Assembly (NCBI GenBank): GCA_024638845.1
Contig: JAHEJN010000001.1
Location: forward strand, 20,344-84,343
Source of the DNA: Acidimicrobiales bacterium
GTDB taxonomy: Bacteria; Actinomycetota; Acidimicrobiia; Acidimicrobiales; JAHEJN01
Direction: 5' to 3'
DNA: 64,000 bases
Shown here: positions 1 to 64,000 of the stretch, one piece after another
How the letters are laid out: each line of letters opens with the position of its first letter
Numbering within the stretch: position 1 is the stretch's first letter
Made by a program: the position numbers and the translations under genes
The notes under the pieces: generated by a model
Databases searched by the model: none
What the model was told of the DNA's origin: nothing
The model's input: only the letters and a program-made list of their open reading frames with translations

Positions 1-1
1 C

Positions 2-856
2 GCCCGGGGCCTCGACGGTCTCGATCTCGAGGTGTTGACGGGTGAGGTGTTCGGGTTCCTCGGCCCCAACGGTGCTGGGAAGACCACGGCGATTCGCCTG
101 TTCGTCGATCTGATCCGGCCCACGAGCGGCGAGGCCACGGTTCTGGGCCTCGACCCTCGGTCCGACGGAGTCGAGCTCCGTCGCCGCCTGGGCTACCTGC
201 CGGGTGACTTCGTGGTCGACGGCCGCCAGAGCGGGCGGGAGCTGCTCACGTACCTGGCCAACCTCCGGGGTCGCGTTGCCGCGACCCGCATCGACGACCT
301 GGCCGAGCGGCTGGGCCTCGACACCACCCGCGAGGTGAAGACCCTCTCGCGCGGCAACCGCCAGAAGATCGGTGTGATCCAGGCGTTCATGCACGAGCCC
401 GAGCTCCTCGTGCTCGACGAGCCGACCAGTGGACTCGACCCCTTTCTGCAGGCCGAGTTCGTCGCGATGGCGCGCGAAGTCGCAGCCGAGGGAAGGACCG
501 TGTTCATGTCCTCGCACGTCATGAGCGAGGTGCAACGCTGCGCCGACCGGGTCGGGGTCATCCGCGCCGGCCGCCTCGTCACCGTCGAGAGCATCCACGA
601 GCTCGGACAGCGATCGGCGAGGCACGTCGAGGTGCTGTTCGCGGCGCCCGTGCCAGCAGAGGACTTCGCCGGCGTCTCGGGCCTGCGTGACGTCGCCGTC
701 GCGGGAAGTCGCCTCACCTGCCGTCTCGACGGGCCGGCCGACGAGCTGTTGAAAGCGATCGCTGCGCACCCGGTGATCACCATCACCGCCGAGGAACCCG
801 ACCTCACCGACGTGTTCTTCGAGTCATTCGACATCGGCCGGGACGATGCTGGCTGA
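2..856 (+). CDS. ABC transporter ATP-binding protein (5' end truncated by window start)
   Basis: Frame is open from base 2 (ARGLDGLDLEVLTGEVFGFLGPNGAGKTT); Walker A GPNGAGKTT, signature LSRGNRQK, Walker B LLVLDEPTSGLDP. Confidence 0.93.
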   Translation, partial: ARGLDGLDLEVLTGEVFGFLGPNGAGKTTAIRLFVDLIRPTSGEATVLGLDPRSDGVELRRRLGYLPGDFVVDGRQSGRELLTYLANLRGRVAATRIDDLAERLGLDTTREVKTLSRGNRQKIGVIQAFMHEPELLVLDEPTSGLDPFLQAEFVAMAREVAAEGRTVFMSSHVMSEVQRCADRVGVIRAGRLVTVESIHELGQRSARHVEVLFAAPVPAEDFAGVSGLRDVAVAGSRLTCRLDGPADELLKAIAAHPVITITAEEPDLTDVFFESFDIGRDDAG

Positions 857-1640
857 CTCCTTCACCAAATGGCTGTGGGACCGTCGCCGATCGATCGCCA
901 CCTGGACCGTCGCGGTCGCTGCGGTCGGTGGCTTCTACGCCGCCTTCTGGCCCACGATCGACAGTCCCGACATGCGCGACGCCATCGAGAACTACCCGAG
1001 CGGGCTGCTCGAGGCATTGAACTACACCGACATCGCCACCCCTTCGGGTTACCTGAGCGCCACGGTGTACGGACTCGTCGTCGCCGCGCTCGTGATCGTG
1101 TACTCGGTGTCGGCCGGGGCACGTCTGGTCGCCGGTGACGAGGAGGCAGGAACGCTCGACCTCGTCCTGGCTCACCCCCTGAGCCGGTCTCGACTGGCCC
1201 TCCAGCGCTACGCGGCGCTCGTGGTGAGCCTCGTCACGATCTCATCGGGTCTGCTGGTCGTGATCGTCGCGCTCGTGAAGCCCTTCGACCTGACCGGGAT
1301 CTCCTTCGGCGATCTGCTCGCCATGCACGTGCATCTCGTGTTGTTCGGCATGGTGTTCGGCGCCATGGCCTATGCCGCCGGCGCCGCCACAGGCCGCCGA
1401 GCCCCCGCCGTCGGTGGCGGCGCCCTCCTCGCCGTGTTCGGCTTCGCGGCCAACGGCATCCTCCCTCAGGTCGACGGACTGGAGTGGATCGACCGACTCT
1501 CGCCCTTCGCCTGGCTCAACGGTGGCGCGCCGTTGCAGAACGGTCTCCAGATCGTCGATCTGTCGATCATGGTCGTGCTCGTCGTCGTGCTGGTGGCCAC
1601 CGGCACCGTCGCCTTCGAGCGCCGCGACGTCAGTGTGTGA
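846..1640 (+). CDS. ABC-2 type transporter permease
   Basis: Overlaps the ATPase gene by 11 bp; six-TM-like hydrophobic profile; GDEEAGTLDLVLAHPLSRSRLALQR motif. Confidence 0.85.
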   Translation: MLADSFTKWLWDRRRSIATWTVAVAAVGGFYAAFWPTIDSPDMRDAIENYPSGLLEALNYTDIATPSGYLSATVYGLVVAALVIVYSVSAGARLVAGDEEAGTLDLVLAHPLSRSRLALQRYAALVVSLVTISSGLLVVIVALVKPFDLTGISFGDLLAMHVHLVLFGMVFGAMAYAAGAATGRRAPAVGGGALLAVFGFAANGILPQVDGLEWIDRLSPFAWLNGGAPLQNGLQIVDLSIMVVLVVVLVATGTVAFERRDVSV

Positions 1641-1693
1641 CCTCAGGAGCGCGAGCCGCGTGGGCCACGCCCGTCAGTGCCAGACTCGACACC

Positions 1694-2695
1694 GTGCGAC
1701 ATCCGGGGACTCGAATGGCAATGGCGTTGTGTCTGATGGTCACGTCGTGCTCGGCTTCGACTCTGGGCCTACCGGCCAGCACTCCGGAGCCGGTCGCGTC
1801 GGCGTCGACCGAGCCCACCACCAACCCGACCGCGACGCCGCCTGCGCCGGCTGCACCGGCCGAACCCACCGCCACGCCAGTGCCACCGCCACGGGCGATC
1901 ACGACCACCACCGGCGTCCCTGTGATCGTGCTCACCTCGGTCGGCGACAACCACGTGGTGCGCACACCGTGCGGCGACGAAGCCATCGTCGTGGGCGGCG
2001 AGCCCATCATCGGGCCACTGGTGGTGCTCGACCCCGGTCACGGTGGCGAGGCCGATCCGGGCGCCCTCGGTGCCAACGGTCTGCTCGAAGGCGCGCTCAA
2101 CCTCGACCTGGCCACGGCGGTGCAGGCGGAACTGACCACTCGAGACATCAACACCGCACTCACCCGCACCGGCGACTACCTCGTGCCCCTCGGTGTGCGC
2201 GCGGAGTTCGCCGACGATCTCGACGCCGAGCTCATGGTCTCGATCCACCACAACGCCCCCGCAGGCGATGCCTCCGACCGCCCCGGTACCGAGGTGTTCG
2301 TGCAGACCGGATCCGACGAGTCGGCCCGCCTCGGAGGACTGCTGTACGAGGAGGTGACGGCTGCGTTGGGCGCGTTCGACGTGGCGTGGACCACCGCGCC
2401 CGATGCCGGGGTGTTGCGGACGCTGGTCGAGGGTGGAACCGATGCCTATGGCATCATCCGACGCCCGGCCACCCCCACCGCGCTCGTCGAGCTCGGTTAC
2501 ATCGCCAACCCGGCCGAAGCCGAGCTGTTCGCCACCGAGGAGTACATCTCGACCGCCACCGAAGCACTGGCTGACGCGATCGAGGCCTTTCTCACCACCG
2601 ATCGAGCGGGCACGGGCTTTGTCGCTGACCCCCGCATCTTTCGGCCCGATCCCGCCCCCGGCGCCGACGTGTGCATCGACCCACCCCTGCGATGA
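1694..2695 (+). CDS. N-acetylmuramoyl-L-alanine amidase (Amidase_3 family), probable lipoprotein
   Basis: VVLDPGHGGEADPGA, HHNAPAGD and ELGYIANPAEA motifs; lipobox-like MVTSC near N-terminus; start GTG 1694 or ATG 1715 inside ORF 1484-2695. Confidence 0.85.
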   Translation: MRHPGTRMAMALCLMVTSCSASTLGLPASTPEPVASASTEPTTNPTATPPAPAAPAEPTATPVPPPRAITTTTGVPVIVLTSVGDNHVVRTPCGDEAIVVGGEPIIGPLVVLDPGHGGEADPGALGANGLLEGALNLDLATAVQAELTTRDINTALTRTGDYLVPLGVRAEFADDLDAELMVSIHHNAPAGDASDRPGTEVFVQTGSDESARLGGLLYEEVTAALGAFDVAWTTAPDAGVLRTLVEGGTDAYGIIRRPATPTALVELGYIANPAEAELFATEEYISTATEALADAIEAFLTTDRAGTGFVADPRIFRPDPAPGADVCIDPPLR

Positions 2696-3819
2696 TGCTG
2701 ACCCTGGCCGAGTACGACATCGACCCTGCCCACGGCTTCGCTCCTGGCGTCGACCCGCTCGAGCACCTCCCGGCCGACTTCGCCATTCTCGACGAGGTGG
2801 CGGCGGACCTGTCGACCCTGATGCGCAACGGTCGCATCGCCGACGCCGTCGGTGACCTCGGCGAGCTCGACGTCGACTCGTTGGGCTCGACCCTCGAACG
2901 GGAACGGGCCCTGCTGTTGATGACCGTCCTCACCAACGCCTACGTCTGGTCGGCCGACCGGCCGCGGCTGCGCATCCCCCACCCGTTGGCGGTGCCGTTG
3001 TGCACCTTGGCCGACGCCATGGGACGACCTCCGATCGTGCACTACGGATGCATGTCGCTGCGGAACTGGCGGCGGGTCGACCGGTCGCTTCCGCTCAGCT
3101 CCGACAATGCCGCGATGCTCGCCCAGTTCCACGGCGGGGTCGACGAGACCTGGTTCTTCATCTCCGCGCTCGGCGTGGAGCTCGCCGGCGCCCCTCTGCT
3201 GCCGCACGTGAGCGCCGCCGTCACCAGCTCGGGCGACGGATCCGACGGCGACCTCACCGAGGTGTTGCACTCGATCGCCGAGGCCATGGGGCCGGTGTAC
3301 GCGGCAACCGGGCGCACCTACGAGTGGTGCGATCCCCACGTCTTCTACCATCGCATCCGCCCCTACGTGGCCGGCTGGCCCGAGCCCGGCGTGGTCTATG
3401 AGGGCGTCTCCGACGAACCCCGCATCTACATCGGAGGCTCGGCCGCCCAGAGCTCGCTCATCCAGGCGATGGATGCTCTGGTCTCGGTGCACCACCCCGC
3501 TGATACCACCGGCGCATACCTGGCCGAGATGCGCACCTACATGCCGCCACCGCACCGTTGCTTCGTCGAGGACGTCACTGCCCAGTCGCGAGTGCGAGAG
3601 CGGGCGCTGGTCGGCGGGGCCGGGCTGGCCGCGGCCTTCGACGACGTCGTCCACCAGATCGAGCGCTTCCGCGGGCTGCACATGCGTCTCGCCCACGACT
3701 ACATCGCGGTGCCCTCGGGCATGGACGCCAACGCCAAGGGCACCGGAGGCACCGACTTCGGCGAGTTCCTGCGCCAGACCCGAGCCGACACCACGAGAAC
3801 CAGGGTCGGGCAGGACTGA
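2692..3819 (+). CDS. Indoleamine 2,3-dioxygenase-like heme protein
   Basis: IDO-family features: LAVPLCTLADAMGRPPIVHYGCMSLRNW, HGGVDETWFF, GGSAAQSSLIQAMDALVSVHH; ATG overlaps stop of upstream amidase gene. Confidence 0.75.
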   Translation: MMLTLAEYDIDPAHGFAPGVDPLEHLPADFAILDEVAADLSTLMRNGRIADAVGDLGELDVDSLGSTLERERALLLMTVLTNAYVWSADRPRLRIPHPLAVPLCTLADAMGRPPIVHYGCMSLRNWRRVDRSLPLSSDNAAMLAQFHGGVDETWFFISALGVELAGAPLLPHVSAAVTSSGDGSDGDLTEVLHSIAEAMGPVYAATGRTYEWCDPHVFYHRIRPYVAGWPEPGVVYEGVSDEPRIYIGGSAAQSSLIQAMDALVSVHHPADTTGAYLAEMRTYMPPPHRCFVEDVTAQSRVRERALVGGAGLAAAFDDVVHQIERFRGLHMRLAHDYIAVPSGMDANAKGTGGTDFGEFLRQTRADTTRTRVGQD

Positions 3820-3853
3820 TTCGGCTGTCACACCCCGTCGTTACGGTCGGGGT

Positions 3854-5152
3854 ATGGAAGCGGTCGGCGACAACCAGCGGGACAACCGGGCGAACGAGGC
3901 CTTCGAGCAGATCGTCGCGGGCCTCGATGCACTGCTCGCGGCCGGTCTGACACCGCGTAATCGCGACGATGCCGAAGCGTGGATCCGATCTCTCGAACAC
4001 GTCGGCCGCCGCGTCGACGCCGCCAGGGTCGAGCTGCTGGCCGAGATCCACGACGCCGGCTGGCATCGCCACGACGGCCACGCGTCGGGTCGAGCGATGA
4101 TCGAGGTCGTCGCCGATCTGTCGGTCCGCGAATCCGGAAGCCGTGAACGGGTGCGCAAGATCGTGGTCGAGTTGCCCGAGGTCGCCCGGGCCTTCCGCGA
4201 GGGTCGCATGACCGCCCAGCACCTCGGCGTGCTCGGCCGGCTGCGCAGCAAACGAGCCGTGCGTTTCGCGATGTGGGACCGCCAGGCGTGGTTCGTCGAG
4301 CAGGCCGGCACCCGGCGCTTCGCCGACTACGAGCGCGCCGTGCTCACCTGGGCGCGCCTGGTGGACAGTGCCGACAACGCCAGCCAGCGAGCCCACGAGA
4401 CCCGCCACTTCCGCATGCGGCAGGACCCCCTCGACGGAACGTGGGCGCTCACCGGCTCGTGTGGTGCAGGCCAGGGTGCGATGGTCGACCAGATTCTGCG
4501 GGCCTACGCCGAGGCCGAGCTCCAGGCCGACCGCGAGAAGGTACGGGCCGAGCACGGCGAAGGGGCCGTCGTTCCCCTCCCCCGGTCGGCCGCGCAACGA
4601 GCCCTCGATGCACTCACGCAGATCTTCCTCGATGCCGTCGGCGCCCCCGGGTCGGCGGCGGACAACGTCGTCCACAACATCGTGTGGTCTCGCGACACCT
4701 TCGAAACGGCGTTGGCCGCCATCGAGCGAGACGAATCACCCTCGTTCGATGTCGACACGTATCGGTGCGAGACGATCGACGGTGTTCCACTCGACCCGAC
4801 CGAGGCCGCGGTGCAGTCGCTGGTCGACGCTGCGCGCCGGGTGGTGCTCGACGCCTCCGGCACGGTGATCGATCTCGGCCGGGCCCGCTTCTTCACCGGC
4901 CACGCACGCGTCGCCGCTCTGTTGCATTCCACCCAGTGCATCTGGCCTGGCTGCCGCGTGCCGTCGTCGTCTTGTCAGGTCGACCACCTGGTCGAACACC
5001 GACACGGGGGCAGAACCTGCCCCGGCAACGGGGCGCCACTGTGTGGGAGACACAACCGGCACAAGACCAACCACGGCTTCACCGTGCAGGCCGACCCCAC
5101 CCGCCCCGGCGCCTACCAGGTCACCAGAAGCAACGGCACCCTCGTGGCCTGA
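3854..5152 (+). CDS. DUF222 / 13E12-type HNH endonuclease domain protein
   Basis: N-terminal DUF222-like helical region; C-terminal HNH: CIWPGCRVPSSSCQVDHLVEHRHGGRTCPGNGAPLCGRHNRHKT. Confidence 0.88.
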   Translation: MEAVGDNQRDNRANEAFEQIVAGLDALLAAGLTPRNRDDAEAWIRSLEHVGRRVDAARVELLAEIHDAGWHRHDGHASGRAMIEVVADLSVRESGSRERVRKIVVELPEVARAFREGRMTAQHLGVLGRLRSKRAVRFAMWDRQAWFVEQAGTRRFADYERAVLTWARLVDSADNASQRAHETRHFRMRQDPLDGTWALTGSCGAGQGAMVDQILRAYAEAELQADREKVRAEHGEGAVVPLPRSAAQRALDALTQIFLDAVGAPGSAADNVVHNIVWSRDTFETALAAIERDESPSFDVDTYRCETIDGVPLDPTEAAVQSLVDAARRVVLDASGTVIDLGRARFFTGHARVAALLHSTQCIWPGCRVPSSSCQVDHLVEHRHGGRTCPGNGAPLCGRHNRHKTNHGFTVQADPTRPGAYQVTRSNGTLVA

Positions 5153-5174
5153 TCATGCGCCGTTGCGCGATCAG
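5149..5174. terminator. Probable bidirectional terminator hairpin
   Basis: CTGATC(AT)GCGC-CGTT-GCGCGATCAG between convergent genes; the stop codons of both genes lie in the stem. Confidence 0.6.
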
Positions 5175-7846
5175 AAGCCGTACGAGGCCGTCAACGAGAC
5201 GAAGTCGCGGTCTGTGCGCTGGTGCACGGTGTACGCACTCGCCGCCTTGATCCTGGGCGAGGCGTCGTCGGGAGTCGACGACGGGATCGCGTCGAAAACG
5301 TTGACGACGAAACGGCCTGATCCCGTCGACAGGTCGACCCGGGCCTGCCCGTCGGCGCCGAAGCTCGCGACCGGCAGCTGGCCCATCAGCTCGTACAGAT
5401 CGGGTAGTTCGCCATCCGGGACGAACACGAAGCCGGTGGGTACGACCACCTGATGCTCGCCCCCGGCCGGGAGTCGCCAGGTGCCGTTCGGCTGGGGCTC
5501 CAGGGTTGCGAGGTCGGTGAGCTGGTACACGCGACCGGGCATGCCGACGTAGGCCGACGCGGGCTGGTCGGGAACGAGCGGCATGAGCGCCGAGAACAGC
5601 AGCTCGATCTCGTCGATCTGGAGCGGGCGGTCGAAGCTCACCCCCAGAGTGTCGAGGTCGTCGGGGAACTCCCGGAAGAACTCCGCCGTGGAGGCATAGC
5701 GGCTCGTCGGGATCGGACCCGCCGACAGCAAGGGCAACCGCGAGTGGAGATGCGTCCAGAAGAAGCCGAACTCGGTGTCGCTGAGGCCCGGCTCGAAGTA
5801 CCGCAGTGCGAGCCCGAACCGTCCGTCGCTAGCGGCCTGTCCGGGCAGCCCCGGTACGACGTCGATCGGCACCCGAACCGCCGTCTGCGTGATCGCGGCC
5901 TGGTCGAGACCCGTTCGCGGGCCGAGGAGTCGGGTGGCCGTCATCTGGTACTCCAGGACATCTGCTCGATGCAACTTCTCGGCGACCTCTGATCCGAACG
6001 CGGCAGGACAGGCCACGAGCACCGGGTCACGGTTCTCGTAGGTGGCTGCGAAGCCGACCCATGGCGCACCGAGGTCGTCGGCCGGGCCGAGCATCCAGAC
6101 CTGAGCGCCGACGACGCCGAACGAGGTGTCGATCTCCGCGGCACCTGCCTCGTCGAAGCCCGACCAGTCGAGATGGGCGAGCGTCTGGCCGAGGTCGAAG
6201 TCCGGGCTGTCGCTCTCGAACCTGATGATGCGTGGCGTCCAGTCGACCCCGGCGAACTGCCACCTCCCGCCCCCACCGAAGCCGATCTCGCCCCACGGCA
6301 CCGCGCGAGCACCGAGCTCGCCGACGACGGTGTGCGGCGCCGACCAGATATCGCCCGCCGAGAAGTTCAGCGCTCCGTTGTCGTAGTTCGTGGCGAACTG
6401 CCGCGGGAGGAACACGGGCCCGCCCCCTGGCGACGCGAAGTCGTTCACCGACAGGAAGCTCCCCTCGGGCTCGATCTCAGTGTGGCGGAACACGAACTCA
6501 TAGAACGCGTCCGCCGAAGGCACCTCATCCATGGATCGGGGATCCATGGATTGGGGCCGGAGTCCCTCGCGGAGCTCCGCTCCTGCGATGCGAAGGCGAT
6601 CCAAGTCGGTGGACTTGGCGGCGATGCGCCCGCGCGGCAAGAGCACGATTCTTGCCGACAGATCATCGAGGTCGGGGCCGGCGGCTGGCACGGCAGTCCC
6701 ACCCGGTTCGACCTCCGTGGCACCGGCCGCGATCTCCTCGAGCGTGCCGTCGGGCCGTCGGCGGACCCTTCTGAACACGACGTACGCGCCGGCGGCGGTC
6801 ACGATCACGATCGGGACGATGATCACGGCAGGGTTGAGGCCACCGCCGCCATTCTCCTCGTCCGGTGCGCCTGCTGCTTGTTGCGGCGCTGCGTTCTCGG
6901 CCGGCGGGTCCTCGACAATCGACTCCTCGGGCGGCGGCACGACCTCGCCCGACTCCTCGGGCGGCTGGTCCTCCGGGGGCGGTTCTGCGGCCAGCTGCTC
7001 GGCCTCGACCGGAACCGGTGGCGCGGCTGCCGCCAGCTGCTCGCAGATCCTCACGATCTCGGGGTCGTCGGCTCGATCGCGGACCTCCTGGAGCGTGATC
7101 GGGTCGGCCGGGTCGAAGCCGATCGCCTCCGTGGCCTGGAAGCGGATCGGGCCATCGCCGTCGGTGGTGGCGATGGCCACTGCGGTCGTCGCCGTCGCAT
7201 CCACTGTGAACACGCCGGTGATGAACTGGTCGTCCACGACCGTTCGGAGGATGCCGTTCGGATTGCCGAAGTCCGCGCCGCTGCCGTCGTCCAGGGCCTG
7301 GCCGAAGCCGAAGATGTTCACGCCCTCCTGACATGCCGGCGCTCGCGTCAGCGTGTTGAAGCCCTCGCTGGGATCCTTGACCAGGCCCGGTGCGATCCCG
7401 AAAACCGGCAGGTCGGCGCGGCCCCCCGTGTACACCGTGACGTCCTGGTACCCGGTACAGCCGTCGACGAACTGGTTCGCCCCGGCGAGGGTGAGGCCGA
7501 CCCGGAGCACGCTCTCGAAGAAGGGCCCGTCGCCCGATGCGAGCGTCTCGACGCCGCCGGCGAGCGAACCCGCCTCGAGCAGCGAGACCAGCTCCGGACC
7601 CGAGATCGCGACGGTCGACGCCCCGAAGCCTGTGAGGTCATATCCCCCGACGGGGCCATCGACGGTGCCACCGCCGAACGGGTCCATGTTCTCGGCCGCT
7701 ACCACGTCGCCCATCCGCTCGATGCCGATCGCGGCCGCGACCTTCAAGTCGTCGGCTGTCCACTCCTCTTGGGCGCCGGCCGGCGGGGCCAGCAAGAAAC
7801 CGAGCGTCAGGACCACTGCTATGACCATTGCCCCGACCCGGTTCAT
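5171..7846 (-). CDS. Large secreted/membrane-anchored protein of unknown function
   Basis: Signal peptide MNRVGAMVIAVVLTLGFLLAPPAGAQ; P/E-rich linker; TM AVIIVPIVIVTAAGAYVVF followed by RRVRRRP; ~500-aa C-terminal region with no family recognised. Confidence 0.8.
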   Translation of the reverse strand: MNRVGAMVIAVVLTLGFLLAPPAGAQEEWTADDLKVAAAIGIERMGDVVAAENMDPFGGGTVDGPVGGYDLTGFGASTVAISGPELVSLLEAGSLAGGVETLASGDGPFFESVLRVGLTLAGANQFVDGCTGYQDVTVYTGGRADLPVFGIAPGLVKDPSEGFNTLTRAPACQEGVNIFGFGQALDDGSGADFGNPNGILRTVVDDQFITGVFTVDATATTAVAIATTDGDGPIRFQATEAIGFDPADPITLQEVRDRADDPEIVRICEQLAAAAPPVPVEAEQLAAEPPPEDQPPEESGEVVPPPEESIVEDPPAENAAPQQAAGAPDEENGGGGLNPAVIIVPIVIVTAAGAYVVFRRVRRRPDGTLEEIAAGATEVEPGGTAVPAAGPDLDDLSARIVLLPRGRIAAKSTDLDRLRIAGAELREGLRPQSMDPRSMDEVPSADAFYEFVFRHTEIEPEGSFLSVNDFASPGGGPVFLPRQFATNYDNGALNFSAGDIWSAPHTVVGELGARAVPWGEIGFGGGGRWQFAGVDWTPRIIRFESDSPDFDLGQTLAHLDWSGFDEAGAAEIDTSFGVVGAQVWMLGPADDLGAPWVGFAATYENRDPVLVACPAAFGSEVAEKLHRADVLEYQMTATRLLGPRTGLDQAAITQTAVRVPIDVVPGLPGQAASDGRFGLALRYFEPGLSDTEFGFFWTHLHSRLPLLSAGPIPTSRYASTAEFFREFPDDLDTLGVSFDRPLQIDEIELLFSALMPLVPDQPASAYVGMPGRVYQLTDLATLEPQPNGTWRLPAGGEHQVVVPTGFVFVPDGELPDLYELMGQLPVASFGADGQARVDLSTGSGRFVVNVFDAIPSSTPDDASPRIKAASAYTVHQRTDRDFVSLTASYGF

Positions 7847-7935
7847 GCGAACCCCACTCCCACGATCGATGTGAACGTCCATCAGTCCTCTATCACGAAG
7901 TCCGGCATCGAAGCAGTTTGTGGAATGCTGAGAAC

Positions 7936-8658
7936 ATGACCGACTACGGCGATCTCTCGGCCCTGCTCGTCAATTGTTCCATCAAGGCCGACTCCGCTGG
8001 ATCCCACACGCAACGGCTCATCGACCGCGCCGCCGGCATCATGCGCGACGAGGGCGTTGCCGTCGACACCTTGTACGCGCTCGACCATCGCATCGCCTTC
8101 GGCATGGAGGAGGATCTCGGCGACACCTTCGGCTTCACCGATGAGTGGCCGTCGATCCAGGACAAGATCATGGCCGCCGACATCCTGGTGCTCGGGTCAC
8201 CGATCTGGCTGGGGGTTATGTCGAGCGTGGCCGCGCTGGTGATCGAGCGCATGTACGCCTACAGCGGCCACACCAACGACAAGGGCCAGTACCTCTACTA
8301 CGGCAAGACCGCTGGATGCATCGTCACCGGCAACGAGGACGGCGTGAAGGCGGTGTCACGCGACGTGCTGTACGCCATGCAACACATCGGTTACACGATT
8401 CCGCCCCAGGCCGACTGTGGGTGGATCGGCGAGATCGGCCCCGGAGCCAGCTACGGCGATCCGGGCGAGGACGGTGCCCGGCCAGTCGGCTACGAGAGCG
8501 AGTTCACCAACAAGAACACCACCTTCATGGTGTGGAATCTCCTCCACCTGGCCCGCATGCTCAAGGACGCCGGCGGCATCCCGGCGGTGGGCAACACCCG
8601 GGCCCACTGGCGTGAGGTGACCAATGCCGCCGATCAGACGATCGAACCGGTTGGCTGA
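7936..8658 (+). CDS. Flavodoxin-like / NADPH-dependent FMN reductase family protein
   Basis: ALLVNCSIKADSAGSHTQRLIDRAA, ADILVLGSPIWLGVMSS, GKTAGCIVTGNEDG. Confidence 0.85.
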   Translation: MTDYGDLSALLVNCSIKADSAGSHTQRLIDRAAGIMRDEGVAVDTLYALDHRIAFGMEEDLGDTFGFTDEWPSIQDKIMAADILVLGSPIWLGVMSSVAALVIERMYAYSGHTNDKGQYLYYGKTAGCIVTGNEDGVKAVSRDVLYAMQHIGYTIPPQADCGWIGEIGPGASYGDPGEDGARPVGYESEFTNKNTTFMVWNLLHLARMLKDAGGIPAVGNTRAHWREVTNAADQTIEPVG

Positions 8659-8667
8659 TCCGGTCAC

Positions 8668-9516
8668 GTGAAGACCTTCCTCGCACGCATCGACGCGTTC
8701 CAGCAACGACACCGGCCTCTTTCCTTCACCTACGGCGTGATCAAGAACTTCAGCGACGACCGTGGCGGCCGGCTCGCCGCGGTGGTGGCGTACTACGGCT
8801 TCTTCAGCGTCTTTCCCGCGCTGTTGGCCTTGGTGTCGCTGTCGGGTTTCCTCCTCGAGAGCAAGCCCGAATGGCGCGAAGACATCGTCGACTCGGCGCT
8901 GAGTGGATTCCCGGTGATCGGGCCGACCATCGCCGACAAGTCACTTGCCGGATCGGGGCTCGGCCTCGTCATCGGCCTCGGCACTGCCCTCTGGGCGGGG
9001 ATCGGCGCGATGACCGCCGCCCAACACGCCCTGAACGAGGTTTGGGACGTCCCCCTCGCCGATCGACCCAACGCCGCGACGTCACGTCTACGCGGCCTGC
9101 TGATGCTCAGCGTGTTCGGCGCTGGTCTCGTGGTCGCCACTGTCCTCACCAATGTCGTCGCTCGCCTCGGACTCCCCGGTACCGCCCGGATCGCAATCAC
9201 CGTGGGCAACCTCGTGGTGAGCGTCGGGATTGCGTGGCTGGCGTTCCAGATCCTCACCGCTCGACACCTGACCTGGAAGGATCAGTGGCCAGGTGCAGTG
9301 TTCGCCGGCGCGGGCACGCTGCTGCTGCAGAACCTCGGCTCGGCCCTGGTGGCTCGCTACGTCGAGAACGCGAGCGACACCTACGGCACCTTCGCCGTTG
9401 TGATCGGTCTTCTCGCCTGGTTCCATCTCCTGGCCCAGGTGAATCTCTACGGAGCCGAGATCAACGTCGTGAGGAATCGAGGCTGCTGGCCGCGATCACT
9501 CCTGGAGAAGCGCTGA
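8668..9516 (+). CDS. YihY/virulence factor BrkB family membrane protein
   Basis: RGGRLAAVVAYYGFFSVFPALLALVSLSGF; multiple TM helices; LLAWFHLLAQVNLYGAEIN near the C-terminus; GTG start. Confidence 0.87.
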   Translation: MKTFLARIDAFQQRHRPLSFTYGVIKNFSDDRGGRLAAVVAYYGFFSVFPALLALVSLSGFLLESKPEWREDIVDSALSGFPVIGPTIADKSLAGSGLGLVIGLGTALWAGIGAMTAAQHALNEVWDVPLADRPNAATSRLRGLLMLSVFGAGLVVATVLTNVVARLGLPGTARIAITVGNLVVSVGIAWLAFQILTARHLTWKDQWPGAVFAGAGTLLLQNLGSALVARYVENASDTYGTFAVVIGLLAWFHLLAQVNLYGAEINVVRNRGCWPRSLLEKR

Positions 9517-9900
9517 GGCCAGCGCGGCCGGATCGGCGACGCTCACCCAGAGCGCGGAATGCCCGCGCGGCCCGATCACCCTCGGCACCTTCTCGACGAA
9601 GGCGATGCACAGGCCCGACTGACTGTTCGTCCCGAAGGTGATGCCGTCGTCGACGAAGCTGAGGCGCAACCCCACGGCGGTGTACCACCGATGGGGCCCG
9701 GTGATCTCGGTGTGGTCGATGTTGGCGAGGGGCGTCTCGACCTTCCATCGCCCGAACGTCGCCACCAAGTCGTCGTCGAGCACCGCGACTCCGTCGTTCT
9801 CGCTGACGCGAAGCGCGGCGAACATGGGCTTCCAGCGATTGTCGACCCGATACGGGAAGAATGATCCGCCGAGATCGGCGGCCGGAACACATCGGCTCAC
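9496..9900 (-). CDS. Conserved hypothetical protein (~134 aa)
   Basis: GTG start overlaps the SDR stop (GTGA); RVDNRWKPMFAALRVSENDGVAVLDDDLVATFGRWKVETPLANIDHTEITGPHRWYTAVG; convergent overlap with yihY-like gene. Confidence 0.7.
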   Translation of the reverse strand: MSRCVPAADLGGSFFPYRVDNRWKPMFAALRVSENDGVAVLDDDLVATFGRWKVETPLANIDHTEITGPHRWYTAVGLRLSFVDDGITFGTNSQSGLCIAFVEKVPRVIGPRGHSALWVSVADPAALASALLQE

Positions 9901-10847
9901 GACGCGGTCACCTCGTCGAGCCACTCGACCAGGCGCGCCCGTTCGGCTGGATCGGGCTTGGTCTTGGGCAGGTACCACGTACGTCGAGGGCGTCGGTCGT
10001 GCCAGAACTGGCCCGGCTCCTCGCTGCCGCCGCCGGTAGCCGCCAGGTAGACCATGGTGTCGGCGCCCTGTCGGGCGTCGCGCAGGATCGGGCCCATGAT
10101 CTGGCCGAATCGCGGCAGCGACGCCTCGACACCCGGCGTGTCGACCCAGCCCGGGTGCTTGGCGTGCATCACGATCCCCGGAGCCCACGAGGGTCCGAGC
10201 TCAGCGACCAGCTCGACCTGCGCACGTTTGGCCCGGGCGTAGGCGACTGCGCCGCGATACTCCTCCTCGCTCATCTCCAGACGATTCACCACGAGCGGTT
10301 CGGTGTACATGCCACCCGACGACATCCAGATGACGCGTGCGCCCTGGGTGAGCGAGATTCGGAGAAGGGTGGTGAGCAGGTAGGGACCGACGAGGTGTGA
10401 CGCGAGCGTCAGCTCCATGCCCGACGAGTTGGTGCGGCGATCGGCCGTGAGTGCACCGGCGTTGTGCAGGAGCATGTCGAGCGGACCGCCGGCTGCGACA
10501 GCCGCGGCGAACTCACGGATCTGATCGAGGTCCCCGGTGTCGAGCGCCATGCCCGACGCCGCGGCGCGTCCGGACTCGGCATTGATGGCGTCGGCCACCG
10601 ACTCGGCTCGCTCGAGCGAACGCGACGTCACGATCACGTTCGCACCAAGGGCGACGACACCGTCGGCGACGGCGCGACCGATTCCACTCGTCGCGCCGGT
10701 GATGACGGCGCGCTGGCCGCCGAGATCGGGCAATTCATCGGCCCACTCGAGGACTCGGGGTCGCACGACGGCGCCGATCCTGGAAAAACTTCCGACGACC
10801 GTGCCCTCGAGCACGGCGTCGGCGGCACGGCCGAGAGGGTTCTGCAT
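9897..10847 (-). CDS. SDR family NAD(P)-dependent oxidoreductase
   Basis: VITGATSGIGRAVADG, LLHNAGAL, and YARAKRAQVELV (YxxxK). Confidence 0.9.
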   Translation of the reverse strand: MQNPLGRAADAVLEGTVVGSFSRIGAVVRPRVLEWADELPDLGGQRAVITGATSGIGRAVADGVVALGANVIVTSRSLERAESVADAINAESGRAAASGMALDTGDLDQIREFAAAVAAGGPLDMLLHNAGALTADRRTNSSGMELTLASHLVGPYLLTTLLRISLTQGARVIWMSSGGMYTEPLVVNRLEMSEEEYRGAVAYARAKRAQVELVAELGPSWAPGIVMHAKHPGWVDTPGVEASLPRFGQIMGPILRDARQGADTMVYLAATGGGSEEPGQFWHDRRPRRTWYLPKTKPDPAERARLVEWLDEVTAS

Positions 10848-10871
10848 ACCGTCGACGTTATCGGCGTCGTT

Positions 10872-12578
10872 TCAACGCTCGACGCGCACGTCGAGCAGGG
10901 CCTGGCGCCGTCCGACCGTCACGGCATGTATGGCCCGGTCGAGGGCACCGGGAAGCTCGTTGCTCGACTCGACCCGTTCGGCGTGGGCCCGGCTCGCCTG
11001 GGCGATCAGGACGAAGTCGGGGCTCGGCGACAGGCTGGTGAGCGGCACGTCGTCGCCCTTGGCGGCGTAGCCCTGCGGGTAGAGCCCGCGCACCGACTGG
11101 CTCACGGCGCCGTACCCGGAGTTGTTGAGCACGATGGTGAGCACCGGGATCTCGTAGGCCTCGGCCACCTGATGGCAGGCCACCGGGTTGGCGAACATGT
11201 ACGAGCCGTCGCCCATCGTGGCGACGACGAGCCGACCGGGATCGGCGAGCTTCATGCCCATCGCGCAGGGAAGGCTCCAGCCCAATCCCCCCGAATGGGG
11301 TTCCTGGCGCCACGCGCCGTGCTCGGTCAGGCCGAGCGGCTCCATGGGCGCACCGAGCTCCGACAACACCGTGCACGTGTGGCTCCGCACGGCCTCGCCG
11401 ATGCACGTCGACACATGATCCTTCGACATCGGCGTTCCCGCGCCCGCAGCCGCGGTGTCGGCCACGTGCTGCCGGTGCGTCGCGACATGGTCGGCGATCG
11501 TGCCCCGGCGATCCGCCCTGGCCTCGGCGTGGGGATCGGGCAGCTCGCTCATGGCTGTCTCGAGCAGCTCGAGACCGGGCCCGACCTCGGTGGTGACCGC
11601 GAGGGTGGTGCGGAAGTTTCGCACGGGGAAGCGGCTGTAGAGCGGGTTCGGACCGAGCTGGATCACCTGGCTGTCGTCGGCCGGCTGGTGGAGGTCGGGC
11701 GCCCACGGGGCCAGGCTGTCGATCACCAGCACCACGTCGGCCTCGGCGAGCCACGGCATCGGGTCGTGGCCGATGGATGTGGGGTGCTCGGCCGAGATCG
11801 CATTGGCCACGGCCCAGTACTGGCACACCGGGATCGACCACCTGTCGCACAGTCGCGCCAGAGCGTCGAATCCGGCCTGGGTGCCGGCACCACGTTGCGC
11901 GAACACCACCGGCCGCGCGGCGCCGACCAGCATGGCCGCCGCTCGCGTGATCACGTCGTCGCCGGCAACGGTCGTGGCCGGCGCCATGGCGATGTCGGCC
12001 TGCAGCACGCCCGGTGGGCACGGTTCGCACAGCACCTCGCGGGGCAGGCTCAGATAGACCGGACCCTTCGGTGTGGAGTTGGCGATGGCATGGGCGCGGT
12101 CGAGCAGCTCGCTGACCTGCTCGGGGAAACGGAGCTCGTACTCCCACTTGCTCGCCTCTCGCACGAGCGCGGCTTGATCCCGCATCTCCTGACCCCAGCC
12201 GATGGGCACGGTGCGCGCGCCGAAACGACCCTGCTCCGTCGTCGGCGTGCGGCCCGACATGAGGATGAGCGGCACGTGATCGGTCGCCGCATTGATGGCA
12301 CCGATCGATCCGTTGGCCAGGCCGACGTTGGTGTGGAGCATCACCGCCTGCGACCGACCGGTTGCGAAGTAGTAGCCATGGGCCATTCCCATGGCGACGT
12401 GCTCGTGGCCGATGGTCATGGCCAGGGGCAGGTCGACGTCGTGGGCGTCTGCTTCGGCGAGACCTTCGATGATCGGTGGGAAGTCGGTACCGGCGTTGGT
12501 GAAGACGACATCGACGCCGAGCCGCTTGAGTCGGGCGAAGACGGCGCCGCCCGAGGTGAAGGCGAGGTCTTCGGTCAC
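10872..12578 (-). CDS. Thiamine pyrophosphate-requiring enzyme (acetolactate synthase-like)
   Basis: N-terminal GHEHVAMGMAHGYYFATG, central domain, C-terminal GDGSYMFANPVACHQVAEAYEIPVLTIVLNNSGYGAV (TPP motif). Confidence 0.88.
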   Translation of the reverse strand: MTEDLAFTSGGAVFARLKRLGVDVVFTNAGTDFPPIIEGLAEADAHDVDLPLAMTIGHEHVAMGMAHGYYFATGRSQAVMLHTNVGLANGSIGAINAATDHVPLILMSGRTPTTEQGRFGARTVPIGWGQEMRDQAALVREASKWEYELRFPEQVSELLDRAHAIANSTPKGPVYLSLPREVLCEPCPPGVLQADIAMAPATTVAGDDVITRAAAMLVGAARPVVFAQRGAGTQAGFDALARLCDRWSIPVCQYWAVANAISAEHPTSIGHDPMPWLAEADVVLVIDSLAPWAPDLHQPADDSQVIQLGPNPLYSRFPVRNFRTTLAVTTEVGPGLELLETAMSELPDPHAEARADRRGTIADHVATHRQHVADTAAAGAGTPMSKDHVSTCIGEAVRSHTCTVLSELGAPMEPLGLTEHGAWRQEPHSGGLGWSLPCAMGMKLADPGRLVVATMGDGSYMFANPVACHQVAEAYEIPVLTIVLNNSGYGAVSQSVRGLYPQGYAAKGDDVPLTSLSPSPDFVLIAQASRAHAERVESSNELPGALDRAIHAVTVGRRQALLDVRVER

Positions 12579-12737
12579 CGCAGTTGCCTATCCCAATCCG
12601 GACGGAACTGTCCAAACCGGAACCGATGTCCGCACATCAGACACGGGTCCGAAACGGCTGGCCCCCGGTCGACGGCCTGTGCTAGTTTCTCCGCGTCGTC
12701 ATGAGGGGAATCCGGCGGCTCGTCTCGAGGGGGACCC

Positions 12738-14063
12738 ATGAGAAAACGTTCGTTGCTCTTCATTGCGCTGTTTGCGCTGTTCGCACTGGTTGCTGCCGCC
12801 TGTGGCAGCGACAGTGACGACACGGCCACACCGACCGCAGAACCCGCCGCCGAAGAACCCGCCGCCGAAGAACCCGCCGCCGAAGAACCTGCGGCCGAAG
12901 AACCTGCGGCCGAGGAACCAGCTGCTGAGGAACCCGCGGCCGAGGAGACGAGTGGCGAGCCGATCAAGATCGGTCTGCTCACCTCGTTCAACGGTCCGTT
13001 CACGCCCTGGGGCATCCAGGCGCGTGACGGCATGAAGCTGGCTGCCGAGGAGATCAACGCGGCGGGCGGCGTCGATGGGCGCATGATCGAGATCGTCGAG
13101 GCCGACGACCAGTCCAACGCCGAAGAGGCCACGGCCGGGTTCGAGCGCCTCGTCGAGGATGGCGTGGTCGCCATCGGCGGCCCCATCTCGAGCGACGTCG
13201 GCACCGCCACCAGCCTGCTGGCCGAGGAGCTCGGCATACCGCTGTTCCTGGTCAAGGCCGGCTCGAGCGCCATCCTCACCCAGGACAGCCGCCACACGTT
13301 CCGCACCTGCATTCCCGCGGCCCCGATGGTGGCCGAGCCGATCAAGCAGTACGTCGAGGCCGAGGGTCTCACCAGCGTGGGCGCCATCATCGCCGACTAC
13401 GGCTGGGGTCAGTCGATCAAGTCTGCCCTCGAGGAGCAGTTCGCCGGCCTCGACGGCGTCACCCTGCAGATCGAGGTCGCACCCGTACCCGAGCAGGACT
13501 TCACGACCTACCTGCGCAGCCTCGAAGGCAACAACCCGCAGCTCATCGTCGCCACGGGCCACCCGCCAGGGGCCGGTGGGATCACCGTGCAGTCGGCCGA
13601 CCTCGGATTCGACGTGCCCATCACGGGCGCCTACACCCCACCGGCTCTCGTCGTCGGCGGAGCCGGCGACGCAGCCATCGGCCGATATGCCGATTTCGCC
13701 TGTGCCGACTACACCAGCGAGGGCTACCAGGATCTCGCTCGCCGCTATCTGGCCATCTCCGACAACGAGTTCATGTCCGACGACGCAGTCTCGGGCTTCG
13801 GAATCGTCACCATGGTGGCCGACGCTGTCGCCAACGTCGGTGACGATCCGGCCGCCATCGCCGAGTACCTGCACGGCCAGACCTACGACCTCGAGGGCTA
13901 CGCCTTCCAGATGGGGTGGACCGAATGGGGCGAGATGGCAACGGCTCAGCCGCTGTTCACCCAGATCGGCCCCGGACCGGCGCCCGAAGGGGTGAACGAG
14001 GCCGGCGACTGGTACCCGGAGCTGTTGTTCCGCCCCGAGCCGCTCGAGCCGTTCGTGCCTTGA
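12738..14063 (+). CDS. Branched-chain amino acid-type ABC transporter substrate-binding lipoprotein
   Basis: Lipobox LVAAACGS; PAAEE linker; IKIGLLTSFNGPFTPWGIQARDGMKLAAEEINAAGGVDG typical of LivK-like type I binding proteins. Confidence 0.9.
   Translation: MRKRSLLFIALFALFALVAAACGSDSDDTATPTAEPAAEEPAAEEPAAEEPAAEEPAAEEPAAEEPAAEETSGEPIKIGLLTSFNGPFTPWGIQARDGMKLAAEEINAAGGVDGRMIEIVEADDQSNAEEATAGFERLVEDGVVAIGGPISSDVGTATSLLAEELGIPLFLVKAGSSAILTQDSRHTFRTCIPAAPMVAEPIKQYVEAEGLTSVGAIIADYGWGQSIKSALEEQFAGLDGVTLQIEVAPVPEQDFTTYLRSLEGNNPQLIVATGHPPGAGGITVQSADLGFDVPITGAYTPPALVVGGAGDAAIGRYADFACADYTSEGYQDLARRYLAISDNEFMSDDAVSGFGIVTMVADAVANVGDDPAAIAEYLHGQTYDLEGYAFQMGWTEWGEMATAQPLFTQIGPGPAPEGVNEAGDWYPELLFRPEPLEPFVP
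12840..12944 (+). repeat. In-frame 15-bp tandem repeat, 7 copies (encodes EPAAE x7)
   Basis: gaacccgccgccgaa-type units counted directly; 7 x 15 = 105 bp. Confidence 0.95.
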
Positions 14064-14082
14064 TCTCCGAATCGACCATCCG

Positions 14083-14826
14083 GTGAGCCTGCTCGTTCTC
14101 GACGATGTCGAGAAGCGTTTCGGTGGGCTCCCAGCGGTCGATCGTGTCAGCTTCGGGGTCGACGAGGGCGAAATCCTCGCTCTTGTCGGCCCCAACGGCG
14201 CGGGCAAGAGCACCCTGCTCAAGGCGATCAGCGGGCTGCAGCCGCCGACGGCCGGACGCATCACCTTCGCGGGTCGACAACTGGCCGGCCTCAGCGCCCA
14301 CTCGGTGCGCCAACGCGGCGTGGCCATGGTCCTGCAGACGCCGCGCACCTTCGACTCGATGACCGTGCGCGACAACGTGGTGCTCGGCGCGATGTTCGGA
14401 TCGACCACCGGCCGCATCCGGGAGTCCGAGGCCAACGCCCGGGCCGAGGAAGCGCTCGAGTTCATCGGGCTCGCCGATCGCGTCGACGACGAGGTCGGTT
14501 CGCTCAATCTCCACGAGCAACGGTTCCTCGAGCTGGCCCGGGCGCTGGCCGGCAAGCCCCGCCTCGTGCTGCTCGACGAGGTGATGGCCGGGCTCAACGA
14601 GACCGAGCTGGCGGCCTCGATCGACATCGTGCGCATGGCCCGCGACACCCTCGGGGTCACCGTGATCTGGGTCGAACACGTCATGACCGCCGTCATGAGT
14701 CTCGCCGAGCGGATCGTCGTGCTCGATTTCGGCCAAGTGCTCGCCGACGGCGCGCCGGCCGACGTGATGCGCTCACCCGACGTCGTCACCGCCTACCTCG
14801 GTGACGGGGCGATCCCCGTTGAGTGA
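14083..14826 (+). CDS. Branched-chain amino acid-type ABC transporter ATP-binding protein (LivG-like)
   Basis: GPNGAGKSTLLKAISGL, LNLHEQRFLELARALAGKPRLVLLDEVMAGLNETE; GTG start. Confidence 0.9.
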   Translation: MSLLVLDDVEKRFGGLPAVDRVSFGVDEGEILALVGPNGAGKSTLLKAISGLQPPTAGRITFAGRQLAGLSAHSVRQRGVAMVLQTPRTFDSMTVRDNVVLGAMFGSTTGRIRESEANARAEEALEFIGLADRVDDEVGSLNLHEQRFLELARALAGKPRLVLLDEVMAGLNETELAASIDIVRMARDTLGVTVIWVEHVMTAVMSLAERIVVLDFGQVLADGAPADVMRSPDVVTAYLGDGAIPVE

Positions 14827-15529
14827 GCCTCTCCTCACCGTGAGCGACGTGAGCGCCGGCTACCTCGGCGAAGACGTCGTGCACGACGTCACCTTCACGG
14901 TCGGCGAAGGTGATGCCGTCGCCATCATCGGTTCGAACGGTGCCGGCAAGACCACCCTGTTCCGCACCATCTGCGGCATGATGCAGAACACCGGCGGCAC
15001 CGTCACCTTCGGCGGCACCGACATCACGACGGCCGGCGCCCACCAGGTGGCCCGCGCCGGCTTGGCCTACGTACCCGCCGAGCGACACCTCTTTCCCGAG
15101 ATGTCGGTGAGGGACAACCTGATCCTCGGCGCCTACCCCGACCGACCGAGCGCGGAGCGAATGGCGCTGGTGTTCGAACTGTTCCCCCGTCTGGCCGAAC
15201 GTGAGCGACAGCACGCAGGAACGATGAGCGGCGGCGAACAGCAGATGGTCGCGGTCGGACGTGCGCTCATGTCCGAGCCCACGTTGTTGATGCTCGACGA
15301 GCCCACCACCGGCCTGGCCCCCAAGCTCGCCGCCGAGGCCTACCAGGCCCTGGCCGCACTGCGCGAACAGGGCCTCACGGTGCTGATCGCGGAACAGCAG
15401 GTGCCCCTCGCCCTCGCCCTGGCCGACCGAGGCTACGTGCTCGAGAACGGCCGCATCCAGCTCGCAGGCACCTCCGAGGAGCTGGCCAGCAACCCCGACG
15501 TCCGACGCGCCTATCTCGGCGTGGCCTGA
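14801..15529 (+). CDS. Branched-chain amino acid-type ABC transporter ATP-binding protein (LivF-like)
   Basis: IGSNGAGKTTLFRTICGMM, MSGGEQQMVAVGRALMSEPTLLMLDEPTTGLAPKL; start could be TTG 14819. Confidence 0.9.
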   Translation: MTGRSPLSEPLLTVSDVSAGYLGEDVVHDVTFTVGEGDAVAIIGSNGAGKTTLFRTICGMMQNTGGTVTFGGTDITTAGAHQVARAGLAYVPAERHLFPEMSVRDNLILGAYPDRPSAERMALVFELFPRLAERERQHAGTMSGGEQQMVAVGRALMSEPTLLMLDEPTTGLAPKLAAEAYQALAALREQGLTVLIAEQQVPLALALADRGYVLENGRIQLAGTSEELASNPDVRRAYLGVA

Positions 15530-15537
15530 GGAGACCC

Positions 15538-16395
15538 ATGAAGGCTGCCATCCTCGACGGCATCGTGTTGGGCCTCCAGTACGGCCTGCTCGGAGTCGGC
15601 CTCACCCTCGTCTACGGCCTGGGTGGTGTGCTCAACCTCGCCCATGGCCAGCTCGCCGTCCTGGGTGCCATCATCACCGCCTTGTCCTTCGACGCCGGCC
15701 TTCCCATCGTGCCGGCCATCGCGGTCGGCCTGGCCTGCGCCGCCACGGCCGGACTCGTCCTCGATCTCACCCTGATGAGGCCGGTGTACCGGCTGCGCGG
15801 TGAACCGCGGGTTCTGCTCGGCCTGTTGCTCATGCTCGGCTTGGCGTTCATCATCGACGGCTTCCTGGTGTGGCGCTACCCGATCCAGTCCCTGAGCATC
15901 CGCATCGGTGGTGATCCCATCCCGATACTGGGCGTGCGCATGCGTACGGGCAGCCTCATCGCCTCCGCCGTCACGATCGCCGCCGGGGCATCGCTAGTGG
16001 CCTTCTTCCGGCTCACCACCGCCGGTCGAGCCGTGCGATCGGTCATCCAGGACGAGGAAGGTGCCCGCCTGTGCGGCATCAATCCGGCCCGCGTGCGGAC
16101 GTTCATCTTCGCCCTCAGTGGCTTCCTCGCCTGTCTGGTCGCGGTCACTCGTTCCATGACCGCACCGGTGACGGTCACCAACGGAATCGATTTCACCACC
16201 CTCGCCCTCATCGTGGCGGTGGTCGGTGGCCTGGGCAGCGTGTCCGGGGCGTTCCTGGCCGGGATCGTCCTCGGCATCGTGAACACGATCAGCTCGTTCT
16301 ACATCGGCACCTACATCACCACCATCATGTTGTTGGTGGCCGCCGCCCTCACGATCGTGATCCGGCCGAGCGGCATCCTCGGAGGCCGCACGTGA
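15538..16395 (+). CDS. Branched-chain amino acid-type ABC permease (LivH-like)
   Basis: GLQYGLLGVGLTLVYGLGGVLNLAHGQLAVLGA; EEGARLCGINPARVRTFIFALSGFLA. Confidence 0.92.
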   Translation: MKAAILDGIVLGLQYGLLGVGLTLVYGLGGVLNLAHGQLAVLGAIITALSFDAGLPIVPAIAVGLACAATAGLVLDLTLMRPVYRLRGEPRVLLGLLLMLGLAFIIDGFLVWRYPIQSLSIRIGGDPIPILGVRMRTGSLIASAVTIAAGASLVAFFRLTTAGRAVRSVIQDEEGARLCGINPARVRTFIFALSGFLACLVAVTRSMTAPVTVTNGIDFTTLALIVAVVGGLGSVSGAFLAGIVLGIVNTISSFYIGTYITTIMLLVAAALTIVIRPSGILGGRT

Positions 16396-17405
16396 CGGCC
16401 ACGACCGAACCCCAGACGCGCGCGCCCCGCGCCGAAAGGCCGGCGAAAGCGTCGGTGGTTCGGGCCTACCTTCCCATCTTCGTCACGGTCGCGTTGCTGG
16501 CGCTGGTGCCGCTGCGCTACCACGACTCACGCTCGATGATGGGCGTGGTGATCGGCATGTTGTTGTTCATGGCCTACACCATCGCGTTCAACATCATCTT
16601 CGGGAGCACCGGCCAGCTGTTCCTGTGTGTCGGTGCCCTGGCCGGCATCGGCGGTTTCGGCTCGGTGATCCTGAGCGATCGCGTCGGCATCCCGATGGTG
16701 CTCAGCATCGTGATCGCGGGGGCGATCTCGGCCGCCATCGGCGCCTTGTTGAGCTGGATCGCCGTGAGCCGATCGCTCGACGTGATCTTCACCGGCATCG
16801 TGACCCTGGCGTTCTCGCTCTCGTTCCAGAGCCTGATCCTCGGACGTCGCGACCTCACCGGTGGCGAGTCGGGCCTCCGCGTCGAGGCGGGCAAGGACAC
16901 GTTCATCTCCGAACAGGTGCAGCCGTACTACGTCTTCCTGGCGCTGGTCTTCGCCTATCTCGTGTTCTATCGATTCCTCCAGCGGTCGCACATCGGCTGG
17001 GCGTTCCGAGCGCTGCGAGACGACGAGATCGCCGCGGAGCTCTCCGGCGTCGACGTCACCCGCTACCGCGTCTACGCAGGCGCGCTCGGATCGTTCATGC
17101 TCGGTGTGGCGGGAGCGCTCTACGCCCACTCCGAAGGCTTCATCGGGCCGTCGACCTATGCCTTCGGTGACGTCGACGTGCGCACCATCGTGATGTTGTC
17201 GCTCGGCGGCATCGGCTCGCTCCTCGGCCCGGTGCTCGGCGCCGTGGCCGTCACGGCGCTCGATGAATGGCTGGTCGACTACAGCCAGCTCCAGGTGATG
17301 CTGTACGGCGTCGTGATCGTCATGTTGTTCCTGTTCTTCCGGAGGGGTGTGATTCCGAGCCTCGAATCCGTCGCGGCCCGGTTCCGCTCCGGTCGTCACC
17401 GCTGA
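16392..17405 (+). CDS. Branched-chain amino acid-type ABC permease (LivM-like)
   Basis: GTG start overlapping livH stop; GSTGQLFLCVGALAGIGGF; RALRDDEIAAELSGVDVTRYRVYAGALGSFMLGVAGALYAH. Confidence 0.92.
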   Translation: MTATTEPQTRAPRAERPAKASVVRAYLPIFVTVALLALVPLRYHDSRSMMGVVIGMLLFMAYTIAFNIIFGSTGQLFLCVGALAGIGGFGSVILSDRVGIPMVLSIVIAGAISAAIGALLSWIAVSRSLDVIFTGIVTLAFSLSFQSLILGRRDLTGGESGLRVEAGKDTFISEQVQPYYVFLALVFAYLVFYRFLQRSHIGWAFRALRDDEIAAELSGVDVTRYRVYAGALGSFMLGVAGALYAHSEGFIGPSTYAFGDVDVRTIVMLSLGGIGSLLGPVLGAVAVTALDEWLVDYSQLQVMLYGVVIVMLFLFFRRGVIPSLESVAARFRSGRHR

Positions 17406-17411
17406 GCCGCC

Positions 17412-18080
17412 GTGACGCTGCTCGCCACCCGCCCCGAACCCATCGACATCGAGCCCGCGGCCACCGCGGTGGTCATCGTCGACATGCAGAACGCCTTCGC
17501 CTCACCCGGCGGCATGTTCGACATCGCCGGCCACGACGTGTCGGGCGCCGCGGCGGCCGTCGAAGCCACCGGTCGCGTCGCCGAGGCGGCCCGGGCCGCA
17601 GGCTCGCCGGTCGTCTATCTCCAGATGGGCTACTCCTCCGACTTGAGTACCGGCGGCGGACCCGACTCACCCAACTACCAGAAGGAACTGGCCCTGGTCG
17701 TCATGCGTGAGCGACCCGAGCTGTCGGGCAAGCTGCTGGTCGAGGGAACGTGGGACTGGCAGATCGTCGACGCCCTCACTCCCCGACCCGGTGATCTGGT
17801 GGTGGCCAAGACACGCTACGACGGCTTCGTCGGCACCGACCTGGCCGACCGGCTCCGCGCGGGCGGACTACGCAATCTGCTCTTCTGTGGCATCGCCACG
17901 AACGTGTGCGTCGAGAGCACCGCCCGGTCGGCGTTCTTCAACGAGTACTGGCCGATTCTGGTCACCGACGCCATGAACCATGCCGGGCCCGACTTCATGC
18001 GCGACGCAACCGAATGGAGCTTCGAGCACGTGTTCGGCTGGTTGTGCACCGCACGGGGCGCCGTGCGGTTCTTCGCCTAA
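17412..18080 (+). CDS. Isochorismatase-family cysteine hydrolase, RutB (ureidoacrylate amidohydrolase)-like
   Basis: VVIVDMQNAFASPGGMFDIAGHDVSG, GGPDSPNYQKELALVVMRERPELSGKLLVEGTWDWQIVDALTP, FCGIATNVCVESTARSAFFNEY. Confidence 0.82.
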   Translation: MTLLATRPEPIDIEPAATAVVIVDMQNAFASPGGMFDIAGHDVSGAAAAVEATGRVAEAARAAGSPVVYLQMGYSSDLSTGGGPDSPNYQKELALVVMRERPELSGKLLVEGTWDWQIVDALTPRPGDLVVAKTRYDGFVGTDLADRLRAGGLRNLLFCGIATNVCVESTARSAFFNEYWPILVTDAMNHAGPDFMRDATEWSFEHVFGWLCTARGAVRFFA

Positions 18081-19303
18081 CCGGCAGGGGCGAGCTCGGA
18101 TTCGGCGACCTCGTCGGCGCCCGCGTCGTCGGCCGGAGCATCGGGCACCAGGTCGAGGAGGATCCAGTGCATGCCCTCGGCCAGACCGGCGAGCTGCTTG
18201 CCGCAGTTCTGCCACATGCTGGGTCCCGACGTGATGTGCTGGGTACCGGCGTGCACGTCGCGCAGCATGGTCTCGATGGGGCCGCGGCGCAACGCCGTGG
18301 TGCCACCGGCGAGATAGACGAAGTTGGCCACGTCGAGCAGGGTCGAGGTGATGTGGCCGAGGGCGAGGCGGATGTTGGTGTCCTGCTCGACGGAGATCTC
18401 ACCACCGGCGTTGAAGGTCTCCTCGACGTCACGCCACGACTCCATCACGAAGGCGCGGGCGGCGCGGAACTTGGCCTCGGCCACGGCGAAGTCGTGGTGG
18501 AACTTGTCGGAGTCGACCTGGGAACCGGCCCGACCGGTCTTGGACTGGGCCAGCCCCTTGAGCTCGTCGAGCAGGCGACGGCCCACTCCCATGGCCCAAC
18601 CCGAGTGGCAGATGACGGCGAAGGCGATGATGCCGAGCTTGTAGATGTCGCCCCGGCTGCCGTCGCGGGTGAAGGCGAAGTGCGTGTACTCCTCGGGTAC
18701 GAACACGTTGTCGATGTTGTAGTCGATGCTGCCCGTGCCCTTCAGGCCGAGAACATCCCACGAGTCCTGGAACAGCTCGGCCTCGTCGACGGGCACGACG
18801 AAGATGCGGGGTTCACCCGTCTCTTCGATGATCCCGAGGGTGTGGATGTAGTTGCCGTGCTTGAGACCCGAGGCGAAGCTCCACTCGCCGGTGAGCATGT
18901 AGCCGCCGTCGACGGTCTTGGCGAAGCCAGGTCGGGTGCCCTGGCCGGCGATCACCGTGCGGTGGCCGGGCTCATAGAGGGCATCGACGGCGCTCTCCCC
19001 CATGTAGGCCGCACCGACACCGGTGGAGAGGCACGACGCCATCTGCACCCAGCCGGCCGAGGCATCGCCGTATGAGCTGATCTCGAGCACCTCGAGCGAC
19101 TTGATCGGCGTCAGCTCGGAGCCACCCAGGGCTTCGGGCACCCACATCTTGAACATGCCGTTCTCGTGGAAGGCCTCGACCACCTCGGGCGCCAGCTCGC
19201 CGTGGTCGTCGGAGTACTCCAGGTGCTCGTCGATGAGCGGAAGAAGCTTCAGTGCTCGTTCGGCCAGCGGCGAGTGTGCTTCGAAGGTGTGGCTGAGTGC
19301 CAT
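18077..19303 (-). CDS. Acyl-CoA dehydrogenase-family flavoprotein
   Basis: FKMWVPEALGGSELTPIKSLEVLEISSYGDASAGWVQM; GGYMLTGEWSFASG; C-terminal helical domain. Confidence 0.85.
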   Translation of the reverse strand: MALSHTFEAHSPLAERALKLLPLIDEHLEYSDDHGELAPEVVEAFHENGMFKMWVPEALGGSELTPIKSLEVLEISSYGDASAGWVQMASCLSTGVGAAYMGESAVDALYEPGHRTVIAGQGTRPGFAKTVDGGYMLTGEWSFASGLKHGNYIHTLGIIEETGEPRIFVVPVDEAELFQDSWDVLGLKGTGSIDYNIDNVFVPEEYTHFAFTRDGSRGDIYKLGIIAFAVICHSGWAMGVGRRLLDELKGLAQSKTGRAGSQVDSDKFHHDFAVAEAKFRAARAFVMESWRDVEETFNAGGEISVEQDTNIRLALGHITSTLLDVANFVYLAGGTTALRRGPIETMLRDVHAGTQHITSGPSMWQNCGKQLAGLAEGMHWILLDLVPDAPADDAGADEVAESELAPAG

Positions 19304-19372
19304 GGAAAGGGCCCCCTCTGAGGTCGTTTCCGTCAGGGTAATTCATAAAGGATGTGAAGAAAAGTGAAAAAT

Positions 19373-19384
19373 GAACACGTGTTC
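19373..19384. promoter_or_regulatory. Candidate repressor operator upstream of acyl-CoA dehydrogenase-like gene
   Basis: Perfect 12-bp palindrome GAACACGTGTTC in an AT-richer intergenic stretch. Confidence 0.45.
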
Positions 19385-19408
19385 GTACAGCGGACGCAAT
19401 AGCCCGGG

Positions 19409-20314
19409 TCAGCCTCTCAGCGCAATGGCGATGCGCTGGGCCACGACCCGCAGCAGGTCGACGTAGGTGGGGGCCTCGACCGTGAGCGTCTCCACGGGCA
19501 ACGCGACGACCTCCACCCCGGCCCGCTCCGCCAGCACCTCGGCATCGTCACTCGACACGTTGGGGTCGACGAAGACCGCAGGGGTGCGGGTTGCGTCGAT
19601 TGCATCGACCAGCTCCGCCAAGCTGGCCGGGTTGGCCGCGCCGAGCGACGACCCGCCCTCGATCACCGCACCTATTACGGTGAAGTCGTAGCGATCGGCG
19701 AAGTACCCCAGCGACTCGTGGCCGGTGACCAGCATTCTCCGGTCGGACGGGACGGCCTCGACCGCGGCGGCGATCTCGGCGTCGAGATCGGTCAGCTGAT
19801 CGAGGTAGAGGTCCGTGCACTGATCGATGATCGGCCGCGGGAAACCCGCGGCAACCAGGGCCTCGACCAGTGGTGGCAACGCCGAAGCCACTCGCAGCGG
19901 GTCGAGCCATACATGCGGATCATCGCCATCGCCGTCACCGTCGTCGATTCCACCGTGCAACGGGATCGTGTCGATGTGGTCGGTCATCACGAAGACCGGG
20001 ACATCGTCGACCGCATCCAACGTGTCGGCGAGGGAGCCTTCGAGTCCCAGGCCATTGGTGACGACCAGTGCGGCGTCGTCGAGCGCGCCGCGATCGGCAA
20101 GGGACGCCTCGTAGCCGTGGGGGTCCGCACCCGACGGGAGCAGCTGCACGACGGGTCCCGCGTCGCAGACGACGTTGCCGACGACATCGGCCCAGATATC
20201 GGTGGTGACCACGATCGACAGCGGTTCGTCGACCGGCCGACCGGGGGAAACCGATGACCCGCACGCTGCGGCCACGAGGGTGACGAGACCGACGGCCACG
20301 GCGCGAATGTGCAC
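19409..20314 (-). CDS. Metal (probably zinc) ABC transporter substrate-binding lipoprotein, ZnuA-like
   Basis: Lipobox LVAAACGS; TTDIWADVVGNVV, GADPHGYE, DPHVWLDPLRVASALPPL, GHESLGYFADRYDFTVIG, ERAGVEVVALPVETLT. Confidence 0.85.
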   Translation of the reverse strand: MHIRAVAVGLVTLVAAACGSSVSPGRPVDEPLSIVVTTDIWADVVGNVVCDAGPVVQLLPSGADPHGYEASLADRGALDDAALVVTNGLGLEGSLADTLDAVDDVPVFVMTDHIDTIPLHGGIDDGDGDGDDPHVWLDPLRVASALPPLVEALVAAGFPRPIIDQCTDLYLDQLTDLDAEIAAAVEAVPSDRRMLVTGHESLGYFADRYDFTVIGAVIEGGSSLGAANPASLAELVDAIDATRTPAVFVDPNVSSDDAEVLAERAGVEVVALPVETLTVEAPTYVDLLRVVAQRIAIALRG

Positions 20315-20326
20315 CCTGTCACGATA

Positions 20327-20343
20327 ATGAGAATGATTCTCAT
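20327..20343. promoter_or_regulatory. Candidate Zur/Fur-family operator
   Basis: Perfect palindrome ATGAGAAT-G-ATTCTCAT, 12 nt upstream of the znuA-like GTG start and 49 nt upstream of the divergent flavoenzyme gene. Confidence 0.7.
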
Positions 20344-20392
20344 CTGCAATGCGGGGGCCGATGACCTCGCCGGCGAGGACTAACGTTCGGCC

Positions 20393-22054
20393 ATGACGCC
20401 ACCCGATGCACCGATGAGCGCATTCGGGCCCGACTTCACCTTCGCCTACGACGACTGGCTGCAGCATTCCAGCGGCCTCGGCTCGATTCCGACGCGCCAT
20501 CACGGAACCGAGGTGGCCGTGATCGGCGCCGGCATCGGGGGACTGGTGACGGCCTACGAGCTACTGCGCCTCGGCCTGCGTCCGGTGGTGTACGAGGCCG
20601 GCCGGCTCGGCGGTCGGCTCCGTTCCGAGCCCTTTGCGGCGGCCCCCGAGGTGATCGCCGAGCTGGGCGGCATGCGCTTTCCCGAGTCCGGACGAGCGTT
20701 CTTCCACTACGTCGATCTCGTCGGACTCGAGACCGCGCCGTTTCCCAACCCGCTGACCCCGGCGGCACCCACGACCCTCATCGATCTTGCCGGCGAGCAG
20801 CACTACGCGAAGACCTCCGACGATCTTCCTCCGTTGTTCGAGGAGATCGCCGACGCCTGGGACAACGCGCTCGAAGAGGAGGTGGGAATAGGCGAGATGA
20901 AGCAGGCCGTGCTGCGACGAGATGCAGCCGCCTTGAAGGCGCGCTGGAACCCGATCGTCGCCGCGTGGGACGGCCGCACCTTCTACGACTTCATCGACAC
21001 GAGCAAGGCCTTCGCCCGGTTGAGCTTCCGGCATCGCGAGGTGTTCGGTCAGGTGGGGTTCGGCACAGGAGGGTGGGACTCCGACTTCGCCAATTCCATG
21101 CTCGAGATCCTCCGTGTGGTGCTGAACGAGTTCGAGTCCGACCAGCGCCTGGTGGTGGGCGGCGCCGAGAGGCTCCCCCGCGGGCTCTGGGAGCACGCAC
21201 CCGGCTCGATCACCGGGTGGCGGCCGGGCACGTCGCTCTCGCGCCTGCACGGTGGCGTGCCCCGCCCGGGAGTGGCGCGAATCGAACGTTCTTCCGATGG
21301 ATCCCTGCGCATCACCGATCGTCATGGCGCCGTCGGCGACTACGCGGCGGCGGTGGTGGCCATGCAGAGCTGGCTGCTCACCACCAACCTCGTGGTCGAG
21401 GAGACGCTGTTCAGCCAGCCCGTGTGGATGGCCCTCGACCGCACCCGGTACGCGCAGTCGTCGAAGACCTTCGTGATGGTCGATCGGCCGTTCTGGCACG
21501 ATGTCGACCCGGTCACCGGTCGAGCCGCCATGAGCATGACGCTCACCGATCGCAACACCCGCGGCACCTACCTGTTCGACAACGGACCCGACCGGCCGGC
21601 GGTGATCTGCCTGTCGTACGCGTGGATGAGCGATGCGATGAAGGTGCTGGCGAAGTCTGCGACCGAGCGGGCCGAGCTGGCCCTCGACACGCTCGAGACC
21701 ATCTACCCGAACGTCGACATCCGCCGCCACGTGATCGGCGAGCCGATCACCGTCTCCTGGGAGGCCGACCCGGACTTCCTGGGTGCGTTCAAGGGGGCGT
21801 TGCCCGGTCACTATCGCTACAACCAGCGCATGTACGGTCACTTCGTCCAGCACGGCCTGCCAGCCGCCCAGCGAGGGATCTTCCTCGCCGGCGACGACAT
21901 CTCGTTCACGCCGGGTTGGGCCGAGGGGGCCGTCCAGACCGCGCTGAATGCCGTGTGGGGCGTGATGCACCACTTCGGCGGCGCGTGCCCACCCGACAAC
22001 CTCGGGCCCGGAGACGCCTACCCCGCATGGGGTCCGATCGAGCTGGAGGACTGA
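20393..22054 (+). CDS. Flavin monoamine oxidase / tryptophan 2-monooxygenase (IaaM)-like
   Basis: VAVIGAGIGGLVTAYELLRLG (FAD), AELGGMRFPESGRAFFHY, EILRVVLNEFESDQRL, GAFKGALPGHYRYNQRMY, GIFLAGDDISFTPGWAEGAVQTALNAVWGV; matches remembered IaaM blocks. Confidence 0.75.
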   Translation: MTPPDAPMSAFGPDFTFAYDDWLQHSSGLGSIPTRHHGTEVAVIGAGIGGLVTAYELLRLGLRPVVYEAGRLGGRLRSEPFAAAPEVIAELGGMRFPESGRAFFHYVDLVGLETAPFPNPLTPAAPTTLIDLAGEQHYAKTSDDLPPLFEEIADAWDNALEEEVGIGEMKQAVLRRDAAALKARWNPIVAAWDGRTFYDFIDTSKAFARLSFRHREVFGQVGFGTGGWDSDFANSMLEILRVVLNEFESDQRLVVGGAERLPRGLWEHAPGSITGWRPGTSLSRLHGGVPRPGVARIERSSDGSLRITDRHGAVGDYAAAVVAMQSWLLTTNLVVEETLFSQPVWMALDRTRYAQSSKTFVMVDRPFWHDVDPVTGRAAMSMTLTDRNTRGTYLFDNGPDRPAVICLSYAWMSDAMKVLAKSATERAELALDTLETIYPNVDIRRHVIGEPITVSWEADPDFLGAFKGALPGHYRYNQRMYGHFVQHGLPAAQRGIFLAGDDISFTPGWAEGAVQTALNAVWGVMHHFGGACPPDNLGPGDAYPAWGPIELED

Positions 22055-22056
22055 CC

Positions 22057-23379
22057 TTGGATCCGGCCGAGTACGCCACCCTCGACGCCGCCCAGCTGGC
22101 CGCCCTCGTCCGAGCGGGCGAGGTCACCACCGAGCAGCTCCGGTCCGCGGCCACCGAACGCCACGCCGCAATCGACTCTGAAATCAACGCCGTGGTCGAG
22201 TGGTACGACGATCCCACCCCCTGCGCCACGTGGGCCGGTCCGCTGGCGGGCGTGCCGTTCCTCCGCAAGGACTACGGCTCGGCCGAAGCGGGACGCCTGG
22301 TCGAGATGGGTTCGCGCCTGGCGGCCGGGAATCGGGCGGCCGGCACCGGCGTGTTCATCGAGCGGCTCCAGCACGCGGGCGTGCAGATCCTCGGCCGCTC
22401 GGCGGTGCCCGAGCTCATCGCGGCGGGCTCGACGGAGTCGACGGCCAACGGCATCACCCGCAATCCGCTGAACCCGGAGTACTCCCCCGGCGGGTCCTCC
22501 GGTGGAGCCGCGGCCGCCGTCGCTGCGGGCATCGTTCCGATCGCCCACGCCAGTGACTGCGCCGGCTCTATTCGCATCCCGTCGGCGGCCTGCGGGCTCG
22601 TGGGCCTGAAACCGAGCCGACGACGGGTGCCGTGGGAGACGGGTGGATGGGGTGGCATCGCCGAGGAGTTCGTGATCACCCGAACCGTCGGCGACGCGCG
22701 TCTGTGCCTGTCGGTTCTCGGCGACGGCCCGTACACGGTGCGACCCGATCGGCCGCTCTCGATCGCGGTGAACACCGAGCACTGGGCCGGCGAACCCGTC
22801 GACGACGACGTGGTCGGGGCCGTCGACGGACTGGCCTCCAGCCTTCTCGACCGAGGTCACCGGGTGACCCTGGTGGCCGTGCCCGTCGACATCGAGCAGC
22901 TCATGAGCACCTGGTACACCACCTTCTGGCGCTGGGTGGCAGCCGACGTCGATGCCCTGTGCGAAGCCACCGGCCGACCCGCCGACGAGACCACCCTCGA
23001 ACCCATGACCCTTCACGCGCTCGAGGAGGTGCGTCGCCTCGACGTGGTCGCCATCACCGCGTCACAGGTGACCATGGGTGAGGTAACCCACCGTCTGGCC
23101 ACTGATATGGCCCCCTACGACGTGCTCCTCACGCCGACCCTCGGGCGGGCCACCATTCCGCTCCACACCATTGCCGGCCCCGTCGACGATCTCGACACCT
23201 ACACCGCCGTCGATGGGGCGACGTTCCCCTACAACTACCTGTTCAACGTGGCCGGATGGCCGTCGTTGAGCGTGCCCGCAGGCGTGGGCCCGACCGGCCT
23301 CCCGATCGGCGCCCAGCTGTCGGCGCCTTGGGGCAGCGAACACATGCTGCTCGACCTTGCGCAGTCACTCGGGCACTGA
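22057..23379 (+). CDS. Amidase signature family protein (possible indole-3-acetamide hydrolase)
   Basis: Starts TTG 2 nt after upstream stop; FLRKDYG (Lys), PGGSSGGAAAAVAAG, ASDCAGSIRIPSAACGLVGLKPSRRRVP. Confidence 0.85.
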   Translation: MDPAEYATLDAAQLAALVRAGEVTTEQLRSAATERHAAIDSEINAVVEWYDDPTPCATWAGPLAGVPFLRKDYGSAEAGRLVEMGSRLAAGNRAAGTGVFIERLQHAGVQILGRSAVPELIAAGSTESTANGITRNPLNPEYSPGGSSGGAAAAVAAGIVPIAHASDCAGSIRIPSAACGLVGLKPSRRRVPWETGGWGGIAEEFVITRTVGDARLCLSVLGDGPYTVRPDRPLSIAVNTEHWAGEPVDDDVVGAVDGLASSLLDRGHRVTLVAVPVDIEQLMSTWYTTFWRWVAADVDALCEATGRPADETTLEPMTLHALEEVRRLDVVAITASQVTMGEVTHRLATDMAPYDVLLTPTLGRATIPLHTIAGPVDDLDTYTAVDGATFPYNYLFNVAGWPSLSVPAGVGPTGLPIGAQLSAPWGSEHMLLDLAQSLGH

Positions 23380-23384
23380 CACGA

Positions 23385-24590
23385 CTACTCGGCCACGGCC
23401 TCGGCGATGGCGTCGAGCATCATGGCGACCTCGTCGTCGGTGATCACCAGCGGCGGGCAGATGGCCAGCGCCGTACCGATGGGACGCACGACCACGCCCT
23501 TCTCCAGCAGCGACCCCCGGACCGGGGCGGCGTCGCGTCCCAGCTCGGCCGCCCACACGCCGCCCACGCCGCGATAGCTCTCGATGGCACCGTCGGCGGC
23601 CATGGCCGACAGGCCGGCCTCGAACAGCGCGCCGAGATGGACGGCCCGGTCGACGAGGCCGTCGGACTCGATGAGGTCGATGTTGGCCACCGCGGCTGCA
23701 GCGCCCGCGGGGTGACCCGAGTACGTGTAGCCATGGCGCAGCATTCCTGCGCGCTCGAGCACCTCGGCCACCGCCCGGCTCATCGCCACCCCCGAAACCG
23801 GCTGATAGCCCGAGGTGACACCCTTGGCGAAGGTGAAAAGGTCGGGGGTCACGCCGTAGGTCTGAGAACCGAACCAGTTACCGGTGCGACCGAACCCGCA
23901 GATCACCTCGTCGAACACCAGCAGTGCGCCGTTGGCATCACACAGCCGACGCAGCCCCTCGAGATAGCCGTCGACGGGCGGGAACACCCCACCGGCGCCC
24001 TGCACGGGCTCGGTGATAACCGCCGCGATGCGGTCTCCGTGGTCGGCGAACACGGTGGCGGTGGCCTCGATGTCGTCGGCGGGCACTTCCACGAAATGGG
24101 GAACGAGGTCGCCCCATCCTTCGCGGTTGGGAGCGATGCCCTGGGAGCTGGTTCCGCCGAAGTTGGTGCCGTGGTAGCCCCGCGTCCGCCGCACGATGAC
24201 CTGGCGGTCGGTCTCGCCCTTGATCTGGGCCACGCGTCGAACCAGCTTCAACACCGTGTCGACGGCCTCGGATCCCGAGCAGCCGAGGAAAACCCGGCCG
24301 TCGGGGAACGGACTGCGGGCGATGATGGCCGCCGCCGCCGCCCGCGATGCATCGTTGGTGAACGGGTCGAAGGTGTTGTACGCGTCGAGGGTCCGCAGCT
24401 GGTCGGCCACCGCGTCGATGATCTCGGCGCGCCCGTGGCCCACCTGGCAGTACCAGAGGCTGGCCAGACCGTCGAGGTAACCCTTGCCCGCGTCGTCGTA
24501 CAGCATCGAGCCCTCGGCGCGCACGATGTCGATGAACGCCTCCTCGGCCTTGGCCGGGTCGGCGAAGGGATGGAAGAACGCGTGACTCAT
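23385..24590 (-). CDS. Class III aminotransferase (omega-aminotransferase family)
   Basis: GKGYLDGLASLWYCQVGHG, CSGSEAVDTVLKLVRR, LVFDEVICGFGRTG, FTFAKGVTSGYQPVSGVAMS. Confidence 0.92.
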   Translation of the reverse strand: MSHAFFHPFADPAKAEEAFIDIVRAEGSMLYDDAGKGYLDGLASLWYCQVGHGRAEIIDAVADQLRTLDAYNTFDPFTNDASRAAAAAIIARSPFPDGRVFLGCSGSEAVDTVLKLVRRVAQIKGETDRQVIVRRTRGYHGTNFGGTSSQGIAPNREGWGDLVPHFVEVPADDIEATATVFADHGDRIAAVITEPVQGAGGVFPPVDGYLEGLRRLCDANGALLVFDEVICGFGRTGNWFGSQTYGVTPDLFTFAKGVTSGYQPVSGVAMSRAVAEVLERAGMLRHGYTYSGHPAGAAAAVANIDLIESDGLVDRAVHLGALFEAGLSAMAADGAIESYRGVGGVWAAELGRDAAPVRGSLLEKGVVVRPIGTALAICPPLVITDDEVAMMLDAIAEAVAE

Positions 24591-24610
24591 GGCAGACCCC
24601 CCGGAAACGG

Positions 24611-25387
24611 TCAGGAAGAACGGATGAAGACCGGCTCGTCGGCCGTGGACCGGTCGGCGTCGTAGCGGTAGCCCATGCCGTCGAAGTCAGCGAGTGCCCT
24701 GACGCTGCGCAAGCGGCCGCGGATGATCCAGGCCGCCATCGTGCCGCGGGCCCGTTTGGCGAAGAAGCCCACGGTCCTCGGCGGCCCGTCCGCCTTGCGG
24801 TCGAGGAACGTCGGAGTGACCACGCGGGCATCGAGCAGGGCGGGGTCGACGGCACCGAAGTACTCGTTCGACGCCAGGTTGACCAGCGCCCGCGGGCCGG
24901 GGCTGGCGTCGAGATCGGCAGCCAGGGCCTCGGTGATCGTGTCGCCCCAGTAGTCATACAGCGTGTCACCCGCCGGTGTCTCGAGCTTCGATCCCATCTC
25001 GAGGCGATAGGGCTGGATGAGATCGAGCGGGCGGAGCACGCCGTAGAGGCCCGAGAGGATCCGCAGGGTCTTCTGCGCGTGGGTGAAGTCGCGGGCATCG
25101 AACGACGACGCCTCGAGACCGAGATAGGTGTCGCCGTTGAAGGCCAACACCGCCGGCCGTGCGTTGTTCGGGGTGAACGGGGCCGACCAGTCGTGGAATC
25201 GCTCGAAGTTCAGCTCGGCCAGCGAGGGCGAGATGCTCATCATGTCACCGAGCTCGTCGGGCGACTTCTCGCGCATCACCTCCACCAGCTCGGCCGCCTG
25301 ATCGAGCAGAAGGGGCTCGCTGTACTTCCTGGTGGCGAGGGGCGACTCGAAGTCGAGCGACTTGGCGGGGGAAACGACGATGAGCAC
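24611..25387 (-). CDS. yaaA: Peroxide stress protein YaaA (UPF0246)
   Basis: MLIVVSPAKSLDFESP start; FNGDTYLGLEA, LSGLYGVLRPLDLIQPYRLEMG, NLASNEYFGAV, GFFAKRARGTMAAW. Confidence 0.93.
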   Translation of the reverse strand: MLIVVSPAKSLDFESPLATRKYSEPLLLDQAAELVEVMREKSPDELGDMMSISPSLAELNFERFHDWSAPFTPNNARPAVLAFNGDTYLGLEASSFDARDFTHAQKTLRILSGLYGVLRPLDLIQPYRLEMGSKLETPAGDTLYDYWGDTITEALAADLDASPGPRALVNLASNEYFGAVDPALLDARVVTPTFLDRKADGPPRTVGFFAKRARGTMAAWIIRGRLRSVRALADFDGMGYRYDADRSTADEPVFIRSS

Positions 25388-25401
25388 GTGTTCTGTCTAT
25401 C

Positions 25402-26358
25402 TCAACCAGGCGGATCTCGGTACTCGACCCCGGGCAGAATGCACAGCATCTCGTATACGAGATTGGCCGCCGTGAGCGCGGTGGCTCCGGAGGTGTCGTA
25501 GATGGGAGCGACCTCGACCAGGTCGCAGCCCACGACATCGAGCCCGCGACAACCTCGGATGATCTCGAGCGCCTGAGGCACGGTGAGCCCTCCAACCTCG
25601 GGGGTTCCGGTACCGGGAGCGAACGACGGGTCGAGCCCGTCGATGTCGAAGCTCAGGTACACCGGCCCACCGCCCACCTTGTCCCGCACCTCCTCCATGA
25701 GCGGCATCAGCGACCGGTGCCAGCACTCCTCGATCTGCACGACGCGAAAGCCCTGGTCACGAGACCAGTCGAAGTCGTCGGCTGCGTACCCAGTGCCGCG
25801 CATGCCGATCTGGACTACTCGGTCGCCGTCGAGCAGGCCCTCTTCGACCGCCCGACGGAACGGCGTGCCGTGGGTGATCTGCTCGCCGAACATCGTGTCG
25901 TTGATGTCGGTATGGGCATCGATGTGCACCATGCCGAGGGGTCCGTGCCGCTTGGCCATGGCCCGCAAGATGGGCAACGCGATGGTGTGATCTCCTCCGA
26001 GGGTGGCGGGCACGACGCCGTGGGCGAGGAGCGAGGCGTAGTGCGCTTCGATGCGGTCGACCGAATCGGCCAGGTTGAACGGGTTGGTGGCGACGTCGCC
26101 GAGATCGTCGATGCGCAGACTGTCGAAGGGCGCGGCGCGAGTAGCCATGTTGTAGGGCCGCAGCAGCACCGACTCGTCGCGGATGCCACGCGGGCCGAAG
26201 CGGGCGCCGGGTCGGTTCGACGTGCCGAGGTCGAAGGGCACACCGACCACGCCGACATCGACGTCGACCGCGCTGGAGGTGGCCGGCAGACGCATGAACG
26301 TGGCGATGCCTCCGAACCGAGGCATCTCGTTGCCGCCGAGCGGTTGCGGATTGGTCAT
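25402..26358 (-). CDS. Ureohydrolase family protein (agmatinase-like)
   Basis: GVPFDLGTSNRPGARFGPRGIR, LGGDHTI, HIDAHTDIND, SFDIDGLDPSFAPGTGTPEVGG metal-binding motifs. Confidence 0.9.
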   Translation of the reverse strand: MTNPQPLGGNEMPRFGGIATFMRLPATSSAVDVDVGVVGVPFDLGTSNRPGARFGPRGIRDESVLLRPYNMATRAAPFDSLRIDDLGDVATNPFNLADSVDRIEAHYASLLAHGVVPATLGGDHTIALPILRAMAKRHGPLGMVHIDAHTDINDTMFGEQITHGTPFRRAVEEGLLDGDRVVQIGMRGTGYAADDFDWSRDQGFRVVQIEECWHRSLMPLMEEVRDKVGGGPVYLSFDIDGLDPSFAPGTGTPEVGGLTVPQALEIIRGCRGLDVVGCDLVEVAPIYDTSGATALTAANLVYEMLCILPGVEYRDPPG

Positions 26359-27350
26359 CCTGGCCCCCGGAGGCCAGCACCGGTGCTGTACTTCGACGGC
26401 GGCACCCCGGTCTCGAGCTCGAGGCGACGTACGCGCTCGAGGGTCTGCTGGCTCACCGCTCGGTGCGAGGCGATGAGATCGGCCACCACCGCCAGCACGG
26501 CCACCTGCACCGCGGCCGCGACGAGGATCGACCCGAGGATGATCGACTGGACGTGACCGCTGCGGTCGCCGTTGAGAATCCAGTCCCACAGGAAGGGCTG
26601 GAAGCAGATGAGGGCCCCGAGCAGCATGAGGGCGGAGATGGCGCCGAAGAACCGCATCGGACGGTAGGCGGCGAACACGCGGGTGATGGTGCCCGCGTTG
26701 GTCTTGATGTAGCTGGCCGACGAGCCGAACAACCGCGAATCTCGCAACTTCGGGTTGGTGTCGACCCGCACGTTCTCGATGGCGGTGCCGATGCGACCGG
26801 CCTGGATGATCGACTCGATGGTGTAGGTGTAGCGGTTCACGACCAGCAGCCGAAGCGCAGCGTCGCGGCTGTAGGCGCGGAACCCGGTGGTGGTGTCGGG
26901 GATGTCGGTGTCACTCGCCCGGCGCACCACCCAGCTGCCGAGACCCTGGAGGCGCTTCTTGGTCCACGAGAACTCGCCGATCTCGCTGATCTTGCGGTTG
27001 CCGACCACCAGGTCGGCCCGGCCGGAGAGGATCGGCTCGACCAACGCGGGGATGGCCGCGGCGTCGTACTGGTTGTCGGCATCGGTGTTGACGATGACGT
27101 CGGCCCCCAGCTTGAGCGCGGCATCGAGACCGGCTTGGAACGCGGTGGCCAATCCGCGGTTCTGCGGCAGCCGAAGGATGTGGTCGACGCCGAGCTCGGC
27201 TGCCACCAGTGAGGTGCGGTCGCTGGAGCCGTCGTCGATGACCATGTGTTCGACGGTGTCGAAGCCCGGCACCTCGCGGGGCAGCTCCGGCAGGCTGACC
27301 GGCAGCTGGTCCTCCTCGTTCAGACACGGCACCTGGATGATCAGCTTCAC
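26355..27350 (-). CDS. Glycosyltransferase family 2 with C-terminal TM helices
   Basis: KLIIQVPCLNEEDQLPVSLPEL, VIDDGSSDRT, VNTDADNQYDA, DTTTGFRAYSRDA; ATGA overlap with downstream ureohydrolase gene. Confidence 0.9.
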   Translation of the reverse strand: MKLIIQVPCLNEEDQLPVSLPELPREVPGFDTVEHMVIDDGSSDRTSLVAAELGVDHILRLPQNRGLATAFQAGLDAALKLGADVIVNTDADNQYDAAAIPALVEPILSGRADLVVGNRKISEIGEFSWTKKRLQGLGSWVVRRASDTDIPDTTTGFRAYSRDAALRLLVVNRYTYTIESIIQAGRIGTAIENVRVDTNPKLRDSRLFGSSASYIKTNAGTITRVFAAYRPMRFFGAISALMLLGALICFQPFLWDWILNGDRSGHVQSIILGSILVAAAVQVAVLAVVADLIASHRAVSQQTLERVRRLELETGVPPSKYSTGAGLRGPG

Positions 27351-27390
27351 GGTGGCGACTGTAGTGGTGGGCGGCAGTGGCGGGCGGCGC

Positions 27391-28458
27391 TCAGGAAGCC
27401 AACGCGGCGCCGAGGTCGGGCACACCGACCGACTCGGCCGCGGCGACCAACCCCGCGACCGTGTTGTCGTCGACCGGAATGCCTGCGGTCCTGGCGACGC
27501 GTGACCGTTGTTCGGGCTGACCGGGCAGCAGGATCTCGTCGAACCCCTCGCGGAGACGGGCCGTGACCGCGTAATCGAGAAACGCGTGCGCCTCACGACG
27601 GAAGCCCTCGGCATCACCGACCGCAGCCGGGTCGATGGCGATCGTGAGCATGTTGTTGATGATCGCGTCGTCACGCTCGTTCCCGGGCTGGATGGTGGGG
27701 CCTCCGATGAGCGCGGCGCCGAGCAGCTCACACATCATCGCCAGGCCCGACCCCTTGTGGTCGCCCATGGCGACGAGTGCGCCCTGACGGGGATGAGCGA
27801 ACATGCCCGACGGATCGGTGGTCACCCGCCCCTCGCCGTCGAGCAGCGCCCCCTCGGCCACCGGCCGACCCTCTTCGAAAGCGACGCGCGCCTTGCCGAG
27901 GGCGATGACGCTGGTGGCCATGTCGAGCATGGCCATCGGCTCGGCGCCCGAACCGGGAATGGCCACACAGATCGGATTGGTGGCGAAACGACTCTCGGCT
28001 CCTCCGTACGGCGCGACGATGGCCGGGTGTCCGGCCACGTTCACGAAGTGGACGGCCACGTGACCGGCCGCCGCGATCTGCTCTCCCCAGTGTCCGATGC
28101 GGCCGAGGTGGTAGCTGTTGCGCAGCCCGATCAACGCCAGGCCGTGTTCGGCGACGCGCTCGATCGCGGTGTCGACGGCGACCTGGCCGACAGCCGCCCC
28201 GAAGCCCCGACCACCGTCGAACACGACGACGGCCCCGCTGTCGCGAACGACGGTGGGCTGTTGGTTCACGACGAGGCGACCGGCGAGGACGTTCGCGATG
28301 TAGTCGGGCAACATGCCCACTCCGTGGCTGTCGTGACCGGCCAGGTTGGAACCGACCAACTGGACCGCCACCAGGGAGGCCTCCCGGGCGGTGCTGCCGG
28401 CGGACACCACCACCCCCTGGACGAAGCGATGCAGGTCATGGGCAGAGAAAGTGGGCAC
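27391..28458 (-). CDS. Malate/L-lactate dehydrogenase (Ldh) family oxidoreductase
   Basis: LVGSNLAGHDSHGVGMLPDYI, NSYHLGRIGHWGEQIA, DHKGSGLAMMCELLGAALIGG. Confidence 0.9.
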   Translation of the reverse strand: MPTFSAHDLHRFVQGVVVSAGSTAREASLVAVQLVGSNLAGHDSHGVGMLPDYIANVLAGRLVVNQQPTVVRDSGAVVVFDGGRGFGAAVGQVAVDTAIERVAEHGLALIGLRNSYHLGRIGHWGEQIAAAGHVAVHFVNVAGHPAIVAPYGGAESRFATNPICVAIPGSGAEPMAMLDMATSVIALGKARVAFEEGRPVAEGALLDGEGRVTTDPSGMFAHPRQGALVAMGDHKGSGLAMMCELLGAALIGGPTIQPGNERDDAIINNMLTIAIDPAAVGDAEGFRREAHAFLDYAVTARLREGFDEILLPGQPEQRSRVARTAGIPVDDNTVAGLVAAAESVGVPDLGAALAS

Positions 28459-28467
28459 AGCCGAAAC

Positions 28468-29706
28468 CTAGCTCCCCAGCGACGACATCGACCCGCCGCG
28501 ACCCCAGAGCAACGACGCCAGCGCGGCCGCGCCGAAGAACAAGTACGCCGCGCCGAGGGGCGTTGCCGATCCGTCGACGGTGGCGCTGACCAGCGAGGCG
28601 AGCACCGCACCACCGATCGTCGACATGGTTCCGATGATGCCCGAGCCGGTGCCGGCGAAGCGGCCGAGGGGTTGCATGGCGAGGCTGTTCGCCGTGGGCA
28701 GCATCACCGCATGGAACGCGTTGAGCACCACCAGCAGGCCGATCCACGGCCAGAACGCGGGCGATCCGCCCGCAGCCGCCGTGAGCGCGTAGAACACCGC
28801 TGCGACCGCGACGTATCCGACCGTGATGGCCAGCATCACTCGTTCGGCACCGAGTCTCGGAATGAGGCGAGCCACGAGCAGGTTCGCGGCCGCCATCACG
28901 AGCGCCCCGCCGGCGAAGAAGAAGGCGAACTGATCGCCGCGACCGAACACGTCGTCGAAGATCAGCTCCGAGCTCCCGAGGAAGGTGACGAAGGCGCCGA
29001 GCTCGAACATCACCAACAGGGCGTGACCCATCGCCCAGCGCGACCCCACCACGATCCCGGCACTGCGACGGGTGCGCTCGAAGGTGAGGGGGATCCGGTC
29101 GGCCGGCGCCAGGGTCTCCTCGAAGCGGTACGACCACAGCCCCAGCATGACGCCCACCAGCGCCATGAACACGAAGATCGCCTCCCACGAGCTCAGGGCG
29201 AGAATCGCCTGGCCGAACAGTGGCGCCACCGCCGGCGCCAGCATGAAGAACATCATCACCAAAGCCATCACCCGGGCCATGGCGTCGCCGTGCCAGCGAT
29301 CGCGAGCCACCGCCATGGCCATCGCACGAGGCGTCGACGCCCCGAGGCCCATGACGAATCGCAGAACCATCGCCACCTCGAGGGTGGGGGCGATCACCAC
29401 ACCGAGGGCGGCGAGAACGAAGACCGCCAGTCCGACGAAGATCACCGGTCGGCGGCCGAAACGATCGGCAAAGGGCCCACATACCAGCTGCCCCATGCCC
29501 AGACCGATGAGGTAGAAGGTGACCAGCAATGACACCTGGGTGGCGTCGGGATCGAGATCGAACGCGGTGCGAATGTCTCCCAGGGCCGGCAACAAGACGT
29601 CGATGCCGATGGCGGTGATGCCCGTGAGAGCGCCCAGGAACGCGATCGTCTCGCGTTCGCCCTGCCGGGGCTCGGCGACGCGGGTGCTAGGCGGAGCGGG
29701 GAGCAA
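28468..29706 (-). CDS. MFS transporter, Bcr/CflA-like
   Basis: IGIDVLLPALGDIRTAF, GLGMGQLVCGPFADRFGRRPVIFVGL, 12-TM-like profile; start may be internal. Confidence 0.88.
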   Translation of the reverse strand: MLPAPPSTRVAEPRQGERETIAFLGALTGITAIGIDVLLPALGDIRTAFDLDPDATQVSLLVTFYLIGLGMGQLVCGPFADRFGRRPVIFVGLAVFVLAALGVVIAPTLEVAMVLRFVMGLGASTPRAMAMAVARDRWHGDAMARVMALVMMFFMLAPAVAPLFGQAILALSSWEAIFVFMALVGVMLGLWSYRFEETLAPADRIPLTFERTRRSAGIVVGSRWAMGHALLVMFELGAFVTFLGSSELIFDDVFGRGDQFAFFFAGGALVMAAANLLVARLIPRLGAERVMLAITVGYVAVAAVFYALTAAAGGSPAFWPWIGLLVVLNAFHAVMLPTANSLAMQPLGRFAGTGSGIIGTMSTIGGAVLASLVSATVDGSATPLGAAYLFFGAAALASLLWGRGGSMSSLGS

Positions 29707-30523
29707 GGATCTCGTTGCGGAGCTCGCCGATGCCGGCGACGGTCGTGACGAGCGTGTCGCCCGCCGCCATGAACTCCGGAGGCGTGCGGGCCCGACCGAC
29801 TCCGCTCGGTGTGCCGGTGGCGACGATGTCGCCCGGATCGAGCGTCATGATCTTCGACAGGTCGACGACGATGTCGATGGGGCTGAACACCAGCTCCCGG
29901 GTGTTCGACGACTGCTTCACCACCCCGCTGAGCTCGGTGGTGATGTCGAGGCCGAGGCCGTCGCCGATCTCGTCGGTGGTGACCACGCAGGGACCGACCG
30001 GGGTCGAGCCCTCGAAGGTCTTACCGGCGAGGAACTGTGAGGTGCGCATCTGCCAGTCGCGCATCGACACATCGTTCACGACGGTGAATCCGGCGATGGC
30101 CGCGGCCGCCTCCCGGTCGCCGGCGAGGCGGACCGATCGACCGATCACGATCGCCAGCTCACCCTCCCAGTCGACGTCGGCCGAGATCGCGGGATCGGGC
30201 AACACGATCGGGTCGTTCGGACCGATCAGGGCACGCCGGTACTTGGCGAAGTACGTGGGATGTGACGGAGTGTCGCGGCCGGTCTCTGCGATGTGGTCGG
30301 CGTAGTTGAGACCAACACACACGATCTTGTCGGGATTCGGCACCACCGGCGCCAGGTCGCATTCGGCGTAGGCCACCGTGGGACCCGACGCCGATCGGGC
30401 GGCATCGAGACCACCCGCGGCCAGCAGGGCGCCCACGTCGTCGAAGTCGAGGAGGGTGACGACATCGTCGTCGACCCGACCGGCTCGGTGGACTCCATCG
30501 ACCCTCACGGTCACGAGCTTCAT
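29687..30523 (-). CDS. Fumarylacetoacetate hydrolase family protein
   Basis: KIVCVGLNYADHIAETG, DWEGELAIVIGR, GFTVVNDVSMRDWQ, DPGDIVATGTPSGVG. Confidence 0.92.
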   Translation of the reverse strand: MKLVTVRVDGVHRAGRVDDDVVTLLDFDDVGALLAAGGLDAARSASGPTVAYAECDLAPVVPNPDKIVCVGLNYADHIAETGRDTPSHPTYFAKYRRALIGPNDPIVLPDPAISADVDWEGELAIVIGRSVRLAGDREAAAAIAGFTVVNDVSMRDWQMRTSQFLAGKTFEGSTPVGPCVVTTDEIGDGLGLDITTELSGVVKQSSNTRELVFSPIDIVVDLSKIMTLDPGDIVATGTPSGVGRARTPPEFMAAGDTLVTTVAGIGELRNEILAPRSA

Positions 30524-30662
30524 GCTGAGCACTCCTGGCGCCTCAGGTTCGCAGGGCTGCGATCCTGGCGCGTCGACCATACTTCCAACGCGGGCAAACG
30601 CTCGAAGTGCTCCGCTGTCTGCGGTCGTGGAATACTGAGCGCCGACTCAAGGGGGAAGGTCC

Positions 30663-33635
30663 ATGACTTCGAGGGAATCGATGTGGAGGGCAGCAGGGCT
30701 GCAACTCGGCAAGCACTGGAAGCTCGTTGCTCTCGGCGTGGTGGCGTTCACCGCCGTCTTGTTGATCGGGCTGTCGCAGGTGGAGTTCGCCACCGGCCAG
30801 GACAGCTACCTCAACAAGGACTCCCAAGCCGCCATCGACAACGTCGAGTTCCAGAGCCAGTTCGGCGGCGAGACCCTGGTGCTGTTGATCACCGCCGACG
30901 ACGACCACGACGTCTCCGATTTGTTCTCGGGCGCCAACCTCACCGAGCTCGAACGACTCACGGCCGAGCTCGAAGCCATCCCCGAGGCATTCGCGGTCAT
31001 CACCCCGCGGGTGTCGCTCGAATGGAGCGACGCGCTCATCAAGGGCCCCGGTCGCGAGGCGCTGCTCAATGCCGCGTCACGTGATCCCGATCCGGACGGC
31101 GTCGCGGCTCGCAATGCCGACGTCCAGATCAGCCTGGCCCGCCTCGGCGCGGTGACCGACCAGGAGATCGGGAACCCCGACTGGGCCGACCTGCTCATCT
31201 TCGGGAACGACGGGTTTGCGGTGACCGACGGCGAGATCGTCGCCCCCGCCGACGCCGATCGTGCGATCCGCCTGTCGCTGGCCAGCACCTTCCCCAGCCA
31301 GAAGGTGGCCGTCGGTGGTGTCGTGCTGCCCGGCAATGCGACCCTCGACGAGCAGTCAGCGGGCACCGAGAAGATCCTCGAGGTGCTCGAGACGGCCGAC
31401 CTCGAGGGCTTCGAGCTGATACCGACCGGCTCTCCGGTGTATCTGCGGGAGATCAACGACTACCTCAAGGGGGGCCTGGTCACGCTGGGCCTGGCCGCCA
31501 TCGCCGTCATGGCGGTGATCCTGATCTTCCTGTTCCGCGTGCGGTGGCGCCTGCTCCCCCTGCTCAGCGTGGTGATGGGCGTGATCTGGACGTTCTCGCT
31601 TCTCGGCCTGATCGGTATCGACCTGTCGCTGGTCACCATCTCGGGTCTTCCGATCCTCATCGGCCTCGGCATCGACTTCTCCATCCAGATCCACAACCGC
31701 ATCGAGGAGGAGTCCGCCCTCGATCGCGATCCGCATCCCATCTCCGAGACCCTGGCCAACGTCGGCCCTGCCCTGGTGGTGGCCACGGTCGGGTCGGCGC
31801 TCGCGTTCCTCGCGCTCCAGATCTCCCAGGTGCCGATGATCCGCGACTTCGGCGTGATGCTGGCCATCGGCGTGGTGCTCCTGTTGGTGGGCGGCATCAT
31901 CTTGCCCTCCACCATTCTGGGCGTGCGTGAGTACCGGCACCGCACCGACACCCGCAAGCCGTCGTTTGTCGAGCGCATCGTCGTCTTCCTCGGCTCCATG
32001 CCGTCCAAGGTCGGCCCGATCCTGGTGGTCACCGCCGTCGCCCTCTTCGCGATCGGGGTGGCCGTCGAGGGCCAGACCAAGATCGAGTCCGACCCCATCA
32101 AGTGGATCGATCAGGGGTCACAGGTCGTCGCCGACGTCGACACCCTCGAGGAGCGCACCGGCTTCTCGACGACCCTCGGCATCCTCGTCGAGGCCAACAA
32201 CACCCTCGACCCCAGCGTGAACGACCTGATCTGGGACTTCACCCTCGATGCCGAGCAGCGACCTGCTGTCGTCACCACCTCCAGCGTGGTGAACACGATG
32301 GGCAAGATCCTGCTCATCCCGGGCGCGACCGCGCTCACTCCGACGTCGGCCGAGCTCCAGGCCGCCATCGACGTCATGCCGCCGGCCATCGCCAGGGCGC
32401 TGCTCAACGACGATGGTACGGCCACGCAGCTCAACCTGCGGTTGGCCGGAGCCAGCCTCGAAGAGCGGGCCGAGATCGTTGCTGAGCTCGAGGCGGATCT
32501 CGAGAGTCGTATCGCGGCGCTCGAGGTGCCCGCCGACAGCGTCCTCAACCAAGGCCTCGACGCCGGAGAGCCGCAAGTGCGGGCCGTTCCTGCCGGTCTG
32601 GCCGTGGTCGGCGTCGGGTTGCTCGAGAACCTGTCGGCCAACCGCGCCATCCTCACCTACCTGGGTCTGGCCATCGTGGCGTTGTGGTTGCTCGTGAGGT
32701 ACCGCTCGATCACCCGGGCCGCTCTGGCCCTGGTGCCGGTCAGCCTGGCGGTCGGCATCTCGTCGATCATCGTGGGCCTGCTCGGAATCACCCTGAGCCC
32801 GCTCACGACGGTCGGCGGGCCGCTGGTCATCGCGACCTGTTCGGAGTTCGCCGTCCTCATCCTTGCGCGCTACATCGAGGAGCGACAGCGTGGCCTCGAG
32901 CCGCGTGCGGCGAGCGACACGGCATCGGGTCGCACCGGCCGGGCGTTCTTCACGTCGGCGGCCACGACCATCGGGGGCTTCGCGGTGTTGATGGTGTCGC
33001 CCTTGCCCCTGCTGCGCGACTTCGGTGTCATCGTCACCCTGAACGTCGCCATCGCCCTGCTGGCCGCGCTCGTCATCATGCCGCCGCTCGTGGTCTGGGC
33101 CGACGAGAGGGGCTGGCTCGGTGTGAAACAGCAGCCCGGTGCGGTGAAGCTCGCCGCCCACGATCGCACCCAGGCCGTCGGCGCCGGCATCGCCGCCGCA
33201 GTCGTGATCCTCACCGGCATCGGGCTCTACGCCGCGGCCGAGACATCGAGCGGCGAGGCCCAGGAACTGGCCTTCGTCGCGGTCCCGTTGCCGACCCCGA
33301 CTCCGGCGCCCACGCCGACCCCTGCCCCCGAGACCGAGCCCTCCGACGACGGCGAGACAGCGGCCATCGACGTCACCCAGTTCGGAACCGACCGACCCGA
33401 GGGGCTGGTCGGAGGGATCCTGTTCGATCTCCTCACCGCCGAGGGCGTCGATCCCCAGCTCGCGGTGTGCACCGCCGAGACGCTGCTCTCGCGTGCCACC
33501 GAAGCCGATCTCATCGCATCGGGTCTGGCCACCTTCAGCGACGAATCGCTGGTGCCGGTGATCGCGGCCGGGCTCGATTGCGGCGTGACCCAGGAGCAGA
33601 TCGACGCCACGATCGCCACCGCCCGCGCCGGCTGA
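30663..33635 (+). CDS. MMPL/RND superfamily transporter with C-terminal extracytoplasmic extension
   Basis: Two RND-type repeats (LPILIGLGIDFSIQIHNRIEEE; LVIATCSEFAVLILARYIEERQRG), TM clusters; PTPTPAPTPTPAP linker and ~80-aa C-terminal domain. Confidence 0.88.
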   Translation: MTSRESMWRAAGLQLGKHWKLVALGVVAFTAVLLIGLSQVEFATGQDSYLNKDSQAAIDNVEFQSQFGGETLVLLITADDDHDVSDLFSGANLTELERLTAELEAIPEAFAVITPRVSLEWSDALIKGPGREALLNAASRDPDPDGVAARNADVQISLARLGAVTDQEIGNPDWADLLIFGNDGFAVTDGEIVAPADADRAIRLSLASTFPSQKVAVGGVVLPGNATLDEQSAGTEKILEVLETADLEGFELIPTGSPVYLREINDYLKGGLVTLGLAAIAVMAVILIFLFRVRWRLLPLLSVVMGVIWTFSLLGLIGIDLSLVTISGLPILIGLGIDFSIQIHNRIEEESALDRDPHPISETLANVGPALVVATVGSALAFLALQISQVPMIRDFGVMLAIGVVLLLVGGIILPSTILGVREYRHRTDTRKPSFVERIVVFLGSMPSKVGPILVVTAVALFAIGVAVEGQTKIESDPIKWIDQGSQVVADVDTLEERTGFSTTLGILVEANNTLDPSVNDLIWDFTLDAEQRPAVVTTSSVVNTMGKILLIPGATALTPTSAELQAAIDVMPPAIARALLNDDGTATQLNLRLAGASLEERAEIVAELEADLESRIAALEVPADSVLNQGLDAGEPQVRAVPAGLAVVGVGLLENLSANRAILTYLGLAIVALWLLVRYRSITRAALALVPVSLAVGISSIIVGLLGITLSPLTTVGGPLVIATCSEFAVLILARYIEERQRGLEPRAASDTASGRTGRAFFTSAATTIGGFAVLMVSPLPLLRDFGVIVTLNVAIALLAALVIMPPLVVWADERGWLGVKQQPGAVKLAAHDRTQAVGAGIAAAVVILTGIGLYAAAETSSGEAQELAFVAVPLPTPTPAPTPTPAPETEPSDDGETAAIDVTQFGTDRPEGLVGGILFDLLTAEGVDPQLAVCTAETLLSRATEADLIASGLATFSDESLVPVIAAGLDCGVTQEQIDATIATARAG

Positions 33636-33645
33636 CCCCGGTTCG

Positions 33646-34809
33646 ATGACCATCGACATCGACTTCGACGCCGACGAGCTCGCGGCGTGCGTCTCGTGCG
33701 GGCTGTGTCTGCCCCATTGTCCCACCTACCGGGTCACCGGCGACGACACTGCGTCGCCCCGGGGCCGGATCTCGCTCATGCGCATGCTCGACGAGGGCAC
33801 CGCTCCCCTCGACGACCACGTCATCGAGTCGATGGCGTCGTGCATCCAGTGTCGTGGCTGCGAGCCCGCATGCCCGAGCGGCGTGCCCTTCGGCCACCTG
33901 ATGGAGGCCACCCGTGAGGCGATGGTCCGGGCCGGTGCCATCACCCCATGGTGGCAGCGACTGGCCTTTCGCACCCTCGGTCATCACCGACTGCTCCTGA
34001 CCGGATCGTCGATGCTGGCCGTGGCTCAGCGGCTGCGGCTCGTTCCCTCGAAGCGGCTGGGGTTGCCGGCGCGCCTGCCGATTCGGCGCGCGGCCCATCG
34101 CAGCTCGGGGAACGACGTGTACCTGTTCACCGGGTGCGTGATGGACGCGTGGCAGCGCGAAACCCATCTTGCGGTGCAACGGGTGATCGAGGCAACAGGC
34201 GCCGGGGTCACCCCCACCGCTGATCGGGCCCCGTGTTGTGGTGCGCTGCACTCCCACGCCGGGTTGGGCGACCCGGCTCGATCGCTGGCCCGCGAGGTGA
34301 TGCGCGACCTCCCCGGCGACCAACCGATCATCGTCGACTCGGCCGGCTGCGGCGCGGCCTTGAAGGACTACGGCCATCTGCTGGGCACGACCGAGGCCGC
34401 AGCCTTCTCAGCCCGGGTGGTCGACGCCAACGAATGGCTGGCCGACCATCTCCACGAGCTGCCGGTTCCGATCGAGCCGCTCGATCTGCGGGTCGCGGTG
34501 CAGGACCCTTGCCATCTCCGGCACGTGCAGCGTGCCCATCTTCCCGTCCGCGCCGTGCTGGCGCCGCACGTCCGCGAGGTCGTCGAGCTCGACGACGACG
34601 GCCTGTGTTGTGGAGCCGGCGGGGCGTACTCGGTGCTCGAACCCGAGCTGGCGGGCAAGGTCCGCGACCGCAAGCGGGAGGCCATCGATCGAGCTCGCCC
34701 CGACGTGGTCGCCAGCGCCAATCCCGGCTGCCTGTTGCACCTGGCGGCCACCGGCCTCGACGTGCGCCACCCCATCGAGCTGGTCGCGGAGGCCCTCGAT
34801 CTGGACTGA
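33646..34809 (+). CDS. Glycolate oxidase iron-sulfur subunit (GlcF)-like protein
   Basis: CVSCGLCLPHCPTY and CIQCRGCEPACPSGV 4Fe-4S motifs; CCG domains APCCGALHSHAG and GLCCGAGGAYSVLEP. Confidence 0.88.
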   Translation: MTIDIDFDADELAACVSCGLCLPHCPTYRVTGDDTASPRGRISLMRMLDEGTAPLDDHVIESMASCIQCRGCEPACPSGVPFGHLMEATREAMVRAGAITPWWQRLAFRTLGHHRLLLTGSSMLAVAQRLRLVPSKRLGLPARLPIRRAAHRSSGNDVYLFTGCVMDAWQRETHLAVQRVIEATGAGVTPTADRAPCCGALHSHAGLGDPARSLAREVMRDLPGDQPIIVDSAGCGAALKDYGHLLGTTEAAAFSARVVDANEWLADHLHELPVPIEPLDLRVAVQDPCHLRHVQRAHLPVRAVLAPHVREVVELDDDGLCCGAGGAYSVLEPELAGKVRDRKREAIDRARPDVVASANPGCLLHLAATGLDVRHPIELVAEALDLD

Positions 34810-34873
34810 GCCGGCCGCGGCCGGCGCACGAAACGGCTGCCCCGTCGACACCGGACCGGTACGGTTGCCCCTC

Positions 34874-36583
34874 ATGCGCTGGTCGAAGCTCTTCATACCC
34901 ACACTCCGCGACGCCCCCGGCGACGCCGAGGCCGCCAGTCATCGACTCCTGGTGCGCGGCGGGTTCATGCGCCAGCTGCACGCCGGCCATTACTCGCTCC
35001 TACCCCTCGGCCTGCGGGTGCACGACAAGGTCGAGCGCATCGTGCGCGAGGAGATGAACGCCATCGGAGCCCAGGAGTTCCTGCTGCCCGCTATGCACCC
35101 GGCGTCGGTGTGGGAGCAGTCGGGCCGGTGGCAGCTGATGGGCGACGAGATGTTCCGGCTCACCGACCGCAAGGGTGCCGACCTGGCGCTGGGCATGACC
35201 CACGAGGAGGTCATCGCCGGCATCGCCACCGAAGTGAGCTCGTACCGGATGCTCCCTCAGCTCTGGTACCAGATCCAGTGGAAGTTCCGCGACGAGCCCC
35301 GGCCCAAGGCGGGCCTGTTGCGCGTGCGCGAATTCGCCATGAAGGACTCGTACTCCTTCGACATCGACGAAGCCGGCCTCGACGCGTCGTTCGACCTCCA
35401 TCACGACGCCTACGTGCGGATCTTCGAGCGGCTGAGCCTGCCCGCCATACCCGTCGAGGCGTCGTCGGGCGCGATGGGCGGCAGCGACAGCATCGAGTTC
35501 ATGGTGCCGTCCCCCGCCGGTGAGGACGATGTCGTGCGCTGTGTGGCCTGTGGCTATGCCGCCAACATCGAGCGGGCCACCTCGCAGCTCGAGCCAGTGG
35601 CCGATCCCGCCGAGGCGGCCGCGCTCGAGCGTTTCGCCACGCCCGGCGTGGTCACCATCGCGGCGCTCGCCGCCTTCGAGGGCGGCGCTCCTGCCGATCG
35701 ACAGCTGAAGTCGCTCATCATGGTGGCCGACGGGGAGATGGTGGCCGCAGTCCTCCGAGGCGACCATCAGCTCAATCTCCAGAAGCTCAGCGACGCGCTG
35801 GGCGTCGCCGCCATCCGGCCCGCCGAGCCCGAGGAGACCGAGGCCGCCCTCGGCGCCAAGCCCGGTTCGCTGGGACCGGTGGACGTCAGCGGGGTCAGGG
35901 TGGTGGTCGATCGGGCCCTCGAGGGGCGGACGAACATGGTCACCGGCGCCAACGCCGACGGCTTCCACCTCCGCGGCGTGAGCATCGAGCGCGACGTGCA
36001 GGTCGACCTGTGGGCCGACCTGCGGGAAGTGTCCGCCGGCGAGGCGTGTCCCAACTGCGGGCGACCGCTCGAGATCGTGCGGTGCATCGAAGCCGGTCAC
36101 ATCTTCAAGCTCGGGCGCAAGTACACCGAAGCCATGGGCGTCACCGTGCTCGACGAAGACGGCAAGACACGGGTGCCCATCATGGGCAGCTACGGCATCG
36201 GCATCGGTCGGGGTGTCGCCGCCATCGCCGAGACGTTCCACGACGACAACGGGCTCATGTGGCCGGTGGCGGTCGCCCCCTACGAGGTGGTCATCACCGT
36301 CGTCAACGTAAAGGACGAGGCCAGCACCGCTGCGGCACAGGCTCTCTACGACGAGCTCCGGGCCGCCCACGTCGACGTCCTCCTCGACGACCGAAATGCT
36401 CGGGCCGGCGTGAAGTTCGCCGATGCCGAGCTGATCGGCATCCCGTTCCGCATCACGATCGGTCCCCGCACCCTCGGCGACGGTGAGGTCGAGCTCACAC
36501 CACGCCGCACCGGCGACACGACCGTGGTGGCCATCGAGGCGATCGCCGCCGAGGTGACCGCGCTCGTCGCCGACGCCCGCTGA
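34874..36583 (+). CDS. proS: Prolyl-tRNA synthetase
   Basis: MRWSKLFIPTLRDAPGDAEAASHRLLVRGGFMRQLHAGHYSLLPLGLRV, class II motifs, YbaK-like editing insertion, GSYGIGIGRGVAAIAE. Confidence 0.96.
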   Translation: MRWSKLFIPTLRDAPGDAEAASHRLLVRGGFMRQLHAGHYSLLPLGLRVHDKVERIVREEMNAIGAQEFLLPAMHPASVWEQSGRWQLMGDEMFRLTDRKGADLALGMTHEEVIAGIATEVSSYRMLPQLWYQIQWKFRDEPRPKAGLLRVREFAMKDSYSFDIDEAGLDASFDLHHDAYVRIFERLSLPAIPVEASSGAMGGSDSIEFMVPSPAGEDDVVRCVACGYAANIERATSQLEPVADPAEAAALERFATPGVVTIAALAAFEGGAPADRQLKSLIMVADGEMVAAVLRGDHQLNLQKLSDALGVAAIRPAEPEETEAALGAKPGSLGPVDVSGVRVVVDRALEGRTNMVTGANADGFHLRGVSIERDVQVDLWADLREVSAGEACPNCGRPLEIVRCIEAGHIFKLGRKYTEAMGVTVLDEDGKTRVPIMGSYGIGIGRGVAAIAETFHDDNGLMWPVAVAPYEVVITVVNVKDEASTAAAQALYDELRAAHVDVLLDDRNARAGVKFADAELIGIPFRITIGPRTLGDGEVELTPRRTGDTTVVAIEAIAAEVTALVADAR

Positions 36584-36611
36584 CCCCCTCCCTTCCCCCA
36601 CCCCCAAGGCC

Positions 36612-36659
36612 TTCTGGCGCGCTATCGATGCACCCTGACGACGCCATTGCGCGCCAGAA
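36612..36659. repeat. Palindromic element copy A (11-bp arms, 26-nt loop)
   Basis: TTCTGGCGCGC (36612-36622) ... GCGCGCCAGAA (36649-36659), perfect arms; overlaps 3' end of the AbiEi/DUF559 gene. Confidence 0.95.
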
Positions 36660-37617
36660 CGGTCGTTCCGGCCACCCGTCGGACGCCGTGAATGGCGCGC
36701 CGGAGCCGGGCGATGACTGCATCGGGCTGATGAAAGAGATCCGAGCCGGTCACCGATACGACATGCCAACCCGCCGCAACGAGCTCGGCCCGGCGCCGTT
36801 GATCGTGCTCCTGGTCGGTGAGTGAACCATGGTGGGTTGCGCTGTCGACCTCGACCAAGAGGGGAAGCACGGGATGGCGGAAATCGACTCGACCGACCCA
36901 GGCAGTTTCGCTGCCGACGTTCACCTGACGCACGAAGTCGGGTAGACCCGCTTGGGAGGCGAGTTGACGAAGGCGTGACTCGAGTCCCGACTCGGGCGGC
37001 CGATATCCCCGGACCGACCGTGCCGCAATCAGCTCGCGAAGCAGCTTGATGCCCGGTCGACCCTTCTCGGCGAGGTCGGCGAGCATGGCGGTCAACGATT
37101 CACTCGAGACCAGACCTCTGGACATGGCCGTGTCGAGCGCTCGCTCGAGCCGCAGCGGATGAACGTCGCGTCGGCCAGCCAGGTCGAAGATGGTGCGCGT
37201 CGGCGACGTGATCGGCACGCGGTCGTGCTCGGTGATGTGGCGAGCAAGAACCAGTCGGGGTTGATGGACCACGATTGTGGTGTCCTGATCTCGGAAGCCC
37301 GTACGTCCCGATGTCGTGACGTCGACCTCATGGCGTCGCCACCCGGGGAGTCCCCAGTGGTCGGCGGCTGACCAGGACGACACCACTGCGGGTTGTGGCG
37401 CGTGCAACACCGCGATCATCAGCTTCCTTGTCTGCGTTGCCGGAGCGCCGACCAACCGCAGGACGCGCGGCGTGACCCATTGGAGGGAGCCTCGGTCGAT
37501 CCTTGCCCGCACCAACGCTCGTGATGCTCCCAGCTCGGTCAGCTGACGCCGCGCAATCACGCCGTGTTGGGCCTCGCACACGGCGAGAATCCGAAGGTCG
37601 ACCTCGGCTGGTGGCAT
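36622..37617 (-). CDS. AbiEi-like N-terminal domain + DUF559 (Vsr-like nuclease fold) protein
   Basis: N-terminal HGVIARRQLTELGASRALVRARIDRGSLQWVTPRVLRLVGAP winged-helix; C-terminal ESRLRQLASQAGLPDFVRQVNV...VDFRHPVLPLLVEVDSATHHGSLTDQEHDQRRRAELVAAGWHVV. Confidence 0.85.
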   Translation of the reverse strand: MPPAEVDLRILAVCEAQHGVIARRQLTELGASRALVRARIDRGSLQWVTPRVLRLVGAPATQTRKLMIAVLHAPQPAVVSSWSAADHWGLPGWRRHEVDVTTSGRTGFRDQDTTIVVHQPRLVLARHITEHDRVPITSPTRTIFDLAGRRDVHPLRLERALDTAMSRGLVSSESLTAMLADLAEKGRPGIKLLRELIAARSVRGYRPPESGLESRLRQLASQAGLPDFVRQVNVGSETAWVGRVDFRHPVLPLLVEVDSATHHGSLTDQEHDQRRRAELVAAGWHVVSVTGSDLFHQPDAVIARLRRAIHGVRRVAGTTVLARNGVVRVHR

Positions 37618-37673
37618 GCCCCATGTTTGCGTCCCGCAGTGACAACCCGCGGCCCCACTCCCCTCTCCACGGC

Positions 37674-37721
37674 TTCTGGCGCGCGCTCAGTACCCGACAG
37701 CAGCGCCATCGCGCGCCAGAA
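37674..37721. repeat. Palindromic element copy B (11-bp arms, 26-nt loop)
   Basis: TTCTGGCGCGC (37674-37684) ... GCGCGCCAGAA (37711-37721), same arms and loop length as copy A; just upstream of the AbiEi/DUF559 gene. Confidence 0.95.
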
Positions 37722-37753
37722 ACCAGGGGGGAGGGCGGTTGTAGTCTCGGGGC

Positions 37754-38971
37754 ATGTCGACATCGGGAAGCGACCGGGGGTGGCAGACCGAGTCGGAGTG
37801 GCGCGACCGGGTCGCCTGGGAGCTTCCCGACGGGGCCGGCCGGTCGCCACCGGGCGGATCTCGCCGTTCGACGAGCGGGGTGATCGGAACCATTCTCGCC
37901 GGCCTGGTCGCGATCCTCGGCGTCATTGCCTGGATGTCGGCCACGAGCCCGGTCGAGGACCCGCCGACCGAGCCGGTCGCCGCCGCCGAGGCGACCGTCG
38001 AGCCCGTCGGGGAACCCGGACCCGATCTGTCCGATCCCGCGCTCGACATCGATGCGGCCGTGGAGTTCGTCGAGACGCGTGCCTCGGCCAGCTTCCGCCA
38101 GATGCTCACCGAGACGGCGGCCTCGATGGGCATCGCCTACCGCTCCGGTGACCAGCTCACCCTGCTCGACTTCGCCCGCGGGGAGATCGCCCCGATGGCC
38201 GAGTCGGTGCAGAGCCGCAGCGTCCCTGCCGTCGAGCTGTTCCGGGCCGCCGACGGGCGCACCTATGCCGTCGACGCTGCCACTCGTGAGGCAACACTGG
38301 TTGCCGGGGGCGGACATGTCGTCGAGACGCTGTGGCCCGGTCTGGTCGCCCGCACGGCGAGCCAGGGGCCGATCGTCGGGCCCGGCGAGCGGGCCACGGT
38401 CGGGCCCCTCGACGGCCGCGCCCCCCAGGTCGACGTGGCGCTGAGGGAAGGTGCCCGACTCCTTCCCCTTCCCGGCTTCGGGCTCGTCCTCGTGTCGGCC
38501 GACGGATCCGATCTCGTCGGACCCGATGTCCTGGTGCACCTGAGCGACAACGAGATCGTCTCCGCCACCCCCCGCGGGTGGCTCGAACGAGTCACGACCG
38601 GGGCCGAGTCGACGTTGCAGGTGGTCGACACCGAGTCGGCGGAGCCTCTCGCGGTCCTGCCCGACACCTTCGGCCAGCCCGACGCCCACTACCTGCTCTC
38701 GCCCGACGTCGCCCACGTGCTGCGGATCGACGCCGACGGCAGCAGCGAGCTCTACTCGCTGGCCGACGGCGGCGTCACTTGGGTGATCGGCGACGGAATG
38801 CAGGAACCACGGTGGGCACCCGACTCGTCGTTCATCGTCTGGCTCGACACCGTGGCCGAAGAGGCCAAGCTGAAGATCATGTTCCTCGAGCCTCGGGCGT
38901 GGATCGCGGTGGGCCTCGCCGAGATCGGGGCCGGACTGCCCGATGGCGCCGAGCTGGTGATCGTGTCGTGA
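37754..38971 (+). CDS. Single-pass membrane protein of unknown function, large extracytoplasmic domain
   Basis: Cytoplasmic N-terminus, TM GVIGTILAGLVAILGVIAWMSA, acidic/proline linker, then ~330 aa with repetitive strand-rich pattern. Confidence 0.75.
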   Translation: MSTSGSDRGWQTESEWRDRVAWELPDGAGRSPPGGSRRSTSGVIGTILAGLVAILGVIAWMSATSPVEDPPTEPVAAAEATVEPVGEPGPDLSDPALDIDAAVEFVETRASASFRQMLTETAASMGIAYRSGDQLTLLDFARGEIAPMAESVQSRSVPAVELFRAADGRTYAVDAATREATLVAGGGHVVETLWPGLVARTASQGPIVGPGERATVGPLDGRAPQVDVALREGARLLPLPGFGLVLVSADGSDLVGPDVLVHLSDNEIVSATPRGWLERVTTGAESTLQVVDTESAEPLAVLPDTFGQPDAHYLLSPDVAHVLRIDADGSSELYSLADGGVTWVIGDGMQEPRWAPDSSFIVWLDTVAEEAKLKIMFLEPRAWIAVGLAEIGAGLPDGAELVIVS

Positions 38972-38981
38972 AGGTCGGGTC

Positions 38982-40172
38982 TCAACGAAGGGGCTGACCA
39001 TCGGTTCGCCTGCGCACGGCGAGCGACGTCGCCAACATCATGGCGGCACCGAGCACCATGAACAGCAGGGGCAGCATCCACGCCGTCGCGAAGTTGGCCG
39101 AATCGACGATGATCCCGAACACGAGCGGGGACACCATGGCTCCGACCCGAACGCCGGTCTGTACCACGGCGGTGGCCGCACCCGGAGCCTCGGGATGCTG
39201 TTCGATGACGCCCAGCAGCAACAGGCCGGGAAACGACCAGCCGACACCGAAGACGATCAGGGTGCCGATGACCAGACCGGGCTTGGTTCCGGTGGCGAAC
39301 AGCGGAAACGCAAGGGCGCCCACCACCAGCAGGAGCCCGACGAAACGGAACCGATCGAAGGACCTCCGGTCGGCCAGGGCGCCGAGCGAGACCCGGGACA
39401 CCGTCATGATGACGCCACCCATGGTGAGCAGGAGACCGGCTCGACCCGCGCTGAACCCTGCGTCATCCACCGCCGCGGTCGTGAGGAAGCTCGCCACCGT
39501 GATCACTGCTCCGGCCGCCAAGCCACCGGCCGCGGCCGCCAGGCGCAGATGAGAGATCCTCCAGATGTCGTTTCGCGACGTCGCGCGGCGCGGCTCGGGC
39601 GTGCGGGCCGCCGGCAACCACCACGCAACGGGGAGGGCGCACAGCGCAATCAGCCCGAACACCCCCCGCCAGCCGATCAGCCCGCCGAGCACGGGAACCG
39701 CCAACCCCGCAGCGCTCGTGACCACCGGCACCGCCGACTGCTTCAGACCCATGGCCAGACCACGTCGCTGCGGCACGATCGTGCCGGCGATGAACGTGTT
39801 GGTCGCCGGCTGCACGATCGCCTCGGCCACGCGGGCCACACCGAAACCCAGCACCAGCACCAGATAGCCGTCGGCGAACAGCGCGATCACGGCCGATCCG
39901 AGCATGGCAACGGTCAACCCGGTCCGTACGGCCCGGCGCGGTCCGAGGTCGGCGAAGGGACCGCCCACCTGGAGCGCCACCGCCGAGACGAAGAACCCGA
40001 TGGTGAACAGGGCGCCGAAGGCCGTGTCGCCGATGCCGAGGTCGTCCTTGACCGACGGACCGAACGCTCCGAGGACAAACCCCGGAAACGCCACGATCCC
40101 GATCGACGCGGCTGCTGCTGCAGTCGGTCGGACGAACCCCGACGGGATTCGCTCATCGGACCGTGTGCGCAT
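38982..40172 (-). CDS. MFS transporter
   Basis: VRPTAAAAASIGIVAFPGFVLGAFGPSVKDDLGIGDTAFGALFTIGFFVSAVALQVGGPFADLGPRRAVRTGL; 12-TM-like profile. Confidence 0.9.
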   Translation of the reverse strand: MRTRSDERIPSGFVRPTAAAAASIGIVAFPGFVLGAFGPSVKDDLGIGDTAFGALFTIGFFVSAVALQVGGPFADLGPRRAVRTGLTVAMLGSAVIALFADGYLVLVLGFGVARVAEAIVQPATNTFIAGTIVPQRRGLAMGLKQSAVPVVTSAAGLAVPVLGGLIGWRGVFGLIALCALPVAWWLPAARTPEPRRATSRNDIWRISHLRLAAAAGGLAAGAVITVASFLTTAAVDDAGFSAGRAGLLLTMGGVIMTVSRVSLGALADRRSFDRFRFVGLLLVVGALAFPLFATGTKPGLVIGTLIVFGVGWSFPGLLLLGVIEQHPEAPGAATAVVQTGVRVGAMVSPLVFGIIVDSANFATAWMLPLLFMVLGAAMMLATSLAVRRRTDGQPLR

Positions 40173-40228
40173 TCGCCCGACCCTAGGCCGAGTGCCGCAG
40201 GGCGCCTCCCGTCGGCGATACTGCGAGG

Positions 40229-41044
40229 GTGACCACAGGATTCCTCCATCCCGGCGCCATGGGATCGGTGGTGGCTGCACTCTGTGACGGTGATCGGGTG
40301 TGGGCCGCCGCCGGCCGCTCCGAAGCCACGGCCGAGCGGGCCGAGGCTGCGGGCCTTCGCGACGTCGGGTCGATCGACGCCATGGCCCGCACGTGCGACA
40401 CCATCGTCTCCATCTGTCCCCCCGAAGCGGCGTCGGCCGTCGCCGCCGAGGTCGCCGCGGCCGGCTTCACCGGTCGCTACCTCGACGCCAACGCAGTCGC
40501 TCCTGCCAGCGCCCGCGACATCGGTGCCCACTTCGACCACTTCGTCGACGGCAGCCTCATCGGCAGCCCACCCGCGGAACCCGGCCACATTCGGCTCTAT
40601 CTCTCGGGCGACGAGGCCGCCGACTCGGCCGAGCTCTGGGCCGGTACGGCCATCGAGGTGCGGGTGATCGACGGCGGGCCCGGCGCCGCTTCTGCGCTCA
40701 AGATGGCCTTCGCCGGCTGGACCAAGGGCAGTTCAGCGCTGCTTCTCGCCGTACGCGCCTACGCCGCCGCCGAAGGCGTCGAAGACGACCTGGTGCGCGA
40801 ATGGGAGACCTCGATCCCCCATCTTCCCGGCCGCTCCTCCGACACCGCCGCCAACACGGCACCGAAGGCATGGCGGTTCGTCGGGGAGATGCGCGAGATC
40901 GTCGCGGCCATGGAGGCAGCAGGTGTACCCGGCGACTTCCATCGCGGCGCGGCGCGGATCTACGAGGCGATGGCGCCGTTCAAGACCGTGCCGCCCATCG
41001 ATCTGGCCACGGTGTTGCACGCCATCTCCGAGGGTGAGCGATGA
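40229..41044 (+). CDS. NAD(P)-binding 6-phosphogluconate dehydrogenase-like protein (DUF1932-type C-terminus)
   Basis: TGFLHPGAMGSVVAALC, DANAVAPASARDIG, DGSLIGSPP, GGPGAASALKMAFAGWTKGSSALLLAVRAYA; GTG start. Confidence 0.85.
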   Translation: MTTGFLHPGAMGSVVAALCDGDRVWAAAGRSEATAERAEAAGLRDVGSIDAMARTCDTIVSICPPEAASAVAAEVAAAGFTGRYLDANAVAPASARDIGAHFDHFVDGSLIGSPPAEPGHIRLYLSGDEAADSAELWAGTAIEVRVIDGGPGAASALKMAFAGWTKGSSALLLAVRAYAAAEGVEDDLVREWETSIPHLPGRSSDTAANTAPKAWRFVGEMREIVAAMEAAGVPGDFHRGAARIYEAMAPFKTVPPIDLATVLHAISEGER

Positions 41045-41988
41045 CCGACGCCGCGACCCTTCCGCCCGAGGTCGCCGTGTTGTTGCCCGGTGCCGACGAA
41101 GCCGTGGCGTGCGCTGAGTTCACCCGTGACATCGGCCTCGCGCCGCAGGGCACCGCCCTCGACGTGGCCATGATCGTGCTGGTCGAGGCCCCGCAGCCGT
41201 GGCCCAAGCCCGTGTTCGAGCACGAGCTGCTGCGCGGTCTCGTCAACACCTTCGAGACACCCGTCGGCACCGCACGGATTCTTGCCACCCCGCCGATGGT
41301 CGCCGATCACGACACCATCACCGTCACCTGCTTCTGGCGAACCGAGGCCGGCACCCAGGGGATCGTCCTCGAGCCGGCTGATGCCGCGGAGCTGCACGAG
41401 TGCATCGCCGACCTCCATCACCGCTCGCCCACGACATCCCGGCTGCGATCCGACGAGGCCGCGCCCGACCGGGCCGTGATCGTGTGCACCCAGGGCAGCC
41501 ACGACGCCTGCTGCGGTGCCGAGGGCACCCGGCTCGCGTCGGTGCTCGAGCTCACCCGCCCCGATCTGGCGCTGTACCGGGTGAGCCACACCGGTGGCCA
41601 TCGGTTCGCGCCGTCGGTGCTCACCCTTCCCGACGGGCGCATGTGGGCTCACCCCACCGCCGACGACATGGTTGCCATCGTCGATCGGCTGCTCCCCCCG
41701 GCCGAGGTCGCCGAGCAGTGTCGAGGCTGGTGGGGAGCATCCGCCGGTGCCGCGCAGGCGGCCGAGGTGGCGGTGTTCGAGACCCAGCCCTGGGTTTGGG
41801 ATGAGCGGACGCGACGAGTGACCGTCGACGGCGACCGGGTGACCGTCGAATCCGATGGTGAGGCGTGGGTGGTCGAAGTGTCGGTCGACCGGTTGGTTCC
41901 CACCATTGCCTGTCGGGCCGACGGCGGTCTGCCGGCCAAGGTGGCCCCCGAGATGTCGGCCCGCATCGTCGATCACCTATTGCTCTAG
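41041..41988 (+). CDS. Sucrase/ferredoxin-like family protein
   Basis: VIVCTQGSHDACCGAEGTRLA, RVSHTGGHRFAPSVLTLPDGRMWAHPTADD; ATGA overlap with upstream gene. Confidence 0.83.
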   Translation: MTDAATLPPEVAVLLPGADEAVACAEFTRDIGLAPQGTALDVAMIVLVEAPQPWPKPVFEHELLRGLVNTFETPVGTARILATPPMVADHDTITVTCFWRTEAGTQGIVLEPADAAELHECIADLHHRSPTTSRLRSDEAAPDRAVIVCTQGSHDACCGAEGTRLASVLELTRPDLALYRVSHTGGHRFAPSVLTLPDGRMWAHPTADDMVAIVDRLLPPAEVAEQCRGWWGASAGAAQAAEVAVFETQPWVWDERTRRVTVDGDRVTVESDGEAWVVEVSVDRLVPTIACRADGGLPAKVAPEMSARIVDHLLL

Positions 41989-42305
41989 GCCACCGCCAGC
42001 ACCAGCCAGAAAGCGGTCATGCCGGCGGCCAGCGCCATCATGAGGTTCCTGACCCTCCAGATGACGGCACCCGCCACGACCAGCCCCGCGACCTCGGCCA
42101 GGCTGAGCCCGGTGTTGGCCTGATCGGGGTCGGCGACCAGACTGACGACGAGCGCAGCGAGAACCGACGGGGCCACGTAGCGCAGCGCCTTCATGAACCA
42201 TGGAGGGAGCGTGCGACCGGCCAGGGCGAGAATCAGCCCGGCCCGCATGAGGTAGGTGACGGCGCCGACGCCGAACACCACGGCGAGCCCGGTGCCGATG
42301 CTCAT
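41985..42305 (-). CDS. AzlD domain branched-chain amino acid transport protein
   Basis: TYLMRAGLILALAGRTLPPWFMKALRYVAPSVLAALVVSLV; ATGA overlap with AzlC-like gene. Confidence 0.88.
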   Translation of the reverse strand: MSIGTGLAVVFGVGAVTYLMRAGLILALAGRTLPPWFMKALRYVAPSVLAALVVSLVADPDQANTGLSLAEVAGLVVAGAVIWRVRNLMMALAAGMTAFWLVLAVA

Positions 42306-43006
42306 GCGACCGGGTCGCGATCGGCGAGGAACCCGGCGATCACCCCACACAGCGCGCCCACGATCAGCCCGGCCCGATTGGGGAGCGCGATGGTCGCGAA
42401 ACACACCGAGGCCCCCACCACGGCGGCGATGAGTGCGGGGCGGCGATCGATCGAGAGCACCACCAGGCCGAGGAACATCACCGCCGGTGCATAGCCCAGC
42501 TGCCAGCTCGCGGGGATGAACGATCCGAAGTACAACCCGATTGCGGTGACGACCGACCACCCCGAGTAGAAGAGCAGGCCCGTGGTCAGGTAGTAGCGGC
42601 GAAAGACATCGGGGTGACGATCGACGTACTGCGTCGAGAGCGCGAACACCTGATCGATGAGCATGAACGGCCCCAGCCGACGAAACCAGCGTGGCTGTGC
42701 CGCGAAGACCGGTGCCATGGCCGCGGAGTACATGATGTGGCGGCTGTTGATGACGAGGGCCGCCGCGATCGCGGCCCACACCGAGGCGGTGCCCACCAGC
42801 GTGACCAGGGCCAACTGCGCGGCCCCGGCGAAGATGACGGGTGAGGTGAGCAGGCCGATGCCGTCGGGCATCGGCGACTCGACGATGGCCAGCCCCAGCA
42901 CGAAGCCGAACGGGATCGCCGGAATGAACAGGGGAATGATCTCGGTCACCGCGAGGCGTTGCACTCGTCGCAGTTCGGCGGAGTCGGGCGGTGCTGCGTC
43001 GATCAC
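42302..43006 (-). CDS. AzlC family branched-chain amino acid permease
   Basis: IPAIPFGFVLGLAI, SPVIFAGAAQLALVTL, NSRHIMYSAAMAPVF. Confidence 0.9.
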   Translation of the reverse strand: MIDAAPPDSAELRRVQRLAVTEIIPLFIPAIPFGFVLGLAIVESPMPDGIGLLTSPVIFAGAAQLALVTLVGTASVWAAIAAALVINSRHIMYSAAMAPVFAAQPRWFRRLGPFMLIDQVFALSTQYVDRHPDVFRRYYLTTGLLFYSGWSVVTAIGLYFGSFIPASWQLGYAPAVMFLGLVVLSIDRRPALIAAVVGASVCFATIALPNRAGLIVGALCGVIAGFLADRDPVA

Positions 43007-43013
43007 GCCGGGC

Positions 43014-43931
43014 TCAGAAGGGAAGGCGGCCGGGATTGAGCCGACCGGTGGGGTCGAACTGCGCCTTGATGCGCCGATTGAGCTCGAGCGCCATCGGATC
43101 GAGCGACGGGGCCGGTTGGGCCTGTGTCCGGTGGACGGTACCCACTCCGACCTCCGCGACGTATGGGTTCTCCGAGTCGTGGTCGAGACCGGCCAAGGCG
43201 GCCGGCGTGAGCGACCAGCGGTGCGCCGGCATCTCGGGCGGACCGTCGGTTCGGACGAACCCCTCATTTTCGATCGAGGCTGCGTCGGAGGCGACATCAC
43301 CGGGATGGCCCTCGAGATGGACCCACGTGGTGGTGCCGTCGAACAACACTGCCGATGCCGTCGCCAACCGGACCGGCAACGACCACGGCTCGACACCGTC
43401 GGCGCGCCGCCACTCGGATGCGTCGGCTATCGGTTGGGTGCGAAGGATGACCTCGGCCACCAGGCCGAGGGTGCCGAGCGATCCGACCAGCGCTCGGCAC
43501 AGGTCGAACCCACTCACGTTCTTCACCGTCGGACCGCCGGCCTTCACGGTCTGCCCCTCGGCCCCGACGTACACCGCCTGGAGTAGCGCGTCTCGCACGT
43601 GACCTCGACCGAGTCGGTACCGCGACGACTCCCCCACCATCAACGCACCCCCGACGGTGCCGCCCGGGCGTTCGGGAAGGGCGCTGCGCTGTCGGCGTTC
43701 GGCCAGCACCCCGTGCAGATCGCTCACTGCGGTGCCGGCGCCGACCCGAACGGTCATCTCCTCGGGCTGGTAGTCGACGATGCCAACCGGTGCGCGCAGG
43801 ACTCGTGCGTCGGCGTCGAGCGCGCCTCCCACGCTCCAGCGGGTTCGGCCGCCACCCACGGCCACCGGTCCCTCCGCACCGACCTCGTCGGCGAAGGCCT
43901 CGATGAACGTCGCCGCTCCGCTCACACCCAC
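43014..43931 (-). CDS. FAD-binding oxidase subunit, GlcE-like
   Basis: MTVRVGAGTAVSDLHGVLAERRQ, GGTVGGALMVG, RDALLQAVYVGAEGQTVKAGGPTVKNVSGFDLCRALVGSLGTLGLV, FDPTGRLNPGRLPF. Confidence 0.88.
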   Translation of the reverse strand: MGVSGAATFIEAFADEVGAEGPVAVGGGRTRWSVGGALDADARVLRAPVGIVDYQPEEMTVRVGAGTAVSDLHGVLAERRQRSALPERPGGTVGGALMVGESSRYRLGRGHVRDALLQAVYVGAEGQTVKAGGPTVKNVSGFDLCRALVGSLGTLGLVAEVILRTQPIADASEWRRADGVEPWSLPVRLATASAVLFDGTTTWVHLEGHPGDVASDAASIENEGFVRTDGPPEMPAHRWSLTPAALAGLDHDSENPYVAEVGVGTVHRTQAQPAPSLDPMALELNRRIKAQFDPTGRLNPGRLPF

Positions 43932-45388
43932 ACCGACTTGGGAGCAGCGGTCAGGGCCTGGATGTCGGCACAGCTGTGACCGGACGGCAAGACCTTGCCC
44001 GGGTTGGCGCGACAGAACGGGTCGAACGCCTGGCGGAGCCGGTTCTGATGATCGAGGTCGGCCGCCGAGAACAGGAGGGTCATGTAGTCGCGCTTCTCGA
44101 CGCCGATTCCGTGTTCGCCCGACAAGGTTCCGCCCACTGCGAGCGACGCCTTCACGATCTCGTCACCGGCGTCGTGCACCCGGTCGTACACGCCCGGTTC
44201 ACGGCCGTCGAAGGCGAGGATGGGGTGCAGGTTGCCGTCACCGGCGTGGAACACGTTGAGCACCATCAGATCGTGACGTTCGACGATGTCGTGGATGGTC
44301 TCGAGCATGTCGGGCAACGCCCCGCGCGGCACCACCGTGTCGTGCAGGTAGTAGTCGGGCTTGATCCGTGCGATCGCGCCGAACGCGGTCTTGCGACCTT
44401 TCCACAACAGGGCCCGCTCTTCGTCGTCGGCCGCCTCGCGCACCGAGGTGGCTCCGCCGGCGCGGCCGATCTCGGCGATGCGGGCCGCATGGGCCGAGAC
44501 ACCCGCGTCCAGTCCGTCGACCTCCACCAACAACACGGCCGCCGCGTCGGTGGGATACCCGGCTCCGACGAAGGCCTCGACGGCCACGACGGTGTTCTTG
44601 TCCATCATCTCGAGGGCGGCAGGCACGATGCCCTCGGCGATGACCGCACCGACCACCGCGGCGCAGTCCCGCACTTCGTCGAACGCCAGCAGCAGGGTAC
44701 GCACCGCCGGCCGATCGGGGGTCAGGCGCACGGCCACTCGAGTCGCAATGCCCATCAGCCCCTCGCTGCCGACGAAACACCCACGCAGGTCATAGCCGGG
44801 CGAATCGGCTTCGAGCCCGCCGAGCATGACGACCTGACCGTCGCTCAACACGACCTCGATGGCGAGCACGTGGCTCGTGGTGACGCCGTCGGCCAGGCAG
44901 TGCGGGCCGCCGGAGTTGTTGGCGACATTGCCGCCGATGGTGCACACCTGTTGGCTCGACGGGTCGGGGGCGAAGTGGAAGCCCAGCGGGGCGAGCTGAC
45001 GGGTCAGGTCGAGGTTGACGACCCCGGGCTCGACCCACGCCACGCGGTTGTCGGTGTCGATCTCGACGATCCGGTTCATGCGGGTGGTCGAGATCACCAC
45101 GGGCTCGCCGAGTGGAACCGTGCCGCCCGCGAGTCCGGTGCCCGCCCCGCGGGGCACGATGGCCCGCCCGTGCTCGGCGGCCACCCGAACGCATGCCTGG
45201 ACGTCGGCGGTCGACGTGGGAAAGCAGAGCGGTCCGGCGGATCCACCCGAGTAGATGGAAGCATCGCGTGAGGCCAGAGCCCGGTGGGCCGAGTCGACCT
45301 GCACCTTCTCCGCTCCGATGGCCTCGATGAGTGCCGCAGCACACGGATCGTGGGTGCGACGCGATGACGAGCGCTTGCGACCGAGCAT
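43922..45388 (-). CDS. FAD-binding glycolate/lactate oxidase subunit, GlcD-like
   Basis: PTSTADVQACVRVAAEHGRAIVPRGAGTGLAGG, IGGNVANNSGGPHCL, FHAGDGNLHPILAFD, GGTLSGEHGIGVEKRDYM, CRANPGKVLP. Confidence 0.92.
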   Translation of the reverse strand: MLGRKRSSSRRTHDPCAAALIEAIGAEKVQVDSAHRALASRDASIYSGGSAGPLCFPTSTADVQACVRVAAEHGRAIVPRGAGTGLAGGTVPLGEPVVISTTRMNRIVEIDTDNRVAWVEPGVVNLDLTRQLAPLGFHFAPDPSSQQVCTIGGNVANNSGGPHCLADGVTTSHVLAIEVVLSDGQVVMLGGLEADSPGYDLRGCFVGSEGLMGIATRVAVRLTPDRPAVRTLLLAFDEVRDCAAVVGAVIAEGIVPAALEMMDKNTVVAVEAFVGAGYPTDAAAVLLVEVDGLDAGVSAHAARIAEIGRAGGATSVREAADDEERALLWKGRKTAFGAIARIKPDYYLHDTVVPRGALPDMLETIHDIVERHDLMVLNVFHAGDGNLHPILAFDGREPGVYDRVHDAGDEIVKASLAVGGTLSGEHGIGVEKRDYMTLLFSAADLDHQNRLRQAFDPFCRANPGKVLPSGHSCADIQALTAAPKSVWV

Positions 45389-45390
45389 GG

Positions 45391-46749
45391 TCAGAGTCTG
45401 GCACTTCGGCCGAGCGAGAACCCCACCACCGCGCCGCCATCGGGTTCGTTCCGTGCGCTGGTCTCGCCGTCGTGGTCGGCTGCGACCTGAGCCACGATGG
45501 CCAGACCCAGCCCCGACCCGGTGAGGGTCCGCGCCGTCTCGGCCCGGTAGAAGCGATCGAACACATGGGCCATGTCGGCCTCGTCGATGCCGGGCCCGTG
45601 GTCACGAACCTCGACCGTGGTGCCATGGACACGGATCTCGATGGGTGTGTCGGCCGGGCTGAACTTCGCGGCGTTGTCGACCAGATTGTTGAGGGCGCGA
45701 TCGACGCCGTCGGCGACCGCATCGACCACGTCGGGGCCGTCGGCCACGACGTCGATGATGCGGCCATGACGCTGCCGCCCGAAGTGGGCGGCTCGCTCGG
45801 CCGCCACGACGAGATCGACGTCGCTGCGGGGCGCCGTCTCGGGTGATTGGTCGGTGGCCAGATCGACCAACTCGGCGACGAGAGCGGTGAGCTCGCGGAG
45901 CTCCGACGATGCGTTGGCCAGCAGACGCGTCCTCACCTCGTCATCGGGGATGCCCCGTTCGAGCACTTCGATGCTGGTGCGCAGACTGGTGAGGGGCGTG
46001 CGCAGCTCGTGGCTGGCGTCCATCACCAGCCGCTTCTGCTGGTCCTTCGAACGACGCAGGGCGGCCATCATCGTGTTGAAGCTGGTGGCCAGCCGAGCCA
46101 CTTCGTCGGTGCCCTCCACCGGAAGGGGCTCCGACAGATCCTGAGTCCGCGCCACGTCCTCAGCCGCCGCGGTGACCCGCCGCACCGGGCGGATGGCCCG
46201 CCCGGCGGCAACCCACCCGATCAACGCCGCCCCGGCGGCTCCGAGCAGACCGCTCAACAGGAGCCGTCGGCGCACGCCGGAGAGCACCTGCTCATTCTCG
46301 GTGACGTCGCGACCGAGCTGCAGGGCCACGTTGTCGACCAGTGGCGTCGTGAGCACCCGATAGTCGGCCTCGCCGACCACGACCGTCCGCAGCGATCGTT
46401 CGATCGTGCCGGCGGCGACGGCGAGATCGACGTCGCCGACGGGGAGCTCGACCCCTCCCTCGGTGAAGATGACCCGACCCTGGCTCCCCACCGCCTGGGT
46501 CACGGCGTCGAATTGCGTGAAGTCACCGCCGGGCAGGCGCAGGGGTGGGCCGGTTCGGGGGCCCAGGGCCCTTCGGCCCCCACGGTCGGTGACGAGCCGT
46601 CCGACTGCATCGCTGCGTTCGGTGAGGAAGGCGTCGGTCTCGCCCCGCAGCTCGTTGGCGATGAAGGTGTTGGCCGCCACACCTGCGACCAGGATCACGA
46701 CGGCCACGATGCCCCCCAGCCCGAGGGCCCACTTCGTCCGCAGGCTCAC
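45391..46749 (-). CDS. Two-component sensor histidine kinase (HAMP, HisKA, HATPase)
   Basis: VMDASHELRTPLTSLRTSIEVLERG H-box, NLVDNAAKFSP N-box, VRDHGPGIDEADMAHVFDRFYRA, GSGLGLAIVAQVAADHDG. Confidence 0.95.
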   Translation of the reverse strand: MSLRTKWALGLGGIVAVVILVAGVAANTFIANELRGETDAFLTERSDAVGRLVTDRGGRRALGPRTGPPLRLPGGDFTQFDAVTQAVGSQGRVIFTEGGVELPVGDVDLAVAAGTIERSLRTVVVGEADYRVLTTPLVDNVALQLGRDVTENEQVLSGVRRRLLLSGLLGAAGAALIGWVAAGRAIRPVRRVTAAAEDVARTQDLSEPLPVEGTDEVARLATSFNTMMAALRRSKDQQKRLVMDASHELRTPLTSLRTSIEVLERGIPDDEVRTRLLANASSELRELTALVAELVDLATDQSPETAPRSDVDLVVAAERAAHFGRQRHGRIIDVVADGPDVVDAVADGVDRALNNLVDNAAKFSPADTPIEIRVHGTTVEVRDHGPGIDEADMAHVFDRFYRAETARTLTGSGLGLAIVAQVAADHDGETSARNEPDGGAVVGFSLGRSARL

Positions 46750-47435
46750 GATTTCTCCAGGAGGTACCCCACGCCGCGGACGGTGCGGAGCACGCGGGGT
46801 TCGCCGCCGTCCTCGAGCTTTCGGCGCAGGTAGCTCACGTGCACGTCGAGCGACTTCGAGCTGGTCTCGAAGTCGTAGCCCCAGATCCGTTCGTAGATGA
46901 CCTCGCGTGTCAGAACGATGCCGGCGTTGTGCATGAACAGCTCGAGCAGGTCGAACTCGGTCTTGGTGAGGGCGAGACCTCGACGATTGCGTGATGCCGA
47001 CCGGCTCTGGGCATCGAGCACGAGATCGCCCACGGTCACGGGCCCCTCGGCGTCGACGACGCTCGTGCGTCGCAGCAGCGCACGCAGTCGCGCAAGCAGC
47101 TCATCGAGGGCGAAGGGCTTCACCAGGTAGTCGTCGGCGCCGGCATCGAGACCGGCCACACGATCGGCCACGGTGTCGCGCGCGGTGAGCATGAGGATCG
47201 GTGTGCGATTGCCGCGGGCTCGGAGGGTGCGGGCCACCGACAGACCGTCGACGTAGGGCATCGACACGTCGAGCACCAACACATCGGGCTCGGTCTCCAC
47301 GACGGCCGCGATCGCCTGGGCGCCGTCGGAGGCGAAGCTCACCCGATAACCGTCGAGGCCGATGGCTGCCTCGAGCGACTCTCGCAAGGCGCGATCATCC
47401 TCGGCCACCAACACATGTGCCTGGTCGTCGATCAT
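46746..47435 (-). CDS. OmpR-family response regulator
   Basis: LVAEDDRALRESLE, VLVLDVSMPYVDGL, LMLTARDTVADRVAGLDAGADDYLVKPFALDELLARLRALLRR, C-terminal winged helix. Confidence 0.96.
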   Translation of the reverse strand: MIDDQAHVLVAEDDRALRESLEAAIGLDGYRVSFASDGAQAIAAVVETEPDVLVLDVSMPYVDGLSVARTLRARGNRTPILMLTARDTVADRVAGLDAGADDYLVKPFALDELLARLRALLRRTSVVDAEGPVTVGDLVLDAQSRSASRNRRGLALTKTEFDLLELFMHNAGIVLTREVIYERIWGYDFETSSKSLDVHVSYLRRKLEDGGEPRVLRTVRGVGYLLEKS

Positions 47436-47465
47436 CTCCGCCCCAGTCAAGCCCAAAACGACCGT

Positions 47466-47507
47466 TGTCGGGGACGGTGGCCGGTCGACCGGCCCTCGCC
47501 CCCGACA
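47466..47507. terminator. Nested hairpin (terminator or attenuator) between secreted protein gene and response regulator
   Basis: TGTCGGGG ... CCCCGACA enclosing perfect palindrome GGCCGGTCGACCGGCC (47479-47494). Confidence 0.5.
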
Positions 47508-47520
47508 CGCCGGCCGGGCC

Positions 47521-48117
47521 TCAGTCGTCCAATCCGCCCGGACCGAAGCCGCCGGGACCGAAGCCGCCGCCCCGGTGCCCGCGCCGGCCCTCGAACGGCG
47601 GGCCGCCGAGGATCGGCTCGTCGCTGTTGACGCGCTCGGTGATGCGCTCGGTGAGCTCGGCGAGGCGCTCGTCGGCGGTCTCCTGGTCGATCCGATCGTC
47701 GGCGACCGCCTGGTTGAGGTGCTCGGTGGCCTCGGCCACCAGGGCGTCGATCAGCTCCTCGGCCGACGAACCGTTGGCCTCGGCCACGTCGGCGGCGCTG
47801 TCGCCGTTCCGGAAGCCCTCGACCCACACCGAGGCGTCGATTCCGGTGATGTCGGCCAGACGCTCACCCGGCTGAGGGCGGGCGTCGAGCAGGGCGGCGA
47901 TGACCGCATCGGCCTGGGACTGCTCGATCGTGCCGTCCTCGACGAGGGGCACGAGCGCCTCGGCCATGCGGTGGCCGGGTTGGTGGCGGTCGGTCTCCTC
48001 GACCTCGACCGCGTCGTCCTGGGCGCCGGCGAAGGTGGGAGCGAACATCACCGCGCCCACTGCGCCGCCGCCGAGCAACGAGGCCGAGAGACCCAGGGCT
48101 GCGAGTGACTTCTTCAT
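47521..48117 (-). CDS. Small secreted protein of unknown function, Gly-rich C-terminus
   Basis: Signal peptide MKKSLAALGLSASLLGGGAVGAVMFAPTFAGAQ; helical middle; RRGHRGGGFGPGGFGPGGLDD tail. Confidence 0.8.
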   Translation of the reverse strand: MKKSLAALGLSASLLGGGAVGAVMFAPTFAGAQDDAVEVEETDRHQPGHRMAEALVPLVEDGTIEQSQADAVIAALLDARPQPGERLADITGIDASVWVEGFRNGDSAADVAEANGSSAEELIDALVAEATEHLNQAVADDRIDQETADERLAELTERITERVNSDEPILGGPPFEGRRGHRGGGFGPGGFGPGGLDD

Positions 48118-48231
48118 GGGAGTTCCTTTCAGGGGGATCTGTCGTGGTACGAGAACCACTGTGACCCGTCCGCGTAAAGGAATCGTTAGGACGGCCGAAG
48201 GTTCAGGCCAAACGCCGACCCGGCCGCACGG

Positions 48232-49479
48232 TCAGACGGCTGGATACTGGAGCGGTCCCCCGAAGGCTTCGGTGTCGGCCTCCTCGATGTCGTCGCGCGA
48301 GACGCCGAGCACGAACAGGATCGCATCGAGATACGGCACGCTGACGGCCGTGTCGGCGGCGTCGCTGACGAGACTCTTGGCGTTGAAGGCGATCCCGAGG
48401 CCGGCGGCGGCCAACATGTCGAGGTCGTTGGCGCCGTCACCGACGGCGACCGTCTGGTCGAGGGGAACGCCTTCGGCTTCGGCGATGGACCGCAGCAGCT
48501 CGGCCTTGCGGGCCCGATCGACCACAGGGCCGACGACTCTGCCGGTGATCACCCCGTCGACGACCTCGAGCTCGTTGCCGTAGGCATGATCGAGGCCGAG
48601 CTCGACCCGGAGATCGTCGGTGAACACCGAGAAGCCACCGCTCACGATGGCGATACGGAACCCGAGGCTCTTCAGCGTCCGTACGAACGTGCGGGCGCCA
48701 GGGGTGAGGGCGAGTCGTGTCCGCGCCCGATCGATGATGGCCCCCGAGGCCCCCGCCAAGAGGCCGACCCGCTCGACCAGTGCCTCGCGGAAGTCGAGCT
48801 CACCGGCCATGGCTCGCTCGGTGATCGCGCGGCACGCGTCGCCCATGCCCGCCTCCTCGGCCAACAGGTCGATGACCTCGTTCTGGATGAGCGTGGAGTC
48901 GACATCGAGCACGACGAGACGCTTGGCCCGGCGTCGCAGACCCTCACGCTGGACGGCAACGTCGAGGTGCGGGTCGTCGGCGGCAGCCTCCATGAGATTG
49001 GTGCGGAGAACGTCGGTGTCGCCCCCTCGGACGATGAGCTCGTAGCTGAAAACCGGGTACTTGGCCAGGCGCACGACTCGATCGATGTTGCCCCCGGAAT
49101 CGGTCACGGCTTGCGCGGCCGCGCGCAACGAACCCGCCGACAGCTCCCGGCCGAGCACCGTGACGACGTGCCCGATCGCACGGGGGGTCGACTCGTGGGA
49201 GACGGCACGGAAGTCGACGTCGAGGTCGTTCTTCCATCCGAACCACAGGAGGTCCTTCAAGAGGTCGGTGCCGCTGGGCACGTCGAGCGCCAGGCCCAGG
49301 ATGATACGGCCGCGTAGGGTGAGCTGTTCGATGTCTTGCACCCACGCATCCGAGCGGGCCACGACCTCGAGCACGCCTGCGGTGATGCCGGGGCGGTCCT
49401 GACCGGTGACCCACACGAGAAAGGCCTGCCCGTCGTGGTTGCGTTCGACGGGTCCAGACGCCGCGGTCGGCTCGGTCAT
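48232..49479 (-). CDS. serB: Phosphoserine phosphatase SerB with N-terminal ACT domains
   Basis: FLVWVTGQDRPGITAGVLEVVA (ACT); LVVLDVDSTLIQNEVIDLLAEEAG (HAD), IVSGGFSVF, VGDGANDLDMLAAAGLGIAFNAK. Confidence 0.95.
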   Translation of the reverse strand: MTEPTAASGPVERNHDGQAFLVWVTGQDRPGITAGVLEVVARSDAWVQDIEQLTLRGRIILGLALDVPSGTDLLKDLLWFGWKNDLDVDFRAVSHESTPRAIGHVVTVLGRELSAGSLRAAAQAVTDSGGNIDRVVRLAKYPVFSYELIVRGGDTDVLRTNLMEAAADDPHLDVAVQREGLRRRAKRLVVLDVDSTLIQNEVIDLLAEEAGMGDACRAITERAMAGELDFREALVERVGLLAGASGAIIDRARTRLALTPGARTFVRTLKSLGFRIAIVSGGFSVFTDDLRVELGLDHAYGNELEVVDGVITGRVVGPVVDRARKAELLRSIAEAEGVPLDQTVAVGDGANDLDMLAAAGLGIAFNAKSLVSDAADTAVSVPYLDAILFVLGVSRDDIEEADTEAFGGPLQYPAV

Positions 49480-49515
49480 GGTGACGAACCGTACCGGCCC
49501 GCTAGCTTTCGGGGC

Positions 49516-50562
49516 GTGACTCTGCCGGAGATCTCCACGCCCGCGCTCGTGGTCGACAAGCCGGCGTTCGACCACAACGTGGCCACCATGAGCGCTCGTC
49601 GGCCCGGGGCGGCCCTGCGACCCCACGTGAAGGCGTTCAAGTCGACCGACCTGGCCCAACTGTTGGCCGACGCCGGCCATCTCGATTTCTGCTGCGCAAC
49701 CGTCCGGGAGATGGAGGGCATGGCGCTGGCCGGGCTCGGCCACGACCTGCTGTTGGCCAACGAGGTCGTCGATCCGGTACGTCTCCGTCGACTGGGAACC
49801 CTCGCCGAGACCGGCACGGCACGGGTCACGGTGGCCGTCGACTCCGAGGAGACCGTGCGGGCCGCCGCCGCCGCGGGCATCAAGGAGGTCCTGATCGACG
49901 TGTACGTCGGTCTCCCCCGCTGCGGTTGCCCCCCGGACGACGCGCCCCGCCTGGCCGATCTGGCCCGCACGCTCGGAATGCACGTGCGGGGCGTGATGGG
50001 CTACGAAGGCCATCTGGTCCACGTTGCCGACCGCGACGAACGGACGGCTCGAGTGGCGACCGACGTCGCCCCGCTCGCCGTGGCCCACGCGGCGGTCGGT
50101 GGCGACGTGATCTCGGGCGCCGGGACCGGCACCTTCGACGTCAACACTGTGGTCACCGAAGTACAGGCGGGGAGCTACACCTTGATGGACGGCGAGTACG
50201 GCGAGCTCTCCGACCTTCCGTTCCGACCCGCCCTCAGGGTGGTCACCACGGTGATCTCGGTGAATCGAGCCGGCGGATGGGCAGTGCTCGACGGCGGAAT
50301 CAAAGCCCTCGGAATGGACCAGGGCAACCCCATCTGCGCGGTCGGCGACGTGCTCTACTGCTCCGATGAGCACACCGTCGTCTGTCCACCGCCCGACGCC
50401 CCGCTCGCCGTGGGTGAGCGGGTGGCCCTCGCTCCTCGCCACATCGACCCGACCGTCGCCAAGCATCCGCTCATGATCGTGATCGATGCAACCGGTGCCG
50501 TGGTCGACGAATGGCGGGTCGACCTGCGGGGTTGGCGCATCGACGACGAGCGGCACCGGTGA
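49516..50562 (+). CDS. DSD1-type PLP-dependent alanine racemase-fold enzyme (D-threonine aldolase/D-serine dehydratase-like)
   Basis: ISTPALVVDKPAFDHNVATM, LRPHVKAFKSTDLAQL (PLP Lys), GAGTGTFD, QAGSYTLMDGEY; GTG start. Confidence 0.85.
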   Translation: MTLPEISTPALVVDKPAFDHNVATMSARRPGAALRPHVKAFKSTDLAQLLADAGHLDFCCATVREMEGMALAGLGHDLLLANEVVDPVRLRRLGTLAETGTARVTVAVDSEETVRAAAAAGIKEVLIDVYVGLPRCGCPPDDAPRLADLARTLGMHVRGVMGYEGHLVHVADRDERTARVATDVAPLAVAHAAVGGDVISGAGTGTFDVNTVVTEVQAGSYTLMDGEYGELSDLPFRPALRVVTTVISVNRAGGWAVLDGGIKALGMDQGNPICAVGDVLYCSDEHTVVCPPPDAPLAVGERVALAPRHIDPTVAKHPLMIVIDATGAVVDEWRVDLRGWRIDDERHR

Positions 50563-51863
50563 CCGCCAGCGAGGCCTGGCGGAACTGGGCGGGCAACCAG
50601 CGTTCAATCCCCACTCTGGTGCACCACCCCGACGACGAGGTCGCCCTGGCCGCAGCCGTTTCGAACGCGGCGGCGCGCGGCGGGCGGGTGAAGGTCGTCG
50701 GCGCGGGCCATTCCTTCACCGGGATCTCCCGACCCGACGACGTGATGATCGACCTCTCGCAGTACCAGCGAATCGTCAGGGTGGATCGCGAAGCGAATCG
50801 CGTCACGGTTCAGGCGGGCATCGGTTTGCGCACGCTCAATCGGGCGCTCGACGCCGTGGGCCTCGCGCTCCCCAACCTGGGCGACATCGACGCGCAGACC
50901 ATCGCCGGAGCCATCAGCACCGGCACCCACGGCACCGGAGCCCGCTTCCAGTCGATCGCGACCGCGGTCGTGTCCCTGCGCATCGTGGCCGGTGACGGCA
51001 GCCTCGTCATCGCGGCTCCCGACGAGAACCCGGGACTGTTCGAGGTCGCTCGGGTCGGTCTGGGCGCTCTCGGAGTCCTGTCGGAGATCACCATCCAGTG
51101 CGTGCCGGCGTTCTCGCTTCACGCCGTCGAGGAACCGCGTCGCCTCGACGACGTCCTCGCGGACTTCGACAGATGGGCCGACACCAGCGACCACGCCGAG
51201 TTCTTCTGGTTTCCCCACACCGACATCGCCGCCACCAAGACCAACACGCGGGTCGAGCTCGGCCCCGACACCCGGAGCCGATGGACGCGCGTGCGTGACG
51301 AGGAGATCGTGCAGAACGCCCTGTTCGGCACCGTCACCCGCCTCGGCAGCCTTCGACCGTCGATGATTCCCTCCCTGGCCAGGACCGTCGTCAAGAACCT
51401 CGGGCGGTCCGAGTACACCGCACCGAGCCATGCCGTCTTCACCTCGCCGCGTCGGGTCCGGTTCAAGGAGATGGAGTACAACCTGCCCCGCGCCGCCCTG
51501 CTCGAGGCCTTCGACCGTGTCCGGGGTCTGGTCGACGACCTCCGGCATCCCGTGAGCTTTCCCATCGAGGTGCGCGTTCTCGGCGCCGACGACATCCCGC
51601 TCAGCCCGGCCTTCGAACGCGAAAGCGCCTACATAGCCGTCCACGTGCCCGCTCGCGAGCGCCACGAACGCTACTTCGACGGCGTCGAGGAGATCATGAA
51701 CGACTACGGCGGCCGGCCGCACTGGGGCAAGCTCCACGGCCAGACCGCGGCGACCCTGCGGTTCCGATACCCGCGGTGGGCATCGTTCGAGGCCCAGCGC
51801 GAGCTGATCGATCCCGACCGATGCTTCACCAATCCCGAGCTGGCCCGCGTGCTCGGCGACTGA
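50559..51863 (+). CDS. FAD-binding D-arabinono-1,4-lactone oxidase-like protein
   Basis: VVGAGHSFTGISRPDDVMIDLSQY, ISTGTHGTGARF, C-terminal RPHWGKLHG and DPDRCFTNPELARVLGD. Confidence 0.9.
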   Translation: MTASEAWRNWAGNQRSIPTLVHHPDDEVALAAAVSNAAARGGRVKVVGAGHSFTGISRPDDVMIDLSQYQRIVRVDREANRVTVQAGIGLRTLNRALDAVGLALPNLGDIDAQTIAGAISTGTHGTGARFQSIATAVVSLRIVAGDGSLVIAAPDENPGLFEVARVGLGALGVLSEITIQCVPAFSLHAVEEPRRLDDVLADFDRWADTSDHAEFFWFPHTDIAATKTNTRVELGPDTRSRWTRVRDEEIVQNALFGTVTRLGSLRPSMIPSLARTVVKNLGRSEYTAPSHAVFTSPRRVRFKEMEYNLPRAALLEAFDRVRGLVDDLRHPVSFPIEVRVLGADDIPLSPAFERESAYIAVHVPARERHERYFDGVEEIMNDYGGRPHWGKLHGQTAATLRFRYPRWASFEAQRELIDPDRCFTNPELARVLGD

Positions 51864-51864
51864 C

Positions 51865-53313
51865 ATGCCACGAGCCCACTACTCGCCGTGCCCGCCCGAC
51901 GAAGTGCTGCTCACCGGATTCCGCCGGGTCCGCGACGCGCTCGACGTGCCAGAGACGTTCCCAGAGGAGGTGACGGCCGAGGCCGACGCCATCGCCTCGC
52001 GGGGTCCGAGGCGCCCACCAGGAGTACCCGAGCGCGATCCCGTCGATCATCGCGGCATCGCGTTCGTGGCCATCGACCCGTCCGGCAGCCTCGACATCGA
52101 CCAGGCGTTCTCGGCCCAGCGCACCAAGCACGGCTACTTGGTGCACTACGCGATCGCCGATCTCGGGTCATTCGTGGTCCCTGGTGGGGCCATCGACGCC
52201 GAAGCCCGTCGTCGCGGGCTCACCTTCTACAGCCCCGACATGCGATCGTCGCTGCACCCCGAAGCCCTCAACCACGGCGTGGCCAGCCTGTTGCCCGGCC
52301 AGGATCGAGCCGCCCTCGTGTGGTCGATCAAGCTCGACCACGACGGCTCGATCCACGACGCCATCGTCGAACGATCGGTCGTCCGCAATCGTGAGGCGAT
52401 CTCGTATCGCACCGCGACCGACCGACTGCTCCGGGTCGATGCACCCGAGGAGCTGCGGTTGCTCCGCGAGATCGGTCGACTCCGCCAGGAGGTGGAACGT
52501 CGCCGTCACGCCGTGAGCCTGCAGCTCCCGAGCCAGGAGATCGTGCGTGACGACGGTGGTTATCGCCTCGGCTACGCCGAGTCGCTGCCGATCGAGGGCT
52601 GGAACGCACAGATCTCGCTGCTCACGGGCATGGCGGCCGCCCAGCTCATGGTCGACGCTGGTGTCGGGATTCTCCGCACCCTTCCTCCGCCATCGCGGGA
52701 AACCATGGCCGAGCTACGCGCCGTCGCGGCGGGTCTGCGTATCGGCTGGCACCAGCAGGTCGGCTATGCAGAGCGGGTCCGCGAGCTCGATCCGTCGATC
52801 CCCAACGAGGCCGCTCTGCTCTCGACATCGGCGCGCGGCCTGCGAGGTGCGGGCTACGCGAGCTTCGTCGACGGCGACCTCCCGGCCGACCCGGAGCACT
52901 CGGCCATCGCGTCGACCTACGCCCACGTCACGGCACCGCTCCGACGGCTCGGCGACCGTTTCGCCAACGAGATCGTGCTCTCCGTCTGTGGCGGCTACCC
53001 CTCGCCAGCCTGGGTGCTCGAGGCGCTCCCCGAGATCCCGAAGCTCATGGGGAAGGCTCGCGGTCGCGAGGGCCGACTCGAACGGCGGCTGCTCGACTTC
53101 ATGGAGGCAGCCGTGCTGGCCGGCCGGGTGGGCGACGAGCTCGATGCCGTGGTGTCGAGTCGGAGCGACGACGAGGTCACCGTCACCATCACCGATCCCG
53201 CGGTGATCGCACGCATCACCCACACCGGCGTCGAGCTCGGTCAACGCCTTCGCGTTCGGGTGGCGGCCGCCGATCCGTCGCAGTCCCACGTCGAGCTCGT
53301 CCCGCTCCGATGA
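51865..53313 (+). CDS. RNB-domain ribonuclease (RNase II/R family)
   Basis: HRGIAFVAIDPSGSLDIDQAFSAQRTKHGYLVHYAIADLGSFV, SIASTYAHVTAPLRRLGDRF-type motif (ASTYAHVTAPLRRLGDRFANEIVL). Confidence 0.92.
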   Translation: MPRAHYSPCPPDEVLLTGFRRVRDALDVPETFPEEVTAEADAIASRGPRRPPGVPERDPVDHRGIAFVAIDPSGSLDIDQAFSAQRTKHGYLVHYAIADLGSFVVPGGAIDAEARRRGLTFYSPDMRSSLHPEALNHGVASLLPGQDRAALVWSIKLDHDGSIHDAIVERSVVRNREAISYRTATDRLLRVDAPEELRLLREIGRLRQEVERRRHAVSLQLPSQEIVRDDGGYRLGYAESLPIEGWNAQISLLTGMAAAQLMVDAGVGILRTLPPPSRETMAELRAVAAGLRIGWHQQVGYAERVRELDPSIPNEAALLSTSARGLRGAGYASFVDGDLPADPEHSAIASTYAHVTAPLRRLGDRFANEIVLSVCGGYPSPAWVLEALPEIPKLMGKARGREGRLERRLLDFMEAAVLAGRVGDELDAVVSSRSDDEVTVTITDPAVIARITHTGVELGQRLRVRVAAADPSQSHVELVPLR

Positions 53314-53987
53314 CCGTGACGGTTCTCGGCGTCGACGGTTGCCCCGGCGGATGGGCCGTGGCCGAGCTCGATGTCGACCTCGGCCGGGTGGTGGCGATAC
53401 GGCACGAGATCTCGATCGACATGGTGATCCGAGCCGTCGCCGACGGTGAGGTCGCCGTGTCGGCCATCGACATGCCGATCGGCCTCCCCGACGACGGCGT
53501 TCGGTCTTGTGACCGCGAAGCCCGAAGGTTGCTCGGTCGGCGAGGTAGCTCGGTGTTCCCGGCCCCGATGCGGGTCACCCTTGATGCCGACGACTACGTG
53601 CACGCCTGTGACCTGTCCTTCGCCGCCTCGGGGAAGAAGCTGTCGAAACAGACGTGGAATCTGGTGCCGAAGATCGCCGAGGTCGACGCCGCCCTTCCGA
53701 ACGAGCTGGCCGAGCGCGTGGTCGAAGCCCACCCGGAGCTCGGCTTCCTGCGACTGGTCGGCGAGCTCCTCGCTCCCAAGGCCTCGCCGGAGGGTCGCTC
53801 GGCCCGGGCGAGGGCGCTGCGGGCGGTGGTCACGGCCGACCTCCTGCTCTACGCCGAGGTCCCGCTCGAGGATGCACTCGACGCCGTCGTCAACGCCCTC
53901 ACGGCTCGTCATGTGCATCTCGGGTCGGGTCGTCGCCTCGGTTCGGGCCACGACCCGACCGGAAAGCCGATGCACATCTGGTGGTGA
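53310..53987 (+). CDS. DUF429 family protein
   Basis: VLGVDGCPGGWAVAELD, AIDMPIGLPDDGVRSCDREARRLLGRRGSSVFPAPMR, SKQTWNLVPKIAEVD. Confidence 0.85.
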   Translation: MTVTVLGVDGCPGGWAVAELDVDLGRVVAIRHEISIDMVIRAVADGEVAVSAIDMPIGLPDDGVRSCDREARRLLGRRGSSVFPAPMRVTLDADDYVHACDLSFAASGKKLSKQTWNLVPKIAEVDAALPNELAERVVEAHPELGFLRLVGELLAPKASPEGRSARARALRAVVTADLLLYAEVPLEDALDAVVNALTARHVHLGSGRRLGSGHDPTGKPMHIWW

Positions 53988-54027
53988 CGCGAGCACGACG
54001 GTCGAGAGCCGGACATGATGGAGGTCC

Positions 54028-54648
54028 ATGATCCATGACCTCTCCCCACTGGTGTCTCCGCATCTGGGTGTGTGGCCCGGCGACACGGTGGCCGAGCGCG
54101 AAGTGCTGGCCGAGGTGGCCGAGGGCAACAACTACACGCTGTCGACGTTGCGGGGCACCGTGCATCTGGGCACCCACATCGACGCTCCGTCGCACGTCCT
54201 GGCCGAGGGTGCCGCCATCCACGAGGTGCCGCTCGACGCCTACATCGGTCCGTGTCAGGTCCTGCACCTCGACGTCGGGCACGGGCAGGTGATCACACCC
54301 GACGACCTCCCGGGGCCCATCGTGGCCGACCGGGTCCTGTTGGGCACGGGAACCTTTCCCGATCCGAACGACTGGAACACCGACTTCGCGTCGTGCGGTG
54401 CCGAGCTGATCGACTTCCTCGCGGCGGCGGGCGTGGTGCTGGTGGGCATCGACACGCCGAGCGTCGACCTGTTCCACTCCAAGCCCCTCCCCAGCCATCA
54501 TGCGGCCTTCGGCCACGGCATGGCCGTACTCGAAGGTCTCGTGCTCAGCGGAGTCCCCGACGGTGTGTACGAGCTGGTGGCACTACCGCTGAAGCTCGAC
54601 GGCTTCGATGCCAGTCCGGTCAGGGCCATCCTGCGCACGACTCCATGA
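54028..54648 (+). CDS. kynB: Cyclase-family kynurenine formamidase (KynB-like)
   Basis: HLGVWPGDT, GTHIDAPSHVLAEGAAIHEVPLDAYIGPCQVL, GIDTPSVDLFHSKPLPSHHAAF, YELVALPLKLDGFDASPVRAILRTTP. Confidence 0.78.
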   Translation: MIHDLSPLVSPHLGVWPGDTVAEREVLAEVAEGNNYTLSTLRGTVHLGTHIDAPSHVLAEGAAIHEVPLDAYIGPCQVLHLDVGHGQVITPDDLPGPIVADRVLLGTGTFPDPNDWNTDFASCGAELIDFLAAAGVVLVGIDTPSVDLFHSKPLPSHHAAFGHGMAVLEGLVLSGVPDGVYELVALPLKLDGFDASPVRAILRTTP

Positions 54649-55709
54649 GCTCGGCCGCGGCCCCGTCGTTGGCCGAACCGCATCACTCCTGGCGGATCGG
54701 CCGCGCTCGGCGCTGGAAACGCCGAGCCCTCACGATCCCGGCTGCGCTGCTCACTGCGGTGCTCGTGTGGGTGCTGAGCCCCGTGCTGTTCGTGCTGGCG
54801 CTGGTGGCCGACCTGGCCGAGGGCTTCCGCCGCAAACGGTGGCTTCGGGTGCTCGGATTCATCATGGCCTACCTCCTCTTCGAGGTGCTCGCCATCGTCA
54901 TCGGCCTCATCCTGTGGATCTACACCGGCTTCGGCGTGTTCCTCCGCCACGAGTGGGCGCAGCGCCCCCACCGATTCATCCAGGTCCTCTGGGCGCGATC
55001 ACTGCTGTTCTTGGTCTCCACGTTCATGTCGACCAAGGTGCGCATCGAGGGCAGCAAGGTGGCCGCTCCGGGCCCGGTGGTCAGCATGGCCCGCCACGTG
55101 AGCATGGGTGACGCCGTCGTGCCGGTCACCATCCTCGGCTGGAACAACAAGCTCAAGCTCCGGTACGTCCTCAAGAACGACCTGGTCTGGGTGCCGGCCC
55201 TCGACATCTTCGGCCACCGTCTGCCCAACTACTTCGTCGACCGCACGCCCAAGAACCGCGACACCGAGCTCGCACCCATCCGGCGACTGGCGGCCGGCAT
55301 CGACTCCAGCACCGCAGGCGGCATCTTCCCCGAGGGGACCTTTCGCACGCCCGAGCGGTTCGAGCGTGCGTTGGCCCGCATCGGCCGCACCGACCCCGAA
55401 CGGGCCGAACGCGTCGGTCGGTTGCGCCATCTGTTGCCGCCCCGTCACGGCGGCACGCTGGCCATGCTCGAAGGAGCGCCCGCCGCCGACGCAGTGCTGA
55501 TCGGTCACGTCGGGTTCGAGAAGTTCCACACCTTCGGCGAAATCCTCGCCCACCTCCCCTTCGAGCATGATGTCGAGGTGAAGGTGTGGCGCGTGCCCCG
55601 CCGCGAGATTCCCGACGACGAGGAGGCCCAGGTCGTGTGGCTCGACAACGAGTGGCTGCGCATGGACGAATGGATCGACGAGCGGATGGCTGCCCGTGTC
55701 GACCAGTGA
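54645..55709 (+). CDS. Membrane glycerophosphate acyltransferase-like protein (PlsC superfamily)
   Basis: N-terminal TM helices; VVSMARHVSMGDAVVP (HxxxxD-like), GGIFPEGTFRTPERFERAL; ATGA overlap with kynB-like gene. Confidence 0.8.
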   Translation: MSSAAAPSLAEPHHSWRIGRARRWKRRALTIPAALLTAVLVWVLSPVLFVLALVADLAEGFRRKRWLRVLGFIMAYLLFEVLAIVIGLILWIYTGFGVFLRHEWAQRPHRFIQVLWARSLLFLVSTFMSTKVRIEGSKVAAPGPVVSMARHVSMGDAVVPVTILGWNNKLKLRYVLKNDLVWVPALDIFGHRLPNYFVDRTPKNRDTELAPIRRLAAGIDSSTAGGIFPEGTFRTPERFERALARIGRTDPERAERVGRLRHLLPPRHGGTLAMLEGAPAADAVLIGHVGFEKFHTFGEILAHLPFEHDVEVKVWRVPRREIPDDEEAQVVWLDNEWLRMDEWIDERMAARVDQ

Positions 55710-56478
55710 GGTACTGCTCCTCGCCGGTGGTGTCGTTGCCGCGGTCATGGTGGTCACTTGGCTGATCAGCCTGCCGTTGCGCAACGCCAGCATCGTCGAC
55801 ATCGTCTGGGGGCTGGGTTTCGTCGCGGTCGCCTGGGCGGTTCGCCTCGGCGCCGATGGCTACGAGCCCCGCCAGAACCTCCTGGTCGCGCTCACGAGCA
55901 TCTGGGGTCTGCGCCTCGGCGGTTACCTCTGGTGGCGCAACCACGGAAAGGGGGAGGACTTCCGCTACCGCGCGATGCGCAAGAAGGCCGGCGCGTCGTT
56001 CCCCGTGCGCAGCCTGGTCACCGTGTTCGCCCTGCAGGGGGTGATCATGTGGACCGTTTCGCTCCCGGTTCAGCTCGGTCAGGTCGACGAGAGCGGCGAT
56101 GGCTGGCCGGCGTTCGCAGTGATCGGCGCCGCGTTGTGGCTCGTCGGCATGGTCTTCGAGACCGGCGGCGACATCCAGCTCGCCCGGTTCAAGGCCGATC
56201 CCGCCAACCAGGGCCGGCTGTTGACCAGCGGGCTCTGGGCCTGGACCCGCCATCCGAACTACTTCGGCGACTTCGCCGTCTGGTGGGGCATCGCCCTGGT
56301 GGCCTTTCCTCAGATGCCCGGACCGATCGGTGTGGTCGGCGCCGCCACCATCAGCTTCATGCTGGTGAAGGTGTCGGGCGTGGCCATGCTCGAACGGTCG
56401 CTCACCAAACGCAAACCCGGCTACGAGGAGTACGTCGCGAACACGCCCGCTTTCATTCCCCGACCACCGCGCCGTTGA
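55696..56478 (+). CDS. DUF1295 / steroid 5-alpha-reductase-like membrane protein
   Basis: NASIVDIVWGLGFVAVAWAV, SGLWAWTRHPNYFGDFAVWWGIAL, LTKRKPGYEEYVANTPAFIPRPPR. Confidence 0.92.
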   Translation: MSTSEVLLLAGGVVAAVMVVTWLISLPLRNASIVDIVWGLGFVAVAWAVRLGADGYEPRQNLLVALTSIWGLRLGGYLWWRNHGKGEDFRYRAMRKKAGASFPVRSLVTVFALQGVIMWTVSLPVQLGQVDESGDGWPAFAVIGAALWLVGMVFETGGDIQLARFKADPANQGRLLTSGLWAWTRHPNYFGDFAVWWGIALVAFPQMPGPIGVVGAATISFMLVKVSGVAMLERSLTKRKPGYEEYVANTPAFIPRPPRR

Positions 56479-56518
56479 GCGATCGCGGCGCCACACTGTT
56501 CTTGATGAGGTCGAGACG

Positions 56519-57445
56519 ATGAGCCACGATCATCACCACGGGCCAAGCCTGGCCCGGGCGGGAGCCCGCCATCGGCACCGGCTGCTCGTTGCCTTCGTAC
56601 TGGTCGCGGCGTTCCTCGTCGTGCAGGCCGTGGCCGGGTTCCTCACCAACTCGCTCGCCCTGCTGTCCGACGCGGGGCACATGCTCACCGATGTCATCGG
56701 CCTGGGCATGGCCCTCGCCGCGATCCAGCTGGCGTCCCGGTTCGAGACGCGGTCGCCGGCAACGGCTTCGAAGCACACCTTCGGTCTGTACCGCCTCGAG
56801 ATCCTGGCCGCGTTCGTGAACGCCCTGCTGCTGTTCGGCGTTGCCGTCTGGGTCGTGATCGAAGCGCTCCGCCGCTTCGCCGACGAGCCCGAAGTGCTCG
56901 CCACCCCGATGCTCGTCGTCGCGTCGATCGGTCTGGCGGTGAACCTCGTTGCCTTCCTGCTCCTGCACGAGGGTTCGAGGGAGTCGCTCAACGTCCAGGG
57001 TGCCTACCTCGAGGTCCTCGCCGACACGGTCGGTTCGGTGGGCGTGATCATCGCGGCCGTCCTGCTGAAGGCCTTCGGGTGGACCTGGATCGATCCGGCC
57101 GTGGCCGCGCTGATCGGCCTGTGGATCCTGCCCCGCACCTTCCGCCTGGGACGCCAGGCGGTGCAGGTGCTGCTCCAGTCCGCACCCGACCATGTCGACC
57201 TCGATGCCCTCGCCATCGAGTTGGCCGCCATCGACGGCGTGGTCGACGTGCACGATCTGCACGTCTGGACCCTCACTTCGGAGATGCACGCGGCCTCGGC
57301 CCATCTGGTGATCGACGAGCACACCGACGCTCATGCCGTGCTCGACCAGGCTCGGGTCCTGTTGGCCGACCGGTGCGACATCTCCCACGGCACCTTCCAG
57401 ATCGAACCCGACACCCACACCGGTTGCCAGGAGCTGGCCTGGTGA
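56519..57445 (+). CDS. Cation diffusion facilitator (CzcD/ZitB-like)
   Basis: His-rich N-terminus MSHDHHHG; LTNSLALLSDAGHMLTDVIGLGMAL; DVHDLHVWTLTSEMHAASAHLV. Confidence 0.95.
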   Translation: MSHDHHHGPSLARAGARHRHRLLVAFVLVAAFLVVQAVAGFLTNSLALLSDAGHMLTDVIGLGMALAAIQLASRFETRSPATASKHTFGLYRLEILAAFVNALLLFGVAVWVVIEALRRFADEPEVLATPMLVVASIGLAVNLVAFLLLHEGSRESLNVQGAYLEVLADTVGSVGVIIAAVLLKAFGWTWIDPAVAALIGLWILPRTFRLGRQAVQVLLQSAPDHVDLDALAIELAAIDGVVDVHDLHVWTLTSEMHAASAHLVIDEHTDAHAVLDQARVLLADRCDISHGTFQIEPDTHTGCQELAW

Positions 57446-57508
57446 ACATCGCCGTGGGCACGGGGCTAGGAGTACTGTCGAGCAGCCCGTCGAACGAGGA
57501 GAGAGACC

Positions 57509-57976
57509 ATGGTTCTGGCTGATTACGCCGACACCGGCTACAACATCGTCCTGCTGTTGCACATCATCGCCGTGATCGTCGCCCTGGCTCCCGCCGTCGT
57601 GCACCCGATCCTGTTCGGCCTCGAACAGAAGCGGGCCGACGGCGACATCGTGGCGCTGGCCGGCCGCGTCACCGGTCTGCCCACCCGCGTCTACACCATC
57701 GCGCTCGTGGTTGCCGGCGTGCTCGGCATCGGCCTGATCTCCATGGGCGACCCGATCATCGAGTGGGGCGACACGTGGGTCTGGCTCAGCGTCGTTCTCT
57801 GGATCGCACTCAACGGCGCCCTGCACGCCGTGATGTTGCCGACCGAACGAGCGTTGGCCGAGGGCGACCTGACTGTCGTCGCCAAGCTCGACAGAGTCGG
57901 CGCGGCACTCACGGCGCTGGTGATCGTGATCCTCTATCTCATGGTGCTGAAGCCCGGTGCCCCTGCCGGCATCTGA
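57509..57976 (+). CDS. Small integral membrane protein, DUF2269-like
   Basis: YNIVLLLHIIAVIVALAPAVVHP; four predicted TM segments. Confidence 0.7.
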   Translation: MVLADYADTGYNIVLLLHIIAVIVALAPAVVHPILFGLEQKRADGDIVALAGRVTGLPTRVYTIALVVAGVLGIGLISMGDPIIEWGDTWVWLSVVLWIALNGALHAVMLPTERALAEGDLTVVAKLDRVGAALTALVIVILYLMVLKPGAPAGI

Positions 57977-57977
57977 G

Positions 57978-58736
<759 letters not shown>

Positions 58737-58745
58737 AAACGTACG

Positions 58746-58773
58746 AACCCGCCGCCCCGAAAGGCGACGGGTT
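58746..58773. terminator. Probable terminator hairpin between convergent genes
   Basis: AACCCGCCGCC-ccgaaa-GGCGACGGGTT, one mismatch in 11-bp stem; downstream of both flanking convergent genes. Confidence 0.6.
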
Positions 58774-58866
58774 CAGTTCGGGTAGGGCGAGATGCGTCGG
58801 TTGGCGGACCGAGCGATTCACGCCAGTTCGTGAGGTGCGGGAAGCAGTGCCTCCCGGCCGGACGGA

Positions 58867-59721
58867 CTACACAGCCGTCATCAGCTCCACGACCGACGAC
58901 AGGTCGATACGGTCGGTCGCTGCCGTGCGATCGGCGATGCCGTCGACATAGGCGGCCCGGCGCCGCTCTTTGATCGAGATCGGGTCGGGCGAACGCCCTT
59001 CGTACTGTGCCTCGATGCCATCCTTCAGCATGGCCAGCGCCTCGGAGCGCACCTGGGAGATGCGGCTCTCGGTGACGCCGAGGAAGCGGGCCAGATCCTG
59101 GCTGGTCCTGCCCTCGATGAAGTAGCCGATGATCACCAGCCGGTGCCGCTCGGGAAGCAGGTCGATGGCGTCTCGCAGGTAGGTGTGCAGCTCGCGCTGC
59201 TCCAGCTCGGCGCTGGGTTCACTGTTCTCGGCCGGGTCGGCGATGACGTCGGACAGCATCAGGTTCTCGTTGTCGCCGCCGTGCACCTGGTGTTCGAGGG
59301 CCAACACGACCGACTTGTGCATACGACTCTTGATCTTCGCCAGCTCGGCGGTCGACATACCGAGGGCCTCGGCGGTCTCCATCGACGACGGAGCGCGACC
59401 GAGGTCGCCGAAGAGCTTGGTCTCGACCTTCTCGAGCTCGCGCCCGAGTTGACGGATCGAACGGGGCGCCCAGTCGGCGGCCCGTACCGAATCGAGGATG
59501 GCGCCACGGATGCGCTGAGCGGCGAACCGCTTGAACGGAACTCCCCGTGACTCGTCGTAGCGCTGCGCTGCTTCCACCAGCCCGAGCGAACCGGCCCGGC
59601 AGAGTTCTTCACGATCCACGTGTCGGGGAAATCGCACAGCCACCTGGAACACCACGTGCTTCACCAGCTCGAGGTTGTCTTCGATCAGCTGCGACAGCTC
59701 GCTCGGCATTTCGTTGCCCAT
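58867..59721 (-). CDS. RNA polymerase sigma factor, FliA/WhiG family
   Basis: YDESRGVPFKRFAAQRIRGAILDSVRAADWAPRSIRQLGRELE, DAIDLLPERHRLVIIGYFIEGRTSQDLARFLGVTESRISQVRSEAL. Confidence 0.92.
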   Translation of the reverse strand: MGNEMPSELSQLIEDNLELVKHVVFQVAVRFPRHVDREELCRAGSLGLVEAAQRYDESRGVPFKRFAAQRIRGAILDSVRAADWAPRSIRQLGRELEKVETKLFGDLGRAPSSMETAEALGMSTAELAKIKSRMHKSVVLALEHQVHGGDNENLMLSDVIADPAENSEPSAELEQRELHTYLRDAIDLLPERHRLVIIGYFIEGRTSQDLARFLGVTESRISQVRSEALAMLKDGIEAQYEGRSPDPISIKERRRAAYVDGIADRTAATDRIDLSSVVELMTAV

Positions 59722-59868
59722 GTCGCTTCCTTCGCACTCGTTTGCTTCCGTACTAGGTCGGCTGACCCAGCGGGAACGTCTTCGTCGCGTTCGGGAAAAA
59801 CCTTGAGCAGAAATCGCCGCATTGGGGGAAATACCCAGCAGATCGTGTCGGTTTCGGGCTTTTCGGCG

Positions 59869-60834
59869 TCAGCTGGCTCCCACGAATTCACGGGCAACGA
59901 GGCCCGCCGCGCGACATGAGGCGAGAAACGAACATGGGTCGACCAGCCCAGCGAGCGGCGCGGCACCGGGCTGGATGCCATCGCCGGTCAGTGATTGCAC
60001 CGTGGCCATCGCAACGATGGCCGTGGCCACGCTGGGCGCCGCCGTAGCGGCCGCCACCACGACGGCATGCTCGTTTCCCTGGCGGCCGCGGAGCTCGACC
60101 CGCACCGCACCCAACCCACCGTCGGGGTGGGGCGGCGTGAGCATCGGTAGACGGGCAGTGAGGCGATCGCGTCGAGTTGCCGCCATGCGGGCGGTGACCC
60201 GATCCACCCCGGGAAACAGCGGGACCAGCAGCATCGGATCGGCCAGTGCGGCGCGGTAGCAGTCTCGCCCACCGATCGGTTCGGGGAACCAGAACAGCTC
60301 ACGACCGCTGCCACCCGCCCGAGGCATCCACGCACCGTCGCGATAGTCGAGTCCGGAGCTGCCGAGCGCCCGATGGTGCTGGCGGGCGCACCAGGGTCCA
60401 CCGGTGCCGACCTTGGCGATGTGGATCTCATCGGTCTGGCTGAACGAGCCCGAGAGAAAGCGGGCCAGAACACCGGTGAAGCCAGGAGCGAACCCGGCCC
60501 CGACCACGACGACGGCATGACGTTCGCGCGCCTCGGCGTCGAGGTCGAGCAGGCCCCGCACATCCTCGAGGCTGTCGGCCACCGACACCACCAGTGGAGC
60601 GTGGCGGACCGCCTGCGACGCAATCGCCGGGTGCTTTCCCCAGCGCGTGGCAATGACCACGGCGTCGAAGCGCCCGTCGAATCTCGTGGCCGCTCGGGCC
60701 CGCGAACCGAACTCGGCCGCCAGGGTGGCCGAACGATGCCGGTCGACGAGGACCAGCTCGTCGACCTCGGCCGTGCGGAGGAGACGCACCAGCTGCGACC
60801 CGACCGCACCACAGCCGACGACGGCGAGTCGCAT
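59869..60834 (-). CDS. NAD(P)-binding saccharopine dehydrogenase-like protein
   Basis: MRLAVVGCGAVGSQLVRLLRTAEVDELVLVDRH; GAGFAPGFTGVLARFL. Confidence 0.78.
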   Translation of the reverse strand: MRLAVVGCGAVGSQLVRLLRTAEVDELVLVDRHRSATLAAEFGSRARAATRFDGRFDAVVIATRWGKHPAIASQAVRHAPLVVSVADSLEDVRGLLDLDAEARERHAVVVVGAGFAPGFTGVLARFLSGSFSQTDEIHIAKVGTGGPWCARQHHRALGSSGLDYRDGAWMPRAGGSGRELFWFPEPIGGRDCYRAALADPMLLVPLFPGVDRVTARMAATRRDRLTARLPMLTPPHPDGGLGAVRVELRGRQGNEHAVVVAAATAAPSVATAIVAMATVQSLTGDGIQPGAAPLAGLVDPCSFLASCRAAGLVAREFVGAS

Positions 60835-60980
60835 CAGTCGTCGTCGAGACCGCGCAGTTCGCGCCAGCCACCAGTCTGGGGCGGGACGCCGCCCTTGCCG
60901 CGTACACGGAGGAAGCCGGCGATCAGTGCTGCTCCACCTATCGCGGTGAGCACCCGACGGACCAGCTTCACCAGGGACAC
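60834..60980 (-). CDS. Small predicted membrane protein (48 aa), not in the supplied ORF track
   Basis: Translated by hand: VSLVKLVRRVLTAIGGAALIAGFLRVRGKGGVPPQTGGWRELRGLDDD*; TGA overlaps downstream ATG (ATGA). Confidence 0.55.
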   Translation of the reverse strand: MSLVKLVRRVLTAIGGAALIAGFLRVRGKGGVPPQTGGWRELRGLDDD

Positions 60981-61111
60981 GTCACGAATCTAACGGACCA
61001 CGGGCTCCGGGCGAAGCGGGCTGCGGCGTCCCTCGAGTTGCACGGCCGCCCACCTGCTCTCCGCCACCGTTGAATAGAGCGAAATCTCCGCACTCGGTAC
61101 TCTCTAGAGCC

Positions 61112-61177
61112 GTGTCAGCTGATCTGCTACTCGTCGTCGTGGTGATCGGGTTGTTCGTAACCATCGAGGACTCGTGA
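61112..61177 (+). CDS. Candidate 21-aa hydrophobic micropeptide coupled to P-type ATPase
   Basis: Translated by hand: [21 protein letters not shown]; its TGA overlaps the ATPase GTG start (GTGA at 61174-61177). Confidence 0.5.
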   Translation: MSADLLLVVVVIGLFVTIEDS

Positions 61178-63903
61178 CGACTTCCGTGTCCCCGGCCGCT
61201 CATCCCTGGTGGGCAGACGGCACCGATGCCATCGTCGCCGGCCTCGAGACCAGCGCCACGGCCGGGCTCACCACCGCCCAAGTCACCGAGCGGCTCGATA
61301 GGTACGGACCCAACGAGCTCGAAGAGGCGACCATCGTTCCGGCGTGGCGCATCTTCCTGGCGCAGTTCGCCAACACCATGATCGTGGTCCTTCTCGCCGC
61401 CGCCGGGATCATGGTGGCCATTGGCGAGCCAACCGATGCGATCGTGATCGGGGCCATCGTCATCTTGAATGCCGCCATCGGCTTCTTCCAGGAGTATCGG
61501 GCCGAGCAGGCAATGGCCGCGCTGCGTACGATGGCCGCCCCGACCGCCCGAGTGGTGCGCGGCGGTGCCGAACTGACGATCACGGCCCCCGAGCTCGTCC
61601 CCGGTGACCTGATCGTCTTCCAGGCGGGCGACGTGATCGCCGCCGACACCCGCCTCACCGAATGCCCCAACCTGCGAGTCAACGAATCCGCCCTCACCGG
61701 TGAGTCCGTTCCCGTCGACAAGACACCAGACGTCCTCCCCGAGGCGTCGGGTGAGCTGGTCGGCGATCGACGCAACATGGTCTTCAAGGGCACCGCCGTG
61801 GTATACGGCCGGGCCCGTGGCATCGTCGTCGGTACCGGGATGGACACTGCGCTCGGGCAGATAGCCGGGCTGCTCCAGGCTCATCAGGCCCCGAGCACGC
61901 CCCTGCAGAGACGTCTCGCCGTGCTCGGCCGCTGGCTGGCAGCTGCAGCCGTCCTGATCGCGATCATCGTGTTTGCGGTTGGTGTCGCCCGTGGCGAGGA
62001 CGTCGAGGAGATGTTCCTCGTTGCGGTCAGCCTCGCGGTGGCGGCAATCCCCGAGGCTCTTCCTGCCGTCGTCACCATCGGCCTGGCGATGGGCGCCCAG
62101 CGGATGATTCGCCATCATGCGCTGATCCGCAAGCTCCCGGCGGTGGAGACGCTTGGCTCGGTGACGGTGATCTGCACCGACAAGACCGGGACCCTGACCG
62201 AGGGCCAGATGCTGGTCGAGAAGGTGTGGACGCTCGACCAAGAGGGCGACGTCACCGGGTCCGGGTACGAGCCTTCCGGGGAGATCCGGGTCGCCGGCAA
62301 TCTGGCCGACGTCGCACCGGAGACTCCACTGGCGAAACTGCTGACGGCCGCGGTGCTGTGCAACGACGCCGTGCTGGTGGCGCCGGCGGAGGCCGGTGAT
62401 CAGTGGGCTCTGGTCGGAGATCCGACCGAGGGTGCGCTGTTGGCTCTGGGTGCCAAAGCAGGTTTCGAACGCGAACAAGTCAATGCCGAGTTTCCCCGAA
62501 CCGCCGAGATCCCCTTCGACTCGGAACGCAAGCGCATGGTGACGATTCATCGCAATCCCGACGGCAGCACCGGCTTGGTCGCCACCAAGGGAGCGATCGA
62601 GGCCACCATCGACGCCGTGGTGCAGGTGGCCACGCAGGCGGGCGACCGCGACCTGAGTCCGCAGCTGCGGACCGAGGTGCTCGATCAGGCCGCCGAGTTC
62701 GCCGCCGAGGGCTACCGGGTCTTGGCGATCGCGGGGCGGTCCGTCGGCGACGGCGACCTGGGTCACGTGCTCGAGTCGGAACAAGACCTCGTGCTCTACG
62801 GCCTGGCCGCCATGGCCGATCCGCCGCGTCCCGAGTCGCACGCGGCCGTCGAGGCCTGCCGCGCCGCTGGGATCACCCCGGTGATGATCACCGGTGACCA
62901 CCCGGCCACGGGGAAGGCCATTGCGGCGCGGCTCGGCATTCTCGACCGCGACGAGCAGGTGATGACGGGCACCCAACTCGCCTCGGAGTCGGTTGGCGAA
63001 CTTGCGGACGAAGTGAACAAGGTCGCGGTCTACGCCAGGACCTCGCCGGAGCAGAAGCTCGACATCGTGCAGGCCTGGAAGAAGCGCGGCGACATCGTCG
63101 CGATGACCGGCGACGGGGTCAACGACGCCCCGGCGTTGCGCACCGCCGACATCGGCGTTGCGATGGGGGTGACGGGGACCGAAGTGGCCAAGGAGGCCGC
63201 CGATATGGTGCTCACCGACGACAACTTCGCATCCATCGTCACCGCCGTCGGCGAGGGTCGTCGCATCTACGACAACATCAGGCGTTTTGTCCGCTACACG
63301 CTCACCTCGAACGCCGGCGAGATCTGGGTCATGTTCCTCGGCCCCTTCGTGGGGCTGGCAATTCCACTCCTGCCGGTGCAGATCCTGTGGATCAACCTGG
63401 TCACCGATGGATTCCCCGGCCTCGCCCTCGGCGTCGAAGCTGCAGAGCCCGACGTGATGAAACGCAAGCCCCGTCCCCCCGACGAGAGCATCTTCGCCCA
63501 CGGCGTTTGGCAACAGGTCATCTTCATCGGGTTGCTGATGGGGTTCCTCACGCTCGGCATTGGAGTATGGGGAGAGGCGACCGATCGTCCCTGGCAGACG
63601 ATGATCTTCACCTCGCTGGCCCTGCTCCAGCTGGGCAATGCCCTGGCCATCCGATCGGAGCGGCAATCGTTCTTCACGCTCGGGCCCAACAGCAACAAGC
63701 CGCTGCTGTGGACCGTGATAGTGACCGCCGCCATCCAGATCCTCATCATCTACTGGGCGCCACTCCAGAAGCTGCTCCACACCGAGGCCCTCTCGGCGGC
63801 CGAGCTCGGCATCGTGATGTTGGTCTCCACCGGGGTGTTCTGGGTGGTCGAGATCGAGAAGCTGGTGCGGCGGCGCAGGATGTCGCTACCGCGCCCGGCA
63901 TGA
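61174..63903 (+). CDS. P-type cation-transporting ATPase (P2-type, Ca2+-ATPase-like)
   Basis: [58 protein letters not shown]-terminal TM region with [15 protein letters not shown]. Confidence 0.95.
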
Positions 63904-64000
63904 ACACCGATGGCGCGAAGTGACGTTGTCCCCTTCCGGACCGGCCCGACGCACGGTGATGTGAGGGTGGTGGTCCTCCCCCATCCGTGCAAGGAACGAA

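Follow-up and report, generated by a model that had tools for sequence, protein, structure and literature searches.

Palindromes Bracketing an AbiEi-DUF559 Nuclease Gene in Actinobacteria: A Probable REP/RAYT-Like System with an Unrelated Enzyme

Introduction

One locus of the window, the stretch of 64,000 nucleotides analysed here, raises the question of what ties a nuclease gene to the two palindromes that stand on either side of it. The gene encodes a protein with a DUF559 domain, a class of proteins that abounds in actinobacteria and is for the most part unexplained. A sequence-only reading of the locus had linked gene and palindromes, seeing in them either a compact mobile unit or a part of a regulatory or toxin-antitoxin circuit. 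The linkage, the dispersal of the palindromes and their gain and loss were followed through related genomes, most of which are drafts with crude gene calls.

Organisation of the Locus

The two elements (Table 1), first described as ~48-bp palindromes with identical, perfect 11-bp arms, are both present at the positions where they had been placed, and a search of the whole window found no other exact copies of the arms. Palindrome A lies at the 3′ end of the nuclease gene, between this gene and the convergent proS, and covers its stop codon and last codons. Palindrome B lies in a divergent intergenic region, 57 bp upstream of the start of the nuclease gene, and its arms are those of A plus one further paired base (12+24+12). 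These placements agree with the original description of A as supplying the stop codon and of B as lying just upstream of the start. The loops between the shared arms were rightly described as equal in length, but not as identical; they differ in sequence, as the same reading also noted with the word diverged, and they share the end GCCAT[T/C]. The folding of each palindrome beats that of nearly all shuffles, with z between -2.4 and -3.6. No T-tract terminator was found at A or B by the terminator scan, and an Rfam search and the terminator and promoter scans gave no matches. The neighbours of the nuclease gene are proS and a gene without a Pfam match.

Table 1. Features of the locus, in positions of the window
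Feature	Position	Strand	Description
Palindrome A	36612..36659	n/a	48 bp, 11-bp arms, 26-nt loop, TTCTGGCGCGC-N26-GCGCGCCAGAA
Palindrome B	37674..37721	n/a	48 bp, 12-bp arms, 24-nt loop
Nuclease gene	36622..37617	minus	331 aa, ATG start; AbiEi-like + DUF559

The genome-wide search for the arm pair with 26-nt spacing that had been proposed from the sequence was run on the window's own genome (3.7 Mb, 220 contigs). It returned exactly three copies, versus none for the reversed-pattern control, and a relaxed search added one weak candidate with three mismatches. The third copy (C151:23680-23727) stands alone, 6 bp past the stop codon of an acyltransferase-like gene, and the stretch available around it contains no DUF559 gene. 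At spacings of 16-36 nt, the arm pair has four occurrences in the GTDB contig collection, none of them with 26 nt, and three 26-nt-spaced copies in one 3.7-Mb genome are therefore not due to chance. A second DUF559 gene of this genome, on contig C104, is only 27% identical to that of the window and is preceded by a distinct 48-bp palindrome, GAAATTGGTTTG-N24-CAAACCAATTTC (L034:842-889), in the interval that separates it from a FabH-like gene. The contig terminates within the nuclease gene, so that the downstream side lies off the contig. A classical insertion sequence was considered and rejected because near-identical multicopy units are lacking and the second copy is this divergent.

Conservation of the Arrangement

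Homologues of the nuclease were found in 124 of the 247 genomes sampled from the class, with up to at least eight per genome among the matches listed. At the homologue loci a palindrome stands on either side of the gene, with arms that are common to both sides and different between loci (CCGTTTTCGCGCGGG, TTTTTATGACGTAAAACCGCCC, and CCGCTCTGTGGTGCGAGC are examples). The arrangement was scored with a strict pair test, which requires a palindrome on both sides within 200 bp and a mutual BLAST match at E<=0.01. Such pairs were found at 49 of 90 loci in the class, compared to 0 of 719 other genes of the same regions (Fisher 6e-54), upholding the proposed link between gene and palindrome. Beyond this class, the phylum shows the same layout less frequently: 14 of 56 loci from other classes have strict pairs against 0 of the 719 control genes (Fisher 2e-17). 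The 41 class loci that fail include some with short or decayed arms, the window's own locus being an example, and some that are truly without a pair. In the median geometry, the palindrome measures 48 bp, the upstream one ends 49 bp short of the start codon, and the downstream one begins 2 bp past the stop codon. This layout is held at non-orthologous loci, and the upstream position is very constant. The gene and its flanking palindromes belong together.

A shared terminal motif, WWYTKG, is only moderately enriched, at 22% of arm ends against a background of 2.4%. At three loci (L068, L069, and L294), the cognate palindrome is repeated in tandem to one side of the nuclease gene.

Palindromes Away from the Gene

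Palindromes with the locus-specific arms also stand alone elsewhere in the genome of the locus. The pattern GTTTTCGCGCG-N24..30-CGCGCGAAAAC is present in five of the 247 class genomes, with 25, 23, 15, 12, and 6 copies, always of 50 bp among the matches listed, and the reversed control gave none. These five genomes, four in one genus and one from another family, are exactly those in which that arm was seen to flank the nuclease gene. A second pattern, TTTTGGCGTC-N24..30-GACGCCAAAA, occurs in 13 genomes of 11 genera, all of which have the gene; the gene flanked by this arm was located in four of the 13 (G073, G077, G116, and G236), the loci of the others having been read in part. The nuclease gene is thus present in 18 of 18 palindrome-positive genomes (p=2e-6 with relatedness ignored), a p-value that relatedness inflates, the effect being weaker when counted by genus. 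When lone copies are compared over the inner part of the palindrome, which is not fixed by the search, 49 of 50 find their best match in the palindrome that flanks the gene in their own genome group. Arm similarity also follows protein identity, with a Mantel r of 0.215 compared to a permutation sd of 0.044 and a maximum of 0.167 among 1000 permutations. The inner arms covary, being 81% paired versus 36-40% when slid, with 99 double-changed cells; the symmetry of the palindromes is kept by compensatory changes.

As classified with the crude gene caller, lone copies lie mostly just past stop codons, between convergent or tandem genes, and only two of those classified lie in divergent intergenic space. 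Copy numbers are modest, with 1-25 per genome and three in the window's own genome, versus hundreds for REPINs. Scattering of the palindromes without a link to DUF559 genes, named beforehand as the outcome that would speak against a pairing, is not what is seen: the palindromes form genome-specific families with dispersed lone copies that are cognate to the gene.

Protein Domains

The protein has an N-terminal AbiEi-like region (approximately residues 9-184), matched by PADLOC with an E-value of 3e-26 and weakly by Pfam, and a C-terminal EDxHD/Vsr-like DUF559 nuclease region (approximately 210-310), for which DUF559 is over the Pfam cut-off and REase_MTES_1575 slightly under it. PDB profile matches of the nuclease region are 3hrl, the EDxHD homing endonuclease domain 3r3p (I-Bth0305I), and Vsr. 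Across 38 homologues, G189, E213, and D272 are invariant, and D245, E256, H263, and R275 are nearly invariant. The fold match together with the conserved E/D/H/D residues assigns the protein, as far as sequence comparison goes, to the EDxHD/Vsr-like superfamily. In a single-sequence structure prediction, the nuclease part, at low confidence, resembles 3hrl and 3r3p with an E-value that is not significant, and the N-terminal half is unusable. No match to a transposase of the HUH/Y1 tyrosine type was obtained by Pfam, PADLOC, or PDB profiles.

Presence and Absence between Relatives

The search for empty sites that had been called for found the palindrome-gene-palindrome unit present or absent as a block. 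The site in genome G097 that is orthologous to a unit of G037 (L113) measures 23 bp, versus 1056 bp in G037; both flanking convergent genes end there and the palindrome is gone. The junctions of the two genomes are too diverged for a target-site duplication to be read. Genome G049 is without the L117 unit and shows an unrelated-looking palindrome at that place. Two lone palindromes common to G200 and G031 have no counterpart at the orthologous positions of the sister species G102 and G110. Collectively, units and lone copies are present or absent between relatives as complete blocks, through insertion or deletion.

Other sites were seen in the course of this comparison. At the place of the G073 unit, two relatives (L170, G049:C53:88266-88404; L169, G159:C22) carry a differing palindrome immediately past the stop codon, GGTTGTTTG...CAAACAACC and GGTTGTG...CACAACC, which may be another palindrome family or a terminator. 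A same-family genome, G001, has no unit after proS, yet synteny is lost there. Indels of ~1.1 kb among the fetched regions were tried as unit presence or absence and rejected, as the gaps inspected were ordinary gene gains and losses. An ATPase-like gene of ~1.6 kb (L142:3679-5310 and L116:9561-11197), which by eye we take to be of the DUF4143 type, is present or absent between close relatives of one genus.

The gene stays in the same housekeeping neighbourhoods across several genera or families; from their translated neighbours, we take these by eye to be aconitase, 2-oxoglutarate dehydrogenase, gatB, uppS, rplY/pth, and others. One group of orthologous neighbourhoods has different arms from genome to genome, yet in most of its genomes the two copies remain matched, indicating that the two copies evolve in concert. 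The nuclease is absent from the phage set, plasmids gave one distant hit only, and viral contigs gave nothing, so that horizontal carriage is not the main story. The idea of a compact mobile unit is therefore retained as regards presence or absence in blocks and given up as regards fast jumping, considering the fixed neighbourhoods, the near-absence from plasmids and phages, and the divergent copies.

Discussion

The unit of palindrome, nuclease gene, and palindrome, ~1.05-1.1 kb in length, probably represents a family, widespread among actinobacteria, that functions in the manner of REP/RAYT with an unrelated enzyme. In the proposed mechanism, the ~48-bp palindrome would offer the AbiEi-type winged-helix region a pair of half-sites for binding, and nicking or cutting there would fall to the EDxHD/Vsr-like nuclease domain. 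Its substrate could be a duplex, a cruciform, or a single-stranded hairpin at the replication fork. This action might copy palindromes to new, mostly gene-end, sites and keep them alike within a genome, similar to the spread and homogenisation proposed for RAYTs and REPINs (PMC3116915). The upstream palindrome may double as the operator of the nuclease gene itself. The bolder claim, that this is a second class of palindrome-propagating systems, with an independent origin, in which an AbiEi-EDxHD nuclease replicates its own co-evolving binding palindromes by non-HUH chemistry, could in our judgement equally prove right or wrong.

The palindromes might instead be operators of an AbiEi-type regulator, with autoregulation by the upstream copy, control or organisation of the chromosome by the others, and a separate job for the nuclease. 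AbiEi and Rv2827c do bind paired 23-bp inverted repeats that lie ahead of the genes encoding them (PMC7319586), and the position of the upstream copy is very constant; however, the second copy is located at the stop codon, lone copies mostly lie past stop codons with only two classified ones in divergent space, they turn over as complete blocks, and the nuclease residues are conserved, which makes regulation by itself an unlikely account. It seems improbable that the unit is a homing-type selfish gene, in which the EDxHD nuclease would cut palindrome-bearing or palindrome-lacking alleles, the unit would be copied by recombination, and lone palindromes would be its remnants. Although I-Bth0305I is among the nearest solved relatives and whole units are present or absent at one site, lone copies exceed genes in number (up to 25 versus a few), they have a genome-specific sequence in common and stand at sites without any gene remnant, and the checked empty site of G097 retained no palindrome. 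Regulation only and homing only explain less than the REP/RAYT-like reading because of the stop-codon copies, the turnover of lone copies, and the conserved nuclease residues. Ordinary bidirectional terminators or structural hairpins, alike through gene conversion and unrelated to the protein, could be considered for copies that fold as hairpins and in many cases lie between convergent genes. This explanation is very improbable, considering that A and B are without T-tract terminators, that arm types follow the nuclease gene and its genome, and that none of the 719 other genes is bracketed.

A full-text search of the open-access literature returned no relevant description of DUF559 or AbiEi with palindromes or REPs. 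The link to cognate dispersed palindromes gives the DUF559 family a testable job, and the protein is, to our knowledge, the first candidate for an enzyme other than RAYT that would account for dispersed palindromes in bacteria. Moreover, the many gene-palindrome pairs with differing arms are a ready set for the rules of AbiEi-type DNA recognition.

Relation to Known Systems

The homing endonuclease I-Bth0305I and Vsr share, by profile match, the fold and catalytic residues of the nuclease domain. For EDxHD homing endonucleases and Vsr we know of no flanking palindromes and no dispersed palindrome family. With the AbiEi antitoxins of type IV AbiE systems, the similarity lies in the N-terminal region, and the reported AbiEi target, a pair of 23-bp inverted repeats separated by 3 bp and ~49 bp long altogether, fits the palindrome size (PMC7319586), which makes the AbiEi link useful. 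In contrast to these antitoxins, the present protein is a nuclease fusion, and the repeats are also located at the stop codon and throughout the genome. No AbiEii nucleotidyltransferase toxin gene is adjacent at the window's locus, and other loci border varied housekeeping genes; an AbiE toxin-antitoxin system was rejected on this ground despite the AbiEi-like region, and the suggested toxin-antitoxin circuit finds no support.

CGTC-tagged REPs are likewise dispersed, possibly mobile palindromes without a RAYT or other dedicated enzyme, and the stated open question of the enzyme behind them (PMC3733652) is one to which our candidate may speak. Their stems of 8-9 bp and loops of 4-5 nt are different, and they occur mainly in Alphaproteobacteria. 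The closest likeness in layout is to REP/REPIN-RAYT systems (REPtrons), where a chromosomal gene for a DNA-processing enzyme has palindromes on both sides and cognate palindromes are dispersed extragenically in genome-specific families (PMC3116915, PMC3733652). RAYT is a HUH/Y1 tyrosine transposase, whereas the enzyme here is an AbiEi-EDxHD/Vsr-like nuclease; REPs bear a GTAG tag, whereas the ~48-bp palindromes here are untagged, GTAG being absent from the ends of A, B, and the listed arm types, and low in copy number. Sharing the layout while differing in enzyme and GTAG features, the unit works like a REPtron, as we read it, without being a member of that group.
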